Shown: piece after piece, positions 1-64,000 of the stretch
How the letters are laid out: each line of letters opens with the position of its first letter
Position numbering within the stretch: position 1 is the first letter of the stretch
NCBI GenBank assembly: GCA_019454105.1
Contig: CP075364.1
Location: 1,181,362 to 1,245,361, forward strand
Length of the DNA: 64,000 nucleotides
Direction of reading: 5' to 3'
From: Fimbriimonadaceae bacterium
GTDB lineage: Bacteria; Armatimonadota; Fimbriimonadia; Fimbriimonadales; Fimbriimonadaceae
The notes under the pieces: generated by a model
Databases searched by the model: none
What the model was told of the DNA's origin: nothing
What the model saw: only the letters and a program-made list of their open reading frames with translations
Made by a program: the position numbers and the translations under genes

Positions 1-291
1 AACAATGGCGACCCCGAGACCTTTATCGGCTCGGCCGACATGATGCGCCGCAACCTAGACAGGCGGATCGAGGTTTTGGTGCCGGTTCAGGATCCGCGCA
101 TGGTCGCCTATCTTCGAGACACGGTGCTCCTTCCGCACTTCATGGACAACCAGAACGCTTGGGAACTTCTCCCGACTGGGCTTTACCGTCGCATACGGCC
201 GGCAAGAGACGCGGCCCCGTTTGAGCTCCAACGGTTCCACATGCAGCATCCGGCTTCCGCTCTCGTGCCGAACTCTCAGATCCCGGCGTAG
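1..291 (+). CDS. ppk1: Polyphosphate kinase 1, C-terminal fragment (gene enters from the left edge)
   Basis: The frame is open from base 1 and ends at TAG 289-291, so only the last 96 codons are present. The fragment contains GSADMMRRNLDRRIEVL, characteristic of the C-terminal phospholipase-D-like domain of PPK1, the enzyme that builds polyphosphate from ATP. Catalytic histidines and the ATP-binding head domain lie outside the window and cannot be checked. The stop region overlaps the convergent murB gene by 16 bp. Identification rests on this one diagnostic phrase and the chain that follows it. Confidence 0.85.
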   Translation, partial: NNGDPETFIGSADMMRRNLDRRIEVLVPVQDPRMVAYLRDTVLLPHFMDNQNAWELLPTGLYRRIRPARDAAPFELQRFHMQHPASALVPNSQIPA

Positions 292-1238
292 CCCGACCAG
301 TCTCCCAAGTACAACACCTCTTCTTCCAGATCGACTTCAAATGTCTGGGCGACGCGTCGCTTCACCAGTCCGGCGAGTTGGCGGATGTCTGTCGCGGTGG
401 CACGCCCGGTGTTCACAATAAAGTTGGCGTGCTTCCGGGCGACGGCGGCCCCCCCGACTCTGAGTCCTGGCAGCCCAGCCCGCTCGATCAAGAAACCGGC
501 GGGCACGACTCCCGCCTCCTTGAGCTTCTCGGGGAGTTCGGCAAGGCTCTCTGCGAAGCGTCGGTCGGTCACGTTCTTGAAAAAACTGCCAGCGCTCGCC
601 TGCGGGGGTTGCTTGGAGATTCTTTGCCGCTGGTACTCCCGGGCTTCGTCAAAGATCGACTTGCGGTCGCGCACAGGCATCAAAAGCCGCACCCGAAGGA
701 GGGCCACAGCAGGAGGGTCGTCTCGCCTCAGGATCGAGTCACGGTACGAAAACTCCATGAATTCGGGATCGACCCACATCCGTTCGCCTTGGTGGACGAT
801 CTCCAAAGCCGTCAAGAACTCAGAGACGTTGCTCCGATAAGCCCCAGCGTTGCTCACGAGCGCGCCGCCCAAAGTGCCAGGAATCCCGACCGCGAACTCG
901 AGCCCCCCCAACCCGGCCTGGGCGGTCTTGAGGAACAGCTCTTGGAACAGGCACCCGCACTCGGCGACCACCTCGCCGTCCCGCCGAACATCGATCCGAC
1001 TGGCTTGGTTCAAGACCACGAACCACGGCACGCCTTGGTCCGAAGGGAGGACGTTGCTGCCCGAGCCGAGGACGGTGGTTCTCCAGTCCAATGACTGCGC
1101 CAGCAGCGCGGCTTCAGCCAGGTCGTCCAAGGTCGTCGCCGCGAAGAACCGCTCGGCAGGGCCGCCAGCGCGCAGCGTCGTCAAGGACCGCAACGACCGG
1201 TTGCGCTCGATTCGGGCCGGATCCAAGGAGATCGTCAC
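276..1238 (-). CDS. murB: UDP-N-acetylenolpyruvoylglucosamine reductase MurB
   Basis: A 320-residue flavoenzyme that reduces UDP-GlcNAc-enolpyruvate to UDP-MurNAc in cytosolic peptidoglycan synthesis. Visible family marks are the FAD-binding LGSGSNVLPSDQG, the GIPGTLGGALVSNAGAY segment, the YRDS tyrosine region, the catalytic-serine motif AGSFFKN (Ser218) and a C-terminal acidic DLEEEV. I chose GTG at 1236-1238 because it overlaps the tsaB stop as GTGA and because the 49 extra residues possible upstream are a shadow of tsaB in another frame. Last gene of a three-gene operon in which each junction is a 4-nt overlap. Confidence 0.93.
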   Translation of the reverse strand: MTISLDPARIERNRSLRSLTTLRAGGPAERFFAATTLDDLAEAALLAQSLDWRTTVLGSGSNVLPSDQGVPWFVVLNQASRIDVRRDGEVVAECGCLFQELFLKTAQAGLGGLEFAVGIPGTLGGALVSNAGAYRSNVSEFLTALEIVHQGERMWVDPEFMEFSYRDSILRRDDPPAVALLRVRLLMPVRDRKSIFDEAREYQRQRISKQPPQASAGSFFKNVTDRRFAESLAELPEKLKEAGVVPAGFLIERAGLPGLRVGGAAVARKHANFIVNTGRATATDIRQLAGLVKRRVAQTFEVDLEEEVLYLGDWSGYAGI

Positions 1239-1792
1239 GGCGTCTCCCGGACGATATGCGGAACCTTGGGCACCGAGATGCTCGGCTCGGACAGGTAGGC
1301 GGGGACGAGCTCGGACGGAGAGAGCTGACGGGTCATCGTGAGGGCCGCACGGGCCGCGTCCGGAAAGCCGTCGGCTCCCTCCCAACCGTAACCGCGCGCC
1401 CCCGAAGGCGGCTCGGCGACCGGGACGGGCTCTTGGCCCGGAGTCCGCAAGAGCCAGAGTCCCTTACGGACCGGGAGCGCGACAGACTCTTGAGGATCGA
1501 CCAGGTCGAACGCGCTGACGCCCCCGACGGGGCTACCCAACGCCAGGCCCCATGATTTCACCATCGTCACTCCGACCTTCACCCCAGAAAAACTGCCTGG
1601 ACCGACGTCAGCGACAAAGAGTCTGATGCTCTCGAGCCTCGCCCCGGCACGGTCGAGGGCCCCTTGCACCAGCTCCACGACGGCGCCGCTCGCAGCGCGA
1701 TGGGCCTCGGCCCGGCCGTGCGCGGTCAGTCCATGAGGCCCAATCAGGGCGACGGACACCCAGGGGCTGGAGGTCGAGACGACCAGCGTCAT
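1235..1792 (-). CDS. tsaB: tRNA threonylcarbamoyladenosine biosynthesis protein TsaB
   Basis: A 185-residue ASKHA-fold protein. TsaB is the partner of TsaD and TsaE in making t6A37 of ANN-decoding tRNAs. The signature DVGPGSFSGVKVGVTMVKSW around residues 62-81 matches the family GPGSFTGLR-type loop. At 185 residues it is shorter than the usual about 220-230; the missing part is in the poorly conserved C-terminal half. ATG at 1790-1792 overlaps the stop of the upstream gene (ATGA), and its own TGA overlaps the murB GTG, so translation is probably coupled. Confidence 0.88.
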   Translation of the reverse strand: MTLVVSTSSPWVSVALIGPHGLTAHGRAEAHRAASGAVVELVQGALDRAGARLESIRLFVADVGPGSFSGVKVGVTMVKSWGLALGSPVGGVSAFDLVDPQESVALPVRKGLWLLRTPGQEPVPVAEPPSGARGYGWEGADGFPDAARAALTMTRQLSPSELVPAYLSEPSISVPKVPHIVRETP

Positions 1793-2811
1793 GACGACGG
1801 CTCGACGAACAGGGCTTTGGCGAGGGCGTCAAGGGCCCGACGGTCGACGGCGATCGAGTCCGGAGTAGCGGAGCGGTACTGAACTGTCCACGTCAGGTTC
1901 TCGAAGTGGAACGTCCAATTGGCGATCGCCATTCGACCCTTCTCGGCTTCTCCATCTCGGAAGGTCATCCATGTCAGGGCCCCTGAGTCGGCCACTCTCG
2001 CCACCATGTCGCGCCGGACGCGCACCGACTTGAACTCGGCCAATCCTTCGCGCGCGGTCTCGGCATGGGCGCGCTCGGCGGCGGCACGGCTTTCGGGCCG
2101 TACTGCGAACCGAACGATCCCAGTGAGGGCCGGGTTGCTCAGTCGCCCATCGTCTCCCAGGGACCAACCCAAAGGCAATAGCGCGTTGAAACTTCGTCCT
2201 TCGGCCTTCCACGGCACCAAGACTTGGCCCCGCACCGGCTTCTTGCTCGGGTCGACGGGCTTCAGGGTCGTCGTCCGCTTCGGTGGCTCGATCACGACTG
2301 CCTTTTGTCCCGGCCCTTCTGCCGGAGGGAGCTCGCCGCTCACGGTGCGGAGCGTCATCAGGGCCCGACGCCAGTTCTGCTCAGCCGTGTCGGACTGTTC
2401 GGCTCCTGAGGTCAGCCGGAACTGAAGCTTTTCGACGGTCGCGACATAGAGGAGGCCTGTGACGCTCACCATGTCGCGACCCTGATCCTTGTAGGCGACT
2501 TTGGTCAAGAGGAGCGGGGCGCCGAGGATCTCTTCGGTCCATTGCCGGACCACTGTGCGTTGGAGCGTGCGGTTGACTTCCGCCTGAACTTGCTGCCAAG
2601 TCTCTTGGCTGTCTCGATAAGCGGCCCGGAACAGCTGCACCGTCGCCTTCTGGCCCCCTTCCAGCGGGATCTCGAACTCGTCGAAGAGCCGCGCCTTGGT
2701 GAGCTTCCACTCCCTTGGGTACTGAAAAGTCAGGCCCAGCGCCCTTTCGGTGTACTGAACCGTCTCAGGCTCCTGGCGAGTCAACAACGAGACAAGCAAC
2801 AGCGTCGTCAT
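1789..2811 (-). CDS. Secreted or surface protein of unknown function
   Basis: A 340-residue protein with a short hydrophobic N-terminus (TTLLLVSLL) that looks like a weak signal peptide. After it comes a domain of about 130 residues beginning GLTFQYPREWKLTK, which resembles PsbP/Mog1-like lipid- or ligand-binding folds (that match is inference). A proline-rich linker (about residues 160-200) leads to a second domain of similar size beginning with WKAEGRSFNALLPLGWSL, possibly a repeat of the first. It leads the tsaB-murB operon. A near-consensus TAATTG box lies 7 nt upstream of the ATG. No function can be assigned. Confidence 0.7.
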   Translation of the reverse strand: MTTLLLVSLLTRQEPETVQYTERALGLTFQYPREWKLTKARLFDEFEIPLEGGQKATVQLFRAAYRDSQETWQQVQAEVNRTLQRTVVRQWTEEILGAPLLLTKVAYKDQGRDMVSVTGLLYVATVEKLQFRLTSGAEQSDTAEQNWRRALMTLRTVSGELPPAEGPGQKAVVIEPPKRTTTLKPVDPSKKPVRGQVLVPWKAEGRSFNALLPLGWSLGDDGRLSNPALTGIVRFAVRPESRAAAERAHAETAREGLAEFKSVRVRRDMVARVADSGALTWMTFRDGEAEKGRMAIANWTFHFENLTWTVQYRSATPDSIAVDRRALDALAKALFVEPSS

Positions 2812-2894
2812 AGGTTTCCAATTAGGGACGTCCGACGAGTCGTGTGGGAACCGCGGTGCCCCGTCGCCTAAAGCTACCAGACCGTGGCCCTAGG

Positions 2895-2906
2895 TAGGAT
2901 GTCCTC
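2895..2906 (+). promoter_or_regulatory. -10 element (TAGGAT) 6 nt before a GTG start
   Basis: TAGGAT at 2895-2900 is followed by six bases and the GTG at 2907. This is the TANNNT-N5-8-start arrangement seen at several genes here and implies a leaderless or nearly leaderless mRNA. No clear -35 is visible. The same AGGA could alternatively act as a Shine-Dalgarno sequence. Confidence 0.45.
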
Positions 2907-3851
2907 GTGCCGCCTGGGGCTTGGATGGAACAAGAGATCCGCGAGCAGCCGTCGTTGCTTCGAGCTCAGGCGTCTCGGTACGAGGACGAGCTTCGTTCGG
3001 CCATGGGAGGTCTGCGTCCCCAACTCGTGGTGCTTGCGGCGCGTGGCTCCAGCGACCATGCGGCCCTCTATGCGCGGTACCTGATCGAGATCTTCCTCCA
3101 AATTCCCGTGTCGCTCGCAGCCCCTTCCGTCCTGACGCGCTATCGGTCGGAGGTCCGCTATCCGCCTTGTCTGATCGTCGGGATCTCGCAAAGCGGCGCG
3201 GCCCCGGACGTCGGCGAGGTCCTCGAATCGGCGCGGAACCATGGCCACTCGACTCTGGCCGTCACCAACTCGCCCGCCTCCCGCGTGGCCAGCGCGGCCG
3301 AGCACGCCCTCCTCTTGGACTGTGGGCCCGAAAGGTCGGTCGCAGCGACCAAGACTTACACCGCCTCCCTGCTGGCGATGGGCTGTCTCGTCCGAGCCCT
3401 CGGTGGCGAACTTCCCCCCATGGGCCTGCCCGACGAGGCGTGGCTCGACCGGTCGCGGTCGGCGGCAGAAGCCGCCTTAGGCCCCGTGCTCCGCTCAAAC
3501 CGGTGGTTCGCCCTGGGCCGTGGCCTCAGCTTCGCCTCGGCCCACGAAACGGCCCTGAAACTGATGGAATGCGCCCTCGTGCCGTGCAAGGCCTACTCCA
3601 CGGCCGACTTCCAGCACGGCCCGAGGGCCCTGGCCACTCATGGATCGACAGCCCTGGTCTTTGGCCAGCCCCCAGAGAGGCTCGAAGCCCAAGGGTGCGC
3701 GGTCGAACGGTTTCCTGACCCAGGCCATGGGCCGTGGTCCCCGATCGCTGAGATCATGACGGGCCAGTGGCTCGCCTTGCTCGCGGCGCGGGCCAAGGGC
3801 CTCGATCCCGACCAGCCAGACCATCTCACGAAGGTCACCCGGACGCTTTGA
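2907..3851 (+). CDS. SIS-domain sugar-phosphate isomerase/deaminase (GlmS isomerase-like)
   Basis: A 314-residue protein with two SIS domains (about residues 35-150 and 185-300), like the isomerase half of GlmS or NagB-II/AgaS deaminases, which act on glucosamine- or galactosamine-6-phosphate. It has the phosphate-binding loop GISQSGAAPDVGEVLE, the block GPERSVAATKTYTASLLAM and the GRGLSFASAHETALKLME segment. The glutamine amidotransferase domain of GlmS is absent, so it probably deaminates or isomerises rather than synthesising glucosamine-6-P. The start may instead be ATG 2925, which gives the family-typical MEQEIREQP beginning. It sits on the plus strand facing away from the tsaB-murB operon. 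Confidence 0.82.
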   Translation: MPPGAWMEQEIREQPSLLRAQASRYEDELRSAMGGLRPQLVVLAARGSSDHAALYARYLIEIFLQIPVSLAAPSVLTRYRSEVRYPPCLIVGISQSGAAPDVGEVLESARNHGHSTLAVTNSPASRVASAAEHALLLDCGPERSVAATKTYTASLLAMGCLVRALGGELPPMGLPDEAWLDRSRSAAEAALGPVLRSNRWFALGRGLSFASAHETALKLMECALVPCKAYSTADFQHGPRALATHGSTALVFGQPPERLEAQGCAVERFPDPGHGPWSPIAEIMTGQWLALLAARAKGLDPDQPDHLTKVTRTL

Positions 3852-4725
3852 GGCGCGGCCGGGAAGCGATGGCGAGGCCGGCCATCACGACGGCGAGGCC
3901 GACAAGGTCTGTCCACGCCGGAGGCGTGCCGAAAACGAGCCAGGCGCCGAAGGCGGCTGTGGGCGGTACGAAGTATTGGGTCAGCGTGGCCCGCGACGGT
4001 CCAACGTCAGCCACTCCCCGATAGTAACCGGCGAACGCCAAGACCCCGGCGACGACCACCAAGTAGGCCAACGAGGCCCACCCGACGGGGCTCACCGCGT
4101 CGAACCGGGTTTGGGCCAGCGCCAATCCCCCATAGGGCAAGAGGGCGACAAACGCGCCTGGGAGACTCAAAGTCAGCACACGAAGCGGATGGTCGCGCTG
4201 GAGAAGCGGCTGGTAGGCCACGACAGAGACGGCCCAGACCACGGCGGAGGCCAACACCAAGAGGACGCCCGTCCCCTGGCCGCCCGATTCCTGGGGCGCC
4301 CCGCCAAGAACTACCACCACCACGCCGAGAAAGGCGGTCGCCGATCCGATCCAAAGCTCACGCGTCCCTTTGTCCTGGCCCCGGAGGACGCTGAAGAGGG
4401 TGGTCCAGATCGGGGCGGTCGCCAAAGCGATAGCGGCCTGGGCGGGCGGAGCCGACCTCATTCCCTCAAGGAACAGCACCATATAAGCCCCGCTCCCGAG
4501 GAACCCGGCGACGTTGTACGGCCAGAACTCGCCCTTCGAATATGTGAGGTTCAACCGAGAGACGGCGCACCAAGCCACAAGGAGCGGGGCCATGAGCAGG
4601 AAACGGGCGAGCCCGGTCGCGGCGGGCGAGAAGTCGCGATAGCAAAGCTTGATGATGCTGAAGTTCAGGCCCCAGGCGACGACGACGAAGGCCAGAGCGG
4701 GATGAAAGCGGAGCCTGGCCAGCAC
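3835..4725 (-). CDS. EamA/DMT-family transporter
   Basis: A 296-residue membrane protein with about ten hydrophobic segments arranged as two EamA repeats (roughly residues 5-130 and 145-285), typical of drug/metabolite exporters. The beginning LARLRFHPALAFVVVAWGLNF is the usual first helix. I prefer GTG 4725 to the longer reading from 4779, which would add an Arg/Pro-rich non-membrane leader; TACTGT lies 4 nt before this GTG. The 3' end overlaps the convergent SIS-domain gene by 17 bp. Substrate unknown. Confidence 0.85.
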   Translation of the reverse strand: MLARLRFHPALAFVVVAWGLNFSIIKLCYRDFSPAATGLARFLLMAPLLVAWCAVSRLNLTYSKGEFWPYNVAGFLGSGAYMVLFLEGMRSAPPAQAAIALATAPIWTTLFSVLRGQDKGTRELWIGSATAFLGVVVVVLGGAPQESGGQGTGVLLVLASAVVWAVSVVAYQPLLQRDHPLRVLTLSLPGAFVALLPYGGLALAQTRFDAVSPVGWASLAYLVVVAGVLAFAGYYRGVADVGPSRATLTQYFVPPTAAFGAWLVFGTPPAWTDLVGLAVVMAGLAIASRPRLKASG

Positions 4726-4774
4726 CCCGACAGTATGGGGGCACCGAGGTGGCGCCCGGACCCGACCGGTCCTG

Positions 4775-4787
4775 TACAATCGATACG
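4775..4787 (+). promoter_or_regulatory. -10 element (TACAAT) 7 nt before ATG
   Basis: TACAAT at 4775-4780 with seven bases to the ATG at 4788 is a near-consensus -10 placed so that transcription would begin at or next to the start codon. No Shine-Dalgarno is present in the short interval. Confidence 0.55.
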
Positions 4788-5330
4788 ATGTCCAACGATT
4801 TGGCGAAATCGATCTACGAACTCAAGCAACAACTCTCCGAAGCGTTGGCCTCGGCAGAGCCCGAGCCGTTTGAGGACTTTTCGTTCGACTCGGAGCACGG
4901 CCCGGTACGCCTTTCGGAGTTGTTCGGCGACCACGAGGAAATGCTGTTGATCCACAACATGGGGGAGAGTTGCAGTTACTGCACGCTTTGGGCGGACGGG
5001 TTGAGCGGATTCGTGCCCCACCTGCGGGATCGGGCGGCCTTTGTGCTCGTTTCCCCCGACGACCTTGAGACCCAGAAGAGGATCAAGAACGAGCGCGGTT
5101 GGAAGCACCGGATGGTGCGCGACGCCAGCCGAGAGTTCTCGCGCCGGGCAGGCACCTACACCGATGAGCACGGCTGGTGGCCCGGCGTCTCGGGATTCCG
5201 CAAGACACCGGAGGGCATCGTCAGGACAGGAAGGGCCGACTTCGGACCAGGAGACGACTTCTGCGGCGTATGGCCGATGCTCGACCTCATCGGCGGCCCC
5301 AAGGGCTGGGAGCCGACGAACGCGGTCTAA
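4788..5330 (+). CDS. DUF899-like thioredoxin-fold protein
   Basis: A 180-residue soluble protein with the pattern of DUF899 proteins: an acidic N-terminal helix, then a thioredoxin-like core with MLLIHNMGESCSYCTLWADG (Cys62, Cys65), FVLVSPDDLETQKRIKNERGW, and a C-terminal GVSGFRKTPEGIVRTG. The CxxC-type pair and fold suggest a redox or thiol-related role, but the family has no established reaction. The ATG at 4788 is preferred to an upstream in-frame ATG at 4749 because of the promoter spacing. It overlaps the convergent acyP gene by 4 bp. Confidence 0.8.
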   Translation: MSNDLAKSIYELKQQLSEALASAEPEPFEDFSFDSEHGPVRLSELFGDHEEMLLIHNMGESCSYCTLWADGLSGFVPHLRDRAAFVLVSPDDLETQKRIKNERGWKHRMVRDASREFSRRAGTYTDEHGWWPGVSGFRKTPEGIVRTGRADFGPGDDFCGVWPMLDLIGGPKGWEPTNAV

Positions 5331-5593
5331 CGGGTCGGTCCAATCTTGAAACCGGGCTGTACGGCCAACTCCGACGGCGTCGCTTCCACAGACGCCACGC
5401 TCCCTGGTCCGAACCGCAAGGCGTCAAGGAACTCGTTCAACCGCGCATCGTCGCCACCGACCAGCGCCTCGACCTGTCCGTCAGTCCGGTTCCAGACCTC
5501 ACCTTCGAAGCCCAGCCGCTTGGCCACTTGGGCGGCATAGGCGCGAAACCCGACGCCTTGCACTGTCCCCGAGACCAGGACTCGCCAAGTCAC
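5327..5593 (-). CDS. acyP: Acylphosphatase
   Basis: An 88-residue protein matching acylphosphatase over its full length; the family hydrolyses carboxyl-phosphate bonds in small acyl phosphates. The phosphate loop SGTVQGVGFRAY carries catalytic Arg17, and VWNRTDGQVEAL carries catalytic Asn35. The start is GTG 5591-5593, overlapping the nadE stop as GTGA. Second gene of a nadE-acyP operon. Confidence 0.92.
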   Translation of the reverse strand: MTWRVLVSGTVQGVGFRAYAAQVAKRLGFEGEVWNRTDGQVEALVGGDDARLNEFLDALRFGPGSVASVEATPSELAVQPGFKIGPTR

Positions 5594-6450
5594 CGGTCGT
5601 CAACCGGACGCAGATAGTACTCGTTCACGGCCGTGTCGCTCACCATCGCTGAGGTGGGGAGGCGCCGCTTCCAGTGCGTGCCTTCCAAGCGCCGCAAGAC
5701 TGTCGCGACCGCCCCCTTATCGAACCCCCACTCGACGAGCTTCGAAGCCGGATTGCCCCGGACTAATTGGATCAGGATGGCGTCAACGGTCGCATAGTCG
5801 AGGCCGAAATCGCCCTCGTCGGTCTGACCCGGCACGAGGTCGGCGGTGGGGGGCTTGCTCACGACCCGCTCCGGGACGCCGAGTTCTCGGGCGACGGCCC
5901 AGACTTGAGTCTTGAAAAGGTCGCCGAGCGGGTTCACGGCCGGGGCGTCGTCGGCGTGCCAGGTGTAGTAGCCCATGAGGCGCTCGGTTTTGTTCGAGGT
6001 CCCGACCGGAAGAGCGCGGTCGCGGGCCGAGAGGTCATAGAGCACGGTCATGCGGCACCTGGCGCAGACGTTCCCTAACCGAAGGGAGTCGCCGTTCTCG
6101 CGGGCCTCGCACCAATAGCCGTCCACCATGGCGGTCATGTCGACCGTCTCGCAGCGGAGGCCGAAATGGTCAGCCACCAGCTCGGCGTCGCTCAAGCTCT
6201 CAGGAGACGAGAGCCGGTAGGGCATCCGCACGGCCAGAACGTTCTCGCCTCCGAACGCCCGCGCGGCCAGGGCCGCGCTGACGGCCGAATCGACGCCCCC
6301 GCTGAGTCCGATGACCGCCCGATCGAAGCCCCTTTGAGAGAACTCAGCCCGTAGGAAACGCACCAGCCACTCGACGACCAGCGGCGGATTGATCCGCAGC
6401 CATCGCTCTGTGTCCGGGGCCGGTGCCGCGCGATAGACGGGTACGGGCAT
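5590..6450 (-). CDS. nadE: NH3-dependent NAD+ synthetase
   Basis: A 286-residue enzyme that amidates nicotinic acid adenine dinucleotide to NAD+. The ATP-pyrophosphatase P-loop SGGVDSA is at about residues 50-56. GNVCARCRMTVLYDLSA and VGTSNKTERLMGYYTWHADDAPAVNPLGD are the conserved substrate and ATP blocks. No glutaminase domain is present, so ammonia or another protein supplies nitrogen. An open frame continues upstream to 6993 but reads through the oppositely oriented small membrane gene; ATG 6450 gives the normal family length. pnuC at 15.1 kb is the other NAD-related gene in the window. Confidence 0.92.
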   Translation of the reverse strand: MPVPVYRAAPAPDTERWLRINPPLVVEWLVRFLRAEFSQRGFDRAVIGLSGGVDSAVSAALAARAFGGENVLAVRMPYRLSSPESLSDAELVADHFGLRCETVDMTAMVDGYWCEARENGDSLRLGNVCARCRMTVLYDLSARDRALPVGTSNKTERLMGYYTWHADDAPAVNPLGDLFKTQVWAVARELGVPERVVSKPPTADLVPGQTDEGDFGLDYATVDAILIQLVRGNPASKLVEWGFDKGAVATVLRRLEGTHWKRRLPTSAMVSDTAVNEYYLRPVDDR

Positions 6451-6516
6451 TCGAAGCACGATGGTACCTACGAGGGCCCTTGCATCTTCGGCGCCGACAA
6501 AGGCGTACCCAACTTC

Positions 6517-6726
6517 ATGGGATCCGAGTTCTCTTTCGGAAAGATCCTTCTCTATATCGTCCTCGGGGCCGTCGCCCTTTGGGTCGGGTTCAAGGTCGTC
6601 GGGATCGCGATCGGCCTGTTGTGGAGCGTCGTTCTGCCCCTTGCCGTGTTCGCAGGGGTCGGGTATCTGGTTTATCGGGCCGTTCGCCCCAAGGCCCTTC
6701 CGGGCGGCGGTCGCGGACTTTCTTAA
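6517..6726 (+). CDS. Small membrane protein, two hydrophobic segments
   Basis: A 69-residue protein, mostly hydrophobic (KILLYIVLGAVALWVGFKVV, then LLWSVVLPLAVFAGVGYLVY), with a basic C-terminal tail. Gly and Val at regular spacing suggest two closely packed transmembrane helices. It is divergent from nadE (67 bp between starts) and 34 bp before the acylase gene. I see no recognisable Shine-Dalgarno directly before the ATG. Function unknown; the gene is supported mainly by its coherent membrane-protein composition. Confidence 0.55.
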   Translation: MGSEFSFGKILLYIVLGAVALWVGFKVVGIAIGLLWSVVLPLAVFAGVGYLVYRAVRPKALPGGGRGLS

Positions 6727-6760
6727 ACGAGTTGGCCTGAGACGGGGGTAAAAGGGCTCC

Positions 6761-8974
6761 ATGCTCGCACTAGCCCTTGCGGCTCTCCTGTCCAAGCCCG
6801 CGACCATTGAGCGAGACGACTTCGGGGTGCCGAGGGTCGTAGCGACGACCAAGTCGGAGCTCTTCCGCGGGTTTGGACAGGCTGTCGCAGAAGACCGGCT
6901 CTGGCAGTTAGAAACGAACCGACGCATGGCCAGGGGCGAGATGGCCGAGATCGAGGGCGACTCGGCGGTGGCGGCCGACATCGAGACGCGCAAGACCGGC
7001 TATAGCGCCGAAGAGCTGGACGCGATGTTCAAGGCGCTGCCAGCCGAGACCCGGGAAGCTTTCGAGGCCTACGCCGCGGGAGTGAACGAGGTGATGGCCC
7101 AGCGGGAGAAGTACGGCGCGCTTCCCTTCGAATATGAAGAAAGGAACCTGAGGCCCCGTCCCTGGACCACGACCGACTCGTGCGCGATCGCGGTCATGCT
7201 GGCGAGGCGGTTTGGAACCGGGGGCGCGGGCGAGCTGCGGAACATGGCCCTTTGGAAGTACCTCCAAAGCCAGCCGGTGAAGGACCGTGTCTTCGACGTG
7301 ATGGACGACCTTCTCTGGATCGACGACCCGAGGGCCCTTTGCACCCTGACCCAGGACGACGACCCGCTCAAATCGGCCGAGCCGCCCTTTCCCCGCTTCA
7401 CGAAGGCCGACACCGAGCGGCAGCTGAAGTCCTTGCCCGATGCCAACCTGCTCGAACTGGCCGGATCGATCCGGGCCGCCAACGGTGAGGCGTCACGGGA
7501 GGTCGCGGCCCGGATCGGGGCGCCGTCGTACACCGGATCCTACTGTATCGTGGTCGCGCCGTCACGATCGAAGACGGGCAATGCCTTGCTCTTGAGCGCG
7601 CCGCAGATGGGATTCTCGACCCCGGCGATCGTGCATGAGGTGGTGCTCGACGGGGCCGGGGTCCGGGTCGCTGGGATCAACGTGCCCGGGATCCCAGCGG
7701 TAGTGATCGGCACGACCCCGAACTTCGCCTGGGGAATGACCACCGGGGTGGCCGATACGGCCGACATCGTCGCCGCTCCGCTCTCGGGCGAGGACGCCTA
7801 TACCTATGGTGACGAGACTCGGCCGATCGAGAGACGGACGGAGACGGTGCGCGTGCTCGGCAAGGAGTCCCGGACGGTGGTCGTAGAACGGACGCACGAC
7901 GGCCCCGTCCTGCTCAAAAGCCGGTCGGGCAAGGCCGTCTTCAGTCAGCGGGCGTCGTGGTGGAAGAAGGAGCTTGACAGCTTCAGCAAGCTCATGGACC
8001 TTTATGGATCAATGACGGCGGCCGACATCGACCGTCACCTGGACGGCATCGCCGTGAACTTCAACCTGTTCTACGCGACGACGGGCGGGGAGACGGGCTG
8101 GAGGTTCACCGGCGCCCACCCGGTGCGCCCGGACGGGGTGGATCCCCGGTTTCCGATCCTTTCGGGGCCTGAGACGGATTGGAAGGGGTTCCGGAGCCAC
8201 GCCCGGTCGCCGCACGTGCTGAACCCCAAGTCGGGCTTAATGGTGAACTGGAACAACAAGCCCGTCGCTTGGTGGCCGAACGGCGACACCCCGGCCTGGG
8301 GAGAGGGCTTCCGGAACGAGCTGCTCGCGCGGGCTCTGGGATCCGGGCCTTTCTCGCCGTACGACCTTGAGCGGGCCGCCTGGGAGATCGCCCGCCGGGA
8401 GTCGGACTCCAACGGCCTCTTCGAGGCCCTTTTCCTCCAGGCCGCGCCGGCCGATTCGCGCGAGGGTCGGCTCATGCGGTCGTTCGACGGCTGGGCCGTG
8501 GACGGCTCGGCGGGGGCGATGCTTTACCAAGAGGCGGTCAAGAAGCTCCGGCGACTCGTGTTCCGCCAGCACGTCGGCAACTTCACGAGCGAGGCGTTCT
8601 TCGACCGCGCGGTCCAGCCGACGGTAATGCTCCGGGCCTTGCGGGGCGAGACGCGGTTCGACTACCTTCAGGGACGGTCGGCCGAGACCGTGGCCCGGCA
8701 GGCGCTCGAGGAAGCGGCGGCGGAACTGGCTCAAAAGCTCGGCCCCGACCCCGCGTTCTGGGGATTGAGCTATCAGGCGCCAAGTTTCTCGGCAGGGGGC
8801 GAGGCCCGGGTGCCCTACTCCAACCGGGGAACCTACATCCAAGTCGTCGAGCTCGGGAAGACGCCAGCGGGGCGGAGCGTGCTGCCTCCGGGGGTGCAAG
8901 AGGCTGGCGAGCACGAGGCCGACCAGACCCCCCTCGCCCGGGCGTGGACGTTCAAACCCATGCACCGGTTCTGA
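6761..8974 (+). CDS. Penicillin acylase family N-terminal nucleophile hydrolase
   Basis: A 737-residue member of the peptidase S45 (penicillin amidase) family, which cleaves amide bonds such as those of acyl-homoserine lactones or beta-lactam side chains. It has a short signal-like N-terminus (LALALAALL), the alpha-chain pattern ERDDFGVPRVVATT and FGQAVAEDRLWQLETNRR, and the candidate nucleophile in TGSYCIVVAPSRS (Ser260). In this family that serine becomes the N-terminus of the beta chain after autocleavage. NFAWGMTTG and a later conserved asparagine region follow. Family members usually have SNNW after the cleavage point; here it is SYCI, which may alter specificity. TAAAAG lies 6 nt before the ATG. 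Substrate unknown. Confidence 0.83.
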   Translation: MLALALAALLSKPATIERDDFGVPRVVATTKSELFRGFGQAVAEDRLWQLETNRRMARGEMAEIEGDSAVAADIETRKTGYSAEELDAMFKALPAETREAFEAYAAGVNEVMAQREKYGALPFEYEERNLRPRPWTTTDSCAIAVMLARRFGTGGAGELRNMALWKYLQSQPVKDRVFDVMDDLLWIDDPRALCTLTQDDDPLKSAEPPFPRFTKADTERQLKSLPDANLLELAGSIRAANGEASREVAARIGAPSYTGSYCIVVAPSRSKTGNALLLSAPQMGFSTPAIVHEVVLDGAGVRVAGINVPGIPAVVIGTTPNFAWGMTTGVADTADIVAAPLSGEDAYTYGDETRPIERRTETVRVLGKESRTVVVERTHDGPVLLKSRSGKAVFSQRASWWKKELDSFSKLMDLYGSMTAADIDRHLDGIAVNFNLFYATTGGETGWRFTGAHPVRPDGVDPRFPILSGPETDWKGFRSHARSPHVLNPKSGLMVNWNNKPVAWWPNGDTPAWGEGFRNELLARALGSGPFSPYDLERAAWEIARRESDSNGLFEALFLQAAPADSREGRLMRSFDGWAVDGSAGAMLYQEAVKKLRRLVFRQHVGNFTSEAFFDRAVQPTVMLRALRGETRFDYLQGRSAETVARQALEEAAAELAQKLGPDPAFWGLSYQAPSFSAGGEARVPYSNRGTYIQVVELGKTPAGRSVLPPGVQEAGEHEADQTPLARAWTFKPMHRF

Positions 8975-8993
8975 AGGAAACGGATCTTCGGCG
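8951..8993 (+). repeat. Left copy of a 43-bp imperfect direct repeat
   Basis: This covers the last eight codons of the acylase gene and about 20 bp beyond it. A copy with 35 of 43 matching bases lies at 10619-10661, including the identical 14-base core TGCACCGGTTCTGA. The two copies bracket the two orphan genes in between. Confidence 0.7.
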
Positions 8994-9052
8994 CATGATG
9001 GCACTCGGGCACTGATGAGTGTGGTCGCCCGGGCTTTTCTCTCGAGCGCGGC

Positions 9053-9088
9053 TTGACACGCGGGGGGGGGAGAGGTAGGCTCCGGCCC
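9053..9088 (+). promoter_or_regulatory. Sigma70-type promoter with a G9 tract in its spacer
   Basis: A perfect TTGACA (9053-9058) is followed by a 17-bp spacer and TAGGCT (9076-9081). Transcription would then start right at the TTG codon at 9089. The spacer contains nine consecutive G residues (9062-9070); a change in their number would alter the -35/-10 distance. Confidence 0.65.
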
Positions 9089-9520
9089 TTGACGATCACT
9101 CCCCTGTACGCATTCGTCGCTTTGGCAGGCTCCTTCAACTGGCAACTCGACTACACCGAGCTTTTGAGCGGAACGGCCGCCATCTGCCAGTGGTCGTACG
9201 CGAACTACGGTGAAGAGCCAGTCACGACCGTCGCGACCTGGTCGAGTTCCCTCAAGCGAGAAGTCGCTGGGGCAGAAGAGACCGGCCCCGCCTGGACGAG
9301 CAAGTTCACGCCGTTGTCCTTGAACTGGAACTTTGTTGGGGAGACTATTCCTGGAGTCAGCGTCGCCGCGAAGACGGTGAAGCAGCGAATGATGACGCTC
9401 AACCGGGAGATTGGGGCCGAGCAATGGTCGGGCGGGGAACCGCCCAACTATGCAGTGGCAAGACGAACCAGAACATGGGAAGGACCGTATTTTATGACTT
9501 GGCGCGAGGATCCCCTATGA
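9089..9520 (+). CDS. Hypothetical protein in the bracketed orphan pair
   Basis: A 143-residue protein I do not recognise. It is rich in Trp and Thr/Ser (QLDYTELLSG, CQWSYANYG, LNWNFVGETIPGVS, KTVKQRMMTLNREIGAEQW) with one cysteine. The first 14 residues (TITPLYAFVALAG) are hydrophobic and could be a short signal or anchor. TTG 9089 is chosen because it falls where the upstream promoter predicts the transcript start; a frame from TTG 9053 would overlap the -35 box. The stop overlaps the next ATG as ATGA, so the two genes form one unit. Confidence 0.6.
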   Translation: MTITPLYAFVALAGSFNWQLDYTELLSGTAAICQWSYANYGEEPVTTVATWSSSLKREVAGAEETGPAWTSKFTPLSLNWNFVGETIPGVSVAAKTVKQRMMTLNREIGAEQWSGGEPPNYAVARRTRTWEGPYFMTWREDPL

Positions 9521-10593
9521 CAGGACTCTTTTTGGCGATCTGGAGCATCTGTCTGGCCGAGCCCCAGCAGAGGGTCCGAGACGACTTAGTACTTGTGGTC
9601 GCTTCCGACCGGCCATTCGACGAGATGCCGCGTTTGGACGCGTCAGCAGCCCACTGGGACGACGACGCCCTGGCTTCCAAAGGACTGTTGGCGATCGAAC
9701 GCAACGAGCGACTCACGCTCATCGCGCCGGCGGGCCTCTTGCGACGAACGGTGTTCGAACGTGATCTGACGCTTCTGAAAGGGCTCTCTCAAGCTCGTCT
9801 TAGCCAAGGTCTGGGTGAGATCGATGCGCTTTCGCCCGAGACTCGCGAGCTTCTGCAAAAGAGGATCGCAGAAGTCAACTCGGTCAAGGACGTCGATGTC
9901 TCTGGCGCGCGCTTCGCCCTCCTTCCTGAGGTCTCGATCAGTTTGGAGCACGAGGGAAAAGTCGTCGAAATCTCGGTCAGTCCGTCGAACAATAACGACA
10001 TCAAGTCATCTCTCGTGGCGTCACCTGTCAAAGGAGTCGACCATGGCGGCTTCTGGGTCGGAACGAGGACGCCAGAACAGCTGGTCGCCATGCAAGCAGA
10101 AGAAGCCCGGGCGGCAAAGGAGAATGCCAAGGCCCTTGAACAACAAGCGGAGCGGGCGTGGAGGGTGCCTTCCCTAGCCTTTAAGGTCGTGGCGAGAGGA
10201 TGGGTCCCTGATCAAGAACGGCTCGCTCTCATCAAACAATCTGCCGACTTGGTAGAAGCCTGGCACAGAAACCAGGTTGCGGAGAGGGCGCGTTCCGTCA
10301 CTCAGCTCCTCGCCAACCTCAAACTCGGCGAAGACGAAGCCCTGAACGGCATCGCGGGGATGACGGGAGACAAATCCCAGTTGCCCGACAGCGTCCAGAA
10401 GCTCGTTCGGGAGCAACTTGAGGCGGATGCTCGACGCTACGGTCTTGGCACGCCCGAAAAACTCGAACGGTTCTGGACCGGGGCCAAGCTAGCCTCGGTT
10501 CGCAAGAAGGTGTACCTAGCGGTCAGCACGGGTTCGGCACATGGGGTCGGGATGATCACAGAGGTTCAGATCGCAAGTGCACCGTCGCCGTAA
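9517..10593 (+). CDS. Secreted hypothetical protein in the bracketed orphan pair
   Basis: A 358-residue protein beginning with a probable signal peptide (TGLFLAIWSICLAEP). The rest is soluble and charged, with a likely coiled-coil or helical stretch near residues 185-215 (QAEEARAAKENAKALEQQAERAW) and no motif I can name. ATG 9517 is chosen over the longer in-frame start at 9424 because it makes a 4-nt overlap with the preceding gene and places the signal peptide at the N-terminus. Function unknown. Confidence 0.65.
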   Translation: MTGLFLAIWSICLAEPQQRVRDDLVLVVASDRPFDEMPRLDASAAHWDDDALASKGLLAIERNERLTLIAPAGLLRRTVFERDLTLLKGLSQARLSQGLGEIDALSPETRELLQKRIAEVNSVKDVDVSGARFALLPEVSISLEHEGKVVEISVSPSNNNDIKSSLVASPVKGVDHGGFWVGTRTPEQLVAMQAEEARAAKENAKALEQQAERAWRVPSLAFKVVARGWVPDQERLALIKQSADLVEAWHRNQVAERARSVTQLLANLKLGEDEALNGIAGMTGDKSQLPDSVQKLVREQLEADARRYGLGTPEKLERFWTGAKLASVRKKVYLAVSTGSAHGVGMITEVQIASAPSP

Positions 10594-10618
10594 GTCCCAT
10601 CGCGACCAGGTGAGGATC

Positions 10619-10661
10619 TTCAAACCGGTGCACCGGTTCTGAGGGGAAATGGTCTGCGGCG
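10619..10661 (+). repeat. Right copy of the 43-bp imperfect direct repeat
   Basis: It matches 35 of 43 positions of 8951-8993, including a stop codon in the same relative place, and would encode a tail FKPVHRF like the acylase tail FKPMHRF. It looks like a duplicated 3' end left on the far side of an inserted segment. Confidence 0.65.
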
Positions 10662-10743
10662 AATTTAGCCGCCGTGACGTTGGGACGATGACCCGGATCC
10701 AAATCGCGAAGAGCCCCAAGGGCTACCGTCTTCGATCGAGGAG

Positions 10744-10778
10744 CCCCTCCCCTGGACCCGCAGGGTCTGGGGGAGGGG
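10744..10778. repeat. GC-rich inverted repeat (hairpin)
   Basis: Two 16-base arms (10744-10759 and 10763-10778) around a three-base loop pair with two wobble or mismatched positions. It resembles the palindromic cores of the 69-bp repeats that follow and could terminate transcription from either side. Confidence 0.6.
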
Positions 10779-10890
10779 TTGGGGAGGGGGAGACGTGCGA
10801 CGCGGGTAGAGGTTCGTCCTGACCCTGGCGCCTTGTGGACGAACGAAGCGGTTTAGCGGCTCCGGCCACTTTCCTACCCCCCTGCCCCCC

Positions 10891-11128
10891 TCCCCAGACC
10901 GCTCCCCGGTCTCGGGAGGTGTGTGGAGACCGCTTTCGATTCCCCCACCCCCTGCCCTCATCCCCAGACCGCTCCGCGGTCTCGGGTGGTGTTTGGAGAC
11001 CGCTTTCGATTCCCCACCCCCTGACCCCCTCCCCAGACCGCTCCGCGGTCTCGGGTGGTGTTTGGAGACCGCTTTCGATTCCCCACCCCCTGACCCCCTC
11101 CCCAGACCGCTCCGCGGTCCGGGGAGGG
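10891..11128. repeat. Tandem 69-70 bp GC-rich repeats, three full units plus a partial unit
   Basis: The anchor TCCCCAGACC recurs at 10891, 10961, 11030 and 11099 (periods 70, 69, 69). Units two and three are nearly identical. Each unit contains the palindrome AGACCGC-TCC-GCGGTCT or a close variant, and a second AGACCGC half-site. The stretch 10594-11157 otherwise holds no credible gene. Frames run through the repeats on both strands, but they are proline/arginine translations of the repeat itself. The array ends 30 bp before the DUF559 start. Confidence 0.85.
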
Positions 11129-11145
11129 GGAAGCCTCGATATTGG

Positions 11146-11157
11146 TATGCTCCCCTC
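11146..11157 (+). promoter_or_regulatory. -10 element (TATGCT) 6 nt before a GTG start
   Basis: TATGCT at 11146-11151 with six bases to GTG 11158, again the leaderless spacing. It lies just beyond the last palindromic repeat unit. No -35 consensus is visible. Confidence 0.45.
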
Positions 11158-11664
11158 GTGGATCCAGAGGGACCGAGCAAGCTCCCGAACGGGTCTCTCC
11201 GGCTGAACCGGGCGAACGTCCTGCGGGCCAGAAAGCACCGCAAGGAAATGGGTGTTTCGGAAAGAGTCCTCTGGGAGCGATTGCGCAACGGGGCGACAGG
11301 CTTCAAGTTTCGCCGACAGCACCCGGTTGGCCCATACTTGCTCGACTTCTACTGTCCCGAAGCCATGTTGGCAGTGGAAGTCGACGGCCCGTCGCACACG
11401 GAGAGACTGTCGAAAGACGAAAGCCGCGACAGATACCTATCAAGCCTTGGCGTTATCACCGTACGGGTGCCGAGCGAAGACTTTTTCGAGGAAACCCACA
11501 CTTCGGCGAGCCAATGGCTCGAGACGATTGTTTCCGCATGCGAAGAACGAAGCGGGCGTAAGCGGTGGCAAAAGTTGCTTCAGAAGCCTGATTTGTCGCC
11601 AGAGGCTGGGGGGCCCGGAATCACCCCACCCCCCAGACCGCTCCGCGGTCCAGGGAGGGGGTGA
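11158..11664 (+). CDS. DUF559 (restriction-endonuclease-fold) protein
   Basis: A 168-residue protein with the complete DUF559 core. RARKHRKEMGVSERVLWERL leads into FKFRRQHPVGPYLLDFYC, AVEVDGPSH and the C-terminal YLSSLGVITVRVPSEDFFE. The D, ExD and Q/K pattern (LLDFYC, AVEVDG) matches the PD-(D/E)xK nuclease fold related to Vsr. Its last about 15 codons (ITPPPRPLRGPGRG) are read from a copy of the palindromic repeat, so the repeat forms both its upstream flank and its C-terminus. GTG 11158 gives the expected N-terminus. Biological role unknown; the repeat association suggests a mobile or repeat-linked nuclease. Confidence 0.8.
   Translation: MDPEGPSKLPNGSLRLNRANVLRARKHRKEMGVSERVLWERLRNGATGFKFRRQHPVGPYLLDFYCPEAMLAVEVDGPSHTERLSKDESRDRYLSSLGVITVRVPSEDFFEETHTSASQWLETIVSACEERSGRKRWQKLLQKPDLSPEAGGPGITPPPRPLRGPGRG
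11622..11661. repeat. Palindromic repeat copy inside the DUF559 3' end
   Basis: This contains the same AGACCGCTCCGCGGTC core and flanking C/G runs as the upstream 69-bp units. It lies within the last codons of the DUF559 gene and ends three bases before its stop codon. Confidence 0.75.
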
Positions 11665-11667
11665 ACC

Positions 11668-12909
11668 TTATTTGAAGAAGTCGAACTTCTCGAGGCGGGC
11701 CTTCACCGCCTGCAAGAACCGTCCCGCCGTCAGTCCGTCGACCAACCGATGGTCATAGGTCAGCACAATGTTCATCATTGACCGAACCGCGATCATGTCG
11801 TCCACGATCACCGGCCGCTTCACGATCCCATAGACCCCCACGATCCCGCTCTGGGGGGCATTGATCATCGGCGTTCCGAGCACTGCCCCATAAGAGCCCG
11901 GGTTCGTCAACGTGAAGGTGCCCCCCTGTACGTCCGCGACCGAAAGCTGGTTGCCGCGCGCCTTGGCCGCGATCGACTCGAGCTCGCGGGCCAGGTCGAC
12001 CAGCGATTTGTTCTGACAGTCCCGAATGACGGGAACGATGAGGCCCCCCTCGCCCTTTTCGCCGAGCGAGACCGCCACGCCCATCTGAATGCCCCCGTGT
12101 AACGTCACTTGTCCATCGATCAGGCTCGCGTTCAGATACGGGAATTCGAGCAACGTCTCGGTCAGGGCCTTGATGAAGAACGGCGTGAAGGTGAGCTTGA
12201 CTCCGTTCTGGGCTTGGAAGCTTTCTTTGTTCGTCTCTCGGAACTTGACGAGGTTCGTGACGTCCACCTCGATCAATGTGCTCACGACAGGCACTTCCGA
12301 GCTGCGCGTCATCGCTTCCGCGATCATCTTGCGCATGCCAGCGAGGGCGAATGACTTCGTCTCCCCGGTTGGAACGGTGGTAGGTGCCGCCAGTTTCGCA
12401 GAGCCCCTGCCCGCTAAGAAGGCCTCAAGGTCTTTCTTGTTGACGCGGCCGCCTGCGCCTGTGCCGACGATCGTGGACAGTTCGGCGTCGCTCACGCCCT
12501 TCTCCTTGGCCATCGTGCGCACCAAGGGCGAGAACCATTGGCGGCCGTTGCCCGTGGCCGGTTGGGCCGGAGCAAGCTGGCTCATGACCGGGGCGGGAGC
12601 CTCCGCCATTGAGGCCTCGGACTTGGCCGGGGCGGCGGGGGGGGCCGAGACAGCCGACTTGGCCGCCTCTGGATCGGGCTCGATGAGCCCCATCGCGTGG
12701 AAGACCTCGACGTCGCCGCCTTCTGGAACCAGGATCTGGACAAGCACCCCGCTGGCGGGCGCCCCGAGTTCCGTGTTCACCTTGTCGGTCATGATCTCCA
12801 CGACCGGCTCGTCTTCCTTGACAAAATCGCCGACTTGCTTGAGCCACCGGCTCACCGTCCCCTCGTGCACCGACTCGCCGAGTTCGGGCATCAAGATTTC
12901 CACGGGCAT
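11668..12909 (-). CDS. Dihydrolipoamide acyltransferase, E2 of a 2-oxoacid dehydrogenase complex
   Basis: A 413-residue protein. It has an N-terminal lipoyl domain (EIMTDKVNTEL, lipoylated Lys43), an Ala/Pro linker, a peripheral subunit-binding domain (about 122-162, SPLVRTMAKEKGV to GGRVNKKDLEAFL) and a catalytic acyltransferase domain with TYDHRLVDG (His387, Asp391). Whether it serves 2-oxoglutarate, pyruvate or branched-chain oxoacids cannot be told from sequence alone, because no E1 or E3 gene is in the window. The linker is encoded partly by a G8 run (12637-12644 on the plus strand), here in frame. A leaderless-type -10 lies upstream. Confidence 0.9.
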   Translation of the reverse strand: MPVEILMPELGESVHEGTVSRWLKQVGDFVKEDEPVVEIMTDKVNTELGAPASGVLVQILVPEGGDVEVFHAMGLIEPDPEAAKSAVSAPPAAPAKSEASMAEAPAPVMSQLAPAQPATGNGRQWFSPLVRTMAKEKGVSDAELSTIVGTGAGGRVNKKDLEAFLAGRGSAKLAAPTTVPTGETKSFALAGMRKMIAEAMTRSSEVPVVSTLIEVDVTNLVKFRETNKESFQAQNGVKLTFTPFFIKALTETLLEFPYLNASLIDGQVTLHGGIQMGVAVSLGEKGEGGLIVPVIRDCQNKSLVDLARELESIAAKARGNQLSVADVQGGTFTLTNPGSYGAVLGTPMINAPQSGIVGVYGIVKRPVIVDDMIAVRSMMNIVLTYDHRLVDGLTAGRFLQAVKARLEKFDFFK

Positions 12910-12921
12910 GAATTGATTTTA
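12910..12921 (-). promoter_or_regulatory. -10 element (TAAAAT) 6 nt before the E2 start
   Basis: Read on the minus strand, TAAAAT (12921-12916) is followed by six bases and ATG 12909. It lies in the 26-bp gap after the PrpD-like gene, so the E2 gene may have its own leaderless transcript in addition to readthrough. Confidence 0.5.
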
Positions 12922-12935
12922 GCCCGGTTCGGGCG

Positions 12936-14537
12936 TCATTCGTAGTCGTCGTGTTGGGCGAACTCGACCTCATAGAGCATGCCGAGTTCGTGAGCGTCCA
13001 ATTCGTGGAGCGAAGACAAGCCCTGCAAGAGCCCGGCCAACCGGTCTGCGTCCGGAACAGCAAGCGACCCCAGGAGCCGGAACTTGTGGTCCAGGATCGC
13101 TTCCAGGCTCGCGGTCGTGTTCCGGGCGTGGCCCGATGGGAACATAACGAGCCCGCTGTCCAGTTCCTTGCCGTCACGGGTCATGACGACCAGGCTGGTT
13201 GGAATCCCCTCTGGGTACTTAGCGTCGTATTTCCGGCCGCCATGGCGGAAGTCGATCTTCTCCATCAGCCGCCGGGTGACCGGGTGGTGGACGCCCTTCT
13301 CGCTCACGTGATAGTCCCACGGGTCGAGCATCAGGCTCTTCCAGAGGCTGTCCGAATCCAGCTTGGTAGGCTTGGCCTCAAGGGCCTTTCGGAAAAGGCT
13401 CGCGACGATGAACGCCATGGAGTGGTCGGCGCTCTGCCGGGTCTGTGGGTCTCTCTTTGCGGGGTTGCCAATGATCCCAAAGGCGGGCTCATAGGCGGTG
13501 ATCGTGATCCGGTCGATCTCGCCGCCGAAGGGGTCGGCGAGAAGCGCGGGGTTGGCCCCAATCAGGTCGATCACTGCCTGAAGGGCGCCTGCGCTCTGGT
13601 GCTCATAGAGCCCAAGCTTAAAGTGCATGCCCATGACGGCGAAATCGTCGCCGCTATGCGAGAGGACGAGGTCGAACGGCGAGTCCCCGGTCTCCTTCCA
13701 CCGCTCGGGCCCGTGGGTGGTCGGCTCGAAGAACCGCCACAGGGCCTCCGGGTTCCGGAAGATGTCTTGGGGACCTCGGAAGCCGGCCATGGACCGCTGG
13801 ACGCACATGACCGCGGCCTCCGTGGAGAGGGCGGCGCTGGCCCCCTTCGAGTCGCTGAGCTGCTTCCCTGCCCGGATCGCCCGCCAGGGCACAAAGTGGG
13901 CGACGAACATGCCGATCGCGCTCTCGATCTGCTCGGCCGTCGCCCCCATGAGGGCGCCATAGGTCGCGGCGCTGCCGATGGCGCCGTGGACGACGTGGTC
14001 GATCTTGTGGCTCTTCAGGCTGAAAACCTCGGCAAGACGGCCTCGGATCTCGTCGAGCAACACCATCGCCCGGAGGGCCGTCGCTCCGTCCAGCTCGCGC
14101 TGCTGGGAAGCGGCAATGACGACGGGATAGAAGTCGTTATGGCCGAACTCTCCGGCGGTATGGCTCAACTCGGGCCGATAGCCGAAGTTCGTGCCGTTGC
14201 TGTCCCACTCCCGAACGGCGGCGCAGTTGGCGACGATCGCCTTCTCCGCCATGACCTGCTGATTGCTGCCGAAGACGAACGCGGCCCGCTTGGGATCGTC
14301 GGTCCGATATTCGAGGGCTTCGTTTCGAAGGACGGTCGGGGCGTTCGTTCCCAGGGCCAGGGCAGAAAGCCCACAGACCACGGAGTCGGTATGGAAGAGG
14401 GCGGTCCGGTGAAGGACTTTCTCGCTTGGGCCCGGGCCGAGCTTGCCCGATATGAAGTCAATGGCGAACTGCCCAATGCCCAGGGCCTGGTTGCTGGTCC
14501 CGGGAAGCACCGTCGTCGTCTCGGTCTGGGTCGGCAT
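12936..14537 (-). CDS. MmgE/PrpD family protein
   Basis: A 533-residue member of the MmgE/PrpD family, which includes 2-methylcitrate dehydratase and cis-aconitate decarboxylase. The start ALGIGQFAIDFISGKL and the block HRTALFHTDSVVCGLSALALG are the family N-terminus. WDSNGTNFGYRPELSHTAGEFGHNDFYPVVIAA is the conserved active-site region, and the length matches PrpD (about 480-530). Its neighbours do not include prpB or prpC, so the exact substrate is open. The gene is followed closely by the E2 gene. Confidence 0.85.
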   Translation of the reverse strand: MPTQTETTTVLPGTSNQALGIGQFAIDFISGKLGPGPSEKVLHRTALFHTDSVVCGLSALALGTNAPTVLRNEALEYRTDDPKRAAFVFGSNQQVMAEKAIVANCAAVREWDSNGTNFGYRPELSHTAGEFGHNDFYPVVIAASQQRELDGATALRAMVLLDEIRGRLAEVFSLKSHKIDHVVHGAIGSAATYGALMGATAEQIESAIGMFVAHFVPWRAIRAGKQLSDSKGASAALSTEAAVMCVQRSMAGFRGPQDIFRNPEALWRFFEPTTHGPERWKETGDSPFDLVLSHSGDDFAVMGMHFKLGLYEHQSAGALQAVIDLIGANPALLADPFGGEIDRITITAYEPAFGIIGNPAKRDPQTRQSADHSMAFIVASLFRKALEAKPTKLDSDSLWKSLMLDPWDYHVSEKGVHHPVTRRLMEKIDFRHGGRKYDAKYPEGIPTSLVVMTRDGKELDSGLVMFPSGHARNTTASLEAILDHKFRLLGSLAVPDADRLAGLLQGLSSLHELDAHELGMLYEVEFAQHDDYE

Positions 14538-14551
14538 ATGGCGGGAGTCTA
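14538..14551 (-). promoter_or_regulatory. -10 element (TAGACT) 8 nt before the MmgE/PrpD start
   Basis: On the minus strand TAGACT (14551-14546) lies eight bases before ATG 14537. Together with the plus-strand box at 14575-14580 it makes a compact divergent promoter region of only 50 bp between the two start codons. Confidence 0.45.
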
Positions 14552-14574
14552 CCGGGGGGCCGTTGCGCCGTGGG

Positions 14575-14587
14575 TAGAGTTCCGGGT
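14575..14587 (+). promoter_or_regulatory. -10 element (TAGAGT) 7 nt before the DinB start
   Basis: TAGAGT at 14575-14580 with seven bases to ATG 14588, the leaderless spacing. No ribosome-binding site fits in the interval. Confidence 0.5.
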
Positions 14588-15070
14588 ATGAGCGACTTCC
14601 ATGAGGCTTGGTCCCTGACGCGGGGGCGGTTCGACGCGGCCGTGAGCGGCCTTGGCCACGACCAGTTGGGCTGGCGGATGCACCCGGGCACGCTCACGAT
14701 CGGCGAGATGGCGGCCCATGTCGCCGGAGTCGAGGTCTCCTTCGCCACCCAGCTTCAGGGCGAGGAGCCGACCGGGCTCGCCGCCCGCGTCAAGCAAGCG
14801 GCGACGGACGGAGTTGTGAACGACAAGCCCTTCCCGTTTTCGACCGAGGAACTCACGCCCGAGCTCGTCGCGGAGATCCTCGATTTGGGCCGGGCCGAGA
14901 TCGGGCCATTGATCCAAGAACCGACACCTGAGGTCCGGGCCCGTCAGATCGTCAGCGCCCTGGGCCCGGTCATCGACGGGACGGGAGCTTTCGCCCGGCT
15001 GGCCTACCACGCGGGCTATCACCAAGGCCAAGTCCACATGATCACGACCGCACCGGGCTTCCCCGCTTGA
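14588..15070 (+). CDS. DinB-superfamily protein
   Basis: A 160-residue four-helix-bundle protein of the DinB/YfiT type. Metal-ligand candidates are His44 (GEMAAHVAGVE) and His141/His145 (YHAGYHQGQVH), spaced as in DinB proteins. Such proteins are often thiol-dependent transferases, but the substrate is unknown. ATG 14588 is preferred over 14570 because of the promoter position and the usual short N-terminus. Its stop overlaps the pnuC start (TTGA), so the pair is probably co-translated. Confidence 0.85.
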   Translation: MSDFHEAWSLTRGRFDAAVSGLGHDQLGWRMHPGTLTIGEMAAHVAGVEVSFATQLQGEEPTGLAARVKQAATDGVVNDKPFPFSTEELTPELVAEILDLGRAEIGPLIQEPTPEVRARQIVSALGPVIDGTGAFARLAYHAGYHQGQVHMITTAPGFPA

Positions 15071-15789
15071 AGCACGAGCGCATTGCCCTGGTGCTGGGTC
15101 TGGCGGCCGGGCTATTGGCCGTCTTCCTCCGGTTGCTCTTTCCTGGGGACCTGGCCGAAAACCTGGTGGCGCTCGGGCAGCTCGATCGGGTCAGGTTTTA
15201 TGAGAGGGTCGTTGCCCAGGACGGCTGGGCCGAGGTTGTCGGGTTCGTGTTCGGGGTCGCCGGGGTCTATCTTGCCGCCAAGGGCCGGGTCTTGAACTAT
15301 CCGATCGGGATCGTCAACGTCCTGACCTACGCCTATGTCTTCTGGCACGTTCGGCTCTACGCAGACAGCACGTTGCAGATCGTCTACTTCGTGATGTTGG
15401 TCGCCGGATGGAGGGCGTGGCTTCATGGAGGGCCTGAGTCGACTCCCTTGCCGGTCAGTCGCGCCCCCCGTCGGACGCTCCTGTGGCTGGGGTTGGCGGT
15501 GGTCGTATTCACCGCGCTCCTGACTCCGGTCCTGACGGCGGTGGGGGGTGCGAGACCCTTGATCGACACCGCGACGGCGGTCGGCAGCCTCGCCTGCCAA
15601 TACCTCCTCAACCGGAAGCATATCGAAAACTGGCTCGGCTGGATGGCGGTCAACGTTGTCTACATCCCCCTATACATCAGCCGGGGCCTGGCGGCGACGG
15701 CCGTACTCTATGCCGTCTTTCTCGTGCTGGCCGTGGTGGGCTGGCGCGAGTGGAGCGCGAAGCTTAACCCGGAAGCCGCCAAGGTTTAA
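15067..15789 (+). CDS. pnuC: Nicotinamide riboside transporter PnuC-like
   Basis: A 240-residue inner-membrane protein with about seven or eight helices. It shows the PnuC blocks GFVFGVAGVYLAAKGRVLNY, NYPIGIVNVLTYAYVFW, STLQIVYF and the C-terminal LLNRKHIENWLGWMAVN, which line the vitamin site in the family. It imports nicotinamide riboside (or a related vitamin) by facilitated diffusion. Start is TTG 15067 overlapping the DinB stop. The N-terminus is about 40 residues longer than in many PnuC proteins and has an extra hydrophobic segment. Confidence 0.88.
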   Translation: MKHERIALVLGLAAGLLAVFLRLLFPGDLAENLVALGQLDRVRFYERVVAQDGWAEVVGFVFGVAGVYLAAKGRVLNYPIGIVNVLTYAYVFWHVRLYADSTLQIVYFVMLVAGWRAWLHGGPESTPLPVSRAPRRTLLWLGLAVVVFTALLTPVLTAVGGARPLIDTATAVGSLACQYLLNRKHIENWLGWMAVNVVYIPLYISRGLAATAVLYAVFLVLAVVGWREWSAKLNPEAAKV

Positions 15790-15876
15790 GTGGCGTTCAG
15801 GTTGGCTTCATGTTCACGGGCGACACTCAGGTCGGGCCGTCGATAGTTCGGCAGGCCCGATCCTTAGGAGACACTT

Positions 15877-16737
15877 ATGATTCAAAGATTGAGAGGGAGC
15901 CTTCCCCTTCTTGCCCTTGTCGCGGTCGCCCCGGCCTACGGCCAGACCGCCTATGCCGTGACCACGGACAACCGCCTCGTCTCGTTCGACGTGATGAGCC
16001 CGACGACGCTCCTCACGAACGTCACCCTCAGTGGCATGCAGGCCAACGAGCTCACCCTCGGCATCGATTTTCGGCCCGCGACCGGCGAGTTGTACGCGAT
16101 GGGCAGCTCCAACCGACTTTACAAGGTCGACACGATGACGGGCGCCTCCACCGCCATCGGCGGCGCCTTCAGCACATCGCTGGTCGGCGTCGAGTACGGG
16201 TTCGACTTCAATCCGACTGTCGATAGGATCAGGGTCACGAGCGACAGCGGCCAGAACCTCCGGCTGCACCCGGACACTGGCGCGGTCGTCGCGGTGGACG
16301 GGACGCTCGCCTATGCCGGTTCTGACCCGAACGCGGGCAAGACCCCGAACATCGTCGCTTCGGCGTACACCAACAACTTCGCGGGCGCCACGAGCACCGT
16401 GCTTTACAACATCGACAGCAACCTCGACATCCTTACCACCCAGATCCCGCCGAACGCGGGCGTCCAGAATACGATCGGATCGCTAGGGATGGACATCTCG
16501 AGCCTGGCCGGGTTCGACATTTTCGGAGTGGACAAAGCCTACGCCTCGTTCACCAGGACCGGCGACTTCCGGTCGTGGTTCATGACCATCGATCTGGCCA
16601 CCGGCTTGGCCACACCGGTCGGGGCGATCGGGGGCCAGTCGCTTCTCGTGCGCGACATCGCGGTCGTGCCCGAACCGGGCACCATGGCGGCCTTCGCCGG
16701 GCTTGGCCTTCTCGCCTTGCGGCGACGCCGCCGATAA
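15877..16737 (+). CDS. DUF4394 protein with PEP-CTERM sorting signal
   Basis: A 286-residue exported protein with a signal peptide (about 1-23, cut near AYGQ) and a DUF4394-like body of propeller-type repeats (GIDFRPATGELYAMGSSNRLYKV, GFDFNPTVDRIRVTSDSGQNLRL). It ends in a PEP-CTERM tail: VPEPGTMAAFAGLG, a hydrophobic stretch and RRRRR. PEP-CTERM proteins are processed by an exosortase and placed at the surface; no exosortase gene is in this window. A good Shine-Dalgarno (TAGGAG) stands 6 nt before the ATG, unlike the leaderless genes nearby. A terminator follows. Confidence 0.9.
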   Translation: MIQRLRGSLPLLALVAVAPAYGQTAYAVTTDNRLVSFDVMSPTTLLTNVTLSGMQANELTLGIDFRPATGELYAMGSSNRLYKVDTMTGASTAIGGAFSTSLVGVEYGFDFNPTVDRIRVTSDSGQNLRLHPDTGAVVAVDGTLAYAGSDPNAGKTPNIVASAYTNNFAGATSTVLYNIDSNLDILTTQIPPNAGVQNTIGSLGMDISSLAGFDIFGVDKAYASFTRTGDFRSWFMTIDLATGLATPVGAIGGQSLLVRDIAVVPEPGTMAAFAGLGLLALRRRRR

Positions 16738-16752
16738 GACGGCGGTCACCTA

Positions 16753-16780
16753 CCGGGCCGCCCGCATTCGGGCGGCCCGG
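16753..16780. terminator. Perfect 12-bp stem between convergent genes
   Basis: Arms 16753-16764 and 16769-16780 are fully complementary with loop CATT. It lies between the convergent PEP-CTERM gene and the minus-strand gene ending at 16791. There is no T-run on either side, so termination would depend on the stem alone. Confidence 0.6.
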
Positions 16781-16790
16781 GCTGCACGGT

Positions 16791-17336
16791 CTAGGGCCGC
16801 TGATAGCGGAACGGGTCGCGACTGAAGTCCCTGAACGGCACCGAAGTGTCGTAGCCACGCATACCCGGGAACACCGGGACGGCGACCGTCTCGCCGGGCA
16901 TGATGTCGTCTCTGAGCTGCATCCGGGCTTCGACAACCGGGACGCGCGCGACGCGCCCGTTCTTATAACCGACGATGAAGTGTCCGCTCGGGTCGACCTC
17001 CCAGGAGTCTCCGCCCACATAGGTGGGGTTCATGCGGACGTAGAGCGAGGAATAGAAGCCGAGCTCGTCGCCCCGCGGGCCTTTGGCAGTGACCGCAAAG
17101 CTGGTGAACTGCGGGCCTCTTTCCGACTTGGACTCGGCGAACTGTTGGTCTGGCAACCGCAACAGCAGGCGGTCGATCCGTGAAGTGTCCCAATCGTTGG
17201 CCTGCAACTGGGCCATAAGGGCCCGTGCCTGCTCCATCGGGTCGTGGGCCGGGGCGGCCCCGTTTTCTCCTGACGCCCGGGCGAAAATGAACGCCGCGCC
17301 GAAAGCCGCGCTCAGAATGATGGCTTGTTTGATCAT
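16791..17336 (-). CDS. Secreted hypothetical protein
   Basis: A 181-residue protein with a signal peptide or anchor (IKQAIILSAAFGAAFIFARASG). The mature part begins with a helical segment (MEQARALMAQLQANDW) followed by a beta-rich domain (FTSFAVTAKGPRGDELGFYSSLYVRMNPTY). It ends near FPGMRGYDTSVPFRDFSRDPFRYQRP. No family is recognised. Shine-Dalgarno AAGGAGACC precedes ATG 17336. It is 22 bp downstream of the Cys-rich gene and on the same strand, so the two are probably one operon. Confidence 0.65.
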   Translation of the reverse strand: MIKQAIILSAAFGAAFIFARASGENGAAPAHDPMEQARALMAQLQANDWDTSRIDRLLLRLPDQQFAESKSERGPQFTSFAVTAKGPRGDELGFYSSLYVRMNPTYVGGDSWEVDPSGHFIVGYKNGRVARVPVVEARMQLRDDIMPGETVAVPVFPGMRGYDTSVPFRDFSRDPFRYQRP

Positions 17337-17358
17337 GTTTGGTCTCCTTGGTTTTCTT

Positions 17359-17757
17359 TCATAAAGATCGGTCTGTCGCTAGTTGTGCTCCCGTAAAGAT
17401 CTTGTCGCCTTCAAAGGTCAATGGATTCCGCAATGTTCGGCGTATTGGCAAGGCCGGGCCGGATCGGCTGGAGTACCGTCGATGGGTGATCAAGGCGCAG
17501 TGAGGTGGCGGTATGTTGTCCCAATCGATACAACGGACAGCGCTGAATGTTTCAACTAACTCGTAGGAGCAACCGGGCTCATATGGCGCGCATCCATCCG
17601 TGGTGCAGCGGACACAACTTGGGGTCCCGTAAGCGCACTCAGGCATCTCGGACTCTCCGCCAGCGAGAAGGCCCCGGCCCGCGCTCGAGTATCCTGCCAT
17701 GGCCCCGAGCAGGACGCTCGCGGAAAACGGCAGAGCCTGTCTCAACACTTTCATCAT
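17359..17757 (-). CDS. Small cysteine-rich exported protein (Cys-D)
   Basis: A 132-residue protein with a signal peptide (MKVLRQALPFSASVLLGAMAGY). A Cys-dense core follows (ECAYGTPSCVRCTTDGCAPY, then PGCSYELVE, VRCIDW, PPPHC), about eight cysteines in 60 residues, with an Arg-rich tail. It is not obviously homologous to Cys-A/B/C further along, but it shares size, export signal and Cys density. ATG 17757 is chosen because TACGAT lies 6 nt upstream; a second ATG follows directly. Upstream lies an AT-rich island. Function unknown. Confidence 0.6.
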   Translation of the reverse strand: MMKVLRQALPFSASVLLGAMAGYSSAGRGLLAGGESEMPECAYGTPSCVRCTTDGCAPYEPGCSYELVETFSAVRCIDWDNIPPPHCALITHRRYSSRSGPALPIRRTLRNPLTFEGDKIFTGAQLATDRSL

Positions 17758-17769
17758 AAAAACATCGTA
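17758..17769 (-). promoter_or_regulatory. -10 element (TACGAT) 6 nt before the Cys-D start
   Basis: On the minus strand TACGAT (17769-17764) is followed by GTTTTT and ATG 17757, the leaderless arrangement. A second promoter may lie in the AT-rich island further upstream. Confidence 0.45.
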
Positions 17770-17805
17770 CAACAGGTTTCGGGTCACAGATCCACTCCCC
17801 CCGTC

Positions 17806-17880
17806 AGAAAAAAAAACTAGTACTAATACTGGCTATGAGGACGTTATATATAAACCATTTTATATAGACTGTGACAATTA
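17806..17880 (-). promoter_or_regulatory. AT-rich island upstream of the Cys-D gene
   Basis: A stretch of about 75 bp that is far more AT-rich than its surroundings lies between glnS and Cys-D. On the minus strand it has TTGTCA (17877-17872) followed 17-19 bp later by TTTATA/TATATA, a plausible promoter. It shares ACTAGT and the string TCTATATAA with another AT-rich island at 27308-27440, in the same order and orientation. Confidence 0.45.
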
Positions 17881-17939
17881 ATGGTCACCGTGTCTTCAGG
17901 TTTACGATCGAGTGCTCGCAAGGCCAACGAGTAGCACCG

Positions 17940-19664
17940 TCAACTCAGCTTCTTCTCGATCTTGGCCCAGGTGTCGCGCAAGGTGACGGTGCGGTTGAAC
18001 ACCAATTTCTCGGCGGTCGAGTCGCGATCCACACAGAAGTAGCCCACACGCTCGAACTGGAAGACCGAGCCCGGCGCCGCCCCCGCCACCGAGGGCTCGA
18101 CCAAAGCCTTCACGACCCGGAGCGAGTCCGGGTTCATGTGCTTGAGATAGCCCGGCTCGCCGCTATCCGGTTCCGAGTCCTCGGCCTCGGGATGCGGCGC
18201 CGAGAACAAGTGGTCGAAGAGCCGCGCCTCCGCCTCCAGGGCCTGGTCGGCCACCACCCAATGGATCGTGGCCTTGACCTTGCGTCCGTCTGGCGGGTTC
18301 GCCCCGAGCGTGGCCGGGTCCACGGTGCACCTCAGCTCCACGACCTGGCCTTCGCCGTCCTTGACGACCTCGTCGCACCGCAGGAGGTACGCATAGCGGA
18401 GCCGCACCTCGGTGCCCGGCGAGAGGCGGAAATACTTGGGCGGGGGTTCTTCGCGGAAATCGTCTTGTTCGATCAAGATCACCGGCCCGAACGGCACCCG
18501 ACGCATCCCAGCAGAGGGATCCTCCGGGTTGTTGACCGCCTCGACCCATTCCGTCTTCACGTCGTCGTAGTTTGTGATCACGACCCGCAGCGGGTCGAGC
18601 ACAGCCATGACCCGGAGGGCGCGCCGGTTAAGGTCTTCGCGGGCGCAGTCTTCCAGTTGGTACATTTCTGTGACGCTGGCGGCCTTGGTCACCCCGACCC
18701 GGCGACAGAACTCGCGAACCGCCTCCGGCGAATACCCCCGGCGGCGCAGTCCGGCCAGAGTCGGCATACGCGGGTCGTCATAGCCGCTCACCTTCCCCGC
18801 TTTGACCAGCTCGACGAACTTGCGCTTGCTCATCACGGTGTGGGTGAGGTTGAGTCGGGCGAACTCGATCTGGCGCGGATGGAAGACGCCAAGCTGGTCG
18901 AGGAACCAGTCGTAGAGCGGCCGATGGATCTCATATTCGAGCGTGCAGAGCGAGTGGGTGATCCCCTCGATGCTGTCTTGGAGGCCGTGGGCCCAGTCGT
19001 AGGTGGGATAAACGCACCAGGCGTCGCCTTGCCGGTGGTGGTGGGCCCGGCGGATGCGGTACATGACCGGGTCGCGGAGCACGAGGTTCGGCGAGGCCAT
19101 GTCGATCTTGGCGCGGAGGGTCTTGCTGCCGTCTGGGAACTCGCCCGCCCGCATCCGGGCGAACAGGTCCAGGTTCTCTTCGACCGACCGGTTCCGCCAG
19201 GGCGAGTCAACGCCGGGCCGGGTCAGCGTGCCGCGCGCCTCGCGCATCTCGTCTGGCGAAAGGTCGCACACATAGGCGAGCCCTTTCTTGATGAGCTCTT
19301 GGGCGAGCTCGTACTGCCTGTCGAAATAGTCGCTGCCGAAAAGGGCCTGGCCGTCCCAGTGCCGATGCACGTCGGGGTCGGCGCTGAGGAGCCACTTCAT
19401 GTCAGCGATGATCGCATCGACGAACTCTTGGTCTTCCTTCTCGGGGTTCGTATCGTCAAAGCGGAGATTGAACCGACCGCCGAAGTCTTTGGCGACGCCA
19501 TAGTCGATCCAGACCGCTTTGGCGTGGCCGATGTGGAGGTAGGCGTTCGGCTCTGGCGGGAAGCGGGTGTGGACGCGGTCGAACCTGCCGCTCGCGAGAT
19601 CCTCGCTCACGGCCTCGCGGACGAAGTCGGTCGCTACTGGGGCTTCGGGGTCGGAGGTCGGCAT
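17940..19664 (-). CDS. glnS: Glutaminyl-tRNA synthetase
   Basis: A 574-residue class I synthetase that charges tRNA-Gln. It has the HIGH signature at 44-47 inside [38 protein letters not shown], the KMSKS-equivalent [11 protein letters not shown] and the C-terminal anticodon-binding beta-barrels with [17 protein letters not shown]. Length is typical of bacterial GlnRS. TATACT lies 9 nt before ATG 19664. The long open frame on the opposite strand is a shadow. It sits alone between accessory genes. Confidence 0.95.
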
Positions 19665-19679
19665 GTGGGGTCAAGTATA
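19665..19679 (-). promoter_or_regulatory. -10 element (TATACT) 9 nt before the glnS start
   Basis: Minus-strand TATACT (19679-19674) is one base from the TATAAT consensus and leaves nine bases to ATG 19664, too short for an ordinary leader with a ribosome-binding site. Confidence 0.45.
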
Positions 19680-19796
19680 CGAGGGTACGACTGGACCACC
19701 CTAACTAGAGGCCCCTCTCCCTCGCTTTCGAGTGCGACTGCAAGGAGCGAAGGGCCCCAGTGGGGCCCAAGGGGAATGGGAGAACGGCCAGGAGAG

Positions 19797-21182
19797 CTAG
19801 CGGGCGATCGATCCCCCCATGTCGACGCTCGACGGGACGGGCTTGGGAGCCAGCGAGAGCGACATCGTGAACATCGCTGGTCGGATCTGTCCCGTGCCGA
19901 AGATGAACGGCCCATCCCAACGGTAGAGTTCGTCACGGAGAAGGACGCCTTTGTCCGTCATTCCGGCCCGGATACGGCTGTTTGAAGCCGAGTCCTTCGG
20001 ACGGAGCCCTGGGCCGACTGTGGCACCATTGGTCAAACCCGCGACCTCGAACACGACCACGAATTCGCCTGGCAAGAGCACAGTGGGCTGGATGGGGAGA
20101 TCGTACGCGAGGAACTCACCGTCGCCTAACCCGTTGCCGAGGCCGAGAGGCACGGGCTGAGGATCTGACGTCCAAAGCACCTCGTTGGTCGGCTCGCTGG
20201 ATCTGCCGGCCTTGAGAAAGGTCACTGTGAAGGTCGGAGAGCCGGTCGTCTGAGCGAGGGTGTCGGCCGCGACCTCCATGCGGAGCGAACTGGCCCAGCG
20301 CCGGACAGTCTCCATCGCGACGATCTTGCCGGCTGCCTTATAGACGTCCGGACTGCTCACGATCGGCAGCCCAAGGTATCTCCACACGTCCGGGTTGGCT
20401 GGATCAAGGACCGTGTTGTCGATGCCTTTCACCTGGTTCATCATGTTGCCGCTCCAGAGCGAATAGTGGTAGCTGAAGGCTCCGATGGCCAGGGTGGCGG
20501 GCCTCTCTTGGGCCGCCCAGTCGCTCGGCACAGGCGGGTTCCCTGTGAAGACGCGGCGCCAGACAATGCCCGGACCACCGATCTGAGGGGGCGTCGTGGG
20601 GAGCGACCCGATTTCGGACACGCCGTTCAACCTGCCTCCCGCCTTGAAGAAATTCTGAGGGTCGTTCGGATCGAAGGGGACTTGCAAGAATCGCCCTCCG
20701 TCAAAGTGGACGGTCACCGTGAGTTCGGCCTGGCCGGGAACCACTCCGGGCATCGGCACGAAGACGACCCGGTCGCCAGTCTTCACTCCGAGAGGCGGGC
20801 TCGTCCAAAGCAAAGTGCCAGGAGCGCGGTAGGGGGTTCCCGAAAGGTTGCCGTTCTTGTTGGGGCCGTCGTTCCGGTACACGCGGAAGCGGAAGTTCTC
20901 TGTCCCAATTGGCGGCAAGTCCGCGACACAGAGATAACCGAACCCGAGCGAGGTGAGGGGTTGGCTCGCGTCTGCGAGGACGATCGCCGATCCCCTCTCG
21001 GGTAGGCGAGTCCATTGGCCGACGGGGGGCTGACCCATGAAAGACCCGGTCGGGCCGGTCGGGGCATAGCTCTCCGACCGCTCGATATCGCATCGGAAGA
21101 CATTGGTTTGGCCGAAAGCCAAAGTCGAAGACAGGGCCGCAAGGACGATGAGGGAAGTGACCCGGGGAACGACGACGCGCAT
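19797..21182 (-). CDS. Large secreted protein of unknown function
   Basis: A 461-residue exported protein with a clear signal peptide (VTSLIVLAALSSTLAFG, cleavage near AFGQ). It is beta-rich with many Pro/Gly/Asn turns (GYLCVADLPPIGTENFRFRVYRNDG, LLWTSPPLGVKTGDRVVFV, WTSDPQPVPLGLGNGLGDG). No catalytic motif is recognised. It does not have the shared C-terminal module of the five propeller-like proteins. ATG 21182 is chosen because it begins directly at the signal peptide; a start at 21203 is possible. It lies downstream of the tandem prepilin cassette on the same strand, separated by 164 bp. Confidence 0.65.
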   Translation of the reverse strand: MRVVVPRVTSLIVLAALSSTLAFGQTNVFRCDIERSESYAPTGPTGSFMGQPPVGQWTRLPERGSAIVLADASQPLTSLGFGYLCVADLPPIGTENFRFRVYRNDGPNKNGNLSGTPYRAPGTLLWTSPPLGVKTGDRVVFVPMPGVVPGQAELTVTVHFDGGRFLQVPFDPNDPQNFFKAGGRLNGVSEIGSLPTTPPQIGGPGIVWRRVFTGNPPVPSDWAAQERPATLAIGAFSYHYSLWSGNMMNQVKGIDNTVLDPANPDVWRYLGLPIVSSPDVYKAAGKIVAMETVRRWASSLRMEVAADTLAQTTGSPTFTVTFLKAGRSSEPTNEVLWTSDPQPVPLGLGNGLGDGEFLAYDLPIQPTVLLPGEFVVVFEVAGLTNGATVGPGLRPKDSASNSRIRAGMTDKGVLLRDELYRWDGPFIFGTGQIRPAMFTMSLSLAPKPVPSSVDMGGSIAR

Positions 21183-21346
21183 GATGCCATCAGTATGGGT
21201 CATTTCTTACAGTTTTAGCGAGTCTGGTGTAAGAATTCTTCTGACTTCAGAAAGAGGCTTCTCTCCGCGGGGCGGTGAGAATTGGCCAAATCTGGAAGGG
21301 GAGTCGGGGCGCGGAGGCCAGCCGCAGGATGAGTCGCGGCCCGAAT

Positions 21347-21748
21347 TCAAGCCATGGTCAGGCGCATCTTCCGCTCGATCACCTGGGCCGTCAAGCCCGA
21401 GACCAGGCCGATCCCGGCGGCGCCAAGAAGCATGGAGACAATCGTCCAGACGTCGAGGTCTGGGTAGAACGAGAGGCTGAACTTCCAAATCGTTATCGGA
21501 AACACGACGACAGGCAGGGCAAGCACCGCTGTTATTCGAGCTCCATTCTTGCGACGCTTGGGACTCAAGCGATTCCCGAGCAGATAGCCGATTGCGACCG
21601 CCACGAACGACATCCCGAGCATCATCGCCAAGACGGCCGCGCTTTTGGTCATCGCAAGAAAAATGAGACCCACCGGCAAGCCGGATCCCAAGCATGCCCA
21701 CAATTGAGCCCGCCAATCTGTCTCCCGATGGCCCGCTGAGTCCTCCAT
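21347..21748 (-). CDS. Small four-helix membrane protein, cassette copy 2 (Mem-B)
   Basis: A 133-residue integral membrane protein with four hydrophobic segments separated by basic loops. It shares CLxSGLPV, AxGYxLxNRL and GLTAxxxER at matching positions with Mem-A (22673-23089), so the two are duplicates. It starts 3 nt after the prepilin B stop and is the last gene of the cassette. No function is known for either copy; being co-encoded with a prepilin and a Cys-rich protein suggests a role in their handling or in membrane assembly (inference). Confidence 0.65.
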   Translation of the reverse strand: MEDSAGHRETDWRAQLWACLGSGLPVGLIFLAMTKSAAVLAMMLGMSFVAVAIGYLLGNRLSPKRRKNGARITAVLALPVVVFPITIWKFSLSFYPDLDVWTIVSMLLGAAGIGLVSGLTAQVIERKMRLTMA

Positions 21749-21751
21749 GCC

Positions 21752-22450
21752 TTAGTTCCGAACCGAGTCGGAACAGTCTTTTTCCAGCTGCTCGATTGAA
21801 AAGTCGGCGTAGAGCCAGTGAGGGGCAAAGCACCGATGCTCCTCTCGGCTCGTCGTCCTCGTCGTGACGACTTGGAACCGCCTGACGACCACGGCAGAAT
21901 CGTCCAAGAGTCTTCTGTAGGGGCCCTGGCGCAACGCCAAGCGCGGCTCGGGCGACTGAAAGCGACCTTGATCTGTTCCGGCGACGTCGATGAGCCATCC
22001 CGAAGTTCCCGGCGAACCTTTGGAAAGCAACCAGTGCATCCCGACGACGTCCGCTATGCCAACAAAGCTCAACCGATAGTCCTTGGGCGACCGGCGGGGC
22101 TCGCGAAGTCGATCGTAGGCCTGCCTTCGGAATATGTTCGCATACCCTTCGCGCGTCGGGTCGGCAACAGAAGAGCAGAGTTCCTCTCTCACCCTACGCG
22201 CCTCGACGAGCTCGGCGCAACTTTTTACGGCGACTCCAGCCTCGCTGGCATAGACCGCAGCGGCAACCCCGAGTTGTCGCATCCGCTGAAGGTCGTCGCT
22301 TCTCTTGCCTTGAAGAAGTGCGCTGCTGAGTAGTGGCATCAACACCACAACGAGAGCCAGAGCCAAACCCAAGACTAGCAACGTATCAAGGAGCGTCAGA
22401 CCGAGCTCCGGTCGCCTTCGGCCCCACTCCAGGCGCCCTGGAAGGGTCAT
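21752..22450 (-). CDS. Prepilin-like protein, cassette copy 2 (Prepilin-B)
   Basis: A 232-residue protein with a type IV prepilin N-terminus. A 17-residue basic leader ending in G (RRRPELG) is followed by LTLLDTLLVLGLALALVVVLMPLL, with Asp at +5 where Glu is usual. The body is homologous to Prepilin-A: KRSDDLQRMRQLGVAA, EGYANIFRRQ, SGWLIDVAGTDQGRF, RYRRLLDDSAVVVRRFQ. Two Cys pairs are likely (SCAELVEAR, ELCSSVADP). ATG 22450 overlaps the preceding stop as ATGA, which supports this start over the upstream ATG at 22528. Confidence 0.75.
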   Translation of the reverse strand: MTLPGRLEWGRRRPELGLTLLDTLLVLGLALALVVVLMPLLSSALLQGKRSDDLQRMRQLGVAAAVYASEAGVAVKSCAELVEARRVREELCSSVADPTREGYANIFRRQAYDRLREPRRSPKDYRLSFVGIADVVGMHWLLSKGSPGTSGWLIDVAGTDQGRFQSPEPRLALRQGPYRRLLDDSAVVVRRFQVVTTRTTSREEHRCFAPHWLYADFSIEQLEKDCSDSVRN

Positions 22451-22710
22451 GGGTTGCAGTCTCGACTGAAATCGCAAGGATCGGCTCCAGTGTGTTGAAT
22501 GCACCCCCAGATGGGAATGTCCGCACATGTCCTGTACACGTCATTCTCACAATATTCCCAAATGTGCAGGCGGATCCATTCTTCGCCCAAAAGCAGGCAC
22601 GGGAGCGAGACTTTGGTGAAAGTGTCCGGGATCGCGGTGTTGTCGTGGCACGGGCCGCAGGGCGGGGGCCAGCTAGTCCTCTTCCATGTTCGCCCGCTGC
22701 AACCTCTCAA
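22447..22710 (-). pseudogene. Truncated cysteine-rich gene, cassette copy 2 (delta-Cys-B)
   Basis: The reading frame encodes the mature part of a protein clearly related to Cys-A (23807-24211): PPC-x2-C, FTKxSxPC, EW[IL]R[IL]HI, C[DE]N, YRxCADIxIxGCI, PCxFxRxC all align. The signal peptide and N-terminal spacer of Cys-A have no counterpart. The frame runs back into the Mem-A gene, and the only start is a TTG at 22710 inside it. The homology begins right after the Mem-A stop (TAG at 22673-22675). Either the 5' end was deleted or it is translated as a cytosolic remnant. The ATGA overlap with Prepilin-B is kept. Confidence 0.7.
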
Positions 22711-23089
22711 GGACGCGTTCCGCCGTCACTGCTGTCAAACCGAAGAGGCATCCGACTCCAAGGCTGCAGAGTCCGGCCAAGACCGTCGTCTCGACAGGAA
22801 CGTTGCGGAACACGAACACAAACCCCAGACCGATGTATGCGAGAACCGCCAGGGACGGGACCACGAACACTGGCCAGTTCCTCATCCAAGGCGGCCCCAT
22901 AGTCGCTAAGCGATTAACTAACCAATAGCCTGCTGCCACAGAGAAGAAGGCCAGTGCGAGGACGATGAAGAAACCCGAAACTCCTTGCGTCATCCAAGTG
23001 ATCATGACCGCAACCGGAAGGCCGGAAACAAGGCAAACCAACAACCTTGCATTTGTACGTCTCGTAAGCGAGCGCAAGACCATAGGCAT
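22673..23089 (-). CDS. Small four-helix membrane protein, cassette copy 1 (Mem-A)
   Basis: A 138-residue membrane protein homologous to Mem-B. It has four hydrophobic segments, the first being ARLLVCLVSGLPVAVMITW, and ends with a charged tail ERVLERLQRANMEED. ATG 23089 begins 4 nt after the Prepilin-A stop; the longer frame to 23209 would overlap Prepilin-A. Its 3' end abuts the truncated Cys-B reading frame. Function unknown. Confidence 0.65.
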   Translation of the reverse strand: MPMVLRSLTRRTNARLLVCLVSGLPVAVMITWMTQGVSGFFIVLALAFFSVAAGYWLVNRLATMGPPWMRNWPVFVVPSLAVLAYIGLGFVFVFRNVPVETTVLAGLCSLGVGCLFGLTAVTAERVLERLQRANMEED

Positions 23090-23093
23090 CAAG

Positions 23094-23810
23094 TCAAGGA
23101 TCTTGTAGGCCGTATGCCCTGCATTGCTCGTAGATTTCCTCGGTACTAAAGTCTGCGAAGTGCCAACTTGGATTAGAGCATCGCTTTCGAGGAAATCTGT
23201 TTTTGTCAAGCATCACGTGTTGGAACTGCCGAATAACCACAGCCCCATCGTCCAATAGTCTCCTATAACGCCCTTCGCGAAGTTCCAGCATCGGCTCTAC
23301 TCTCTCATACCGACCTTGAGATGAAGGCGACACATCGATGAGCCAGCCAGTACTACCCTCCCGTCCCAGTTCAATGCTCTTTCGAAATGCACCAACGTCG
23401 CTCGGTCCAGCAAAGCTAAGGCGGTATGGAACTGGTTTGAACTGCGTCATTCCAGTTCTAGACGATAATTGTCTTCTAAAGATGTTTGCGAATCCTTCAG
23501 CATTCGGATCTGCGCGCGACGAACAGATCCAAGACTCTACGACTCCTAACTTTATCAGGTCGCTGCAACTCAGCGGTGAATGTTCGCCTTGTTGTGCATA
23601 TTGCACTGCGGCCAATCCGAGTTGTCGCAATCGCTGTAGGTCATCACCTCTCTTGCCCTCTTGCAGTGTTCGGCCCAGAATCGGAGTCACGACCCCAAAG
23701 GCGACGAGGGCAATCGTCAGAACTATCAACAGTTCTATCAAGGACAGTCCATGCAACCGCTGAGACCCAATCAGGCTTTTGCCCCCTAAAACAGCTTTGG
23801 CAGAAGTCAC
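23094..23810 (-). CDS. Prepilin-like protein, cassette copy 1 (Prepilin-A)
   Basis: A 238-residue protein with a classical type IV prepilin signal: leader ending RLHG at residue 21, then LSLIELLIVLTIALVAFG with Glu at +5. A prepilin peptidase would cut after Gly21 and leave the hydrophobic assembly helix. The body holds GKRGDDLQRLRQLGLAAVQYA, EGFANIFRRQ, TGWLIDVSPSSQGRY and RRLLDDGAVVIRQFQ, shared with Prepilin-B, and four cysteines. GTG 23810 makes a GTGA overlap with the Cys-A stop, mirroring copy 2; ATG 23822 is the alternative start. Confidence 0.78.
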   Translation of the reverse strand: MTSAKAVLGGKSLIGSQRLHGLSLIELLIVLTIALVAFGVVTPILGRTLQEGKRGDDLQRLRQLGLAAVQYAQQGEHSPLSCSDLIKLGVVESWICSSRADPNAEGFANIFRRQLSSRTGMTQFKPVPYRLSFAGPSDVGAFRKSIELGREGSTGWLIDVSPSSQGRYERVEPMLELREGRYRRLLDDGAVVIRQFQHVMLDKNRFPRKRCSNPSWHFADFSTEEIYEQCRAYGLQDP

Positions 23811-24211
23811 CAGGGATAGCATGTGCGATCGAAACTGCAAGGTGTCGGTGCCTTCGCGGGAATGCACCCGCCAATCATGATGTCAGCGCAATCCCTGTAG
23901 TAGCCATTGTCGCACAAGCCAATGATGTGGATCCGCAACCACTCTTCTTCCCGCCATGACTGGAACGCGCAAGGAAACGACCACTTTGTGAATGGATCCG
24001 CAAAAAACTCGTTTTCGCAGTTCCAGCAGGGTGGGATGTCGGCTCCCGCGCCGCCGCCACACTGCGTGGCGCAACCAGGAGCCTGCGCGTCAGGTGCGGA
24101 CCCTTTCTTGGGTCGGATCTCGTCGAGGGCGGTGGCACCGAGGGCCATGGCCGAGCCCAGAACCAGGCTCAGGCCGGCGGTCTTCACCTGTCTTATAGCG
24201 CTTGCTCTCAT
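23807..24211 (-). CDS. Small cysteine-rich exported protein, cassette copy 1 (Cys-A)
   Basis: A 134-residue protein with an N-terminal signal peptide (VKTAGLSLVLGSAMALGATA), a polar spacer, and a mature domain with ten cysteines. These lie in GCATQC, PPCWNC, SFPC, GLCDN, YRDCADIMIGGCI, PCSFDRTC, with the framework EEWLRIHI. The pattern is shared with delta-Cys-B. No bacteriocin-modifying enzyme is next to it. The even cysteine count and export signal suggest a disulfide-rich periplasmic or surface domain (inference). It is the first gene of the cassette. A G8 run (24241-24248) lies about 30 bp upstream. Confidence 0.72.
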   Translation of the reverse strand: MRASAIRQVKTAGLSLVLGSAMALGATALDEIRPKKGSAPDAQAPGCATQCGGGAGADIPPCWNCENEFFADPFTKWSFPCAFQSWREEEWLRIHIIGLCDNGYYRDCADIMIGGCIPAKAPTPCSFDRTCYPW

Positions 24212-24424
24212 AGCGTTCACAGTCTGCCACAAGGCCTACAGGGGGGGGTATTTAGACCTCTCCACACGGTTAGTGGCCCGAACTTGACAGAGTCTCTCGC
24301 TTCCGTTGGTGGAGGTAGGCGGAGGCGGAGCCTCCCCTCCTTCACGAACGCCGAGTGGCGTCCGAGGGAGGGACGGGGATAAGGGCCTTGCCCAGAGGCG
24401 GACTGAAGTCCGCCCTCCTTCTTG
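24212..24424. other. Intergenic region with GC-rich hairpins after rpsJ
   Basis: No gene is visible. It contains a perfect 8-bp stem GGCGGACT-GA-AGTCCGCC (24397-24414), placed 11 bp beyond the rpsJ stop on the minus strand, a second short GGAGGC/GCCTCC inverted repeat near 24315-24330, and a G8 run (24241-24248). The first hairpin may end the rpsJ transcript, although it lacks a T-run. Confidence 0.5.
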
Positions 24425-24736
24425 TTAAACGGTCTTGATCTCGATGTCCACGCCGCTCGAGAGGTCGAGCCGCATGAGGGCGTCGATCGTCTTGTTGGTC
24501 GGCTCGTGAATGTCGATCAGCCGGTTGTGGGTGCGGAGCTCGAAGTGCTCCATCGACTCTTTGTCGATGTGCGGGCCGCGGATGACGCAGAACTTGCGGA
24601 TCCGAGTCGGAAGGGGGATTGGGCCAGCGACTCGCGCCCCGGTCCTCTTGGCGGTCTCGGTGATCTTCTCGGCCGACTGGTCGAGGATGCGGTGGTCGTA
24701 CGCGCGCACGCGAATGCGGATTTTCATGCCTGCCAT
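24425..24736 (-). CDS. rpsJ: 30S ribosomal protein S10
   Basis: A 103-residue protein matching S10 (NusE) over its entire length: [65 protein letters not shown]. It assembles into the 30S subunit and also acts with NusB in antitermination. The start ATG 24736 lies 8 nt after an AAAGGA Shine-Dalgarno. Usually rpsJ directly follows tuf; here it lies 5.5 kb beyond the tuf stop on the same strand, with accessory genes in between. Confidence 0.95.
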
Positions 24737-24865
24737 AGATGGTTTCCTTTGCCGCAGTGAATTCCAGGCGACCGGCAGTGGCCGCCCCAACCTCTCTGGG
24801 CATCCCGATTGTACTCGAGCCGAGGGGAAGCCCCCTGACCCCGACCCTGAGGCTCGAGAGTCGAC

Positions 24866-25402
24866 TTATCGGCCTGACATTGACCCGGCCAATGCCGTGG
24901 GAACGGGCTCACCGTCCTTGAAGAGCATGACTTTGCCGACCCAAAGAGGGGACAGTGACCGACGCAACTTCGCCTCGGGCGCGACGACGATCCGAGCCTT
25001 GTCCGGCAATTCGAGGTCCCGAGGGTGACCGTCGCCGCCTTCGGCCGCGTAGAGCAGCCACACTTGGTCATATCCTTCGAACGAGGCGTCCTTGAGGTTC
25101 AGGGCACTGGCTGAGCAACTCCCGCATTGGCCAACATAGACGACCAGGACACGGCCCGTGGCAGCCAGCCGATACCCTCGCGCGTCCTCTTCGCCTAACC
25201 CAAGGTCTTTCAAGCGGGTCGAGACATTTGGGTTTGTCTTGAATGCTTCGGCCTTCGTTCGTACCCAGTCTTCCGCCTCTGGCCGAGAGTGATAGGCTGT
25301 GATCAACACGGACACCATCAGTGCCCAAAGCGCAAGGTGGCCCCGCGCCCCGAGACGAGGCCTACGGAACGCCGTAAGTCTTGACGTCACCCATCTTGTC
25401 AA
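24866..25402 (-). CDS. Membrane-anchored thioredoxin-like protein with a CGSC motif
   Basis: A 178-residue protein with one N-terminal transmembrane anchor ([14 protein letters not shown], about 25-38). A soluble domain follows, containing [20 protein letters not shown] (Cys93-Gly-Ser-Cys96), DQVWLLYA and a C-terminal [18 protein letters not shown] strand followed by CxxC at a helix start is the thioredoxin-fold arrangement. The usual cis-proline may be the Pro of ELPDKAR or of LSPLW; I cannot settle this. It lies 18 bp after the gene at 25421-26089 and near Cys-rich exported proteins, so a disulfide-exchange role is plausible (inference). Confidence 0.65.
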
Positions 25403-25420
25403 TTGGCGCCCCCGACTCTC

Positions 25421-26089
25421 TCAATGCCCGGGCGTGGAAGAGCGGGCACTGACGATGTGCCTGTCCGCCTTGACGAGCAATTCTTCCAAAGGCCGGATCT
25501 GGACAGTCCCGGTCAACTCGTCCGACTTGACGAACGACTTGAAGCCAATGGAATCGAAGAAGGGTTTGTCACGCCGATATCCCTCGGCAAAGCTCATGGC
25601 CAGCGCCTCGCCTCCGAACGCCTGGTTCGATTCGGCCATATGATCCAACATCCATGCGACCCTGACCAAGTCCGACAGGCTGGTCTTGGGCTGGCCTCCG
25701 ACCCGCATGGTGGTGACGCCAAAGCTCACGACTTGCCCCTTCTGGCTGATCAAGTCGGTCATGGCGACGCCTTGCGAGGGTTCCTGAGTCAAGTACTGGG
25801 GTTTGGATTGGACCGGCCCGTACTTTTCGATGGCAGGGCGGACAACAGTCTTTAAGATCATTGAGAGCTTGTCGGCATCGAGATTGTTGGCCTCGATCTC
25901 TTCCTTCCAGACGTAATGCATCAGGCAGCCCCCGTCGGCCTTGAGGATGCACTGATAGGCGTTGTTGGCAGCTTCGTCTAGCCTTTCTGGAGTTCGGCTG
26001 AAATGCCACACCAATCCGATGGTGGCGACGACCATGACCGGAGTTGCAACCCGGAGCCATTTAACGTGCCTTTGAGAAAGTTGTCTCAT
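25421..26089 (-). CDS. Membrane-anchored hypothetical protein
   Basis: A 222-residue protein with one N-terminal membrane helix (VATPVMVVATIGLVWHF, about 14-30) and an extracytoplasmic domain containing AYQCILKADGGCLMHYVW (two cysteines nine residues apart), a central KGQVVSFGVTTMRVGG segment and a helical C-terminus. No family recognised. A GAGG Shine-Dalgarno precedes ATG 26089. It sits between Cys-C and the thioredoxin-like gene with short gaps, so it is probably part of the same operon. Confidence 0.6.
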   Translation of the reverse strand: MRQLSQRHVKWLRVATPVMVVATIGLVWHFSRTPERLDEAANNAYQCILKADGGCLMHYVWKEEIEANNLDADKLSMILKTVVRPAIEKYGPVQSKPQYLTQEPSQGVAMTDLISQKGQVVSFGVTTMRVGGQPKTSLSDLVRVAWMLDHMAESNQAFGGEALAMSFAEGYRRDKPFFDSIGFKSFVKSDELTGTVQIRPLEELLVKADRHIVSARSSTPGH

Positions 26090-26100
26090 CTTAGATCGCC

Positions 26101-26427
26101 TCAGTCAGGAATGATGATGCAGTTGACACCGTTGCAGACGGCACCGAACCTGCTGATTTGTTGGACTTCTCGAATCTTGTTCACGTAGATTCCATAGCAC
26201 ACGTACGTGTTGTCCTGGTAAATGCATTTGCAACAGTCGCTTCCGTTTTGGTAGCAGACGATGTGAACTGGCCCCGACTCGATCAGGCTACACCCAAAAG
26301 TGCTTCCAGGCATACAGCCTCCTATGCTTCCAAACGGGTTTCCTGGGCCACCGAGCCAATTGCAGGGTGGGGCCAATGTTATGGTGGACAATAGGACGGC
26401 AACAGCCGTCGTCAATGTTGTCTTCAT
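26101..26427 (-). CDS. Small cysteine-rich exported protein (Cys-C)
   Basis: A 108-residue protein with a signal peptide (KTTLTTAVAVLLSTITLAPP). The mature part has ten cysteines, including GGCMPGSTFGC, IVCYQNGSDCCKCIYQDN, YVCYG and VCNGVNC. It is Gly-rich after the signal. Cysteine spacing differs from Cys-A/B, so it is a separate family or a very divergent member. ATG 26427 is chosen because GGGAG stands 6 nt upstream. It follows the prepilin C gene by 40 bp and precedes the anchored protein by 11 bp. Function unknown. Confidence 0.62.
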   Translation of the reverse strand: MKTTLTTAVAVLLSTITLAPPCNWLGGPGNPFGSIGGCMPGSTFGCSLIESGPVHIVCYQNGSDCCKCIYQDNTYVCYGIYVNKIREVQQISRFGAVCNGVNCIIIPD

Positions 26428-26467
26428 TATTTTCTCCCTCATTTTCTGTCTTTTGCGTTTGAATCTG

Positions 26468-27055
26468 TCAATGTGAAGGGGGTTCGGAAGGCGGTTTCTC
26501 TGTTTCGAAGATCTCGTTCCGGCTTAAAACACCTTTCGCCCATCGTGTCTGAACTGAACCGTCGTATCTCAGGCCGATCACGCGCCGGAGTCGGAAGAAC
26601 TCAACGGCCGACCCTGCGCCAGCGTTCTGAGTTTCGTCCAGCACATAGACCGGGTTTCCATTCGAGGCGGCCAGCCGCCTCAACCAGTCTTGCAAGCCAA
26701 CCTCGCTCGAGCAAGCAGAACCCGGAATGTAGGTGTAAACATCCTCTCCAGGTTTGCCGCTTCGTGAGGATCCACCAGTTCGAAACATTTCCATGGGGAA
26801 CTTGTAGTGGAACCCTGCGTTGCTCAAGGAGCAAGGAACCTCGACAACAAGCTTAGGTTCGCAGCCGACCTCTTGACAATAGAGCACGTTCGCGGCGTGC
26901 CACTGTTTCAGTTTGCTGATCGAAGCACCGACGCGCGACTGCTCTTTGGATGCGCGCAGGGCGGGAAGGGACAAGGCACCAATGAGCGCGATGATCGCGG
27001 CGACCACAAGAGTTTCGACAAGGGAGAACCCTTTAGCTGGGACTGGGCCGCTCAT
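26468..27055 (-). CDS. Prepilin-like protein (Prepilin-C)
   Basis: A 195-residue protein with a textbook type IV prepilin/pseudopilin N-terminus: short leader PAKG, cleavage after Gly9, then FSLVETLVVAAIIALIGALSL with Glu14 at +5. The body has cysteines at YCQEVGC, VPCSLS and SACSSEVG, and ends with an acidic/proline tail. The segment RLRRVIGLRYDGSVQTRWAKGV resembles the DG-containing C-terminal strand of Prepilin-A/B, where a DDGAVV segment occupies the same place. ATG 27055 overlaps the stop of a possible small gene upstream (ATGA). Confidence 0.75.
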   Translation of the reverse strand: MSGPVPAKGFSLVETLVVAAIIALIGALSLPALRASKEQSRVGASISKLKQWHAANVLYCQEVGCEPKLVVEVPCSLSNAGFHYKFPMEMFRTGGSSRSGKPGEDVYTYIPGSACSSEVGLQDWLRRLAASNGNPVYVLDETQNAGAGSAVEFFRLRRVIGLRYDGSVQTRWAKGVLSRNEIFETEKPPSEPPSH

Positions 27056-27282
27056 CGTCTTGCCAGACCCATCGAAAGACTGAGTTCCAGGGCTTTCGAT
27101 GAAGATGGCAGAACCAGCGGTTTCGAAACCGGATCCAGCTTTGATCCTCCTTGAAGGACGACCTCTTTTGTTTTACAACACTTCACTTCTTGCCCCTTGT
27201 TGAAGAGCCCGGTGACGACCTCCAACGTACCGACTTTGATCTCCGACCGAACCAGCCTTTCCTGACTCGTTCCTACGGACAC
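27052..27282 (-). CDS. Possible small gene overlapping the Prepilin-C start
   Basis: A 76-codon frame with GTG start encodes a polar protein (KVGTLEVVTGLFNKGQEVKCCKTKEVVLQGG, then a Ser/Leu-rich tail). There is no signal peptide, and one Cys-Cys pair. The main support is the ATGA overlap with Prepilin-C, the same coupling seen between Cys-A/B and Prepilin-A/B. No ribosome-binding site is clear, and an in-frame stop lies directly before the GTG. Could be noncoding leader sequence. Confidence 0.3.
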   Translation of the reverse strand: MSVGTSQERLVRSEIKVGTLEVVTGLFNKGQEVKCCKTKEVVLQGGSKLDPVSKPLVLPSSSKALELSLSMGLARR

Positions 27283-27531
27283 TCATTCGTCGAGAACTTA
27301 CGTCAAATCTTCGGCCCACAGCATATAAAACAATAGGTCAAAGGTCTCGGAAGTATGGACGCTCTCCACCCTGGTCTGTACACTCGTAAAACTACTAGTT
27401 TTTACATCATTATCTTATATAGAATAGTGAAAGATATTAAGCCAGAGATCTCCAGCTTGTCGAGCCATGTGCTCTTTTGGAAGGGCCGACTTCATGCCTT
27501 CTGTGTCTCGAAGTTCTTTAGGTGTCATGAC
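27283..27531. other. Intergenic region with an AT-rich island
   Basis: No credible gene. From about 27308 to 27440 the sequence is AT-rich, contains GTAAAA/TTTTAC arms (27386-27405) around an ACTAGT centre, and on the minus strand reads TCTATATAA upstream of ACTAGT, as in the island at 17806-17880. It lies upstream of the Prepilin-C operon and downstream of the C39-like gene, so it may hold the promoter of the former. Confidence 0.45.
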
Positions 27532-29169
27532 TCACGGCTCGTCGCCGACGGGATTCTCGTTGCGCCACTTCGGCCCGACGGTCAGCTCGGGTTTCCCATA
27601 GTTGAAGCTCTTGGGGATCTCGAACGGTCCGAGAGCCTGCAGACCGTCAAAGTCGGTGAACTTGCGGTCCCCCCCGAGGCCGAACGTGTAGATCCGGTTC
27701 GCGTCGTCTTGAACAAAGACTGTCCCCTGAGGGCCGGGAATCACTTCACGGATCGTTCGTCCAAGATTGGCGGTCACCCTCTTGCCCATGCGGACCGAGG
27801 ATCCCCCGGGGTAGCGGTTCCATGAACGGGTTCCGCGCACGGCGACGTAATAGTCTCCAGTATCGCTGTCGACTCTGAAGACCCCTTCCCCGGTCGCGAT
27901 CTTGGACAGAGGAGCGATCGGAGCCAGATCGACCAGCCTCACCCGCTTGCTGACTGCGAAATCTGGGTCGAAGGCGGTCGCGGTGGCGAGATCGCTGTCA
28001 AGCGCGACGACGCCACCGGTCTTTTCGTCCACATCGATCGCGGCTGCTTTGCCAGGGAGCTGCCGGATCTCCGGTCTTCCTCCCTCTCGGGCAATTCTTG
28101 CGACCGAGTCAAAGTTCTGACCTTCTAAGAGGACGTATACGGATTGGTCAGGCCCTCCGACCGCGACTTGCCGGGCGGCTGAGGCGTTATAGAGGCGTAC
28201 CGAAGTTTCGGTCACCACGTCGATCTTGTCGACCGCTCCCGTTGGCGACAACGAAACCAGTCCGAAGTCGGCTGGGTCGAAGCACCAATCGCGGACGTCC
28301 GAGGGAGGCGTGACCGAGTAGGTTTGTGGAGGAAGACTCCCGACCGGCCCCGGCATATAAGGGATCCTCACAGTGAAAGTGTCGCGGTCACCGGAGGGAC
28401 TGCTCCATCCAACGTACGTCGGATGAAAGACCATCATGCGGTCAATGAGGTACCTGCGGTCGCCGTTCGGACCCGTTTTGAAGGAATACCGGGCGTGCGT
28501 GACCGGGGTCACCTGACCCAAAATGTGCAAAGTCAGGTTCGCGGTGGCGACCGTCTTATAGATGAAAGGACTTTGAACGGAATTGTCGCCGTCGTCCTGT
28601 GCCGGATCCGCCATGTAAAGCTTGTCTTGCAACGTTTGGCTGTCACGCCTGTCGTAGCCCATGAGGGTCAGACAATGCCCCCCGTCCCTGTCCCACATGT
28701 CGCCGAACGGCTTGTAGCGCCCGTAGCAAAGTTGAACCAAGGCGCCCGCCCGGAACTTGTTCATGATCGTCTTGTAGCCCCAGTTGGAGGACGGCCCATA
28801 GTCACCGAAGAAGATGAGTTTGTTGGTCAGGGCGCCCACATATTCGAACTCCTTGCTGGCGGCGCCCGATGTACCGTCTTCTGGGTCGGTGTCGAGCAAG
28901 ATTCCCAAATAGCTGATGAAAGACGTCATCTGGGCGTGACTGGCCGGGTCGAATCCGAGCAACATTTGCGAATTGCCATACTTACGGAGATAAGCGAGGA
29001 CGTTCGCGAAGGATGTCGGCACACAGTACATGTTCCCCCCGCCGGGCAGTCCGCCCCGTCGCTGGTCAAAGTCGTAAGTGTCGAGACGGAAACGGCCCTC
29101 GTCAAGCCCATGAGAGAGCGTCGCGACCAAGAGGGCTGTCAAAGATGTGAGGGCTTTGTGCGGGGCCAT
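27532..29169 (-). CDS. Secreted C39-like peptidase-domain protein with a propeller-like C-terminus
   Basis: A 545-residue exported protein with signal peptide (ALTSLTALLVATLSHG). The N-terminal domain (about 30-260) resembles the papain-fold C39-like family: GGNMYCVPTSFANVLAYL gives the candidate nucleophile Cys49, and DGGHCLTLMGYD gives the candidate His165. This is a stand-alone extracellular domain, without the ABC transporter found in bacteriocin C39 exporters. The C-terminal half consists of repeats of about 45 residues (VYVLLEGQNFDSVARIAREGG, GGVVALDSDLATATAF, TVFVQDDANRIYTFG), probably a beta-propeller. ATG 29169 has a strong promoter upstream and an AGGAG in the 7-nt spacer. It is divergent from an AraC regulator. 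Confidence 0.65.
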   Translation of the reverse strand: MAPHKALTSLTALLVATLSHGLDEGRFRLDTYDFDQRRGGLPGGGNMYCVPTSFANVLAYLRKYGNSQMLLGFDPASHAQMTSFISYLGILLDTDPEDGTSGAASKEFEYVGALTNKLIFFGDYGPSSNWGYKTIMNKFRAGALVQLCYGRYKPFGDMWDRDGGHCLTLMGYDRRDSQTLQDKLYMADPAQDDGDNSVQSPFIYKTVATANLTLHILGQVTPVTHARYSFKTGPNGDRRYLIDRMMVFHPTYVGWSSPSGDRDTFTVRIPYMPGPVGSLPPQTYSVTPPSDVRDWCFDPADFGLVSLSPTGAVDKIDVVTETSVRLYNASAARQVAVGGPDQSVYVLLEGQNFDSVARIAREGGRPEIRQLPGKAAAIDVDEKTGGVVALDSDLATATAFDPDFAVSKRVRLVDLAPIAPLSKIATGEGVFRVDSDTGDYYVAVRGTRSWNRYPGGSSVRMGKRVTANLGRTIREVIPGPQGTVFVQDDANRIYTFGLGGDRKFTDFDGLQALGPFEIPKSFNYGKPELTVGPKWRNENPVGDEP

Positions 29170-29205
29170 GGCTCCTATTGTACGGACCTGTACCGTGACT
29201 GCGAA
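29170..29205 (-). promoter_or_regulatory. Promoter of the C39-like gene
   Basis: Minus strand: TTCGCA (29205-29200), 17-bp spacer, TACAAT (29182-29177), then seven bases (AGGAGCC) and ATG 29169. The short interval serves both as a near-leaderless 5' end and as a possible ribosome-binding site. Confidence 0.6.
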
Positions 29206-29278
29206 ACACTTGTGACTCTTAGAGGGGATCAATGACGGTTAACGTGGATTCATGAGCATAATATGGGATTCCTTTCAT

Positions 29279-29313
29279 TTGTGTCCTTGTTTTTCGTCGT
29301 GCTAAAATGCCTC
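29279..29313 (+). promoter_or_regulatory. Promoter of the AraC-family gene
   Basis: TTGTGT (29279-29284), 18-bp spacer, TGC-TAAAAT (29303-29308, with the TG of an extended -10), then five bases and GTG 29314. The position argues that translation starts at this GTG and not at ATG 29263, which would lie upstream of the promoter. Confidence 0.6.
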
Positions 29314-30147
29314 GTGGCTCGACTGTCGTTCCGCCTCTCTCTCGCTCCGACACCGGAGTTTCGGTCGTTCGGCGCGCTCGGATCGACCGATGAGCGAGTC
29401 TCTTGGATCCAACCCAGCGACCACTGGCAGCTTCACTTTGCGATCCATGGAGGCGCATTCACCTTCAATGGCCGCACGTTTCCGTTCGAGCCCTACACCC
29501 TCTTTGTCGTTCCGCCCGGAAGCCGTTGCTCGATCGTCGGAGCCGAGGCCAAATACGACTATGTAACCTTCGCCTTCATTCCCAAATCGGACCCTAGTGA
29601 CATCGTCTCCTTGCCTTTCCTGACCCCCGTCGCGCAGTCAGTTGGGGCGGGTTGGGAGCTTGAGATCCGGAAGTGCCTTAATCGCCTTCCGTGGTCGAGA
29701 GCCAGCATCTGCGCCTTTGCCAACTACCTTCTCTGGCATTTGGCCAGTCCGGAACACGAATACACCAAGAGTGTTTTTACAGAGGAGGCGGAAAAGTACA
29801 TCGAAGCGAGGCTAGGCGAAAGGCTCCGAGTCTCGGAAATTTGCGAAGCGCTTCAGATCTCCCACAGTCAACTCGCGCGCCACTTTCTCCGAGACCACTC
29901 TTTGACGCCTCTCCAATACATTCGCGAGCGCAGGTCGGTTCTGGCCCACGAACTTCTCACCACGACGGCTGTCCCGATCAAGGCGGTCGCGGCGCGTTGC
30001 GGCATGCCGGACGCCGACCAGTTCTGCAAGCTTGTTCGTGACCGGTTCGGATGCACGCCTCGCAGACTGAGGCAAGTCCGGGCTCCCCTCAATGTGTACC
30101 GAGAGAACGACCCCGTTCTCTTGAAGGCTCTCGACAAAAGTCTGTAA
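29314..30147 (+). CDS. AraC-family transcriptional regulator
   Basis: A 277-residue regulator. The N-terminal part (about 15-120) looks like a cupin sensor domain (HWQLHFAIHGGAFTFNGRTF, YTLFVVPPGSRCSIVG). The C-terminal part (about 165-265) is the double helix-turn-helix of AraC proteins: LRVSEICEALQISHSQLARHF, then PIKAVAARCGMPDADQFCKLVRDRFGCTPRRLR. GTG 29314 is chosen from promoter placement; the 17 extra residues from ATG 29263 would form an odd hydrophobic leader. It is divergent from the C39-like secreted protein, its most likely target (inference). Effector unknown. Confidence 0.85.
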   Translation: MARLSFRLSLAPTPEFRSFGALGSTDERVSWIQPSDHWQLHFAIHGGAFTFNGRTFPFEPYTLFVVPPGSRCSIVGAEAKYDYVTFAFIPKSDPSDIVSLPFLTPVAQSVGAGWELEIRKCLNRLPWSRASICAFANYLLWHLASPEHEYTKSVFTEEAEKYIEARLGERLRVSEICEALQISHSQLARHFLRDHSLTPLQYIRERRSVLAHELLTTTAVPIKAVAARCGMPDADQFCKLVRDRFGCTPRRLRQVRAPLNVYRENDPVLLKALDKSL

Positions 30148-30160
30148 AGGCCATGGGCCG

Positions 30161-30198
30161 AAAAAATCGACGCCCGGGCACCAAGGCCCGGGCGTCGA
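30161..30198 (-). terminator. Intrinsic terminator of tuf
   Basis: A perfect 13-bp stem (30167-30179 with 30186-30198, loop of six) is followed on the minus strand by six T residues (30166-30161). It stands 20 bp beyond the tuf stop and also marks the end of the convergent AraC gene. Confidence 0.9.
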
Positions 30199-30217
30199 CT
30201 TCAGCGTCTGACGACTC

Positions 30218-31426
<1,209 letters not shown>

Positions 31427-31706
31427 GGGATTTTTGTTCCTTGGGTTCTCGCCACCGGTTTTTACCGCTTGCAGCAAAGCCGCTTCCGCAGAGCCACCCT
31501 GGTCGTTCGCCCAAGGCCGGGTTTGAGACGCGCCCGCTCACTCGGCAGGTCAAAGCCCGCGACCGATTGGGCATAGAATTCTTGCAGGTCTCAGGCCTCG
31601 AATTCAACCTGGCCTAGGGCTCAGGTTCCAAGAGACGGAACCGTCCCTGGGTCTGTGGGCCCGCCCAACCTCGACGCCCCATCCGATCGTTGTTTTGAAC
31701 CGAACT
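31427..31706. other. 280-bp region upstream of tuf
   Basis: No gene is visible. It presumably holds a tuf promoter because a secreted-protein gene lies upstream instead of fusA. TTGAAT and TTGACC occur on the minus strand near 31604 and 31560, but I cannot match either to a convincing -10 at normal spacing. Confidence 0.4.
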
Positions 31707-33215
31707 CTAGTCCTCCGGCGTCACTTCCCAGTCGATCTTGTCGAACTCGACCGACCACGCCGAAGTCGCAGGCCCGGTCACTTGGATCCTTGCCCGCACC
31801 TTTCCTTCCGGCGACGTAAAGCACCGACCGGGCCCCTTCGCGAGGCCCTCCTGTTCGGACCACTCCGTACCGAGGCGCGAGACCGACAAGGACAGGTCGT
31901 CCCACCGACCCTCTTGCCAGTCAAAGAGCTCGATCCGCTGGACGGCCTCGGCGACCCCTGTCACTTGGGCGCGAACCGTCGTCCAAGCATAGAGCAACGG
32001 CCCGGGGGCGGTCGTCTCGACCACGACCGACACTGGGGGCGCGCTGCGGTTCGGGACGATGAAGCGTCGGACGGTCAGGCTACGCCCGTCGGCCTCGGCA
32101 AGGTCCTCGACCCCGCCCGAAGTCTTTTGGCCCGTCTCGACCCGGGCCGAGTCAGAAAGGAGTCTCGTGGTGCGTGGCTTGAGGATCACGGCCTCGAATG
32201 GGCCCCCGTCGAACTTGGCATGCCCCGCGATCCACCCCTTCTCGTTGATGTTGAACGCGACCGTCACATCGACGCCATGGACAGAGGGGTCAAGGAGCCG
32301 GTTGATCCTTTCAGCCTTTGGCCAGCCTTCGCGCCAGAAATAGCTGTGCACGATGAAGGGTTCGAGGCTGACTGTCCCGGTGCCGACAAGATGACCTTGA
32401 CCGTTGACGCCTCGGGCCTGCCAGTAATATGGAATCTCACCGATGTCGATGATCCTATGTCCGGTAAGCGGATCCCAGATCCACCCAAAGAAAAGCCCGC
32501 CCTTCCAAACGCTACCGACGATCGACTTTTTATCGTTCAAGCGTGCCGGATAAACTGTGTCATAGCCGGGAGGGACTCCGAGGTCCACCGCACCTTCGGG
32601 TTCGCTCCAATAGCTGCCACGAGGGCCGGTAATCGCTGGTAGATTCAGGACTGCGACAACGCCCATGTTGTTCACGTCCTTGGCGTAGCCAGTGGTGTGT
32701 CCAGGAAGGACTCCGACCACGTCAAATCCGTGGCCTGGCCGAAATCGGAAAGGCCATGAACTGACTGATCCAAGAGTCGCGAACCCGACCACCGTGCCGT
32801 CGTCGTTGCCCCCGTACGCCTGAGAATAGTTTGATCCTGGAGGAGCGAGGACGTGAAGGCCGGTCACTGGTGACCAAACCGCCGCCGTGAAGCTCGTGCC
32901 GATGTCGGTCAACACGATCTCGCCGGATTCGTTGATCTCGTACGAGTTTTGGTCTCGCTCCGGTCTTTGGCCTGGCAGGGCGATGAAGCCCGAGGTCGCG
33001 GACCAATAGTAAGATCTGCGGTGGCCGGTATCGATCGCCGCCTCGCCGCGATTGTTGACGTCGGTCGCGACGGCAACCTGTTCGCCAGGCGGGACGCCGA
33101 TCCTCGTCACTGTGTACTGTTGACCACTAGATCCGTTAACCACCAAGGCAATGGACAGGGCGGTGGCGAGCCGCCCAGTGGTCGAAAGAGAACTTTGAGT
33201 CGGTCTCGACGCCAT
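31707..33215 (-). CDS. Secreted HAF-repeat-type protein, pair copy 1
   Basis: A 502-residue exported protein with signal peptide (LATALSIALVVNGSSGQQ). Its body consists of repeats of about 45 residues of the extracellular HAF-like type (AVATDVNNRGEAAIDTG, YEINESGEIVLTD, YAKDVNNMGVVAVLN, RGVNGQGHLVGTG, FNINEKGWIAGHA), probably a beta-propeller. From about residue 350 there is a distinct C-terminal module (SDSARVETGQKTSGGVEDLAEADG to SVEFDKIDWEV). A paralogue lies at 46511-47971. ATG 33215 begins 5 nt after the stop of its partner gene. Role unknown. Confidence 0.75.
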   Translation of the reverse strand: MASRPTQSSLSTTGRLATALSIALVVNGSSGQQYTVTRIGVPPGEQVAVATDVNNRGEAAIDTGHRRSYYWSATSGFIALPGQRPERDQNSYEINESGEIVLTDIGTSFTAAVWSPVTGLHVLAPPGSNYSQAYGGNDDGTVVGFATLGSVSSWPFRFRPGHGFDVVGVLPGHTTGYAKDVNNMGVVAVLNLPAITGPRGSYWSEPEGAVDLGVPPGYDTVYPARLNDKKSIVGSVWKGGLFFGWIWDPLTGHRIIDIGEIPYYWQARGVNGQGHLVGTGTVSLEPFIVHSYFWREGWPKAERINRLLDPSVHGVDVTVAFNINEKGWIAGHAKFDGGPFEAVILKPRTTRLLSDSARVETGQKTSGGVEDLAEADGRSLTVRRFIVPNRSAPPVSVVVETTAPGPLLYAWTTVRAQVTGVAEAVQRIELFDWQEGRWDDLSLSVSRLGTEWSEQEGLAKGPGRCFTSPEGKVRARIQVTGPATSAWSVEFDKIDWEVTPED

Positions 33216-33220
33216 TGTCG

Positions 33221-34790
33221 TCACTTCTCCGCCAGCCAGCGGGCCTGCTCGACGTCCCAAGTGGGCGTCGAGCCAGAGATTGGCCCGTCCTGTCGGACAG
33301 TCACTTGCGCCTTGACCCGTCCGCTGCTGCTCACGTAAGCGCTAGCCGAGGGAAGTTCGATGTCGATCGTCGTCATCCGGCTCGGAAGCAGTCTGGACGA
33401 AAGTTCGACCCAAGAACCGGTCGAGAAGTTCCAAAGCGACACACGCTCGCGGAAGTTCGAAACCTTGTTCCGAGACGTCAAGCGGAACCAGACCCGCTTG
33501 GTCGGGGCCCCGACTGGAAACGTATGCTCGAACCGAACGGTGCAGAGCCGGTCAGTCGGCTCTGTCTCGATTCCCTTGCCGACGCGCAAAGCGAGCCCGT
33601 CCGGCACTTCGCTGTCCGAGAAGTCCGATCCAGACTGGATGAGACCAAACTCGACTTGAGAGTTTTCGCCGTCAAGGGCGCTGTAGTCCCACCGTTGCTC
33701 GTTGGTCCGGACCGCGATCCAGGCGTTGTTGCCGCTCGGGCCAATGTCCTTGCCACCGAACGACCCACTGTCGATCCCGGTCACGAACGTGCCTTCGCGG
33801 GGAAGGACCGATCCCGGCTCAAGCACTGCGGCGAGGTCGTTCACGATCCCCGAGCCAGCGTTCTCGTTGGACCAGAGGAAGAGGAACGGGACGTTGCTCC
33901 TGTTGCCGACTGCGTACCCAGCCGACCCAACTGCGAAGAGTTCCTCGATAGGGCCCAAGTCGGCTGGATCGCCGAGGAGCGTGGTCACTGGCGATGTGCC
34001 GTCCGCGTAGTTGCTGACAAAGACTTGGGCCGGGAACCCCGGCGCTGCGTCCAGCCACCCGTACACCTTGCCACTGAGTGCGCTGCCGTCCACAAAGGTG
34101 GAGTATCCGGTCCTACTGCTCACGAGCACGGTCGGGTCGCCGAACACCGACGACGTGTTGGGTCTCGACCAAAAGGCGATTTGTCCGTTTCCCGTCGAGT
34201 TGGAAAGAATCCCAGACACAGCCGTGCGACCAGTCGCAAACGCTTGGGCTGCACCGTGGACAAAACCAGGACTACTCAAGTCTTGGCGCAAACCGTCATG
34301 GTAGTAGGGTCGACGGAATCCGGACGAGTCGAACCACTGACCTCCCGAACTGGCTCCAGCTATTGTCAAGGCTGATCCTCCAAATGAGGATTCGTTTATT
34401 TCGAGGATGGAAGTTGCGGCTGACCAGTGGACGGCTCGAATGGCCGCGTTCGGGCCGTTATTGGAGAACCCGCTAGCTTCCGTGTCGATGTCGACGACTC
34501 CAACGTGCGTCGCCCCTGGAAGGCCGACGTAAGTGTCCACAAGGAGGGGTTGGTTCTTACCCAGAACGACCTGGCGGGTGAGGTACCCCCCCTTGCTCCC
34601 CAGCCCGAGCCCAAGCCTCGAACCTGGCCCCATGCGGTGGGTGCTGTAGGCACCAGTCAAATCGACTTTCAAGATTTCAAGAACGGCCCCGAAAGTCGGG
34701 GTCGGCGGCTCTTGCGCCGACGCCCCCCCCCTAAGGAGGACACGGCCACGATCGCCAGCGTGAATGCTCTGAGAATTGCGGTCTGTTTCA
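33221..34790 (-). CDS. Secreted propeller-like protein with a G8-tract frameshift, pair copy 1
   Basis: The main frame (33221-34729) encodes a protein of about 500 residues: a propeller-like body (VTGIDSGSFGGKDIGPSGNNAW) and the shared C-terminal module (SLWNFSTGSWVEL, SGRVKAQV, WDVEQARWLAEK). It lacks a start with an export signal. A perfect signal peptide (ATG 34790, MKQTAILRAFTLAIVAVSS) lies directly upstream but one frame away. The switch falls in eight consecutive C on the plus strand (34723-34730). Removing one base gives LGGASAQEPPTP, a normal cleavage site, joined to the body. The alternative TTG start at 34672 would give a non-secreted form. Paralogue at 47968-49599. Confidence 0.72.
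34723..34730 (-). repeat. G8 homopolymer tract at the signal-peptide cleavage region
   Basis: Eight consecutive C on the plus strand (G on the coding strand). With eight bases the signal peptide runs into a Lys/Arg-rich frame that stops at 34679-34677; with seven it continues into the secreted protein. The paralogue has nine G at the same place. Confidence 0.85.
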
Positions 34791-34940
34791 TCGTTCTCTC
34801 CTGGCGGTCACCCGACTACCTTTCAAGACGCGTGCCAAAGAGGAAGCATTCGTCCAAGCGAGACGAACCCGAGAGCGAGGTACAAGAACGACCGACGCTG
34901 GCCCCCGGGCCGAGCTCGTTGTCCCCTGAGCCGAGAGGAG

Positions 34941-37070
34941 TCAGCCGCCGGTCTGGGACTTCTCGATGATCTCTTTCGCGATGTTGGCGGGGACTTCCTC
35001 GTAGTGGGAGGGCGTCACGTTGGGGGTCGCGCGGCCTTGGGTAAGGGAGCGCAGGGTCGTGACGTAGCCGAACATCTCGGAGAGCGGCACGTGGGCCGAG
35101 ACGATCGTGACCCCGCCCGGGGCCGAGTCCATTTTCTCGATCCGTCCGCGGCGGCCGTTGAGGTCGCCGACCACGTCGCCCGTGTTCTGCTCGGGGGTCG
35201 TGATCTCCACGTGCATGATCGGCTCCTTCAGGATCGGCTTGGCCTTCTTCATCGCCTCGCGGAACCCGATCATGCCCGCCTGCTTGAAGGCGTTCTCGTT
35301 CGAGTCGACCTCGTGGTAGCTGCCGTGCACGACCGCGACCTTGACGTCGACCACTGGATACCCGGCCACGACCCCGGCGAGCATCGCCTCGCGCACGCCC
35401 TTTTCGATCGCAGGGATGTACTCCCTCGGAACCGATCCGCCGACCGTCTTGTTCTCGAAGACGAAGCCTTGGCCGATCTCGAGCGGCTCGACTTCGAGCA
35501 CACAATGGCCGTACTGGCCCGAGCCGCCAGTCTGGCGCACGAACTTGCCGTCAGCCTTGGCCGGGGCACTGATCGTCTCACGGTAGGCGACCTGGGGCTT
35601 GCCCTGGTTCGCTTGGACGCCGAACTCGCGGTTCAGACGGTCCACGATGATCTCCAGGTGGAGCTCGCCCATGCCGGAGATGATCGTCTGGCCGCTCTCA
35701 GGGTCGGTGAAGACACGGAAGGTGGGGTCTTCCTCGGCCAGGCGTTGCAGGCTCGACCCGAGCTTTTCCTGGTCGGCGCGGCTCTTGGGCTCGATCGCGA
35801 TCTGGATGACCGGCTCGGGGAACTTGATCGACTCAAGGGTCAGGGCCTTGTTCGGGTCGCACACGGTCATGCCGGTGCGCACGTCGTTCAGACCGATCAC
35901 GCCCACGATCTCGCCCGCGCTCACTTCGTCCACGTCCTCGCGCTTGTTGGCATGCATTTCCATGATGCGGCCCACGCGCTCGGTGCGGGTGCGGAGGTCG
36001 TTGGTCTGGGGGTCACGGTAGCAAACGGCGACCTGACTTCCCTTCTTGAGCACGCCCGAATAGACCCGGACGTAGGTCAGGCGGCCGACGAACTTGTCGC
36101 TCTGGATCTTGAACGCGAGTGCGGCGAAGGGCTCGCTGTCGTCGGCCCTGCGCTCGACCTCGTTCTCGGTGTCAGGATCAAGCCCCTTGACAGCCCCGAC
36201 GTCCATCGGGCTCGGGAGATACTCGATGACGGCGTCGCAGAGGGCCTGGACGCCCTTGTTCTTGAAGCTGGATCCGCAGAGCACCGGCACGACCTTGCCC
36301 GCGATAGTGCCCGCTCGGAGCGCCTTCTTGATGTCGTCGACCGGGATCTCCTCGCCATCAAGGAACCGCTCCATGATCGAGTCGTCGAACTCCGAGATCG
36401 ACTCCAGGAGCTTCTCACGGTACTCGTCGGCGGTGGCCTTGAGATCGTCGGGGCACTCGCGCTCTTCGAACTGCTTGCCGTCGTCGCTGGTGTACCAGGT
36501 CGCCTTCATGGTGATGAGGTCGACATAGCCTTTGAAGTCGCTTTCGGCCCCGATCGGGATCGTGATCGGGGCAGCGTTGGCCCCGAGCCGGTCTCTCATT
36601 CGGCTGACGACAGAGAAGAAGTCCGCGCCCAGGCGGTCCATCTTGTTGATGTAGGCGATCCGAGGGACGCCGTATTTGTTCGCCTGGCGCCAGACCGTCT
36701 CGGACTGGGGCTGGACACCGCCGACCGCGCAGTAGACCGCGCAGAGGCCGTCGAGCACACGGAGAGACCGCTCGACCTCGACCGTGAAGTCGACGTGGCC
36801 CGGGGTGTCGATGATGTTGATCTTGTGCTCGGGCTTGTCGCCGTTGCTGCCGCTCCAGAAGCAGGAGGTGGCGGCGGAGGTGATGGTGATGCCGCGCTCT
36901 TGCTCTTGCTCCATCCAGTCCATGGTGGCGGCGCCGTCGTGGACCTCACCGATCTTGTGCGTGCGCCCCGTGTAATAGAGGATCCGCTCGGTGGTCGTCG
37001 TCTTGCCCGCGTCGATGTGGGCGGCGATCCCGATGTTTCGGACGAGTTCAATGGGGTGGCTACGGGGCAT
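34941..37070 (-). CDS. fusA: Elongation factor G
   Basis: A 709-residue translocation GTPase. It has G1 [20 protein letters not shown], effector [13 protein letters not shown]3 [26 protein letters not shown], and domains II-V with [14 protein letters not shown] and [27 protein letters not shown]. Length is normal. It is third in rpsL-rpsG-DUF5990-fusA. The spacer to DUF5990 (37071-37177) may carry its own promoter, but I could not identify one with confidence. The long open frame on the opposite strand is a shadow. Confidence 0.97.
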
Positions 37071-37177
37071 ACTGTCGCTCGGCTAAGTCAGGCTGGGCAC
37101 GACCTCAGGGGCACGCCCTGGCGATCACACCGAATTATGGCGGCCCAGTTGATATGATCCTGGGCCGTGCCGTCGCT

Positions 37178-37582
37178 TCAGCCCAGGGTCACTTTCACGG
37201 TCGCACAGGCTGGGAAGCCGTCTTTGGCGGCTCCATCGAAAGCCAGGACGATCCTTCGCCCCGTTTTCGCCGCGCTCGCGACAGCTTCTGGGGTCACAAG
37301 TCCAAGGTAGACCTTGGTGCGGCGGTCGCAAACGGCGGTCAGGTCGCCCGCCGAGACGCCCCAGCGCAAGTAAATGAACTGGCCCTTGCCGTCTTGCTGC
37401 AAGAAGGGGCCGCGGAATCTGCCGTCGCGGTACTCGAGGGCCAAGTCGAAGGACAGGTCGTCTCCGGTCGTGCGGACGGGAGCCTCCGTCTTGGCTGAAG
37501 ACCCCTTGCCTCTTTGAAGACCGACGAGGTGTCCCGCCGGCGGGCTCTTGACCAGCAGGGAGAGTGGCACCTCGGCCAGCAC
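37178..37582 (-). CDS. DUF5990-like protein inserted in the str operon
   Basis: A 134-residue protein whose order of conserved pieces fits DUF5990: EVPLSLLVKSPPAGHLVGLQRG, DDLSFDLALEYRDG, GPFLQQDGKGQFIYLRWG, RRTKVYLGLVTPEAV. No reaction is known for the family. It begins 7 nt after the rpsG stop, so it is very likely co-transcribed with the ribosomal genes; an unrelated gene between rpsG and fusA is uncommon. Confidence 0.68.
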   Translation of the reverse strand: MLAEVPLSLLVKSPPAGHLVGLQRGKGSSAKTEAPVRTTGDDLSFDLALEYRDGRFRGPFLQQDGKGQFIYLRWGVSAGDLTAVCDRRTKVYLGLVTPEAVASAAKTGRRIVLAFDGAAKDGFPACATVKVTLG

Positions 37583-37589
37583 AGGAGGC

Positions 37590-38060
37590 CTAGAACCGAT
37601 AGTGGGCGAAAGCCTTGTTCGCGTCGGCCATGCGGTGCGTGTCTTCCTTCTTCTTCACCGAGGAGCCGGTGTTGTTGAAGGCGTCCATGAACTCTCCCGA
37701 GAGCTTGTCGATCATGCTCTTGCCGCTCCGTTTGCGGGCATTGCCGACCATCCACCTCAGGGCGAGGGTGCGTCGGCGCACGGGGCGGACCTCCATGGGC
37801 ACTTGGTAGTTCTGGCCGCCCACGCGTCGCGGACGGACCTCCATCGTCGGCATGACATTGGCGATCGCCTTGTCGAACACGGCCAATGGCTCTTCGCCCA
37901 GTTTCTCTGCCGCCTGCTTGAGGGCGGTGTAGACGATGTGCTCGGCCTTGGACTTCTTGCCGTCCAACATCAGCCGGTTGATGAACCTTTGGAGCAGTTC
38001 CGAACCATGGACAGGGTCCGGAAGAATGACGCGCGGAGGAACTTGACCTTTTCTTGGCAT
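37590..38060 (-). CDS. rpsG: 30S ribosomal protein S7
   Basis: A 156-residue primary 16S rRNA-binding protein of the 30S head. Full-length match: [70 protein letters not shown], and the C-terminal [20 protein letters not shown]. It starts 3 nt after the rpsL stop. Confidence 0.97.
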
Positions 38061-38063
38061 GGT

Positions 38064-38447
38064 TTACTTTCCGGCTGGCTTCGGCCTCTTGGCCCCGTAC
38101 TTGCTGCGGCCTTGCTTGCGGTTGGCGACACCCGAGGTCTGCTGCGTGCCCCGGACAATGTGGTAGCGGACGCCGGGAAGATCCTTGACACGGCCACCGC
38201 GTACCAGCACGACCGAGTGCTCTTGCAGGTTGTGCCCGACACCCGGGATGTAGGCCGTCACTTCGATCTGATTGGTCAAGCGGACGCGGGCGACCTTGCG
38301 CAAAGCCGAGTTCGGTTTCTTGGGAGTGACCGTCCTGACGACTGTGCAGACACCTCTCTTAAACGGGTTCTGCTTGAGGGCGGGCGACTTCGACTTCACT
38401 TTCGAAATCACGCGGCCTTTCCTGACCAATTGATTGACTGTTGGCAT
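38064..38447 (-). CDS. rpsL: 30S ribosomal protein S12
   Basis: A 127-residue protein of the 30S decoding centre. It shows [11 protein letters not shown] at the N-terminus, [19 protein letters not shown] (with the Lys that affects streptomycin response), [25 protein letters not shown] and the C-terminal [11 protein letters not shown] 38447 follows GAGG by a normal distance; an open frame extends to 38627 but has no family content. First gene of the str block. Confidence 0.97.
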
Positions 38448-38794
38448 GAATCCTCGGTTCTCTGCAGGTTCGGGGCCAGCTGGACGAACCAAAAGAGCCC
38501 CTCGCATTTCGCGCAGGGGCCCGCTTCGGACAATAAGGTCGACACGTTTTTCAGCCGGTCGTCTCAATGGTCGGAAACAAGCTCCTCCGCTACCGCCCAA
38601 GGCGATCACCTTCAGACGGATCGTCATTCTGCCCCCAGGCCAACTCGATTGTCAAGGTCCCGGGGCACTGTCCCGGTTGCGGACAAGCCAAGGCAAAAGG
38701 TCATATTGCCTACTGATGATGTGCCCGGGCACTTTCTCATGTCCGGGTCTGTATGAATTGCCATGGCCTCCGGGCCTGGTCAGGACAAACTTCC

Positions 38795-39346
38795 ATGCTC
38801 AACATTCGAAACTTCGCTCTCACTGCCGCGGTCGCGGGCTCGCTCGCCGTCGCCGCCACTGCCCTCGCTCCCCGAGCTACGATCGTCGACGTCGCCGCGG
38901 GCAACAAGGACTTCTCCACCCTGGTCAGCCTCGTCAAGAAGGCGGGACTCGTCGACACTCTGAACAGCAAGGGCCCCTTCACGGTCTTTGCCCCGACCAA
39001 CAAAGCGTTCGAGAAGCTGCCAAAGGCGACTCTGACGGCCGTGCAAAACGACGACGAGCTTCTTAAGAGGGTTCTTCTCTACCACGTCGTCCCGGGCAAG
39101 GTCCTGGCCAAGGACGTGGTCAAAGTCACCTCGGCCAACACGGCACTTGAGGGTGGGAAGGTCAAGGTCAACGTCAAGAACGGCAAGGTCAAGATCAATG
39201 ACGCCAACGTTGTCAAGACCGATATCGCCGCGAGCAACGGCGTCATCCATGTGATCGACAGCGTGCTCGTCCCGCCCGCCAACATGAGCTTGGCCGCCAA
39301 CGTGGGCACCAAGGCCAAGTCCTGCTCCGACTGCACCGGCAAGTAA
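38795..39346 (+). CDS. Secreted fasciclin-domain protein
   Basis: A 183-residue exported protein with a signal peptide (NFALTAAVAGSLAVAATALA). One FAS1 domain (about 27-165) has the H1 block GPFTVFAPTNKAFEKLP, the YHVVPGKVLAKDVVKV segment and the H2 block NGVIHVIDSVLVP. FAS1 domains mediate adhesion in many bacteria. It ends in an unusual Cys-containing tail KAKSCSDCTGK, which could form a disulfide or attachment site. A clear terminator follows. ATG 38795 is chosen because it begins the signal peptide. Confidence 0.9.
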   Translation: MLNIRNFALTAAVAGSLAVAATALAPRATIVDVAAGNKDFSTLVSLVKKAGLVDTLNSKGPFTVFAPTNKAFEKLPKATLTAVQNDDELLKRVLLYHVVPGKVLAKDVVKVTSANTALEGGKVKVNVKNGKVKINDANVVKTDIAASNGVIHVIDSVLVPPANMSLAANVGTKAKSCSDCTGK

Positions 39347-39373
39347 AGCCGGGCTTCCTCTTCTTTTCCGGTT

Positions 39374-39410
39374 CGGCCCCCTCCGCCTTGCAGGGGGCCG
39401 ATCTTTGTTT
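39374..39410 (+). terminator. Intrinsic terminator after the fasciclin gene
   Basis: A 9-bp GC-rich stem (39374-39382 with 39392-39400) is followed by ATCTTTGTTTT. It stands 28 bp beyond the stop codon. Confidence 0.85.
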
Positions 39411-39463
39411 TGGAAGGGCCCTCTGAGTGCGGTTCCTACGCGGGCCAGTAAACTGGAGGGCTC

Positions 39464-40996
39464 ATGAGCGAGGAAAGGACGCTTCGCGAGATCCGATTGG
39501 AGAAACTGGCCCGTCTCCGCAGTTTGGGCATGGATCCGTTCGCTGTCGAGAGGTTCGAGCGGACCGACACGGCAGAAGGATTGCTCGCCCGGTTCGACGT
39601 GTTGGGCGGGCACCAGGACGAGGCCGAAGCCAAGACACCGATCCAGTTCGCGGGGAGGATCGTATCGCTCCGCATGATGGGCAAGGCCGCCTTCGCCCAC
39701 TTGTCGGACGGCGACCACCGCATCCAGGGTTACTTCCGCAAGGACGATCTTTCGGAACTGGAGTGGGAAGCGTTCGGTCTGCTCGATATCGGCGACCACT
39801 TGGGCGTCAATGGCCGCCTCTTCCTCACCAAGACGGGTGAGAAGTCGATCCACGTCGAGTCGTTGACTCCGCTCAGCAAGGCTCTGGAGACCCTCCCTCT
39901 TGGGAAGGAGAAGGACGGGCACCAATGGTACGGCCTGGAGGACGTTGAGGCGCGCTACCGGCATCGGCACTTGGACTTGCTCACAAACCATGAGGCCCGA
40001 GCCAGACTACTCTTGCGATCGCGGATCGTCTCGGCTGTGCGGCGGTTCTTCGACCAGCGGGGATTCTTCGAAGTCGAGACTCCGATGCTCCAGTTAGAGG
40101 CTGGTGGGGCGGCGGCCCGGACTTTCGGGACGCACTACAACGCCTACGACCTGGAAGTGAAGCTGCGAATCTCGCTGGAGCTCTATCTCAAGCGGGTGAT
40201 TTGTGGCGATGTCGCGAAGGTCTATGAGATCGGGCGGGTCTTTCGCAACGAAGGCGTGAGCAACCGGCACAACCCCGAGTTCACCCTCCTCGAGTGGTAC
40301 GAGGCGTACGCGAACCTGGAGGACGTGATGACGACGGTCGAAGACCTCTTCCGCTTTGTCATTGCCGATTGCTTCCCCCATGAGGGGGACAAGCGTTCGC
40401 CCGTCGATTTCAGCAAGCCTTGGAAACGAGTCCAGCTTCTTGAAGAGATCGAGCGGCACTCGGGCCTGACTGCCGAAGATCTGTCCTCTTTGGACCGGGC
40501 CAAGCTGGCCTTGGGTGAGCGCGAGGTTGTCAACCCAGCGACCGGCAAGCGGATTTCGGCTGGTGAAGAAGCCCATTTGGGGGGCTTGATCGAGAAACTG
40601 CTCGAGGTCTTTGTCGAGCCGACCTTGATCGAGCCGACTTTCGTCGTCGGATACCCGATCGAGACTTCTCCTCTCGCAAAGAGGGATCCGAACCGGCCCG
40701 GCTTCACGCGGAGGTTCGAGGGCTATGTCCTCGGGCGCGAGATCTGCAACGCTTTCAGCGAGATCAACGATCCCTTGGACCAGCGCGAAAGGTTCGAAGC
40801 GCAAGAGCGCGAAAGGGTCCGTGGGGACGACGAGGCGCACCCGATGGACGAGGAGTTCCTCTATGCGCTCGAGTGCGGCATGCCGCCGACCGGCGGATGC
40901 GGGATCGGTATCGACCGTATGGTCATGCTGCTGACCGGGGCAGAGCACTTGCGCGAGGTGCTCCTCTTCCCGATGATGAAGCCCCGAGGGGACTGA
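39464..40996 (+). CDS. lysS: Lysyl-tRNA synthetase, class II
   Basis: A 510-residue class II synthetase. The N-terminal OB-fold for anticodon recognition (about 55-165, IQFAGRIVSLRMMGKAAFAHLSDG) is followed by the catalytic core with motif 2 (FRNEGVSNRHNPEFTLLEWYEA) and motif 3 (GGCGIGIDRMVMLLTG). It activates lysine and charges tRNA-Lys. Shine-Dalgarno GGAGGG stands 3-8 nt before ATG 39464, with TAAACT just upstream. Confidence 0.95.
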   Translation: MSEERTLREIRLEKLARLRSLGMDPFAVERFERTDTAEGLLARFDVLGGHQDEAEAKTPIQFAGRIVSLRMMGKAAFAHLSDGDHRIQGYFRKDDLSELEWEAFGLLDIGDHLGVNGRLFLTKTGEKSIHVESLTPLSKALETLPLGKEKDGHQWYGLEDVEARYRHRHLDLLTNHEARARLLLRSRIVSAVRRFFDQRGFFEVETPMLQLEAGGAAARTFGTHYNAYDLEVKLRISLELYLKRVICGDVAKVYEIGRVFRNEGVSNRHNPEFTLLEWYEAYANLEDVMTTVEDLFRFVIADCFPHEGDKRSPVDFSKPWKRVQLLEEIERHSGLTAEDLSSLDRAKLALGEREVVNPATGKRISAGEEAHLGGLIEKLLEVFVEPTLIEPTFVVGYPIETSPLAKRDPNRPGFTRRFEGYVLGREICNAFSEINDPLDQRERFEAQERERVRGDDEAHPMDEEFLYALECGMPPTGGCGIGIDRMVMLLTGAEHLREVLLFPMMKPRGD

Positions 40997-41037
40997 CTTC
41001 CTTTCGTTCTGCCCTCGTCTTGTGGCGAATGGCGGGG

Positions 41038-41357
41038 TGAGGCCGGACCTGAGTCCGGCCCGAACGCCCCCCCCCCGTGAACGGGGGAGGGGGCTCTTGG
41101 CCTTCGTTCTCCCCGAACGGCCTGGGGGCCCCGGGGGGATGCTGCTCGGGTGAGGCCAGGACATGAGTCCGGCCCGAACGCCCCCACCCCCCTGACCCCC
41201 TCCCCCGTGAACGGGGGAGGGGGCTCTTGGCCTTCGTTCTCCCCGAACGGCCTGGGGGCCCCGGGGGGATGCTGCTCGGGTGAGGCCAGGACATGAGTCC
41301 GGCCCGAACGCCCCCACCCCCCTGACCCCCTCCCCCGTGAACGGGGGAGGGGGCTTT
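41038..41357. repeat. 130-bp direct repeats with palindromic cores
   Basis: Three tandem units start at 41038, 41151 and 41281. Units two and three are 130 bp apart; the first lacks 17 bp and the third is cut short. Each has a GTCCGGCC palindrome half and the inverted repeat CCCCTCCCCCGTGAACGGGG-type core. This explains the whole intergenic stretch 40997-41364; no gene is visible there. Layout resembles the repeats by the DUF559 gene, although the sequences differ. Confidence 0.85.
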
Positions 41358-41364
41358 GTCTCTT

Positions 41365-42807
41365 TTACGGGTTGACGATCCAGTTCACGAGGTCCCAATC
41401 GACCTCAGGAAGCGGGTTGGCCGAGATGCCGTTCGGGAACGTGCGGATCCGGGCCTGCAAGCGGCCGCTGCCGTTGACCTTGCCGGTCGCCGGGCTCGCG
41501 ATGGACTCGCGGGTGCCGTAGACCGTGTTGAACGGGTTGGTGTTCAGCAGGTTCTCGTAGGTGCTGGTGTTCCAGTTCCACTGCTCGAGCTCCTGGCGGA
41601 ACTGGCCGCCGGTGACCATGCGGCTCTTGACCCGGAAGGTCACGCTGCTCGGGGTCAGGATCGAGGTCGTGCCCTGGAGCGTGCCCCAGACGAAGGCCTC
41701 GGTCGGGTTCGCCACGAAGAACTTCTTCAGGCGGAGGGCGACGTTGTTGTCGGTCGCCAGGTCGGCGATCGTGCCCGAGATGATCTGGCCGCGCTGGAGC
41801 GTCAGAGCGTCGGGAGCGACGGTCTCAGGGGCGGCGCCAGCTGGGATCAGGACGAGGCCACGGAAGCGGGTGTTGCTGCCAGCCGTCGCAAGGGTCGTCC
41901 ACGAGGCGAACCCGGATCCCGTGTCGGTCGTCCGCAGCAGGGTCGTTCCAGCCGAGGACGTGGCATAGATCGTGGTTCCGTCCACAGCGATGCCCCCGAT
42001 GCCGGTGCCGCTCAGGTTGTAGTTGACAGTCCAGACATCGAGAATCGGGTCACGGGTGAGCTTGACAAGACCGGTTCCGCTGGTCGAGGTCGCCAAGTAC
42101 ATGGTGTTCTCGCCCACGACGACCCAGTTGCGGCTGCTCGCGCCATTCGGAGTGTCAAAGAGCGGCGTGTAGCCCAGGCCGCCGGTGTACTCGCCGAACC
42201 CGTTGCCGCCCGAGGGGCCGACGTTGGAGCCGCTGAAGTAAATGACTCCCGGACGAACCTCGCGGATGTATCGCGAGCTCGGGAACGGATTGAGAAGCTG
42301 GTCCGGGGTCGTGTTGAACGTACCCTTGAGAAGCCCGAGATCGCCGCCCGTGACGTAGTACTCGTCACCGTCAGGCGACCAGAGCCCGCGGAGGCCGTCG
42401 CCGGCCGACGGGACGAAGGTGTTCGACAGGGTGACCGACTTGTTGGCGATCGAGACTCGTCCGACGACGCGCTGAGTGAGCAAGACGTCGAACCCGGCGC
42501 CGCGTGCGGGGTGGTCATATCCCGCGACCATCAAGAACTTGCCGTCGCCCGAGACGCTCAGGTTGCCCTCGCTGGTCTCGCCATAAGCGTTGGTGACGTG
42601 TCGGCCACCCGGGAGGTTGACGAGCACCACGTCCGAACCGACCGGGGCGCCTGCAGGCGTGAACTCGCGAAGAGCCGAAGCCTGCGGGTCAGGACTGACG
42701 CTTCCCCCGTCGCCAAGTACGTTGACCACCAGATTGCCAGCTTGGAACTGGGCCTGGACAGCGACGGTCAGCGCCGCCAGCGCAATGAATAAGGTTTTCT
42801 TCATCAT
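41365..42807 (-). CDS. Secreted propeller-like protein with the shared C-terminal module
   Basis: A 480-residue exported protein with signal peptide (KKTLFIALAALTVAVQAQ). About 320 residues of propeller-like repeats follow (EGNLSVSGDGKFLMVAGYDH, GLRGLWSPDGDEYYVTGGD, IGGIAVDGTTIYATSSAG). A C-terminal module (from about 330) has RGQIISGTIADLATDNNVALRL, EQWNWNTSTYENLL, GSGRLQARI and VDWDLVNWIVNP. The same module ends four other proteins in the window. Shine-Dalgarno GAGAGG precedes the start. Function unknown; probably surface or matrix. Confidence 0.75.
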   Translation of the reverse strand: MMKKTLFIALAALTVAVQAQFQAGNLVVNVLGDGGSVSPDPQASALREFTPAGAPVGSDVVLVNLPGGRHVTNAYGETSEGNLSVSGDGKFLMVAGYDHPARGAGFDVLLTQRVVGRVSIANKSVTLSNTFVPSAGDGLRGLWSPDGDEYYVTGGDLGLLKGTFNTTPDQLLNPFPSSRYIREVRPGVIYFSGSNVGPSGGNGFGEYTGGLGYTPLFDTPNGASSRNWVVVGENTMYLATSTSGTGLVKLTRDPILDVWTVNYNLSGTGIGGIAVDGTTIYATSSAGTTLLRTTDTGSGFASWTTLATAGSNTRFRGLVLIPAGAAPETVAPDALTLQRGQIISGTIADLATDNNVALRLKKFFVANPTEAFVWGTLQGTTSILTPSSVTFRVKSRMVTGGQFRQELEQWNWNTSTYENLLNTNPFNTVYGTRESIASPATGKVNGSGRLQARIRTFPNGISANPLPEVDWDLVNWIVNP

Positions 42808-42958
42808 GTGATCCTCTCCCGGACCGGTGGGCCCGGCATGAACGACCTCGGGTTTACAGGTGGAGGATTAAGAGTCGATTAACGTTAGGGCCCGATGGCG
42901 GGATCGGCAACCGGCTGGAGTCATGGAGCCCAGGACAAACCCAGTAAAGCTACAAGCA

Positions 42959-42990
42959 GGCCCCAAAGCCGACATCAAGGCTTTGGGGCC
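42959..42990 (-). terminator. Hairpin after rplT
   Basis: Perfect 12-bp arms (42959-42970 and 42979-42990) with an 8-base loop stand 22 bp beyond the rplT stop. The bases beyond it on the minus strand are moderately T-rich. Confidence 0.75.
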
Positions 42991-43012
42991 AATATGGAGG
43001 GGCGGGAAGGGC

Positions 43013-43360
43013 TTAGCCGACCGATTGTTTGACCAGGGCGGAGAACGCCTTGGGGTCATGGATCGCCAGCTCCGAAAGCATCTTTCGGTTCACCTGCAGC
43101 CCTTTCTTGGTCATGCCATCGATAAGTTGGCTGTACTTGATGCCGTTCTCGCGGCACGCGGCCGAGATGCGGACCACCCAGAGCTGGCGGAAATCGCGCT
43201 TGCGCTGTCGCCGGTCGCGGAACGCGTACTGGCCACTCTTCATGACCTGCTCGTGCGCGTTCTTGAAGACGTTCTTCTTACGTTGGAAGTAGCCCTTGGC
43301 GCGAGCGATCACCTTCCGGTGCCGCTTCTGGCGCATCAGGCCTCGTTTGACTCTTGCCAT
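43013..43360 (-). CDS. rplT: 50S ribosomal protein L20
   Basis: A 115-residue protein with the L20 pattern: ARVKRGLMRQKRHRKVIARAKGY, QVMKSGQYAFRDRRQRKRDFRQLWVVRISAACRENG, KMLSELAIHDPKAF. It binds 23S rRNA and, in many bacteria, represses its own operon. Last gene of infC-rpmI-rplT. Confidence 0.97.
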   Translation of the reverse strand: MARVKRGLMRQKRHRKVIARAKGYFQRKKNVFKNAHEQVMKSGQYAFRDRRQRKRDFRQLWVVRISAACRENGIKYSQLIDGMTKKGLQVNRKMLSELAIHDPKAFSALVKQSVG

Positions 43361-43428
43361 GGTTGATTCTCAGTTTGTCTTGGTCGGACCGCTTCCCAGC
43401 CCATCGAAGGGCGGTGGCGGTATGAGAG

Positions 43429-43452
43429 GCCCTCTGAACAGGTTCAGAGGGC
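43429..43452 (-). terminator. 11-bp perfect inverted repeat at the rpmI stop
   Basis: Arms 43429-43439 and 43442-43452 separated by two bases; the right arm contains the rpmI stop codon. It may attenuate readthrough into rplT or take part in L20 autoregulation. No T-run follows. Confidence 0.5.
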
Positions 43453-43638
43453 GAGGAGGCGACGAACCCGCTTTCGCTCGGTCTTGCTCAGCTCGGCCTC
43501 TTGGTCGAGCCTTCGCTTCTGGCCGCCGGACTTGTGGAAGAACATGTGGTTGTTGTAGGACTTGCGCCGCATGATCTTGCCGGTTCCGGAGACCTTAAAC
43601 CTCTTCGCCGCCGTCTTGCTTGTTTTCATCTTTGCCAT
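43444..43638 (-). CDS. rpmI: 50S ribosomal protein L35
   Basis: A 64-residue protein with the L35 signature AKMKTSKTAAKRFKVSGTGKI and MRRKSYNNHMFFHKSGGQKRRL. Its start lies 44 bp inside the 3' end of infC in another frame, so the two are translationally linked. Confidence 0.95.
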   Translation of the reverse strand: MAKMKTSKTAAKRFKVSGTGKIMRRKSYNNHMFFHKSGGQKRRLDQEAELSKTERKRVRRLLAL

Positions 43639-44176
43639 CTTTGGTCTTTCCTCCCGCTGGCTTCGGGTTGATCACTACCGTCATCTCGCGGCCGCTCAGG
43701 ACAGGCTCCTTGTCGGGCTTGCCCAGATCGGCGACCTCGGCGATGAGGGTGTCGAGCTTGCGCCGGCCGTTCTCAGGGTGTTGGAGCTCGCGTTGGCGGA
43801 ACCGACAAACGACGCGCACCTTGTCCCCGTCTTCGAGAAACTGCCTGGTCTTCCGAATCTGGACGCCCAGGTCGTGTTCCGCGATATTCGGGCTCACCTT
43901 TATACCCTTGACTTCCTGCCCTTTAGGCTTCTTGTCCTTCTTGAGCTTCGACTGTTCGTACTTGTGCTTGCCAAAATCGACGATTTTGCAGACCGGAGGG
44001 ACGGCCTTTTCGGCCACCATCACCAGGTCAAGGCCCGCCTCTTTGGCCTTCTCAAGGGCTTCGCGCGTGGGCATGACGCCCAACTGCGACCCATCGTTCC
44101 CTACCAGCCGCACCTCAGGGATGCGGAGCAGACGTTCATTGATGGCCGGGCCCGGCTCTGGCCGGGGCCGACGCAT
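43595..44176 (-). CDS. infC: Translation initiation factor IF-3
   Basis: A 193-residue factor with N-terminal domain (AINERLLRIPEVRLVGNDGSQLG, VCKIVDFGKHKYEQSK) and C-terminal domain (KGIKVSPNIAEHDLGVQIRKTRQFLEDGDKVRV). It ends in a Lys/Asp/Glu-rich tail that overlaps rpmI by 44 bp. ATG 44176 is chosen because AGGGAG lies about 7 nt upstream; an ATG six bases earlier is too close to it. The start is a normal ATG, not the AUU used for autoregulation in E. coli. Confidence 0.95.
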   Translation of the reverse strand: MRRPRPEPGPAINERLLRIPEVRLVGNDGSQLGVMPTREALEKAKEAGLDLVMVAEKAVPPVCKIVDFGKHKYEQSKLKKDKKPKGQEVKGIKVSPNIAEHDLGVQIRKTRQFLEDGDKVRVVCRFRQRELQHPENGRRKLDTLIAEVADLGKPDKEPVLSGREMTVVINPKPAGGKTKDGKDENKQDGGEEV

Positions 44177-44360
44177 CGGCATTCTCCCTATCGGGATTCA
44201 CCTCGCTGAGGTGTCAGGTTTTGCACGGTGCTGATTATAGCTTCGGCGACCCAGGCGCCACAAGACAGGACCGCCGCTCGGTTTTCGGGCCTGGGCGAAG
44301 AGGGAGCCACTGGTAAGATTCGCCCGATCCCGGAGGGTGCGCCGAAGGGACCGTCGAGAT

Positions 44361-46514
44361 ATGGTCGCCAACCCTCAGAACGTCGTCGTCATCGGTGCCG
44401 GAACCATGGGCAGCGGCATCGCCGCCCACCTCGCCAACCTAGGCTTCCAGGTCAGCCTCCTTGACGTCTCTCACGACTCCGTCCGCGAGGCCTTCGAGCG
44501 CGCCAAAAGGGCCAGGCCGCCCCACTTCTACGTCCCGGAGACGGCCGAGACGGTCAGGCTCGGATCCATCGAGGACGACATCGAGTGGGTGCGCGAGGCC
44601 GACTGGGTCTGCGAGGCCATCGTTGAGAAGCTGGACGCCAAGAAGGCCCTCTTCTCGCTGATCGAGCCGCTCCTGCAGCCGGACGCTTACGTCTCCACCA
44701 ACACAAGTGGCCTGCAGATCTCCTTGCTGAGCGAGGAACGGGACGAATCCTTCCGGCGCCGCTTCCTCGGGACGCACTTCTTCAACCCACCGCGCTACCT
44801 CAAGTTGCTCGAACTCATTCCCACGCCCGAGACCGACCCGGCCGTCGTCCAGTCGATGAGCCGGTTCCTCGAAGACGCCTGCGCCCGGAGAGTCGTCCCA
44901 GCCAAGGACACGCCCGGATTCATCGCCAACCGGTTCGGCATGTGGTCGATGTACCACGCCACCCACTGCGCCGAGCGGCTGGGCCTCACCATCGAGGCGG
45001 TCGACGCGATCACCGGGCCGTTCTTGGGCCGGCCCCGCTCTGGCAGCTTCCGCCTCAATGACCTGGTCGGGCTCGACATCATGCAGGACATCGCCCACAA
45101 CCTTGTCCAGCGGTGCCCGCACGACCCCGAAATGAAGGTGTTCGAACCGCCGCGCTCGCTCGCCCATCTCCTTGAAAAGGGGTGGATCGGCGAAAAGGCG
45201 GGCCAGGGCTACTACCGCCGTGAGGGCAAGGAGTTTATGTCGCTCGACCTCGCCGGGCTCGGCTACCGGATGAGACAAGAACCGGAGTTGCCGTCGCTTC
45301 AAGGGCTGGCCAAGGCCCCATTGGCGACCCGCATCCAAGAAGGGCTCAAGCTCCAGGACGACGTCGGCGCTTTCCTCCGGGCTTATCTGCCTCCGACCCT
45401 CGAATACGCCGAATCAGTCAAGGAGGAGATCAGCCATTCGGTGGAGGACTTCGACCAGGTGATGATGTGGGGGTTCGCTTGGGAGGCAGGCCCGTTCGCA
45501 CTGCTCGACATGGTGCGCGAAACAGGCCCGAAGCACTTCGCGTCCGAGGGCATGCTCGCCTTCGACGGGAGCCGCGTCCCGATCGACAAACGGCCGGAAT
45601 ACGCCACCGTCCAAGACTTTTCCGTCATCGACACCCGCGATGGCTTCACCGTCCGCGACATGGGCGACGGCGTGGCCCTTCTCTCGACCACGACCAAGAT
45701 GGGCGTCTTCAGCCCGGCCCTTGTGGCGTCTCTTTCGGACTACCTGGAGTCGGCCAAGCTAGCCCGGATCGTCCTCACCAGCGAGCAAAGGGTCTTTTCG
45801 GCTGGGTTCGACCTGAAGTTCATCTTCGAGTGCGCCGAGTCGGGGCGGCTCGACGACCTTGACGAGGCCCTGGCCGCCTTCCAAAGGCTCGGGCTGGCCT
45901 TGGGCCGAGTGCCGAGCGTCGCGGCGGTCTATGGTCTCTGCCTCGGGGGCGGGCTCGAGATGGCGACATCGTGCGCACGGGTCGCCGCCCTCGCTGAGAC
46001 CCAAATCGGGTTCCCTGAGGCCAAGGTCGGACTTGTCCCTGGTGGGGGTGGGTGCGCCCTCATGCGGGTGCGGCACCAATCGTCGGCCAAGGCCCTGGTC
46101 GAGGCCGCGAAAGCCTTGGCGACAGGGGCCGTGGCCTCGAACGCCGATGAGGCCCGCAAACTTGGGTACCTGCGACGGGAGGACGTCACCGTCTATCACC
46201 CCGACCGCTTGCTCTCGGACGCGAAGCGGCTCGCCCTGGAGGCCACTCCTCGGCAAGAGCCGGCTTGGGCCGAAGTCGCCGGACCCGTCTCGGGAATGAT
46301 CGACAAGATGCTCGACGACCTTCAGTCGGCTGGCGAGATCACGAACCACGACCACGTGATCGGCGACCATGTGAAGCATATCCTCGCCAAGTCGGCCGGG
46401 TTCGAGGACGCCCTTGCCGGCGAGCGCCGGGCTTTCCGGGCGTTGGTGCAAGACGGACTGACGGTCGCCCGGATCAAGCACATGCTCGAAACCGGGAAAC
46501 CCCTCCGAAACTAG
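44361..46514 (+). CDS. 3-hydroxyacyl-CoA dehydrogenase/enoyl-CoA hydratase, FadN-like
   Basis: A 717-residue bifunctional beta-oxidation enzyme in the FadN order. The NAD-binding dehydrogenase domain comes first (VVVIGAGTMGSGIAAHLANLGF, catalytic His in GTHFFNPPRYLKLLE), then the dehydrogenase C-terminal domains. A crotonase domain follows near residues 430-620 (SAGFDLKF, VYGLCLGGGLEMATSC, FPEAKVGLVPGGGG). This order is the reverse of E. coli FadB. It would hydrate enoyl-CoA and oxidise 3-hydroxyacyl-CoA. etfB-etfA on the same strand 3.2 kb later would take electrons from the acyl-CoA dehydrogenase step. ATG 44361 is preferred to 44337. Confidence 0.88.
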   Translation: MVANPQNVVVIGAGTMGSGIAAHLANLGFQVSLLDVSHDSVREAFERAKRARPPHFYVPETAETVRLGSIEDDIEWVREADWVCEAIVEKLDAKKALFSLIEPLLQPDAYVSTNTSGLQISLLSEERDESFRRRFLGTHFFNPPRYLKLLELIPTPETDPAVVQSMSRFLEDACARRVVPAKDTPGFIANRFGMWSMYHATHCAERLGLTIEAVDAITGPFLGRPRSGSFRLNDLVGLDIMQDIAHNLVQRCPHDPEMKVFEPPRSLAHLLEKGWIGEKAGQGYYRREGKEFMSLDLAGLGYRMRQEPELPSLQGLAKAPLATRIQEGLKLQDDVGAFLRAYLPPTLEYAESVKEEISHSVEDFDQVMMWGFAWEAGPFALLDMVRETGPKHFASEGMLAFDGSRVPIDKRPEYATVQDFSVIDTRDGFTVRDMGDGVALLSTTTKMGVFSPALVASLSDYLESAKLARIVLTSEQRVFSAGFDLKFIFECAESGRLDDLDEALAAFQRLGLALGRVPSVAAVYGLCLGGGLEMATSCARVAALAETQIGFPEAKVGLVPGGGGCALMRVRHQSSAKALVEAAKALATGAVASNADEARKLGYLRREDVTVYHPDRLLSDAKRLALEATPRQEPAWAEVAGPVSGMIDKMLDDLQSAGEITNHDHVIGDHVKHILAKSAGFEDALAGERRAFRALVQDGLTVARIKHMLETGKPLRN

Positions 46515-47971
46515 TCTTTCTCGACGACTTCCCAGCGAACAAGGTCGAACTCCACCTCGGCCCCTTGGGCCAGGCGCGTGAACGTGACCCGTGCCCGGGC
46601 GGCGCCGTCCGGGCCGAAGTAGCGGATGGGGCCGCGCAGGGCGACGAGTTCCGGCTTCGTCCAGGCCTCGCCCAGCGTCCAAGTGGCGCCGAGCTCGGAG
46701 TCCCACCGTCCGGACTCGAAGTTCCAGAACTCGGCCCGGGCCCCAGCCGACCCCTTCGTCACGCGCGCCTTGAACTTGATCCAGAGGTTCAGGGCCTCGA
46801 ACGAGGTCTCCGACTGGAAGACGACCGAGACCGGCGGGAGGAACGCGTTGCGGTTGATCGACCGGCCCAGCCGAAGGGTCTTGCCGTCGTCCTCGTGGAG
46901 GTCGGACAGGCCCCCAGCGAGGACGCGGCCCGTTTCGGTTCTCACCGAGTCCGTGGTCTGTTGCTTCGTGACAGGGTCGAGCACGACCCCGATGATGGGC
47001 CCCCCTTGGAACCGGGCCGTCGCTGCGATCTGGCCCTTCTCGTTGATGTCCGCCGCGTCGATCGGATCCCACCCGACGGAATCGGGATGGAGTCGGTCGC
47101 GAAGCTTCACCATCGCTGACATACCCTCCCGCCAGTAGAGAGCGTCGACCGCCCCCGTGTTGGTGCCCACGCACTGGCCGAGGTCATTGATGCCAAGGAA
47201 GACCGTGTCCCTCGCCGAAGGAGGGCTGACAAGCCGGCTCCCCCTCGCCTCGTCCCAGATGAAAGCCTGGGCAGCAGGCATGTTGGCGTGCCCCACGACC
47301 GTGTCAAGCCCGTTGATCGCTTTCGGCTGTGTGCCGAGACTCCGTGGAGGGCGAACTATGGGAACCCATCGGCCGTCCGACTTCCAAACGTAGGAGGTTT
47401 GGGTCGGGTTGGGAAACACAGCGATCGATCCCTGGTCGCTGATTCCGCCTCTCACGTCAATAACGTTGTTCGTGCCCGGCGGCTTGCCGATCCTCCAGGT
47501 ATCGGTCTTGAGGTCGTAGACGCACGCGAAGTCGCCTTGCTCCCCAGCGACGTTCACCCTTGCCGCGATCTCGTTCTGGCCGTTGATGTCGTAGCTGTAC
47601 CGGTTCCTGAAACGAAGGCCTTCGACGGCCCTGGAGCCCGTTTGCGGCGTCCAGACTACGGTGTAAACGTCACGAGGAACGCCAGCGAACTGATTCGTCA
47701 GCACCGTCCCTTGCTCGTTCATCGCCTCGACATAGATCGCCGAATCGCCGAGATTGTCCACTTTGAGGAGACCCTCGTCGGGGTGCCATCGCCACGCCCA
47801 GGCCGCGCCGGATCGTTCGAGAAGGACGTGGCCCGCGTTGTTGATCGCGACGCTCCACGTCTGACGTTCCGGGTCGCGCTCGGTGGGCACGACCCGGAAG
47901 GTCTGGGCCGAGGACGCCCCCACGAAGGCGGGGAGCGCACCGAGCATCAGGAACCGGAACAGATGGCTCAT
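46511..47971 (-). CDS. Secreted HAF-repeat-type protein, pair copy 2
   Basis: A 486-residue exported protein with signal peptide (FRFLMLGALPAFVGASSAQ). HAF-like repeats include VAINNAGHVLLERSG, EAMNEQGTVLTNQF, YDINGQNEIAARV, GISDQGSIAVF, LGINDLGQCVGTN and ADINEKGQIAATA. The C-terminal module (DSVRTETGRVLAGGLSDLHEDDG, FWNFESGRWDSEL, GAARARVTF, VEFDLVRWEVVEKD) is aligned throughout with the protein at 31707-33215. It overlaps its upstream partner by 4 nt (ATGA) and the convergent FadN-like gene by 4 nt. Confidence 0.75.
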   Translation of the reverse strand: MSHLFRFLMLGALPAFVGASSAQTFRVVPTERDPERQTWSVAINNAGHVLLERSGAAWAWRWHPDEGLLKVDNLGDSAIYVEAMNEQGTVLTNQFAGVPRDVYTVVWTPQTGSRAVEGLRFRNRYSYDINGQNEIAARVNVAGEQGDFACVYDLKTDTWRIGKPPGTNNVIDVRGGISDQGSIAVFPNPTQTSYVWKSDGRWVPIVRPPRSLGTQPKAINGLDTVVGHANMPAAQAFIWDEARGSRLVSPPSARDTVFLGINDLGQCVGTNTGAVDALYWREGMSAMVKLRDRLHPDSVGWDPIDAADINEKGQIAATARFQGGPIIGVVLDPVTKQQTTDSVRTETGRVLAGGLSDLHEDDGKTLRLGRSINRNAFLPPVSVVFQSETSFEALNLWIKFKARVTKGSAGARAEFWNFESGRWDSELGATWTLGEAWTKPELVALRGPIRYFGPDGAARARVTFTRLAQGAEVEFDLVRWEVVEKD

Positions 47972-49599
47972 GGCTTCCTGCTGATGAACCGGGCTTGCTC
48001 GATATCGACGGCGGGCGGTGCCGAGCTCCCGGCGATGACCTGGAAGGTCTCCACCCTCGCTTCCATCTCCCCGGACTGGTTCAGATAGGTCGGCAGCTGG
48101 CTCGGGGCCAACGCGACGTCGAAGGTCTGCATGATGGATCCCAAGTTGGGGGCGACCCAGTTAGAAGGCAGTTCGAACTGGCCCGTCGACCAGTTCTTGA
48201 AGGAGACCCTCAGCTTCCAGCCGGAAACGTTCACCCGGAGCGTGGTGCGGAAGACGACCTCGTTCGTCGGGCTGGTTGGCGTGAAGAGATTGAGGAAGTC
48301 GACGACGACCTTTGGGCTCACGGGCACTGGAGAGGGTTTGGGAAGGTAGCGCAAAGCCAGGCCGTCAGGAACCGAGGCCCAATCGGGCGCGACCGGCCAG
48401 GTGGCCGGGTGGCCGTTCACAGCGTCGGCCAGGTTGACCGCCTCCACCGAACTGAAGATCCACTGGAACGACGACGCCGTCATCCAGTAGTTCTTGCTCC
48501 CGGCGATGCCGATGTCGATCCCACCAAGTTGGCCAGACTGGTCGATTCCGGTCACGTAAGTCGGCCCCTGGACGATCGGCGAGCCCGGCGCGAGGAACGC
48601 GCGAAGGTCGTTGGCCACGCCCGTCACCGTCCGATTCGCTCCTTGGCCGAACCAGTTCTGGACGAACACGTAAGGCTCTGTCCCTCGGTTGCCGACCGTG
48701 TACGACGCCTCTCCGTTTTCGGTGCGGACGGTCTGCACCGGCGAAACCACCTCTCCACCCTGGCTCAGCAAGGTCAGCGTCGGCGGATTCGTCAACTGGG
48801 TCCAGAAGAACAGTCGGCCGTCCCCAGTCAGGTAGCCGATGACCTCCGACACGCTTCCAGCACTGTTCACGGCTAGAGCAATCCCGTTGGAAGTGGTGAC
48901 TTGGACTCGCGTGTTGAAGTTATCGACATCGGATCCACGGCTCCAGAAATGGACCGGGCCCCCGTTCTGAGATGTCGGCCCATGCCATCCGGCGATGTAG
49001 AGGCCCGTCGGATCGACCGCTTGAACTTCGGCCTGGCTGTCGCTGGCTCTCGCCACCACACGTTCAGTGCCATCGACCTCGACGAACAGGGGAATGATCT
49101 CGTTCTGCAAATTGATCCAGTATCCCCCGCCCTGGCCGGTCGGGTTGAGTCGCTGGATGCGCCCGAATCGTGGAGACTGTTGCCGAGTGAATGAGGTCGA
49201 ATTGGGCCAGAACGTCGAGACCGGATCGCTGGCCCCACCGCCATTGGCGTACCCTCCAAACCGCCCGTTGGCCATGTCGATGGCGGTGGCCAAAGTGCTC
49301 CCGGTCGGCAGGGGCAGGTCGGTGTCGAACGCCAGCGTCCAGTTGGGATACGTGCCCGTCACCCTGAGGGTGCCAGCCCGGGCCGTCCCGTCCGTCCGGA
49401 CGAGCCCGTAACCCAGACTGGGCGTGTTGCCAGGCCCGAACCCCCGCCGGAAAGTCTGGTAGTTCTGGACGTTGGCTGCAACCGGCAAGACGACGACTTC
49501 GCGGATCGCGCCGTCAGTCGGCACCGAGACTTGGGCGTACCCCCCCCCGGTCAGGCCGACGAACGCCAGCCACACGATTCTATTCTTCTTGCGTCCCAT
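47968..49599 (-). CDS. Secreted propeller-like protein with a G9 tract, pair copy 2
   Basis: A 543-residue exported protein with signal peptide (RIVWLAFVGLTGGGYAQ). The three glycines before the cleavage site are encoded by nine consecutive G on the coding strand (plus-strand C 49540-49548), in frame here. The body matches the protein at 33221-34790 (VTGIDQSGQLGGIDIGIAGSKN, VPDGLALR). The C-terminus has the shared module (FKNWSTGQFEL, GEMEARVETF, VDIEQARFISRKP). AGAAGG precedes ATG 49599. Partner of 46511-47971. Function unknown. Confidence 0.75.
   Translation of the reverse strand: MGRKKNRIVWLAFVGLTGGGYAQVSVPTDGAIREVVVLPVAANVQNYQTFRRGFGPGNTPSLGYGLVRTDGTARAGTLRVTGTYPNWTLAFDTDLPLPTGSTLATAIDMANGRFGGYANGGGASDPVSTFWPNSTSFTRQQSPRFGRIQRLNPTGQGGGYWINLQNEIIPLFVEVDGTERVVARASDSQAEVQAVDPTGLYIAGWHGPTSQNGGPVHFWSRGSDVDNFNTRVQVTTSNGIALAVNSAGSVSEVIGYLTGDGRLFFWTQLTNPPTLTLLSQGGEVVSPVQTVRTENGEASYTVGNRGTEPYVFVQNWFGQGANRTVTGVANDLRAFLAPGSPIVQGPTYVTGIDQSGQLGGIDIGIAGSKNYWMTASSFQWIFSSVEAVNLADAVNGHPATWPVAPDWASVPDGLALRYLPKPSPVPVSPKVVVDFLNLFTPTSPTNEVVFRTTLRVNVSGWKLRVSFKNWSTGQFELPSNWVAPNLGSIMQTFDVALAPSQLPTYLNQSGEMEARVETFQVIAGSSAPPAVDIEQARFISRKP
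49540..49548 (-). repeat. G9 homopolymer tract in a signal peptide
   Basis: Nine C on the plus strand encode Gly-Gly-Gly just before the YAQ cleavage region of the secreted protein at 47968-49599. A gain or loss of one base would put the mature protein out of frame, as seen in the G8 paralogue. Confidence 0.85.
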
Positions 49600-49729
49600 G
49601 GCCTTCTGTGATCGCGCGACAAGACGTGACCACTAAATCAGGAGACGCCGGTCCGACCCATAGCGTTCGCAACCGAAATTGGCCTTCGGGCTAGGGCCGG
49701 TGCCGGCGGGTCGGTACCCTTGCTGGTCA

Positions 49730-50467
49730 GTGAAGATCTTAGTGCCGGTCAAGAGAGTCGTCGACCCCTATGCCAAGGTCAAGCCCTTGCCCGATGGGAG
49801 CGGGCTCGACGTGGCCGGGGTCAAGTTCGACGTCAACCCGTTCGACGAGATCGCGGTCGAGGAAGCCGTCCGGATGAAGGAGCGCGACCCGAGCGTCAGC
49901 GTCACCGTGGTCAGCATCGGCTCGGGCGACTGCGAGGAGCAGCTCCGCAAGGCCCTCGCGATTGGAGCCGATGAGGCCCTTCTCGTCGAGACGACCGACG
50001 AGATGGACTCGACGGTGGTCGCGGCCGAGCTCGAGGCGGTGGTGCGGCAGGTCGGGCCTGACCTTGTGCTCATGGGCAAGCAAGCGACCGACGACGACTG
50101 TAACCAGGCTGGCCAGATGCTTGCCGCCCGGCTCGGTTGGCCCCAGGCGACATTCGCCTGCAAGATCGAGACGGCTCAGGGTTCGGTGAGGGTGACCCGC
50201 GAGACCGACAATGGCGAGGAGACGCTGGACGTGCCCCTGCCGGCGGTCGTGACCACCGACCTGCGCCTCAACGAGCCGCGCTACATCGCCCTGCCCGGCA
50301 TCATCAAGGCACGCTCCAAACCCCTGAGCCGGCAGCCCAGGGCCACGACGGCCGCTCCCAAGACGCGCACCATCCGGCTTGAACCTCCGCCCTCGCGCCC
50401 ACCCGGGCGCCGGGTCGGCTCAGTCGACGAGCTTGTCGCAGCCCTGCGCGAAAGGGGCGCGCTATGA
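49730..50467 (+). CDS. etfB: Electron transfer flavoprotein subunit beta
   Basis: A 245-residue subunit with KILVPVKRVVDPYAKV, VKFDVNPFDEIAVEEAVRMKE, GADEALLV, LMGKQATDDDCNQAGQMLAARLGWPQ and ITRETDNGEE-like TRETDNGEETLDV, all typical of EtfB. With EtfA it carries electrons from acyl-CoA dehydrogenases to the quinone pool. GTG 49730 gives the normal N-terminus. Its TGA overlaps the etfA ATG. Confidence 0.93.
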   Translation: MKILVPVKRVVDPYAKVKPLPDGSGLDVAGVKFDVNPFDEIAVEEAVRMKERDPSVSVTVVSIGSGDCEEQLRKALAIGADEALLVETTDEMDSTVVAAELEAVVRQVGPDLVLMGKQATDDDCNQAGQMLAARLGWPQATFACKIETAQGSVRVTRETDNGEETLDVPLPAVVTTDLRLNEPRYIALPGIIKARSKPLSRQPRATTAAPKTRTIRLEPPPSRPPGRRVGSVDELVAALRERGAL

Positions 50468-51285
50468 GGCTCCTCACCGTCTGCTTCGACACGGCGGAGG
50501 TCGCCCAGGCCGGGGGTTTCGCCGCCGCCCTAGGCTGTGAGTTCGACGCCGTGGTCGTGTCCGGCCACCCGGTCGCGGACGGGCTCGCCGAGGCCCTGCG
50601 CCCTTTGACGGAAGGGTACACCCACATCGCCGCAGTGAGCTCGATGAAGAGCAAGGACCTCATGGCCCGGCTCGCCGGACTTCTTGACGCGGCGATGGTC
50701 ACCGATGTGGTCGCCGTCACTTCCCCATCGGTCTTCCAGCGGCCCATGGTGGCGGGCTCCATCCTCGCGACGGTTGAGACCCTTTGTTCGCCGGTCGTGG
50801 CGACGTTCCGCCCGGCCGGGTTCAAAGGTAGCGCGGGAGCCGGGAAGACGACGGAACTCGTAGCCGCTGCGGGGCGGGCCACTTTAGTCTCCGAGACAGT
50901 ACGGGGCGGGTCGCGCCCCGACCTGAGCCAAGCCAAGGTCGTGGTCTCGGGAGGAAGGCCCCTGGGTGACGCCGAGACGTTCGAGCGGGTCATCGGAGGA
51001 TTGGCCGACAAGCTCGGCGGGGCGGCGGGAGCGACCCGGGCAGCTGTCGACAGCGGAATCGCGCCGAACGAACTTCAGGTGGGCCAGACCGGAAAGATCG
51101 TGGCCCCCGACCTCTATATCGCGGCGGGGATCAGCGGTTCGACCCAACACATGGCCGGAATCAAGGACAGCAAGCTGATCGTGGCGATCAACAAGGATCC
51201 AGACGCGCCGATCTTCGAGTCTGCCGACTTGGGGCTGGTGGCGGACCTCTTCGAGGCGATCCCTGAGCTTCAATCGAAACTGTGA
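50464..51285 (+). CDS. etfA: Electron transfer flavoprotein subunit alpha
   Basis: A 273-residue subunit with the C-terminal FAD-binding domain: ATRAAVDSGIAPNELQVGQTGKIVAPDLYIAAGISGSTQHMAGIKDSKLIVAINKDPDAPIF. The N-terminal half is short compared with typical EtfA of about 310-320 residues. ATGA overlap with etfB. The SRPDLSQAKVVVSGGRPL block is the usual domain junction. Confidence 0.95.
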   Translation: MRLLTVCFDTAEVAQAGGFAAALGCEFDAVVVSGHPVADGLAEALRPLTEGYTHIAAVSSMKSKDLMARLAGLLDAAMVTDVVAVTSPSVFQRPMVAGSILATVETLCSPVVATFRPAGFKGSAGAGKTTELVAAAGRATLVSETVRGGSRPDLSQAKVVVSGGRPLGDAETFERVIGGLADKLGGAAGATRAAVDSGIAPNELQVGQTGKIVAPDLYIAAGISGSTQHMAGIKDSKLIVAINKDPDAPIFESADLGLVADLFEAIPELQSKL

Positions 51286-51363
51286 GCCTGTCGGGAGGGA
51301 GGAATGAGACCCCGGACACCGCCAAGGGGAGAGCAAATGCGGGCCAGGGCCTCAAGAACATTA

Positions 51364-51381
51364 TGTTCGAACGACCGAACA
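51364..51381. promoter_or_regulatory. Small dyad TGTTCG-N6-CGAACA
   Basis: A perfect 6-bp dyad with six-base spacer lies in the 185-bp gap between etfA and the convergent beta-lactamase-like gene. It could be a protein-binding site or a weak hairpin. Its place between two 3' ends makes an operator unlikely. The rest of the gap shows nothing else. Confidence 0.25.
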
Positions 51382-51470
51382 ATTTTCAGGTGTCATCCGA
51401 CTGAAATCGTGGAAATCGTACTCGTATCTGATGTCAGCCTGATGTTGACACTCTCTTAACTTGAGTCGTT

Positions 51471-52421
51471 TCAGGGGTGCTTCATGAGGAGGGATTCGAC
51501 GGCCCGTCTGAACTCAATGTAGCCTAGGCGGTCGCCCCCCATGTGGACATGGTTGGTCAGAAGAACGGCGAACCGGCCCGTTCCCGCGTGGATCCAGGCG
51601 GCACAGCCCGTGAACCCATAGTGGTACAAATACGGGGGGACTAAGTCCCAACCCAGGGCCCGCCCGGACTCTCTGACCGGTTTCTTCCAGATCGCTGGAG
51701 CCCGCCAAGCCTGCTGCACCACCGAAGTTACCGATCCCAGGTCGCCGAAAAGGCCGGCGTTGCCACTGACGCCGCCCAAGAGCCAGGCGATCGGGTCGTG
51801 GACTTGCCCCTGAATCCATTCATCTCCACCCCGCCAAGTCGGCGCAGGGCCGGTCGGGGCGGCCCGCTGCCGATCAGGCTCCGGTGGGTTGTACATCAGG
51901 CCTGGGGCCGCGCGACCCACCAAGACCTCGAACGGCTCAGGGGACACGGCTTCGGCCCAATGCTTGAGCACCACGAACCCGAGACAGCTATAGACGGCTT
52001 GCTCTGTGGGGACGGCAGACTCAGCAAGTCTCGCGACTACCTCCCAAATGCCAGGGGGCCCGCCCAGTCTCCATGGTTCCTCCATGTATGGCGGCAACCC
52101 GCTGGTGTGGGCGAGGAGGTCGCTGATCGACATCTGCAGCCCCCAGCATCCAGGAACGGAGTCACCAAGCGGCTCGTCAAGGGCCCCTAATCCGGCATCG
52201 ACCAACGCCCGGACGACAGGGGTCACCCCGAGCGGCTTGGTCAGACTGGCGATGTCGAAAAGTGTGTCGGGGCCTACTGCTGGCGCGTCAGCTGCGCCCC
52301 AGAGTCTCCCGACAAAGACCTGCTCGCACCCCACAGGCCCGCCCCACGCAAACGCCGCACCTGGAAACACGCCCCGGGCCACGCCGTCTTCAAGCAAGTC
52401 CACCACAAGGTGGCCGTTCAT
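51471..52421 (-). CDS. Serine beta-lactamase-like hydrolase
   Basis: A 316-residue protein of the class C beta-lactamase/DD-peptidase/esterase superfamily. The SxxK motif is in FDIASLTKP (Ser59, Lys62), followed by SISDLLAHTSGLPPY. The YxN motif is replaced by Tyr144-Ser-Cys (VYSCLGF), so the usual asparagine is missing. A TNH or equivalent near LLTNHVHMGG may stand in for KTG. No signal peptide is visible. ATG 52421 overlaps the GH20-like stop as ATGA. A similar pairing (a beta-lactamase-fold amidase with an N-acetylglucosaminidase) is known in Bacillus muropeptide recycling; a comparable role here is inference. Confidence 0.8.
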   Translation of the reverse strand: MNGHLVVDLLEDGVARGVFPGAAFAWGGPVGCEQVFVGRLWGAADAPAVGPDTLFDIASLTKPLGVTPVVRALVDAGLGALDEPLGDSVPGCWGLQMSISDLLAHTSGLPPYMEEPWRLGGPPGIWEVVARLAESAVPTEQAVYSCLGFVVLKHWAEAVSPEPFEVLVGRAAPGLMYNPPEPDRQRAAPTGPAPTWRGGDEWIQGQVHDPIAWLLGGVSGNAGLFGDLGSVTSVVQQAWRAPAIWKKPVRESGRALGWDLVPPYLYHYGFTGCAAWIHAGTGRFAVLLTNHVHMGGDRLGYIEFRRAVESLLMKHP

Positions 52422-54928
52422 AAAGCGGTCAGTCCGCGCACGCGCACCCCGGCCAGGGGATCCACAGCCCGCACGGTCACCCCGTGGATCAGGGTCCCTG
52501 ACGAACCAAGCGGGACGACGAGGGCCGCGACACCTCCCGACGACGGGACGGCAAGAGCGGGCCGGTCGTCGTCCGGACACCGGACGTGCAAACCATAGCT
52601 GACCTCTTGTCGTACCTTCGAACCGTCGGCCATGGACACCTCGATCTCGGCGACGGGGTCGCCCTCTCTCATCCAAGCGGAGCAGTCCAATGCGACCGCA
52701 ATAGCCGATGCACGGAGGTCGAAGCTCCAGACCCGCTCTGACGGGGCGGCCCTGCCCGCCTCGGTCAAGGGAGTACTCAGGGGAAGCTTGGTCAAGCCCA
52801 GAAACTTCACTGGGCCGATCCGGAGGTTGGGCAACGATGATCCGTCCGCCCACGAGCGCCCAGGTCGGCGTCCGACAGCCTGGGGCGGAGAAAAGTAAAG
52901 ACGTTGGAGAACCTCCTTGGGCTGATAACCGAGATTCCCCGGGAGTTCGGCCCGCCCGGACCACGCGTAATCGGCGGCGAGGATCAAGGCCGTGAACTGC
53001 TCCAGGTGGCGCACCATGGAGACTTCGTCGCTCAGAGTGCCGGCCCAAGTCGTTTGGAGGGTGCCCGCCCCTGCACGGACGGCGGCGAGCGTGTGGCCCC
53101 TAATGTTGTTGGGCCGGAACCAGCTGGCCGCCACCGGTGACGCGCCAAGCGACTTCCACAGGGCCAACGACCGATAAGACTCCGGCCGCGGGTCATTGGC
53201 ATAATGCCAGTCGGCCACCATGACCCCTGGGGCAGTGCGCAGGAACTCCCGTCTCGCTTGGGCCTCGGTGGCGCTGACCCCGTTCGTCGCGTCCACCGCC
53301 TCACCCGGGGCGAGCATGAAGTCGCCCCACATCATCGGCCTGACCCTGAGCTCTTTGGCGAGACCCAGAAGATGGGGCAGTTGCACCCTCCACAAGCGGG
53401 TGGCGGCGGGAGGGTCGTCGAGCATTCCCCGACGGCTGATCTCGTCGAGTCCAAAGTGGACGGTCGAGGGTTTGAGAGCCGTGACGGCCTCGCGCCAGAC
53501 TTCCGCGATCAGTTCGCGGGCCCTCTTCCGTCGGGCGTCCAGCGTGAAGGGCAGCTGCGGATTCATGGCGAGGTCGAGGTTCTGACCGCCCTGGAAGAAC
53601 CACCCCATGTGGCCAAGGCTTTGGATGAGGGGGACTGGTTCGAGCCCAGCCTCCCGGTGGAGCGAGAACAGACGGGCAAGGTCCTCGACCGTCATCGTCT
53701 GGGTGTCTGGCTCCCGGCCCAAAGACTTCCACGCCGTCCGCTCGCACTGGAGTACGGAACGGTTGAAGCCCAGAGGGGCTAGCACTCGACTGACGAGCTT
53801 GGACTGGAACTCGGGAGCGTCGGGCCCGACGAATAGGTGCACTCCCCGCCACGACACAGCAGGATAATCCCGCATCACGCCGCAGGGCCACACAAGACGA
53901 GACCCGGACGGTCGGGCCAAGTGGGCGAGCCGGTGTGCCGCGTGCCGTAGGCCGGCCGCGTCTTGTCCGATGGCCTCGACCCCGCTTGGCGTGATGCGGA
54001 GCTCATAGCCCTCGCGCGGCAATCCAAGGTCGGCGACGCGGGCCTGGACGACGGTGCCGCCCTGGCCCCCGGTCAACCAGAGCCGCGTCAGACCAGCCCG
54101 AACGACTTCGGCCCACGCCCGAGGGGCACCTCTCAGATCGGGCGACTCGGCCGAGACTGTGGCCCCAGTCGGCTCCCAAGAGCGAGGCTTTGGCAGCAGG
54201 GGCAATGGTTTCGGATCAGAAGCATACGCCTCGGGCAGGTCGCGGAACTCGCCAAGTGTTTGAGACTCGCCTGAGACGGTTTTCGGCCGAGGCGTCAGGG
54301 TCCAGTCGACCCGGATCTCCGCCTCCTCGCCGGTTGCGAGGGTCAGGGGGCGAGCGGACAATGCGAAGACCCCCTTGCCCCGGGCCCAGTCCAAAGTGGA
54401 GCCGCGGGCGTCGGACAAGTCCAGCGTCCCACCACGGACGGTGACCGTCGCGTCGAACGCAGGGGTACGGAAGTCCAGGCCCGACCGCGCCATCGTCACA
54501 GGGCGGGTACTGGTTTGGGGCCCGCCAGATCGGCCTAGGTCCAGTAACGGCCCACGATCGGCCGAGAACTTCCCTTCGGCCAGACCGCTCGCCCAAAGCA
54601 GGCCCAGCGTGTTTTCGATCCTTGCGGAGCCTTTGCCGCGCCAACGGAAGACGTAACGGGCCGTGAACCCGTCGATCCTCCGCTCGATCGTATGGGTGCC
54701 GGCGATATCGCCTTCTCGGTCCATGAACCGCACACGAAGGCTCCCGTCAGGCAACCTCTCGATCTGTTGGGGTCTCCATCGCGAACTGAACAGGCCCTTG
54801 CCAGTTTTGGCCTCGAAATACTGAAAACCGCTGCCTTGGACGACCGGCACGCCCCCGACTCTCACATGGAGGCCCGCGAACGGCTCGTACGAGACCTCGA
54901 CCGGGCTCGTCGCCAGCCAGCACACCAT
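52418..54928 (-). CDS. Glycoside hydrolase family 20-like beta-hexosaminidase
   Basis: An 836-residue protein. An N-terminal beta-rich region is followed by a GH20 N-terminal-like domain (about 275-345, LPREGYELRITPSGVEAIGQDAAGLRHAAHRL). A TIM-barrel begins at YPAVSWRGVHLFVG and contains the candidate catalytic Asp495-Glu496 (VHFGLDEISRRG). GH20 enzymes remove terminal GlcNAc or GalNAc by substrate-assisted catalysis. The usual HxGGDE is here FGLDE, so it is divergent. No clear signal peptide with this start. It follows the VanW-like gene by 9 bp and overlaps the beta-lactamase-like gene. Confidence 0.72.
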   Translation of the reverse strand: MVCWLATSPVEVSYEPFAGLHVRVGGVPVVQGSGFQYFEAKTGKGLFSSRWRPQQIERLPDGSLRVRFMDREGDIAGTHTIERRIDGFTARYVFRWRGKGSARIENTLGLLWASGLAEGKFSADRGPLLDLGRSGGPQTSTRPVTMARSGLDFRTPAFDATVTVRGGTLDLSDARGSTLDWARGKGVFALSARPLTLATGEEAEIRVDWTLTPRPKTVSGESQTLGEFRDLPEAYASDPKPLPLLPKPRSWEPTGATVSAESPDLRGAPRAWAEVVRAGLTRLWLTGGQGGTVVQARVADLGLPREGYELRITPSGVEAIGQDAAGLRHAAHRLAHLARPSGSRLVWPCGVMRDYPAVSWRGVHLFVGPDAPEFQSKLVSRVLAPLGFNRSVLQCERTAWKSLGREPDTQTMTVEDLARLFSLHREAGLEPVPLIQSLGHMGWFFQGGQNLDLAMNPQLPFTLDARRKRARELIAEVWREAVTALKPSTVHFGLDEISRRGMLDDPPAATRLWRVQLPHLLGLAKELRVRPMMWGDFMLAPGEAVDATNGVSATEAQARREFLRTAPGVMVADWHYANDPRPESYRSLALWKSLGASPVAASWFRPNNIRGHTLAAVRAGAGTLQTTWAGTLSDEVSMVRHLEQFTALILAADYAWSGRAELPGNLGYQPKEVLQRLYFSPPQAVGRRPGRSWADGSSLPNLRIGPVKFLGLTKLPLSTPLTEAGRAAPSERVWSFDLRASAIAVALDCSAWMREGDPVAEIEVSMADGSKVRQEVSYGLHVRCPDDDRPALAVPSSGGVAALVVPLGSSGTLIHGVTVRAVDPLAGVRVRGLTAL

Positions 54929-54963
54929 GGGGGGATTCTACTGGGAAGAGTCTGCCCGGTCGA
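54929..54963 (-). promoter_or_regulatory. Putative promoter of the GH20-like gene
   Basis: Minus strand: TCGACC (54963-54958), 17-bp spacer, TAGAAT (54940-54935), six C and ATG 54928. The TAG is also the stop codon of the VanW-like gene, so the match may be partly fortuitous. Confidence 0.4.
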
Positions 54964-55693
54964 CGACCCGGCTCATGGCCGGGTACGAATCGACCCCGAG
55001 GCTCTCTCGCTCCCCATTGATCGTACGCAACGTCTCGACCACGTACCCTTGTTTGCCTGGGTTCCGGACACGCCACCCTACTCCGCTTCCCACCTCGATG
55101 AGTTGTGGCGAGGCGGAACCGAACAGCCGCTGTCCGACCGAGACCTCCATCGGCTGGGCCGCTCCGACCAGGCGGATCGACAGGGTCGAGGCCGAGGAGC
55201 GGGCTACGATCTTCACCGGCACCAAATAAGGGTTTCGGACTCGAAGGTCGATGTTGGGGAAGGCGACGGCAGCGTCGCGCCCTGGCGGGACATAGTTGGC
55301 CGCGTACCGATGAGGGTGCCGCTCGACGATCTCGAACCCGGCAAGCAAGGCCGCGTTGTAGAGGGTCGAGCTTGTCTGGCAAACGCCGCCGCCCCAGGCA
55401 CTGACCAGTGTGCCGTTGAAGCTCACCGGGGCGCGACGGTAGCCGCGGTCGCGGCTCCAACTCCCGACGGTGCGGTTAAAGCTCAGTTCCTCTCCCGGGC
55501 CGACCACGGCCCCATCAAGGCGTCGGGCCGCCAGTTCCGCGTTGTGCCGTTGGTCAGCAAGCCTACCGGCCAAGGGAGTCGCGTATGATCCCAGCGTCTG
55601 CTCCGGCATCGATCCCGAGAGCAGGGAGGCCCCGCCCAGAGCCGCGATGCCGCTGATCCCGGCCAGGGCCAAAGCGGCGCGGGCTTGGGTCAT
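54938..55693 (-). CDS. VanW-like protein
   Basis: A 251-residue protein with an N-terminal hydrophobic segment (ARAALALAGISGIAALGGASLL) and a VanW domain (about 50-185): HNAELAARRLDGAVVGPGEELSFN, then GGGVCQTSSTLYNAALLAGFEIVERHPHRY. A G5-like or beta-rich tail follows. VanW-like proteins are often attached to cell-wall functions, but their activity is not established. ATG 55693 overlaps the alpha-2-macroglobulin stop (ATGA); a longer frame upstream is excluded by that overlap. Confidence 0.85.
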   Translation of the reverse strand: MTQARAALALAGISGIAALGGASLLSGSMPEQTLGSYATPLAGRLADQRHNAELAARRLDGAVVGPGEELSFNRTVGSWSRDRGYRRAPVSFNGTLVSAWGGGVCQTSSTLYNAALLAGFEIVERHPHRYAANYVPPGRDAAVAFPNIDLRVRNPYLVPVKIVARSSASTLSIRLVGAAQPMEVSVGQRLFGSASPQLIEVGSGVGWRVRNPGKQGYVVETLRTINGERESLGVDSYPAMSRVVDRADSSQ

Positions 55694-58600
55694 TTCGAAG
55701 TCACCTCGAATTCCATCGCCGACGTGCTGGCCCGGGAATCGGGCTGGTACATCTTGGAGAGCACGGCCGGACGCGCGACGCACTTGCCAGGAATCTCAGC
55801 CCGGACGGCGTACTCGACCGCCCAAGCCTTGCGCGGAACGACCTGCTCGGCGAAAATCACGGCTTTGTCGTCCAGATAGACGCTGCGCGACCACCACTCG
55901 TCCCAAGAGTATCCGAACGACGGCAAGTCGCTGTCCACGATCCGGAAGTTCGACGGGATCGGATCCTCGATCATCACATGGGTCAGCGGGCGGTCCGTCC
56001 AGACGACGATCCGACACCTCAAGATCTGTCCGCTCTGGGCTCGGGTGACGGGCGCAGGGCTGCGGCGGGTGACGTATCTCCCGTCCTCAAGCCGCTCGGT
56101 GCGCAACGCGTAATACTCGCGGGTCAAGCGAAGGTTGGGGATCGTCGTGAAGGGCGAGGGGCGCTCCTCTGCGACGGCCTGACGGTACTCCGCCGAATAG
56201 GGGAAGGCGCCTTCCCCGCTTGGCACGATCTCGAGCTTGAAACGGCCCTTGGGGAGATCTTTCCACGGCACGGTGACGGTCTTGGGGACGCTGGCTGTCG
56301 CGACCCCCAGCGAGAGGCTGGCGACCTCCCGCCCACCGACCCTCACTGAGACTTCCCCACTGGCCGGGGCCGGGAACCGCGCCGCAGCCTTCACCAAACC
56401 CATCAGGACTCGGGCGGTGTCACGGGTGCTGCTCCACATCTGGCCGCGCCTGGCCGCCATCAGGCTCCTGACGGCTTTCATCACACGGGGCGAGTCGGGC
56501 TCGAACGCGACAATGGCCTGGAGTCCGGCCGCCGAAGGCTCGCTCCATCCCTCTTGGGGCCATTCCAGCGTCGATTCAGTCTCGTCCGCCCGCTTCAAAA
56601 GGGCTTGATAAACGGAGTCGGCCCGTGCACCTCCGCTTTCCCCGCGGGAACGTTGGGCGAGCCGGGCCAAGGCGACCTGGGCAAGGGAAAGGGTCGAGAC
56701 GTCCCTCCACTCCTCCCCGGCAGCGAGCCACTTTTCGCTCGCTTTGGCAGGCCCCTGCCGGGCGACGACTGCAGCCAGATAGACCGCATCGTCCAGGTTG
56801 ACTGGTGACTCTTGGCCCGGGCTTGTCGGAACGAAGAGGTCTTCCGGTTTGACGTTCGGCCCGTTCTGCAGCCGGGGGATCTTTTCCTTTTCGAGCCACT
56901 CGAGGGCCCATTCGCGAGCCCGGCCCGTCATGGAACCGGAAACCGCCACTCCGGCCTCCTGAACCGCGTCGAGACCTTCAAGAACGTAAGCGGTCATCCA
57001 AGGATTGGGCTTGTCGAACTCCCACCAGCCCCATCCTGGGCCGTTTTGGAGCAACTTCAAGCGCGTGAGGGAGTCGCGGGTGACTTTGGGGATGCGGGCT
57101 GTTTCGGCGGGCGGTTCCAGGCCCATCCGCTCCACCAGCCTCCCGACAAGGACAGCGGGCACAAACCGGCTGGTGGTCTGTTCGGCACATCCGTAAGGAA
57201 AGTCGATCAGTCCTGGGAGCGAGGCGACCAATGGGCCGATCAGGGACGAACTGACCGTGACCTTCAGCGCCCCGTCGACGGCCTTCGGGTCGGCTTCCCA
57301 ATCAAGGGCCGTCGTACCGGTCGCCTCGCCAACCTTGGTCGCAACGTTCCATCGTCCCCTCACCTCGACCGGGACACTGACTTCCATCCCGTCGCTCGGG
57401 CCATTGTCCGGAGTCCAGGCCGTCAGCTTGAACTTGGCGGCGCCGACCGTTCCTGCGGTGGCGTTCCACTTGACGTCGGTCGTCGACTTCGGGCCGATCC
57501 GCAGACTTTGGGTCGGTGAGCCGTCCAGAGCGGCGCCGGTCAAGTCGAGCCTCGTTGTCACCGAGAGTTCTCGGTCGGTCGTGTTCGATACGCGCCCGAC
57601 CAAAGCGATCTTGTCGCTGCCCGTCAGGAACGATGGGGTCGCCAGACGCACCATGAGGTCCTTTTGGGCGATCAGGCCAGCCCGCGCCCGCCCGATCCGG
57701 GTGTCGCGAGTGAACGCGGTCGCGGTCGCGCGCCATTCGGTGATGTTGTCTGGCAGGGAAACGGTCACCTTGGCCTTGCCGTCTTCACCGGTCCGAACGT
57801 CGGATTTCCAGAAAGCCGTGTCTTCGAACTTGCGCCGCACCTCGACGCTGGCCGGAGTCTTGTCCTCACCGTCGAGATAGATCGTTGGGAACGAGTGGTT
57901 CGTGCTGACCGACGACCATTTCCGCGGATAGAACACACGGAGCGGGTCGTCGCGGTCTTCTGCGATCGAGTAGACGCCCTCGTCCACCACGCCCAAAGCG
58001 ACCTGGGCCTGCACCGGGCGACCGTTGCCGTCGCGGGCCTCGATCGCGTAAGTGACGGTCTCGCCTGGCTTCGCGGTCGTACGGTCGGGTTGGACTTTGA
58101 CCTCAAGCTTCTTTTCATTCAGATCCACACGAAGAGAGCGGCCCGCTTCCCGGAAATCTTTCTCCCTGACATAGACGACCCGCATCACGACGTTCGGGGC
58201 GTATTGGCCAAGGTTGTCGATTTCGATCCGTGTGGCCAGACCTTCGAGGGGCACGACCTTGGACCAGCGGATCCGTTCGTCTTCCAGAGTGACCCATGCC
58301 GAGCCACCGGGTCGGTCGGTGCGGACGATGGCGACGGCCCTTTCGCCAGGCGCATAAGCCGCTTTGTCAAGAACGAGCTGGAGGCCAGGCGTCCGGGAGC
58401 CGAAGTCGGCTCCGCCCGCGTAGACCCACAGATAGCCTTCCGACCTCACTGAGTTGCCCCGGCTGTCCGTGGCGCTCACGACGGTCCGAAGGCTCCCGGG
58501 CTCGTTCGCGCTGACGGACACCCGGGCTTCGCCTGAGTCGTCCAATGTGACCGTTCGCCGCCCGGTCTCCACGCGCACCACTCGGTTCCCGCTAAAGCGT

Positions 58601-60441
58601 TCGGTCTCAGAGACAAAGGTGACCTGGCGGCCCGCCTCGGGGCGGCCGTTCGCCAAGTTCTTTCCACGGATCGTGAGTGTGGCGGACTGCCCAGGATCGG
58701 CGACGAACCGGTCGAACTCGGTCTCGATGCTGAACTCGCCCCGCACCAGGTCGGCCCGACCCGAACCATTGAAGGCTCTCCCGCCCTGGTCGGTGACGCT
58801 GGCCGAGAGTTCGAGTCGGAGGTCGAACAGTCCGCGATCCGGATCGGGGACCTGCACGCTTGGGAGAGTGAAAGTCGCCCGCCCCTCTCCGTCGGTGCGG
58901 CCCGTAAACTCCTTGACAGGATCGCCTCCCCAGAAGGCCTCGTCCTCTTCCGGCTCGGCGTCGTCGAACGGCGTCCAACGATAGATCTGGCTCCGGCTGA
59001 GCGTCGCGGCCACGTCGGCGCCGGCCACCGGCTCGCCTGTAAAGTACTCCGCCCGAACGGTGAACGATACGGAGTCGCCTCGGACAAAGACCTTTTGGGC
59101 CGGCTCGACGACCACCCGGAACTCGGGCTTGCGGTAGCTCGCCACCGTGACATAGGCCGTCTCGGTGGTGTCGCCGCAGGTCACTCGGATCTGATACGAG
59201 CCAGGCATGACGGTGCTATCCATCTTGAACTCGCCATGAGTGGCACCAAAATCGTCCAAAGTCACGTAGCGGGTCGAAACCGGTGTGTCCTCGGGGTCGA
59301 AGACCGCGACGGTCGCACTGGTTCCCGCAGGCGTGCGGTAGCCGCCCTCGGTCGGCTGGCGGACGATCGTGCGGAAACGAACTTGGTCGCCGGGACGGTA
59401 GATCGGCCGGTCGGTCTGGGTCCAGACCGTATATCCGGAACCTCGGTCGCCGACCCGGTAGAACCACGCGAGGGCCATCGATCCCTCGTGCGTGGCGAGG
59501 AGCCCCGATGCGGGCGTGGTCGCCCAATTCGCGACTTGCAAGGTTCCGTCAGGCCCGGTCCGACCGAGGGGCCTTGCCATGTTGTCGCCCAGAGCCTGCA
59601 CTTCTGCCCCAGGACGAGGCTGGCCGGACTTCAGGTCGACAACATAGGCGACCGCCTGGGACTCGGTGGTCTTCGTGACAAGGGCGATCCGGGAGACTGT
59701 CAGCCAGGTGTACCTCTGGGCCTCGCCCGCTTTGACCTTGACAAGATAGATCCCTTCCGGCATCGGCGAGAACGCGACTTGCTCGGCAAAAACGCCCTCG
59801 ATGTCTTTGCGCCGAAGAGGTTGGCTCGACGTCTTCCAAAGTTTGAGGCCTGCGGTGCTTTCCGGGTCTTTGCGGATCCGATTGTAGGCGATGCTTGAGA
59901 ACAGGCTGTCGAGGTTCGGTTGTGAGCGCAAGGCCTCGATCGGCACCGAGAACACGGTCAGGTCGAGCGAGTCGACCGTGGTAAAGCCGTTGACGGTGAT
60001 CTCGGGACGCTCGTCGGGGGTGTAGACGCGCTGATTACCGTAAACGGTGAGTTCTGGGTTTGACCGGTCTAGTGGAAGGTCGACGCTCAAGGACTTGCCC
60101 TCGGCGACGACGAGCGACTCGGGCCCTTTCATTGAATGGGCTTTGCCCCAGGCTTGGATGCGGAACTTCCCGGCCGGAAGGTGCCTGAAGCGGTAGGCGC
60201 CGTCTTTGTCCGTCTTGGTCGACCAAGAGGAGCGCGAGCCCTCCGGAACTTCGAACTCGGGATAGACGACGACCTCGGCCCCAGGAAGGGCCCGGTTGTC
60301 GGGCTTCATGATCACCTTTCCGCTGACCGATCCGACCGGAACTTCGCTGGTCACGCCATAGGACATGAGTCCAAGGGCCGCGGCCACCCCGAGCACCAGC
60401 CCCAGGGCTCCCTTCATCGAAGCAGGATGTCTTTCGCTCAT
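55690..60441 (-). CDS. Alpha-2-macroglobulin family protein
   Basis: A 1583-residue exported protein with a signal segment (GALGLVLGVAAALGLMSYG). A carboxypeptidase-regulatory-like beta domain (about 35-115, GSVSGKVIMKPDNRALPGAEVVVYPEF) comes first, then a chain of macroglobulin domains. A thioester domain carries YGCAEQTT (Cys1085, Gln1088), so the covalent trap motif is intact. Bacterial members entrap proteases in the periplasm. No lipobox is present, unlike E. coli YfhM. The start follows the preceding TAA directly, with GGAG upstream. A PBP1C gene, the common partner, is absent; VanW- and GH20-like genes follow instead. Confidence 0.92.
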   Translation of the reverse strand: MSERHPASMKGALGLVLGVAAALGLMSYGVTSEVPVGSVSGKVIMKPDNRALPGAEVVVYPEFEVPEGSRSSWSTKTDKDGAYRFRHLPAGKFRIQAWGKAHSMKGPESLVVAEGKSLSVDLPLDRSNPELTVYGNQRVYTPDERPEITVNGFTTVDSLDLTVFSVPIEALRSQPNLDSLFSSIAYNRIRKDPESTAGLKLWKTSSQPLRRKDIEGVFAEQVAFSPMPEGIYLVKVKAGEAQRYTWLTVSRIALVTKTTESQAVAYVVDLKSGQPRPGAEVQALGDNMARPLGRTGPDGTLQVANWATTPASGLLATHEGSMALAWFYRVGDRGSGYTVWTQTDRPIYRPGDQVRFRTIVRQPTEGGYRTPAGTSATVAVFDPEDTPVSTRYVTLDDFGATHGEFKMDSTVMPGSYQIRVTCGDTTETAYVTVASYRKPEFRVVVEPAQKVFVRGDSVSFTVRAEYFTGEPVAGADVAATLSRSQIYRWTPFDDAEPEEDEAFWGGDPVKEFTGRTDGEGRATFTLPSVQVPDPDRGLFDLRLELSASVTDQGGRAFNGSGRADLVRGEFSIETEFDRFVADPGQSATLTIRGKNLANGRPEAGRQVTFVSETERFSGNRVVRVETGRRTVTLDDSGEARVSVSANEPGSLRTVVSATDSRGNSVRSEGYLWVYAGGADFGSRTPGLQLVLDKAAYAPGERAVAIVRTDRPGGSAWVTLEDERIRWSKVVPLEGLATRIEIDNLGQYAPNVVMRVVYVREKDFREAGRSLRVDLNEKKLEVKVQPDRTTAKPGETVTYAIEARDGNGRPVQAQVALGVVDEGVYSIAEDRDDPLRVFYPRKWSSVSTNHSFPTIYLDGEDKTPASVEVRRKFEDTAFWKSDVRTGEDGKAKVTVSLPDNITEWRATATAFTRDTRIGRARAGLIAQKDLMVRLATPSFLTGSDKIALVGRVSNTTDRELSVTTRLDLTGAALDGSPTQSLRIGPKSTTDVKWNATAGTVGAAKFKLTAWTPDNGPSDGMEVSVPVEVRGRWNVATKVGEATGTTALDWEADPKAVDGALKVTVSSSLIGPLVASLPGLIDFPYGCAEQTTSRFVPAVLVGRLVERMGLEPPAETARIPKVTRDSLTRLKLLQNGPGWGWWEFDKPNPWMTAYVLEGLDAVQEAGVAVSGSMTGRAREWALEWLEKEKIPRLQNGPNVKPEDLFVPTSPGQESPVNLDDAVYLAAVVARQGPAKASEKWLAAGEEWRDVSTLSLAQVALARLAQRSRGESGGARADSVYQALLKRADETESTLEWPQEGWSEPSAAGLQAIVAFEPDSPRVMKAVRSLMAARRGQMWSSTRDTARVLMGLVKAAARFPAPASGEVSVRVGGREVASLSLGVATASVPKTVTVPWKDLPKGRFKLEIVPSGEGAFPYSAEYRQAVAEERPSPFTTIPNLRLTREYYALRTERLEDGRYVTRRSPAPVTRAQSGQILRCRIVVWTDRPLTHVMIEDPIPSNFRIVDSDLPSFGYSWDEWWSRSVYLDDKAVIFAEQVVPRKAWAVEYAVRAEIPGKCVARPAVLSKMYQPDSRASTSAMEFEVTSK

Positions 60442-61818
60442 TTAAGCCGGACTCCTTTCATCCCGACGGCTGAGGGCCCACGCGGTTCCAAGGAGCAAGG
60501 CCGCGACCACCGCCGAACCGACCAGCAGCGTGACCTTCATGTCGCGCCCGATCTCGCCTGAGCCACCCAAAGCCGTAAGAGACGCTAGGGACGCGCAGGC
60601 CAAGCCCGTTCCGGCCGCCGCCGCCCCAGGGGCAGACAGACCGACCATCCCGGCCAGGGCTGGGGCCAAAGCGAACCCGACGACCAGGCCGATCGAGCCT
60701 TTGTCTCCCAGAAACATGACCCCGATGACGGCTGTAGCCGCAGCGACCGCGCCGACCAAAGCCGTCGGCAGCCAGTCGCGCCGATGGGCGGTGTCTCTCG
60801 CCCAGGCCAAGCCCGTCAACAGGACAGTGGGGCCAAGGATCAGCCCGATCAGCGCGTAGTGCTGCCCGATGTCGAACGCCCGCGTAGCGTCGGGAAGTGT
60901 CTCTCTCAAGGCCCGCATCGCGGCAAGGGCCACGATCGGCGCCATCGCCGCCAAGACCCCGCGCTGTCCAAGCAACAAAGCGACGATGGCCCCCGAAAGA
61001 CCACAAACGGCCATGCCGTAGCCCTGCCGGAAGCTGAAAGCGACCGTTGCGACGCCCAACCAGACCACCGCCGACAGACCGAAAGCCCAAGCCCGTGGAG
61101 CCGGCCCTTCGCCACCGAGGACAACCCCAGTCACGAGCGCCGCGAGAGCGCCTACGGCGACCAGAACCGCGATGTCGCCCATGAAGAAGTAGCGCTGGCC
61201 CAAGAAGACCCCGGCACCTGTAAATGCGGCCGCTGCAAAGAGCCCTGGGGCCCAAGAGGGCCACGACCTTACGAACAGCCCCAAGGCCCAGCCGACCAAT
61301 CCGGCCACGAGCCCACCGAACAGAAGGACCGCCCCCGTAGCCGCCGCCTTGTCTCCTGGCCCTGCGGCCCCGAGCAGGCTTGCGAAAGCACCGATAGAAA
61401 GGGCCGTGGCCGTGTCGGAGGATGACCATGACCCGGAAACGAGAGCCGCGACTGCAGCCCCTCCCCCGACACCCGCCAGGAACCCGAAGATCACCCCTGG
61501 AGTCGTGACGGTCTCGCGAAAGAACACGGCCAAGAGGACAGCCGCCACACCGATCGAGGCGACCCGACCAGCGAGCGAGTCGCCGGCAGGGAGGTCGAAA
61601 AGCAAGAGCGACGCGGCCAAACCGACGAACAAGGCGACCAGGGGCTCACGCCAGGGCATAGCCGGACCCAGGCCGGCCACGACCGCCAAGACAGCGGCTG
61701 CCATCCCCGGGGCGAGTCGGGACCACCCCCATTTGGGCACAGTCGGCAAGGAGCGCACATGGGCGAAAACCGCAAAGGTCGTCAATACCAGCGCCACCCA
61801 GGGCCAAAGCGCGTTCAT
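60442..61818 (-). CDS. Multi-pass membrane protein of unknown function
   Basis: A 458-residue, strongly hydrophobic protein with about 14-15 predicted membrane segments rich in Ala, Gly and Val (NALWPWVALVLTTFAVFAHV, AAAVLAVVAGLGPAMPW, FGFLAGVGGGAAVAALVSG). It has several GQ/RGV loops and no catalytic motif. The high Gly/Ala repeat content resembles ion-translocating pyrophosphatases or transporters, but no signature is present. It starts 14 bp after the carB fragment stop and its TAA touches the alpha-2-macroglobulin ATG, so it heads that operon or is read from carB. Confidence 0.7.
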   Translation of the reverse strand: MNALWPWVALVLTTFAVFAHVRSLPTVPKWGWSRLAPGMAAAVLAVVAGLGPAMPWREPLVALFVGLAASLLLFDLPAGDSLAGRVASIGVAAVLLAVFFRETVTTPGVIFGFLAGVGGGAAVAALVSGSWSSSDTATALSIGAFASLLGAAGPGDKAAATGAVLLFGGLVAGLVGWALGLFVRSWPSWAPGLFAAAAFTGAGVFLGQRYFFMGDIAVLVAVGALAALVTGVVLGGEGPAPRAWAFGLSAVVWLGVATVAFSFRQGYGMAVCGLSGAIVALLLGQRGVLAAMAPIVALAAMRALRETLPDATRAFDIGQHYALIGLILGPTVLLTGLAWARDTAHRRDWLPTALVGAVAAATAVIGVMFLGDKGSIGLVVGFALAPALAGMVGLSAPGAAAAGTGLACASLASLTALGGSGEIGRDMKVTLLVGSAVVAALLLGTAWALSRRDERSPA

Positions 61819-61832
61819 TGTTATTGCCGACG

Positions 61833-63515
61833 CTAGAGGACCGAGATAGGATTCTGGGGAACCGCCGCGTCGTCCTCCACCTCGCGGGTCGCGTAGTAGT
61901 ACGGAGTGTCCGACTCGAACTCGCCCGCGCAGGTGTCGACCATTTTGTAGCTAGGCTCCAAACGGACTGACGCGGAGTCCAGGGCTTCCTCTGGGGCCAG
62001 GCCCGAGAGCCGCGCGACAGTCGAGAGGTCGAAACCCGAGTCGAGCGCCTCCCTGAACACTTCTCTCGCTGCGGAGGGCTCCGTGCGCAATCCGACAAGC
62101 CGGGACTCGACCTCGACCAACCCAAGGAGCTTCTCGATGAACCATGGATCCACCCGGCTGACTTCATTGACCCGCTTGACGGTCCAGCCACGGCGCAGGG
62201 CCTCGGCCAAGTGCCACAACCGCTCGTCGGTGGGATGTCGCAAGCGGTCCTCTAGCGCTTCGTCGCTCAGGCTCGTGTCCGGATGCGTCAGATCCTTGGA
62301 AGCGACCTCGAGGCCCCGCACCGCTTTCATCATCGCCTCCTCGAACGAGCGCGCTATCGCCATGACTTCGCCGGTCGCCTTCATTTGGGTGGAAAGTCTG
62401 CGGTCGCCGGTGCGGAACTTGTCGAACGGCCAGCGCGGGATCTTCACGACGACGTAGTCCAAGGCGGGCTCGAAGCAGGCCTTGGTCGTCTTGGTGACCG
62501 CGTTTTCGATCTCGTCCAAGGTCTTTCCCACCGCGATCTTCGCCGCCACACGGGCGATGGGATAGCCGGTCGCCTTGCTCGCCAGGGCCGAGGATCGCGA
62601 GACCCTCGGGTTGACTTCGATGACGTAATAGTCGAACGACTTCGGGTTCACTGCCAACTGGACGTTGCATCCTCCCTCGATCCCGAGGGACTGGATGATC
62701 TTCAGCGAAGCCGTCCGCAACATGTGGTATTCGATATCGCTCAGAGTTTGGCTCGGCGCGACCACGATCGAGTCCCCGGTATGGACGCCCATCGGATCGA
62801 GGTTTTCCATGTTGCACACCGTGATGCAGTTCCCTTTCGAGTCGCGCATCACTTCATATTCGACCTCTTTCCAACCCAATAGCGAGCGCTCGACCATCAA
62901 TTGGGAGCGCATCGAAAGCTTGAGGCCTTTGCGGCCAGTCTCCCAAAGTTCGTCGCGGTCGCGGGCCACGCCGCCGCCAGTGCCTCCAAGCGTATAGGCT
63001 GGGCGAATGATGCAGGGATATGGGGCGGTGTCGAGAAGAGCCTCCAATTCGGCCTCGCTCTCGACGATCCAACTCTCCGGCACGGGCTCACGGATCTCTC
63101 GCATCAGCGAACGGAACAGCTCGCGGTCCTCGGCTTTACGGATGGCTTCGAGCGGCGTCCCAAGGAGCTTCACGCCATATCTCTCAAGCACTCCAAGATC
63201 GGCCAATTGGGACGCCAGGTTGAGCCCCGTCTGGCCGCCCAGGGTGGCGAGAAGGCCCCAAGGTCGCTCGCGCTCAATGACACGCTCACAAAACTCGGGG
63301 GTCAGTGGCTCGATATAGATCCGGTCGGCCGTCTCCTCGTCCGTCATGATCGTAGCCGGGTTCGAATTGACAAGGACGACGGAATAGCCCTCTTCCCGTA
63401 ACGAACGGCACGCCTGAGTTCCAGCGTAATCGAATTCGGCGGCCTGCCCGATCACGATCGGCCCGCTGCCTATGACGAGGATCTTCTCCACTCTCGCCGG
63501 ACATTCTGGCACCAA
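61833..63515 (-). CDS. carB: Carbamoyl-phosphate synthase large subunit, N-terminal half only
   Basis: A 560-residue chain covering the carboxyphosphate ATP-grasp domain ([80 protein letters not shown]) and the oligomerisation domain up to [26 protein letters not shown]. It stops after NPISVL, where the second half of normal CarB (about 1070 residues) would begin its own GSGPIRIGQG motif. No second half lies downstream in any frame; the next gene is a membrane protein. It is either a split carB whose C-terminal half lies elsewhere or a broken gene. Start TTG 63515 is uncertain; GTG 63491 is an alternative. Confidence 0.85.
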
Positions 63516-63541
63516 TATGGGGCTGGAGCCCCCGGCCGCGC

Positions 63542-64000
63542 TCAGTTCCGGCCTGTGACTTTGAACGACTCAAGGTCGCGGGCCACGAGCCGCTGGTACT
63601 CGATCGTACGGGCGCTGCCGTCGGCAAAGGCGTACCGGCCCCGCCCTTCTACTCCAGAGGCTGGCACGGTCAGAAAGTGTGGCGCGCACTCCGGTCTTGG
63701 CTCGTTGCCCGTCACCGTCCGGCCATGGAACAGCCAAGAGTCACAGCGCATCAGCACGGAAGACGGCGCGTTGCCCAGATAGTTCCAGTCGCCTTCTTCC
63801 CATTTAGCTTCGTCCCAGTTCGACTGCGAGATATTGGGGTGCCAGGCCTCGGCCAGGATGACGGTCGCCGACGGGGCTTCAAAGGCGCTGGTCGAGCGCC
63901 CCGCCATGATCGCATAAGGACGCGACGGATCGAGACTCTCTCCGATCCCCGTGTTGGGATCTTGGTATGCGTCACGGGTGGACAGATTGCCGACGAACTG
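63542..64000 (-). CDS. DUF1559/H-x9-DG type pseudopilin, C-terminal fragment
   Basis: The frame is open to the right edge of the window, so the N-terminus (expected prepilin signal) is missing. The 152 visible residues include [25 protein letters not shown] and the terminal [21 protein letters not shown], the DG-containing strand typical of the prepilin-type processing-associated H-x9-DG proteins common in Planctomycetes and Armatimonadota. It lies 26 bp upstream of carB on the same strand. Partial gene; function structural or unknown. Confidence 0.7.

Follow-up and report, generated by a model that had tools for sequence, protein, structure and literature searches.

Background

It has long been an open question how the filament machines of type II and type IV systems select their cargo. 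The minor pilin TcpB binds and exports its operon-mate TcpF (PMC9565799), and CofB is the adapter for CofJ (PMC8179133); both pairs lie within a complete pilus operon. Effectors of the T2SS have membrane chaperones encoded next door, as in LipA-LipB and CpaA-CpaB (PMC4713064), in pairs that include no prepilin. In modular pilins, such as PilB of S. sanguinis, a functional module fused to the pilin is presented by it (PMC8179133). Complete T4P, T2SS and Com operons carry an ATPase, platform, secretin or peptidase gene with their pilins. Large prepilin repertoires are also known, and F. ginsengisoli has 79 PulG-like genes (PMC4072686).

The DNA considered here, the window, is a stretch of 64,000 nucleotides from a Fimbriimonadaceae bacterium. 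A first-pass annotation described in it a tandemly duplicated cassette of three genes, encoding a Cys-rich exported protein, a prepilin-like protein and a small membrane protein, and reported knowing of no described system with this composition. We likewise found none. Scattered over the chromosomes of Fimbriimonadales, such cassettes look like an undescribed form of plug-in export or display of disulfide-rich proteins. Here we compare them with the systems above and weigh what they might do.

The window cassettes

All six minus-strand open reading frames of the claimed duplication at 21347-24211 are present (Table 1), as two diverged tandem cassettes, A and B, in the order Cys-rich exported protein (Cys), prepilin (Pil) and 4-TM protein (Mem). 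Each pair is homologous far above chance, with 45% identity for PilA and PilB (E 8e-57), 49% for CysA and CysB (E 1e-15) and 35% for MemA and MemB (E 7e-9). Between the copies pN (0.39-0.44) is lower than pS (0.66-0.73), so their divergence has been constrained. The junctions are as first described: the Cys stop overlaps the Pil start by 4 nt in both copies (GTGA at 23807-23810 in A, ATGA at 22447-22450 in B), and the Mem gene begins 4 nt (MemA) or 3 nt (MemB) after the prepilin stop.

CysA has a signal-peptide-like N-terminal stretch and a Cx5C ending at its C-terminus (CSFDRTCYPW). CysB, already recognised as truncated, lacks its 5' end and has no signal peptide, and its sole standard start is a TTG within the end of MemA. 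Copy B may have no working cargo, because CysB is without a signal peptide. PilA has the class III leader of type IV filament prepilins, in which G/A at -1 and E at +5 precede a hydrophobic helix (..RLHG/LSLIE; G-1, E+5), followed by a domain of about 170 aa with a DGAVV motif at its end. PilB deviates from this pattern, with Asp at +5 instead of Glu (..RPELG/LTLLD).

A third set of prepilin, Cys-rich and membrane protein genes, overlooked in the earlier annotation, lies upstream at 25421-27055, with rpsJ and a thioredoxin-like gene between it and cassettes A and B. Its membrane protein has an external domain after the N-terminal TM helix and gave nothing convincing against solved-structure profiles. 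Relatives of this gene are present in 35 of 113 class genomes, and 14 of the 20 inspected have Pil and Cys genes in the same order. Three architectures can thus be told apart: type I, Cys-Pil-Mem; type II, Cys-Mem-Pil; and type III, Pil-Cys-single-TM protein.

Table 1. Positions of cassette genes and of rpsJ in the window
Feature	Position	Strand	Description
MemB	21347-21748	-	133 aa, 3-4 predicted TM helices
PilB	21752-22450	-	prepilin, 232 aa; ATG start
CysB	22447-22710	-	5'-truncated Cys-rich copy; longest ORF 87 aa, 9 Cys
MemA	22673-23089	-	138 aa, 4 predicted TM helices
PilA	23094-23810	-	prepilin, 238 aa; GTG start
CysA	23807-24211	-	exported Cys-rich protein, 134 aa, 10 Cys; ATG at 24211
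rpsJ	24425-24736
Type III gene 3	25421-26089	-	222 aa, one N-terminal TM helix
Cys3 (type III gene 2)	26101-26442	-	exported Cys-rich protein, 113 aa, 10 Cys, CCxC motif
Pil3 (type III gene 1)	26468-27055	-	prepilin, 195 aa, GFSLVE; N_methyl 22.5 bits, above cut-off

Distribution and co-inheritance

When the stretches around matches in the 2.74 Mb host genome were read, the type I trio with short junctions was found at five places, three of them outside 21347-24211. In the class, the Cys profile matches 18 of 113 genomes (11 of 47 genera) and the prepilin-domain profile 29 of 113 (15 genera). Nearly all inspected Cys loci have a prepilin gene and a 3-4 TM gene adjoining, and homologues of the trio occur together in many genomes. 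A 5.2 Mb genome in one contig has a single type I cassette. The Mem proteins are alike in topology more than in sequence. In searches of contigs PilA alone as query gave no match, and the ACE_ARM prepilin matched two named Fimbriimonadaceae.

Partner presence was scored by one fixed rule at 26 loci of the prepilin family and at 26 ordinary prepilins of the host genome. Both partners are present at 18 of the former and at none of the latter (Fisher 4e-8); about a quarter of the family loci have no Cys gene under the rule used. The cassette parts are inherited together, as their distance matrices correlate (Cys-Pil r 0.59, Pil-Mem r 0.41, p 2e-4; Mantel). Purifying selection acts on each of the three genes: between ACE_ARM8 and ACE_ARM7 dN/dS is 0.07 for Cys, 0.05 for Pil and 0.05 for Mem, compared with 0.06 and 0.04 for the neighbours GlgA and EVE.

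Are these merely unrelated small genes, adjacent by chance and copied through local tandem duplication? The duplication in the window is real, but a chance origin is contradicted by the fixed trio in many genera, the three architectures, the difference from ordinary prepilins and the co-inheritance, and we regard it as extremely improbable. There is good support for the three genes being one functional unit, and the original suggestion that their products act together gains from the fixed company, the tight junctions, the co-inheritance and the selection. The idea of a dedicated system also passed both refuting checks named in the first-pass annotation, on the joint occurrence of the homologues and on known families of unrelated function.

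The cassettes are patchily distributed, their paralogues are many and diverged, and a small multi-TM partner is almost always present. These are features that a toxin-immunity system would share, in which the Cys protein would be a secreted antibacterial, delivered by the prepilin, and the small membrane protein would confer immunity. However, orthologous cassettes evolve as slowly as their housekeeping neighbours (dN/dS 0.05-0.07), the partner in type III spans the membrane once and has a large external domain, and the window Cys and Mem copies gave nothing convincing against PHROGs and PADLOC, with no match of window proteins to PADLOC defence families. We regard such a function as improbable. 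A phage origin was also rejected: CysA is unmatched in phage records, PilA has no relative in viral contigs, and the neighbours are housekeeping genes.

Family and structure searches

No part of the cassette matches a known family of unrelated function. The Cys profile found nothing above cut-off in Pfam, and the window Cys and Mem copies have no Pfam or NCBIfam match above cut-off. The Cys-rich exported family is defined here without any database match. Against solved structures its profile found only an octaheme nitrite reductase (E about 3), a likeness that we take to be noise from Cys composition. A hydrophobic-hydrophobic-Asp motif follows the Cys signal peptide in 11 of 20 proteins, compared with 4.1 in shuffles; it was chosen post hoc and is a lead only. 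A prepilin peptidase function was considered for Mem and rejected, since MemA shows neither a GxGD motif nor a membrane Asp. For CysA and PilA, AlphaFold2 modelling on four-sequence alignments gave poor results (mean pLDDT 42-43).

The cassette prepilins are recognisable only through their N-terminal helix. N_methyl matches 17 of 19, with PilA at 19.6 bits just below the Pfam cut-off of 21.2, and the prepilin profile matches solved type IV pilins (best E 1.5e-10). The H-X9-DG/DUF1559 and PulG-like prepilins share this helix and, close to the end, a DG[SA]V turn. Only one of the 19 cassette prepilins touches PF07596 (E 0.31), and the one match to H-X9-DG in the literature was unrelated.

Verru_Chthon cassettes are gene cassettes with prepilin-like members, and we know of no Cys-rich partner in them. 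Their families, TIGR02596 and TIGR02599 in NCBIfam, give weak N-terminal matches in 9 of the 19 cassette prepilins (best E 3.4e-5), and Pil3 scores 18.5 bits against TIGR02596, below the cut-off of 70. We found no papers on these cassettes.

The high Cys content might instead mean that the Cys protein remains in the envelope, where it would bind metal or sense redox; the prepilin and the membrane protein would then serve to anchor it or take part in signalling, not to export it. A VKOR-DsbA fusion gene adjoins one cassette (L052), and a thioredoxin-like gene is near those of the window. Oxidoreductase neighbours do not recur, however, the Cys proteins have no metal-site family match above chance, and a plain anchor would hardly need a cleavable prepilin leader. 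We give this explanation a slim chance.

Filament machine and proposed mechanism

Where the surroundings of cassettes were read, no adjoining ATPase, platform, secretin or peptidase gene was found, which sets the cassettes apart from complete pilus and secretion operons. The earlier statement that pilus and secretion genes are missing thus stands locally. It does not extend to the rest of the genome, which encodes PilT, PilC and PilD (all in L069) and two secretins away from the cassettes, and the window itself has the third prepilin cassette. The prepilin peptidase and assembly genes that type IV filament prepilins require are therefore present in the host.

We give about an even chance to each cassette being a substrate-specific add-on to a shared type II secretion or type IV filament machine, in which a dedicated minor pseudopilin has the Cys protein as its cargo or tip ligand and the membrane protein serves as escort. 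The Cys protein would cross the inner membrane via Sec and fold with disulfides in the envelope; its signal-peptide-like N-terminus, its 8-10 Cys and a VKOR oxidase encoded away from the cassettes are consistent with this, and the disulfides are presumed. The prepilin, which has the leader peptide, would be cleaved by the genome's PilD, bind its own Cys protein as a dedicated minor pseudopilin, and carry it into the filament built by the shared assembly genes. The membrane protein (4 TM in types I and II, one TM and an external domain in type III) may hold or escort cargo and pilin before assembly. The Cys protein would then be pushed through a secretin and released, or be retained as a surface ligand at the filament tip. 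Different cassettes would in this way yield different surface or secreted disulfide-rich proteins. The direction and purpose of such transport are proposed, and a role of the prepilin in presenting or secreting the Cys-rich protein is likewise inferred.

Display alone, with no secretion, would fit the same genomic facts as cargo export, namely the class spread, the partner test and the co-inheritance. The Cys protein would then be a small tip protein, adhesive or ligand-binding, kept on the filament, the 4-TM protein an assembly factor, and the cassettes alternative tips of the same pilus. CofB-CofJ (PMC8179133) is a precedent for a minor pilin that acts as adapter for a soluble tip protein, and attachment has been suggested as a role of F. 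ginsengisoli pili (PMC4072686). But no adhesion fold was recognised in the Cys proteins, and no major pilin or PilY1-like gene was seen in the cassettes. We consider display alone unlikely.

The add-on model has precedents in several described systems. As in TcpB-TcpF and CofB-CofJ, an exported soluble protein is encoded together with a prepilin, export in the cassettes being judged from signal-peptide-like N-termini. The likeness is one of gene layout. The cassettes differ in their additional membrane protein, in the small size and Cys-rich composition of the exported protein, and in standing alone, as many copies away from any machine genes. As with the T2SS chaperones, the gene of a putatively secreted protein lies next to that of a membrane-anchored partner of its own. 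In type III this partner has the chaperone layout of an N-terminal TM and an external domain, whereas in types I and II it has 4 TM; a chaperone role is putative. Unlike these chaperone pairs, the cassettes have a prepilin. Unlike modular pilins, they encode the exported protein apart from the pilin, in a neighbouring gene.

Conclusions

We tentatively propose, at somewhat below an even chance, that Fimbriimonadales have a plug-in secretion or display system, in which many dispersed cassettes would each supply a disulfide-rich cargo, a cargo-specific pseudopilin and a membrane escort to one shared type II/IV machine. The three architectures would be variants of this system, and the host genome would have about eight cassettes. 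If this is true, many natural sets of cargo, own pilin and own escort operate on one machine, and would provide matched and mismatched pairs for tests of specificity. Such a system would also point to a function for some of the greatly expanded, so far unexplained prepilins of Armatimonadota.

The window cassettes and their duplication

The six open reading frames and the junctions described in the first-pass annotation agreed exactly on re-reading, and the gene pairs of copies A and B are homologous (identity of PilA-PilB 45%, CysA-CysB 49% over 86 aligned residues, and MemA-MemB 35%). Queries with copy A recover copy B (PilA E 8e-57, CysA E 1e-15, MemA E 7e-9). The copies differ widely at synonymous sites and in amino acids, which makes the duplication an old one; for Cys, Pil, and Mem alike, pN lies well under pS. 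The truncation of CysB is a 5' loss at the junction: ahead of its Cys-rich part there is no in-frame ATG or GTG, and its sole standard start is a TTG within MemA.

The same trio elsewhere in the genome

The window (C1:1181362-1245361) is part of a single-contig genome of 2,741,041 bases in which prepilin-like sequences are common. Of 37 matches to PilA, only five span most of its domain, and all five sit in a Cys-Pil-Mem trio (type I). These trios adjoin unrelated housekeeping genes, named by eye as rpsJ, rlmN with lipoamide dehydrogenase, secA, and flhA. In another two trios the genes run Cys-Mem-Pil (type II).

Cassettes and associated genes (L-handles are stretches around matches, with internal coordinates)
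Feature	Location	Strand	Remarks
Type I trios, PilA and PilB cassettes	window 21347-24211	-	long PilA matches
Type I trio	L026 5811-7242		long PilA match
Type I trio	L027 6187-7593		long PilA match
Type I trio	L028 5002-6411		long PilA match
Type II trio, this genome	L028 11207-12784
Type II trio, this genome	L029 5502-7025
Type III cassette	window 25421-27055	-	prepilin, then Cys-rich protein (CCxC motif), then single-TM protein
Type III cassette, probably decaying	L077 3360-4807	+	remnant of a prepilin, Cys-rich protein, apparent relative of the single-TM protein of type III
Prepilin, possibly cargo and pilin in a single protein	L087 3130-3813	-	10 Cys in longest ORF
Membrane-anchored thioredoxin-like protein	window 24866-25402	-	178 aa; CGSC motif; weak UGSC match; between rpsJ and type III cassette
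Two-gene pair	window 16791-17787	-	142 aa exported protein rich in Cys (7 residues), then 181 aa exported or membrane-anchored protein; adjoins glnS; no prepilin there
Exported protein	window 27532-29232	-	566 aa; N-terminal half weakly Peptidase_C39-like (PF13529, below cut-off)
VKOR-DsbA fusion	L052 1972-3102	+	directly adjoins a type I cassette, in divergent orientation; may be linked to disulfide formation

Protein features

The Cys proteins (~110-160 aa) have a signal-peptide-like N-terminus, a variable linker, and then about eight Cys with a spacing common to members, a core C.NG.YY, and in most a C-terminal CP..[ST]C.P; Pfam and NCBIfam searches gave no family match. In type I members the signal peptide is often followed by a short hydrophobic-hydrophobic-Asp motif (residues 17-46). 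It occurs in 11 of 20, versus 4.1 in shuffles, having been picked after looking, and could be a docking hook. In the cassette prepilins a canonical leader precedes a domain that frequently ends in a DG[SA]V turn. The Mem proteins are alike in length and four-helix layout more than in sequence. Simple scripted rules or inspection by eye served to call TM helices, signal peptides, and Cys-rich ORFs, and many gene starts are uncertain. Structure predictions for PilA and CysA were unusable, with shallow alignments the probable cause.

A third architecture

Relatives of the window gene at 25421-26089, the single-TM gene of the type III cassette, occur in 35 of 113 class genomes (22 genera, two families). 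Among 20 loci read, including that of the window, a prepilin lies upstream in 17, and the order prepilin, Cys-rich protein, single-TM relative is found in 14. The encoded protein carries a single TM helix at its N-terminus; its external domain has no convincing Pfam or PDB match. The theme of one prepilin, one exported Cys-rich protein, and one membrane protein therefore occurs with two kinds of membrane partner, that of type III and that of types I and II, which are apparently unrelated.

Distribution in other genomes

Among the relatives are ACE_ARM8 (CP075366.1) and ACE_ARM7, both Fimbriimonadaceae, Armatimonadota. The first Cys profile, built from the five copies of this genome, gave matches in genome G009 and at four places in G029, all of them trios. 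Extended profiles matched 11, and later 18, of the 113 class genomes, the 18 including one (G040, locus L105) from another family of the order; with a ten-sequence profile against 291 phylum genomes, matches were confined to the window's own family. The trio is present at nearly all Cys loci read, and type II order was observed in L058, L102, L103, L104, L105, and L142. The exceptions are L051, where the contig ends inside the prepilin; L106, with no membrane gene found within the stretch read; and L101 (genome G104), which has an in-frame stop in the Cys gene near 1501 beside an intact prepilin and membrane gene, and is a cassette losing its cargo.

Is the association also recovered from the prepilin? 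A profile of the prepilin domain minus its N-terminal helix matches 29 of 113 genomes. By a fixed rule, of 26 loci of this family 20 have a Cys-rich ORF, 22 have a 3-5 TM ORF, and 18 have the two together, as against 2, 1, and 0 for 26 ordinary prepilins of this genome (Fisher 3e-7, 1e-9, and 4e-8, values that overstate independence, the family loci being interrelated). The rule errs in both directions: the ORF scored Cys-rich in L125, L130, and L139 is not the upstream Cys gene, and a real membrane gene is missed in L130 and L133.

Selection and co-inheritance

For the pair ACE_ARM8 and ACE_ARM7, dN/dS (NG86) is 0.07 for Cys, 0.05 for Pil, and 0.05 for Mem (whose dS is high, 1.3), compared with 0.06 and 0.04 for the neighbouring GlgA and EVE-domain genes. 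Distance matrices of 20 type I cassettes correlate at 0.59 (Cys-Pil), 0.42 (Cys-Mem), and 0.41 (Pil-Mem). The majority of 40 junctions overlap or have a gap of <20 nt, with several start codons uncertain.

A possible export system

Together with these recurrent trios, of defined composition and under selection, the genome encodes PilT, PilC, PilD, and two secretins, all away from the cassettes, and a VKOR oxidase. In F. ginsengisoli 21 T2SS genes and 79 PulG-like genes have been reported (PMC4072686), and T2SS have been reassigned to the Armatimonadetes (PMC6668835). In V. cholerae, a soluble protein encoded in the same operon is captured by a minor pilin and exported with the pilus (PMC9565799); CofB serves CofJ in like manner (PMC8179133). 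For T2SS effectors, a membrane chaperone can be encoded next door (PMC4713064). The cassettes, which contain no machine gene, join the minor-pilin and membrane-chaperone ideas, and we therefore favour, with about an even chance of its being right, a unit of Cys cargo, its own pseudopilin, and its own membrane escort. The Cys protein would be disulfide-bonded, bound by the pseudopilin of its cassette, and exported, and the membrane protein would act as its escort.
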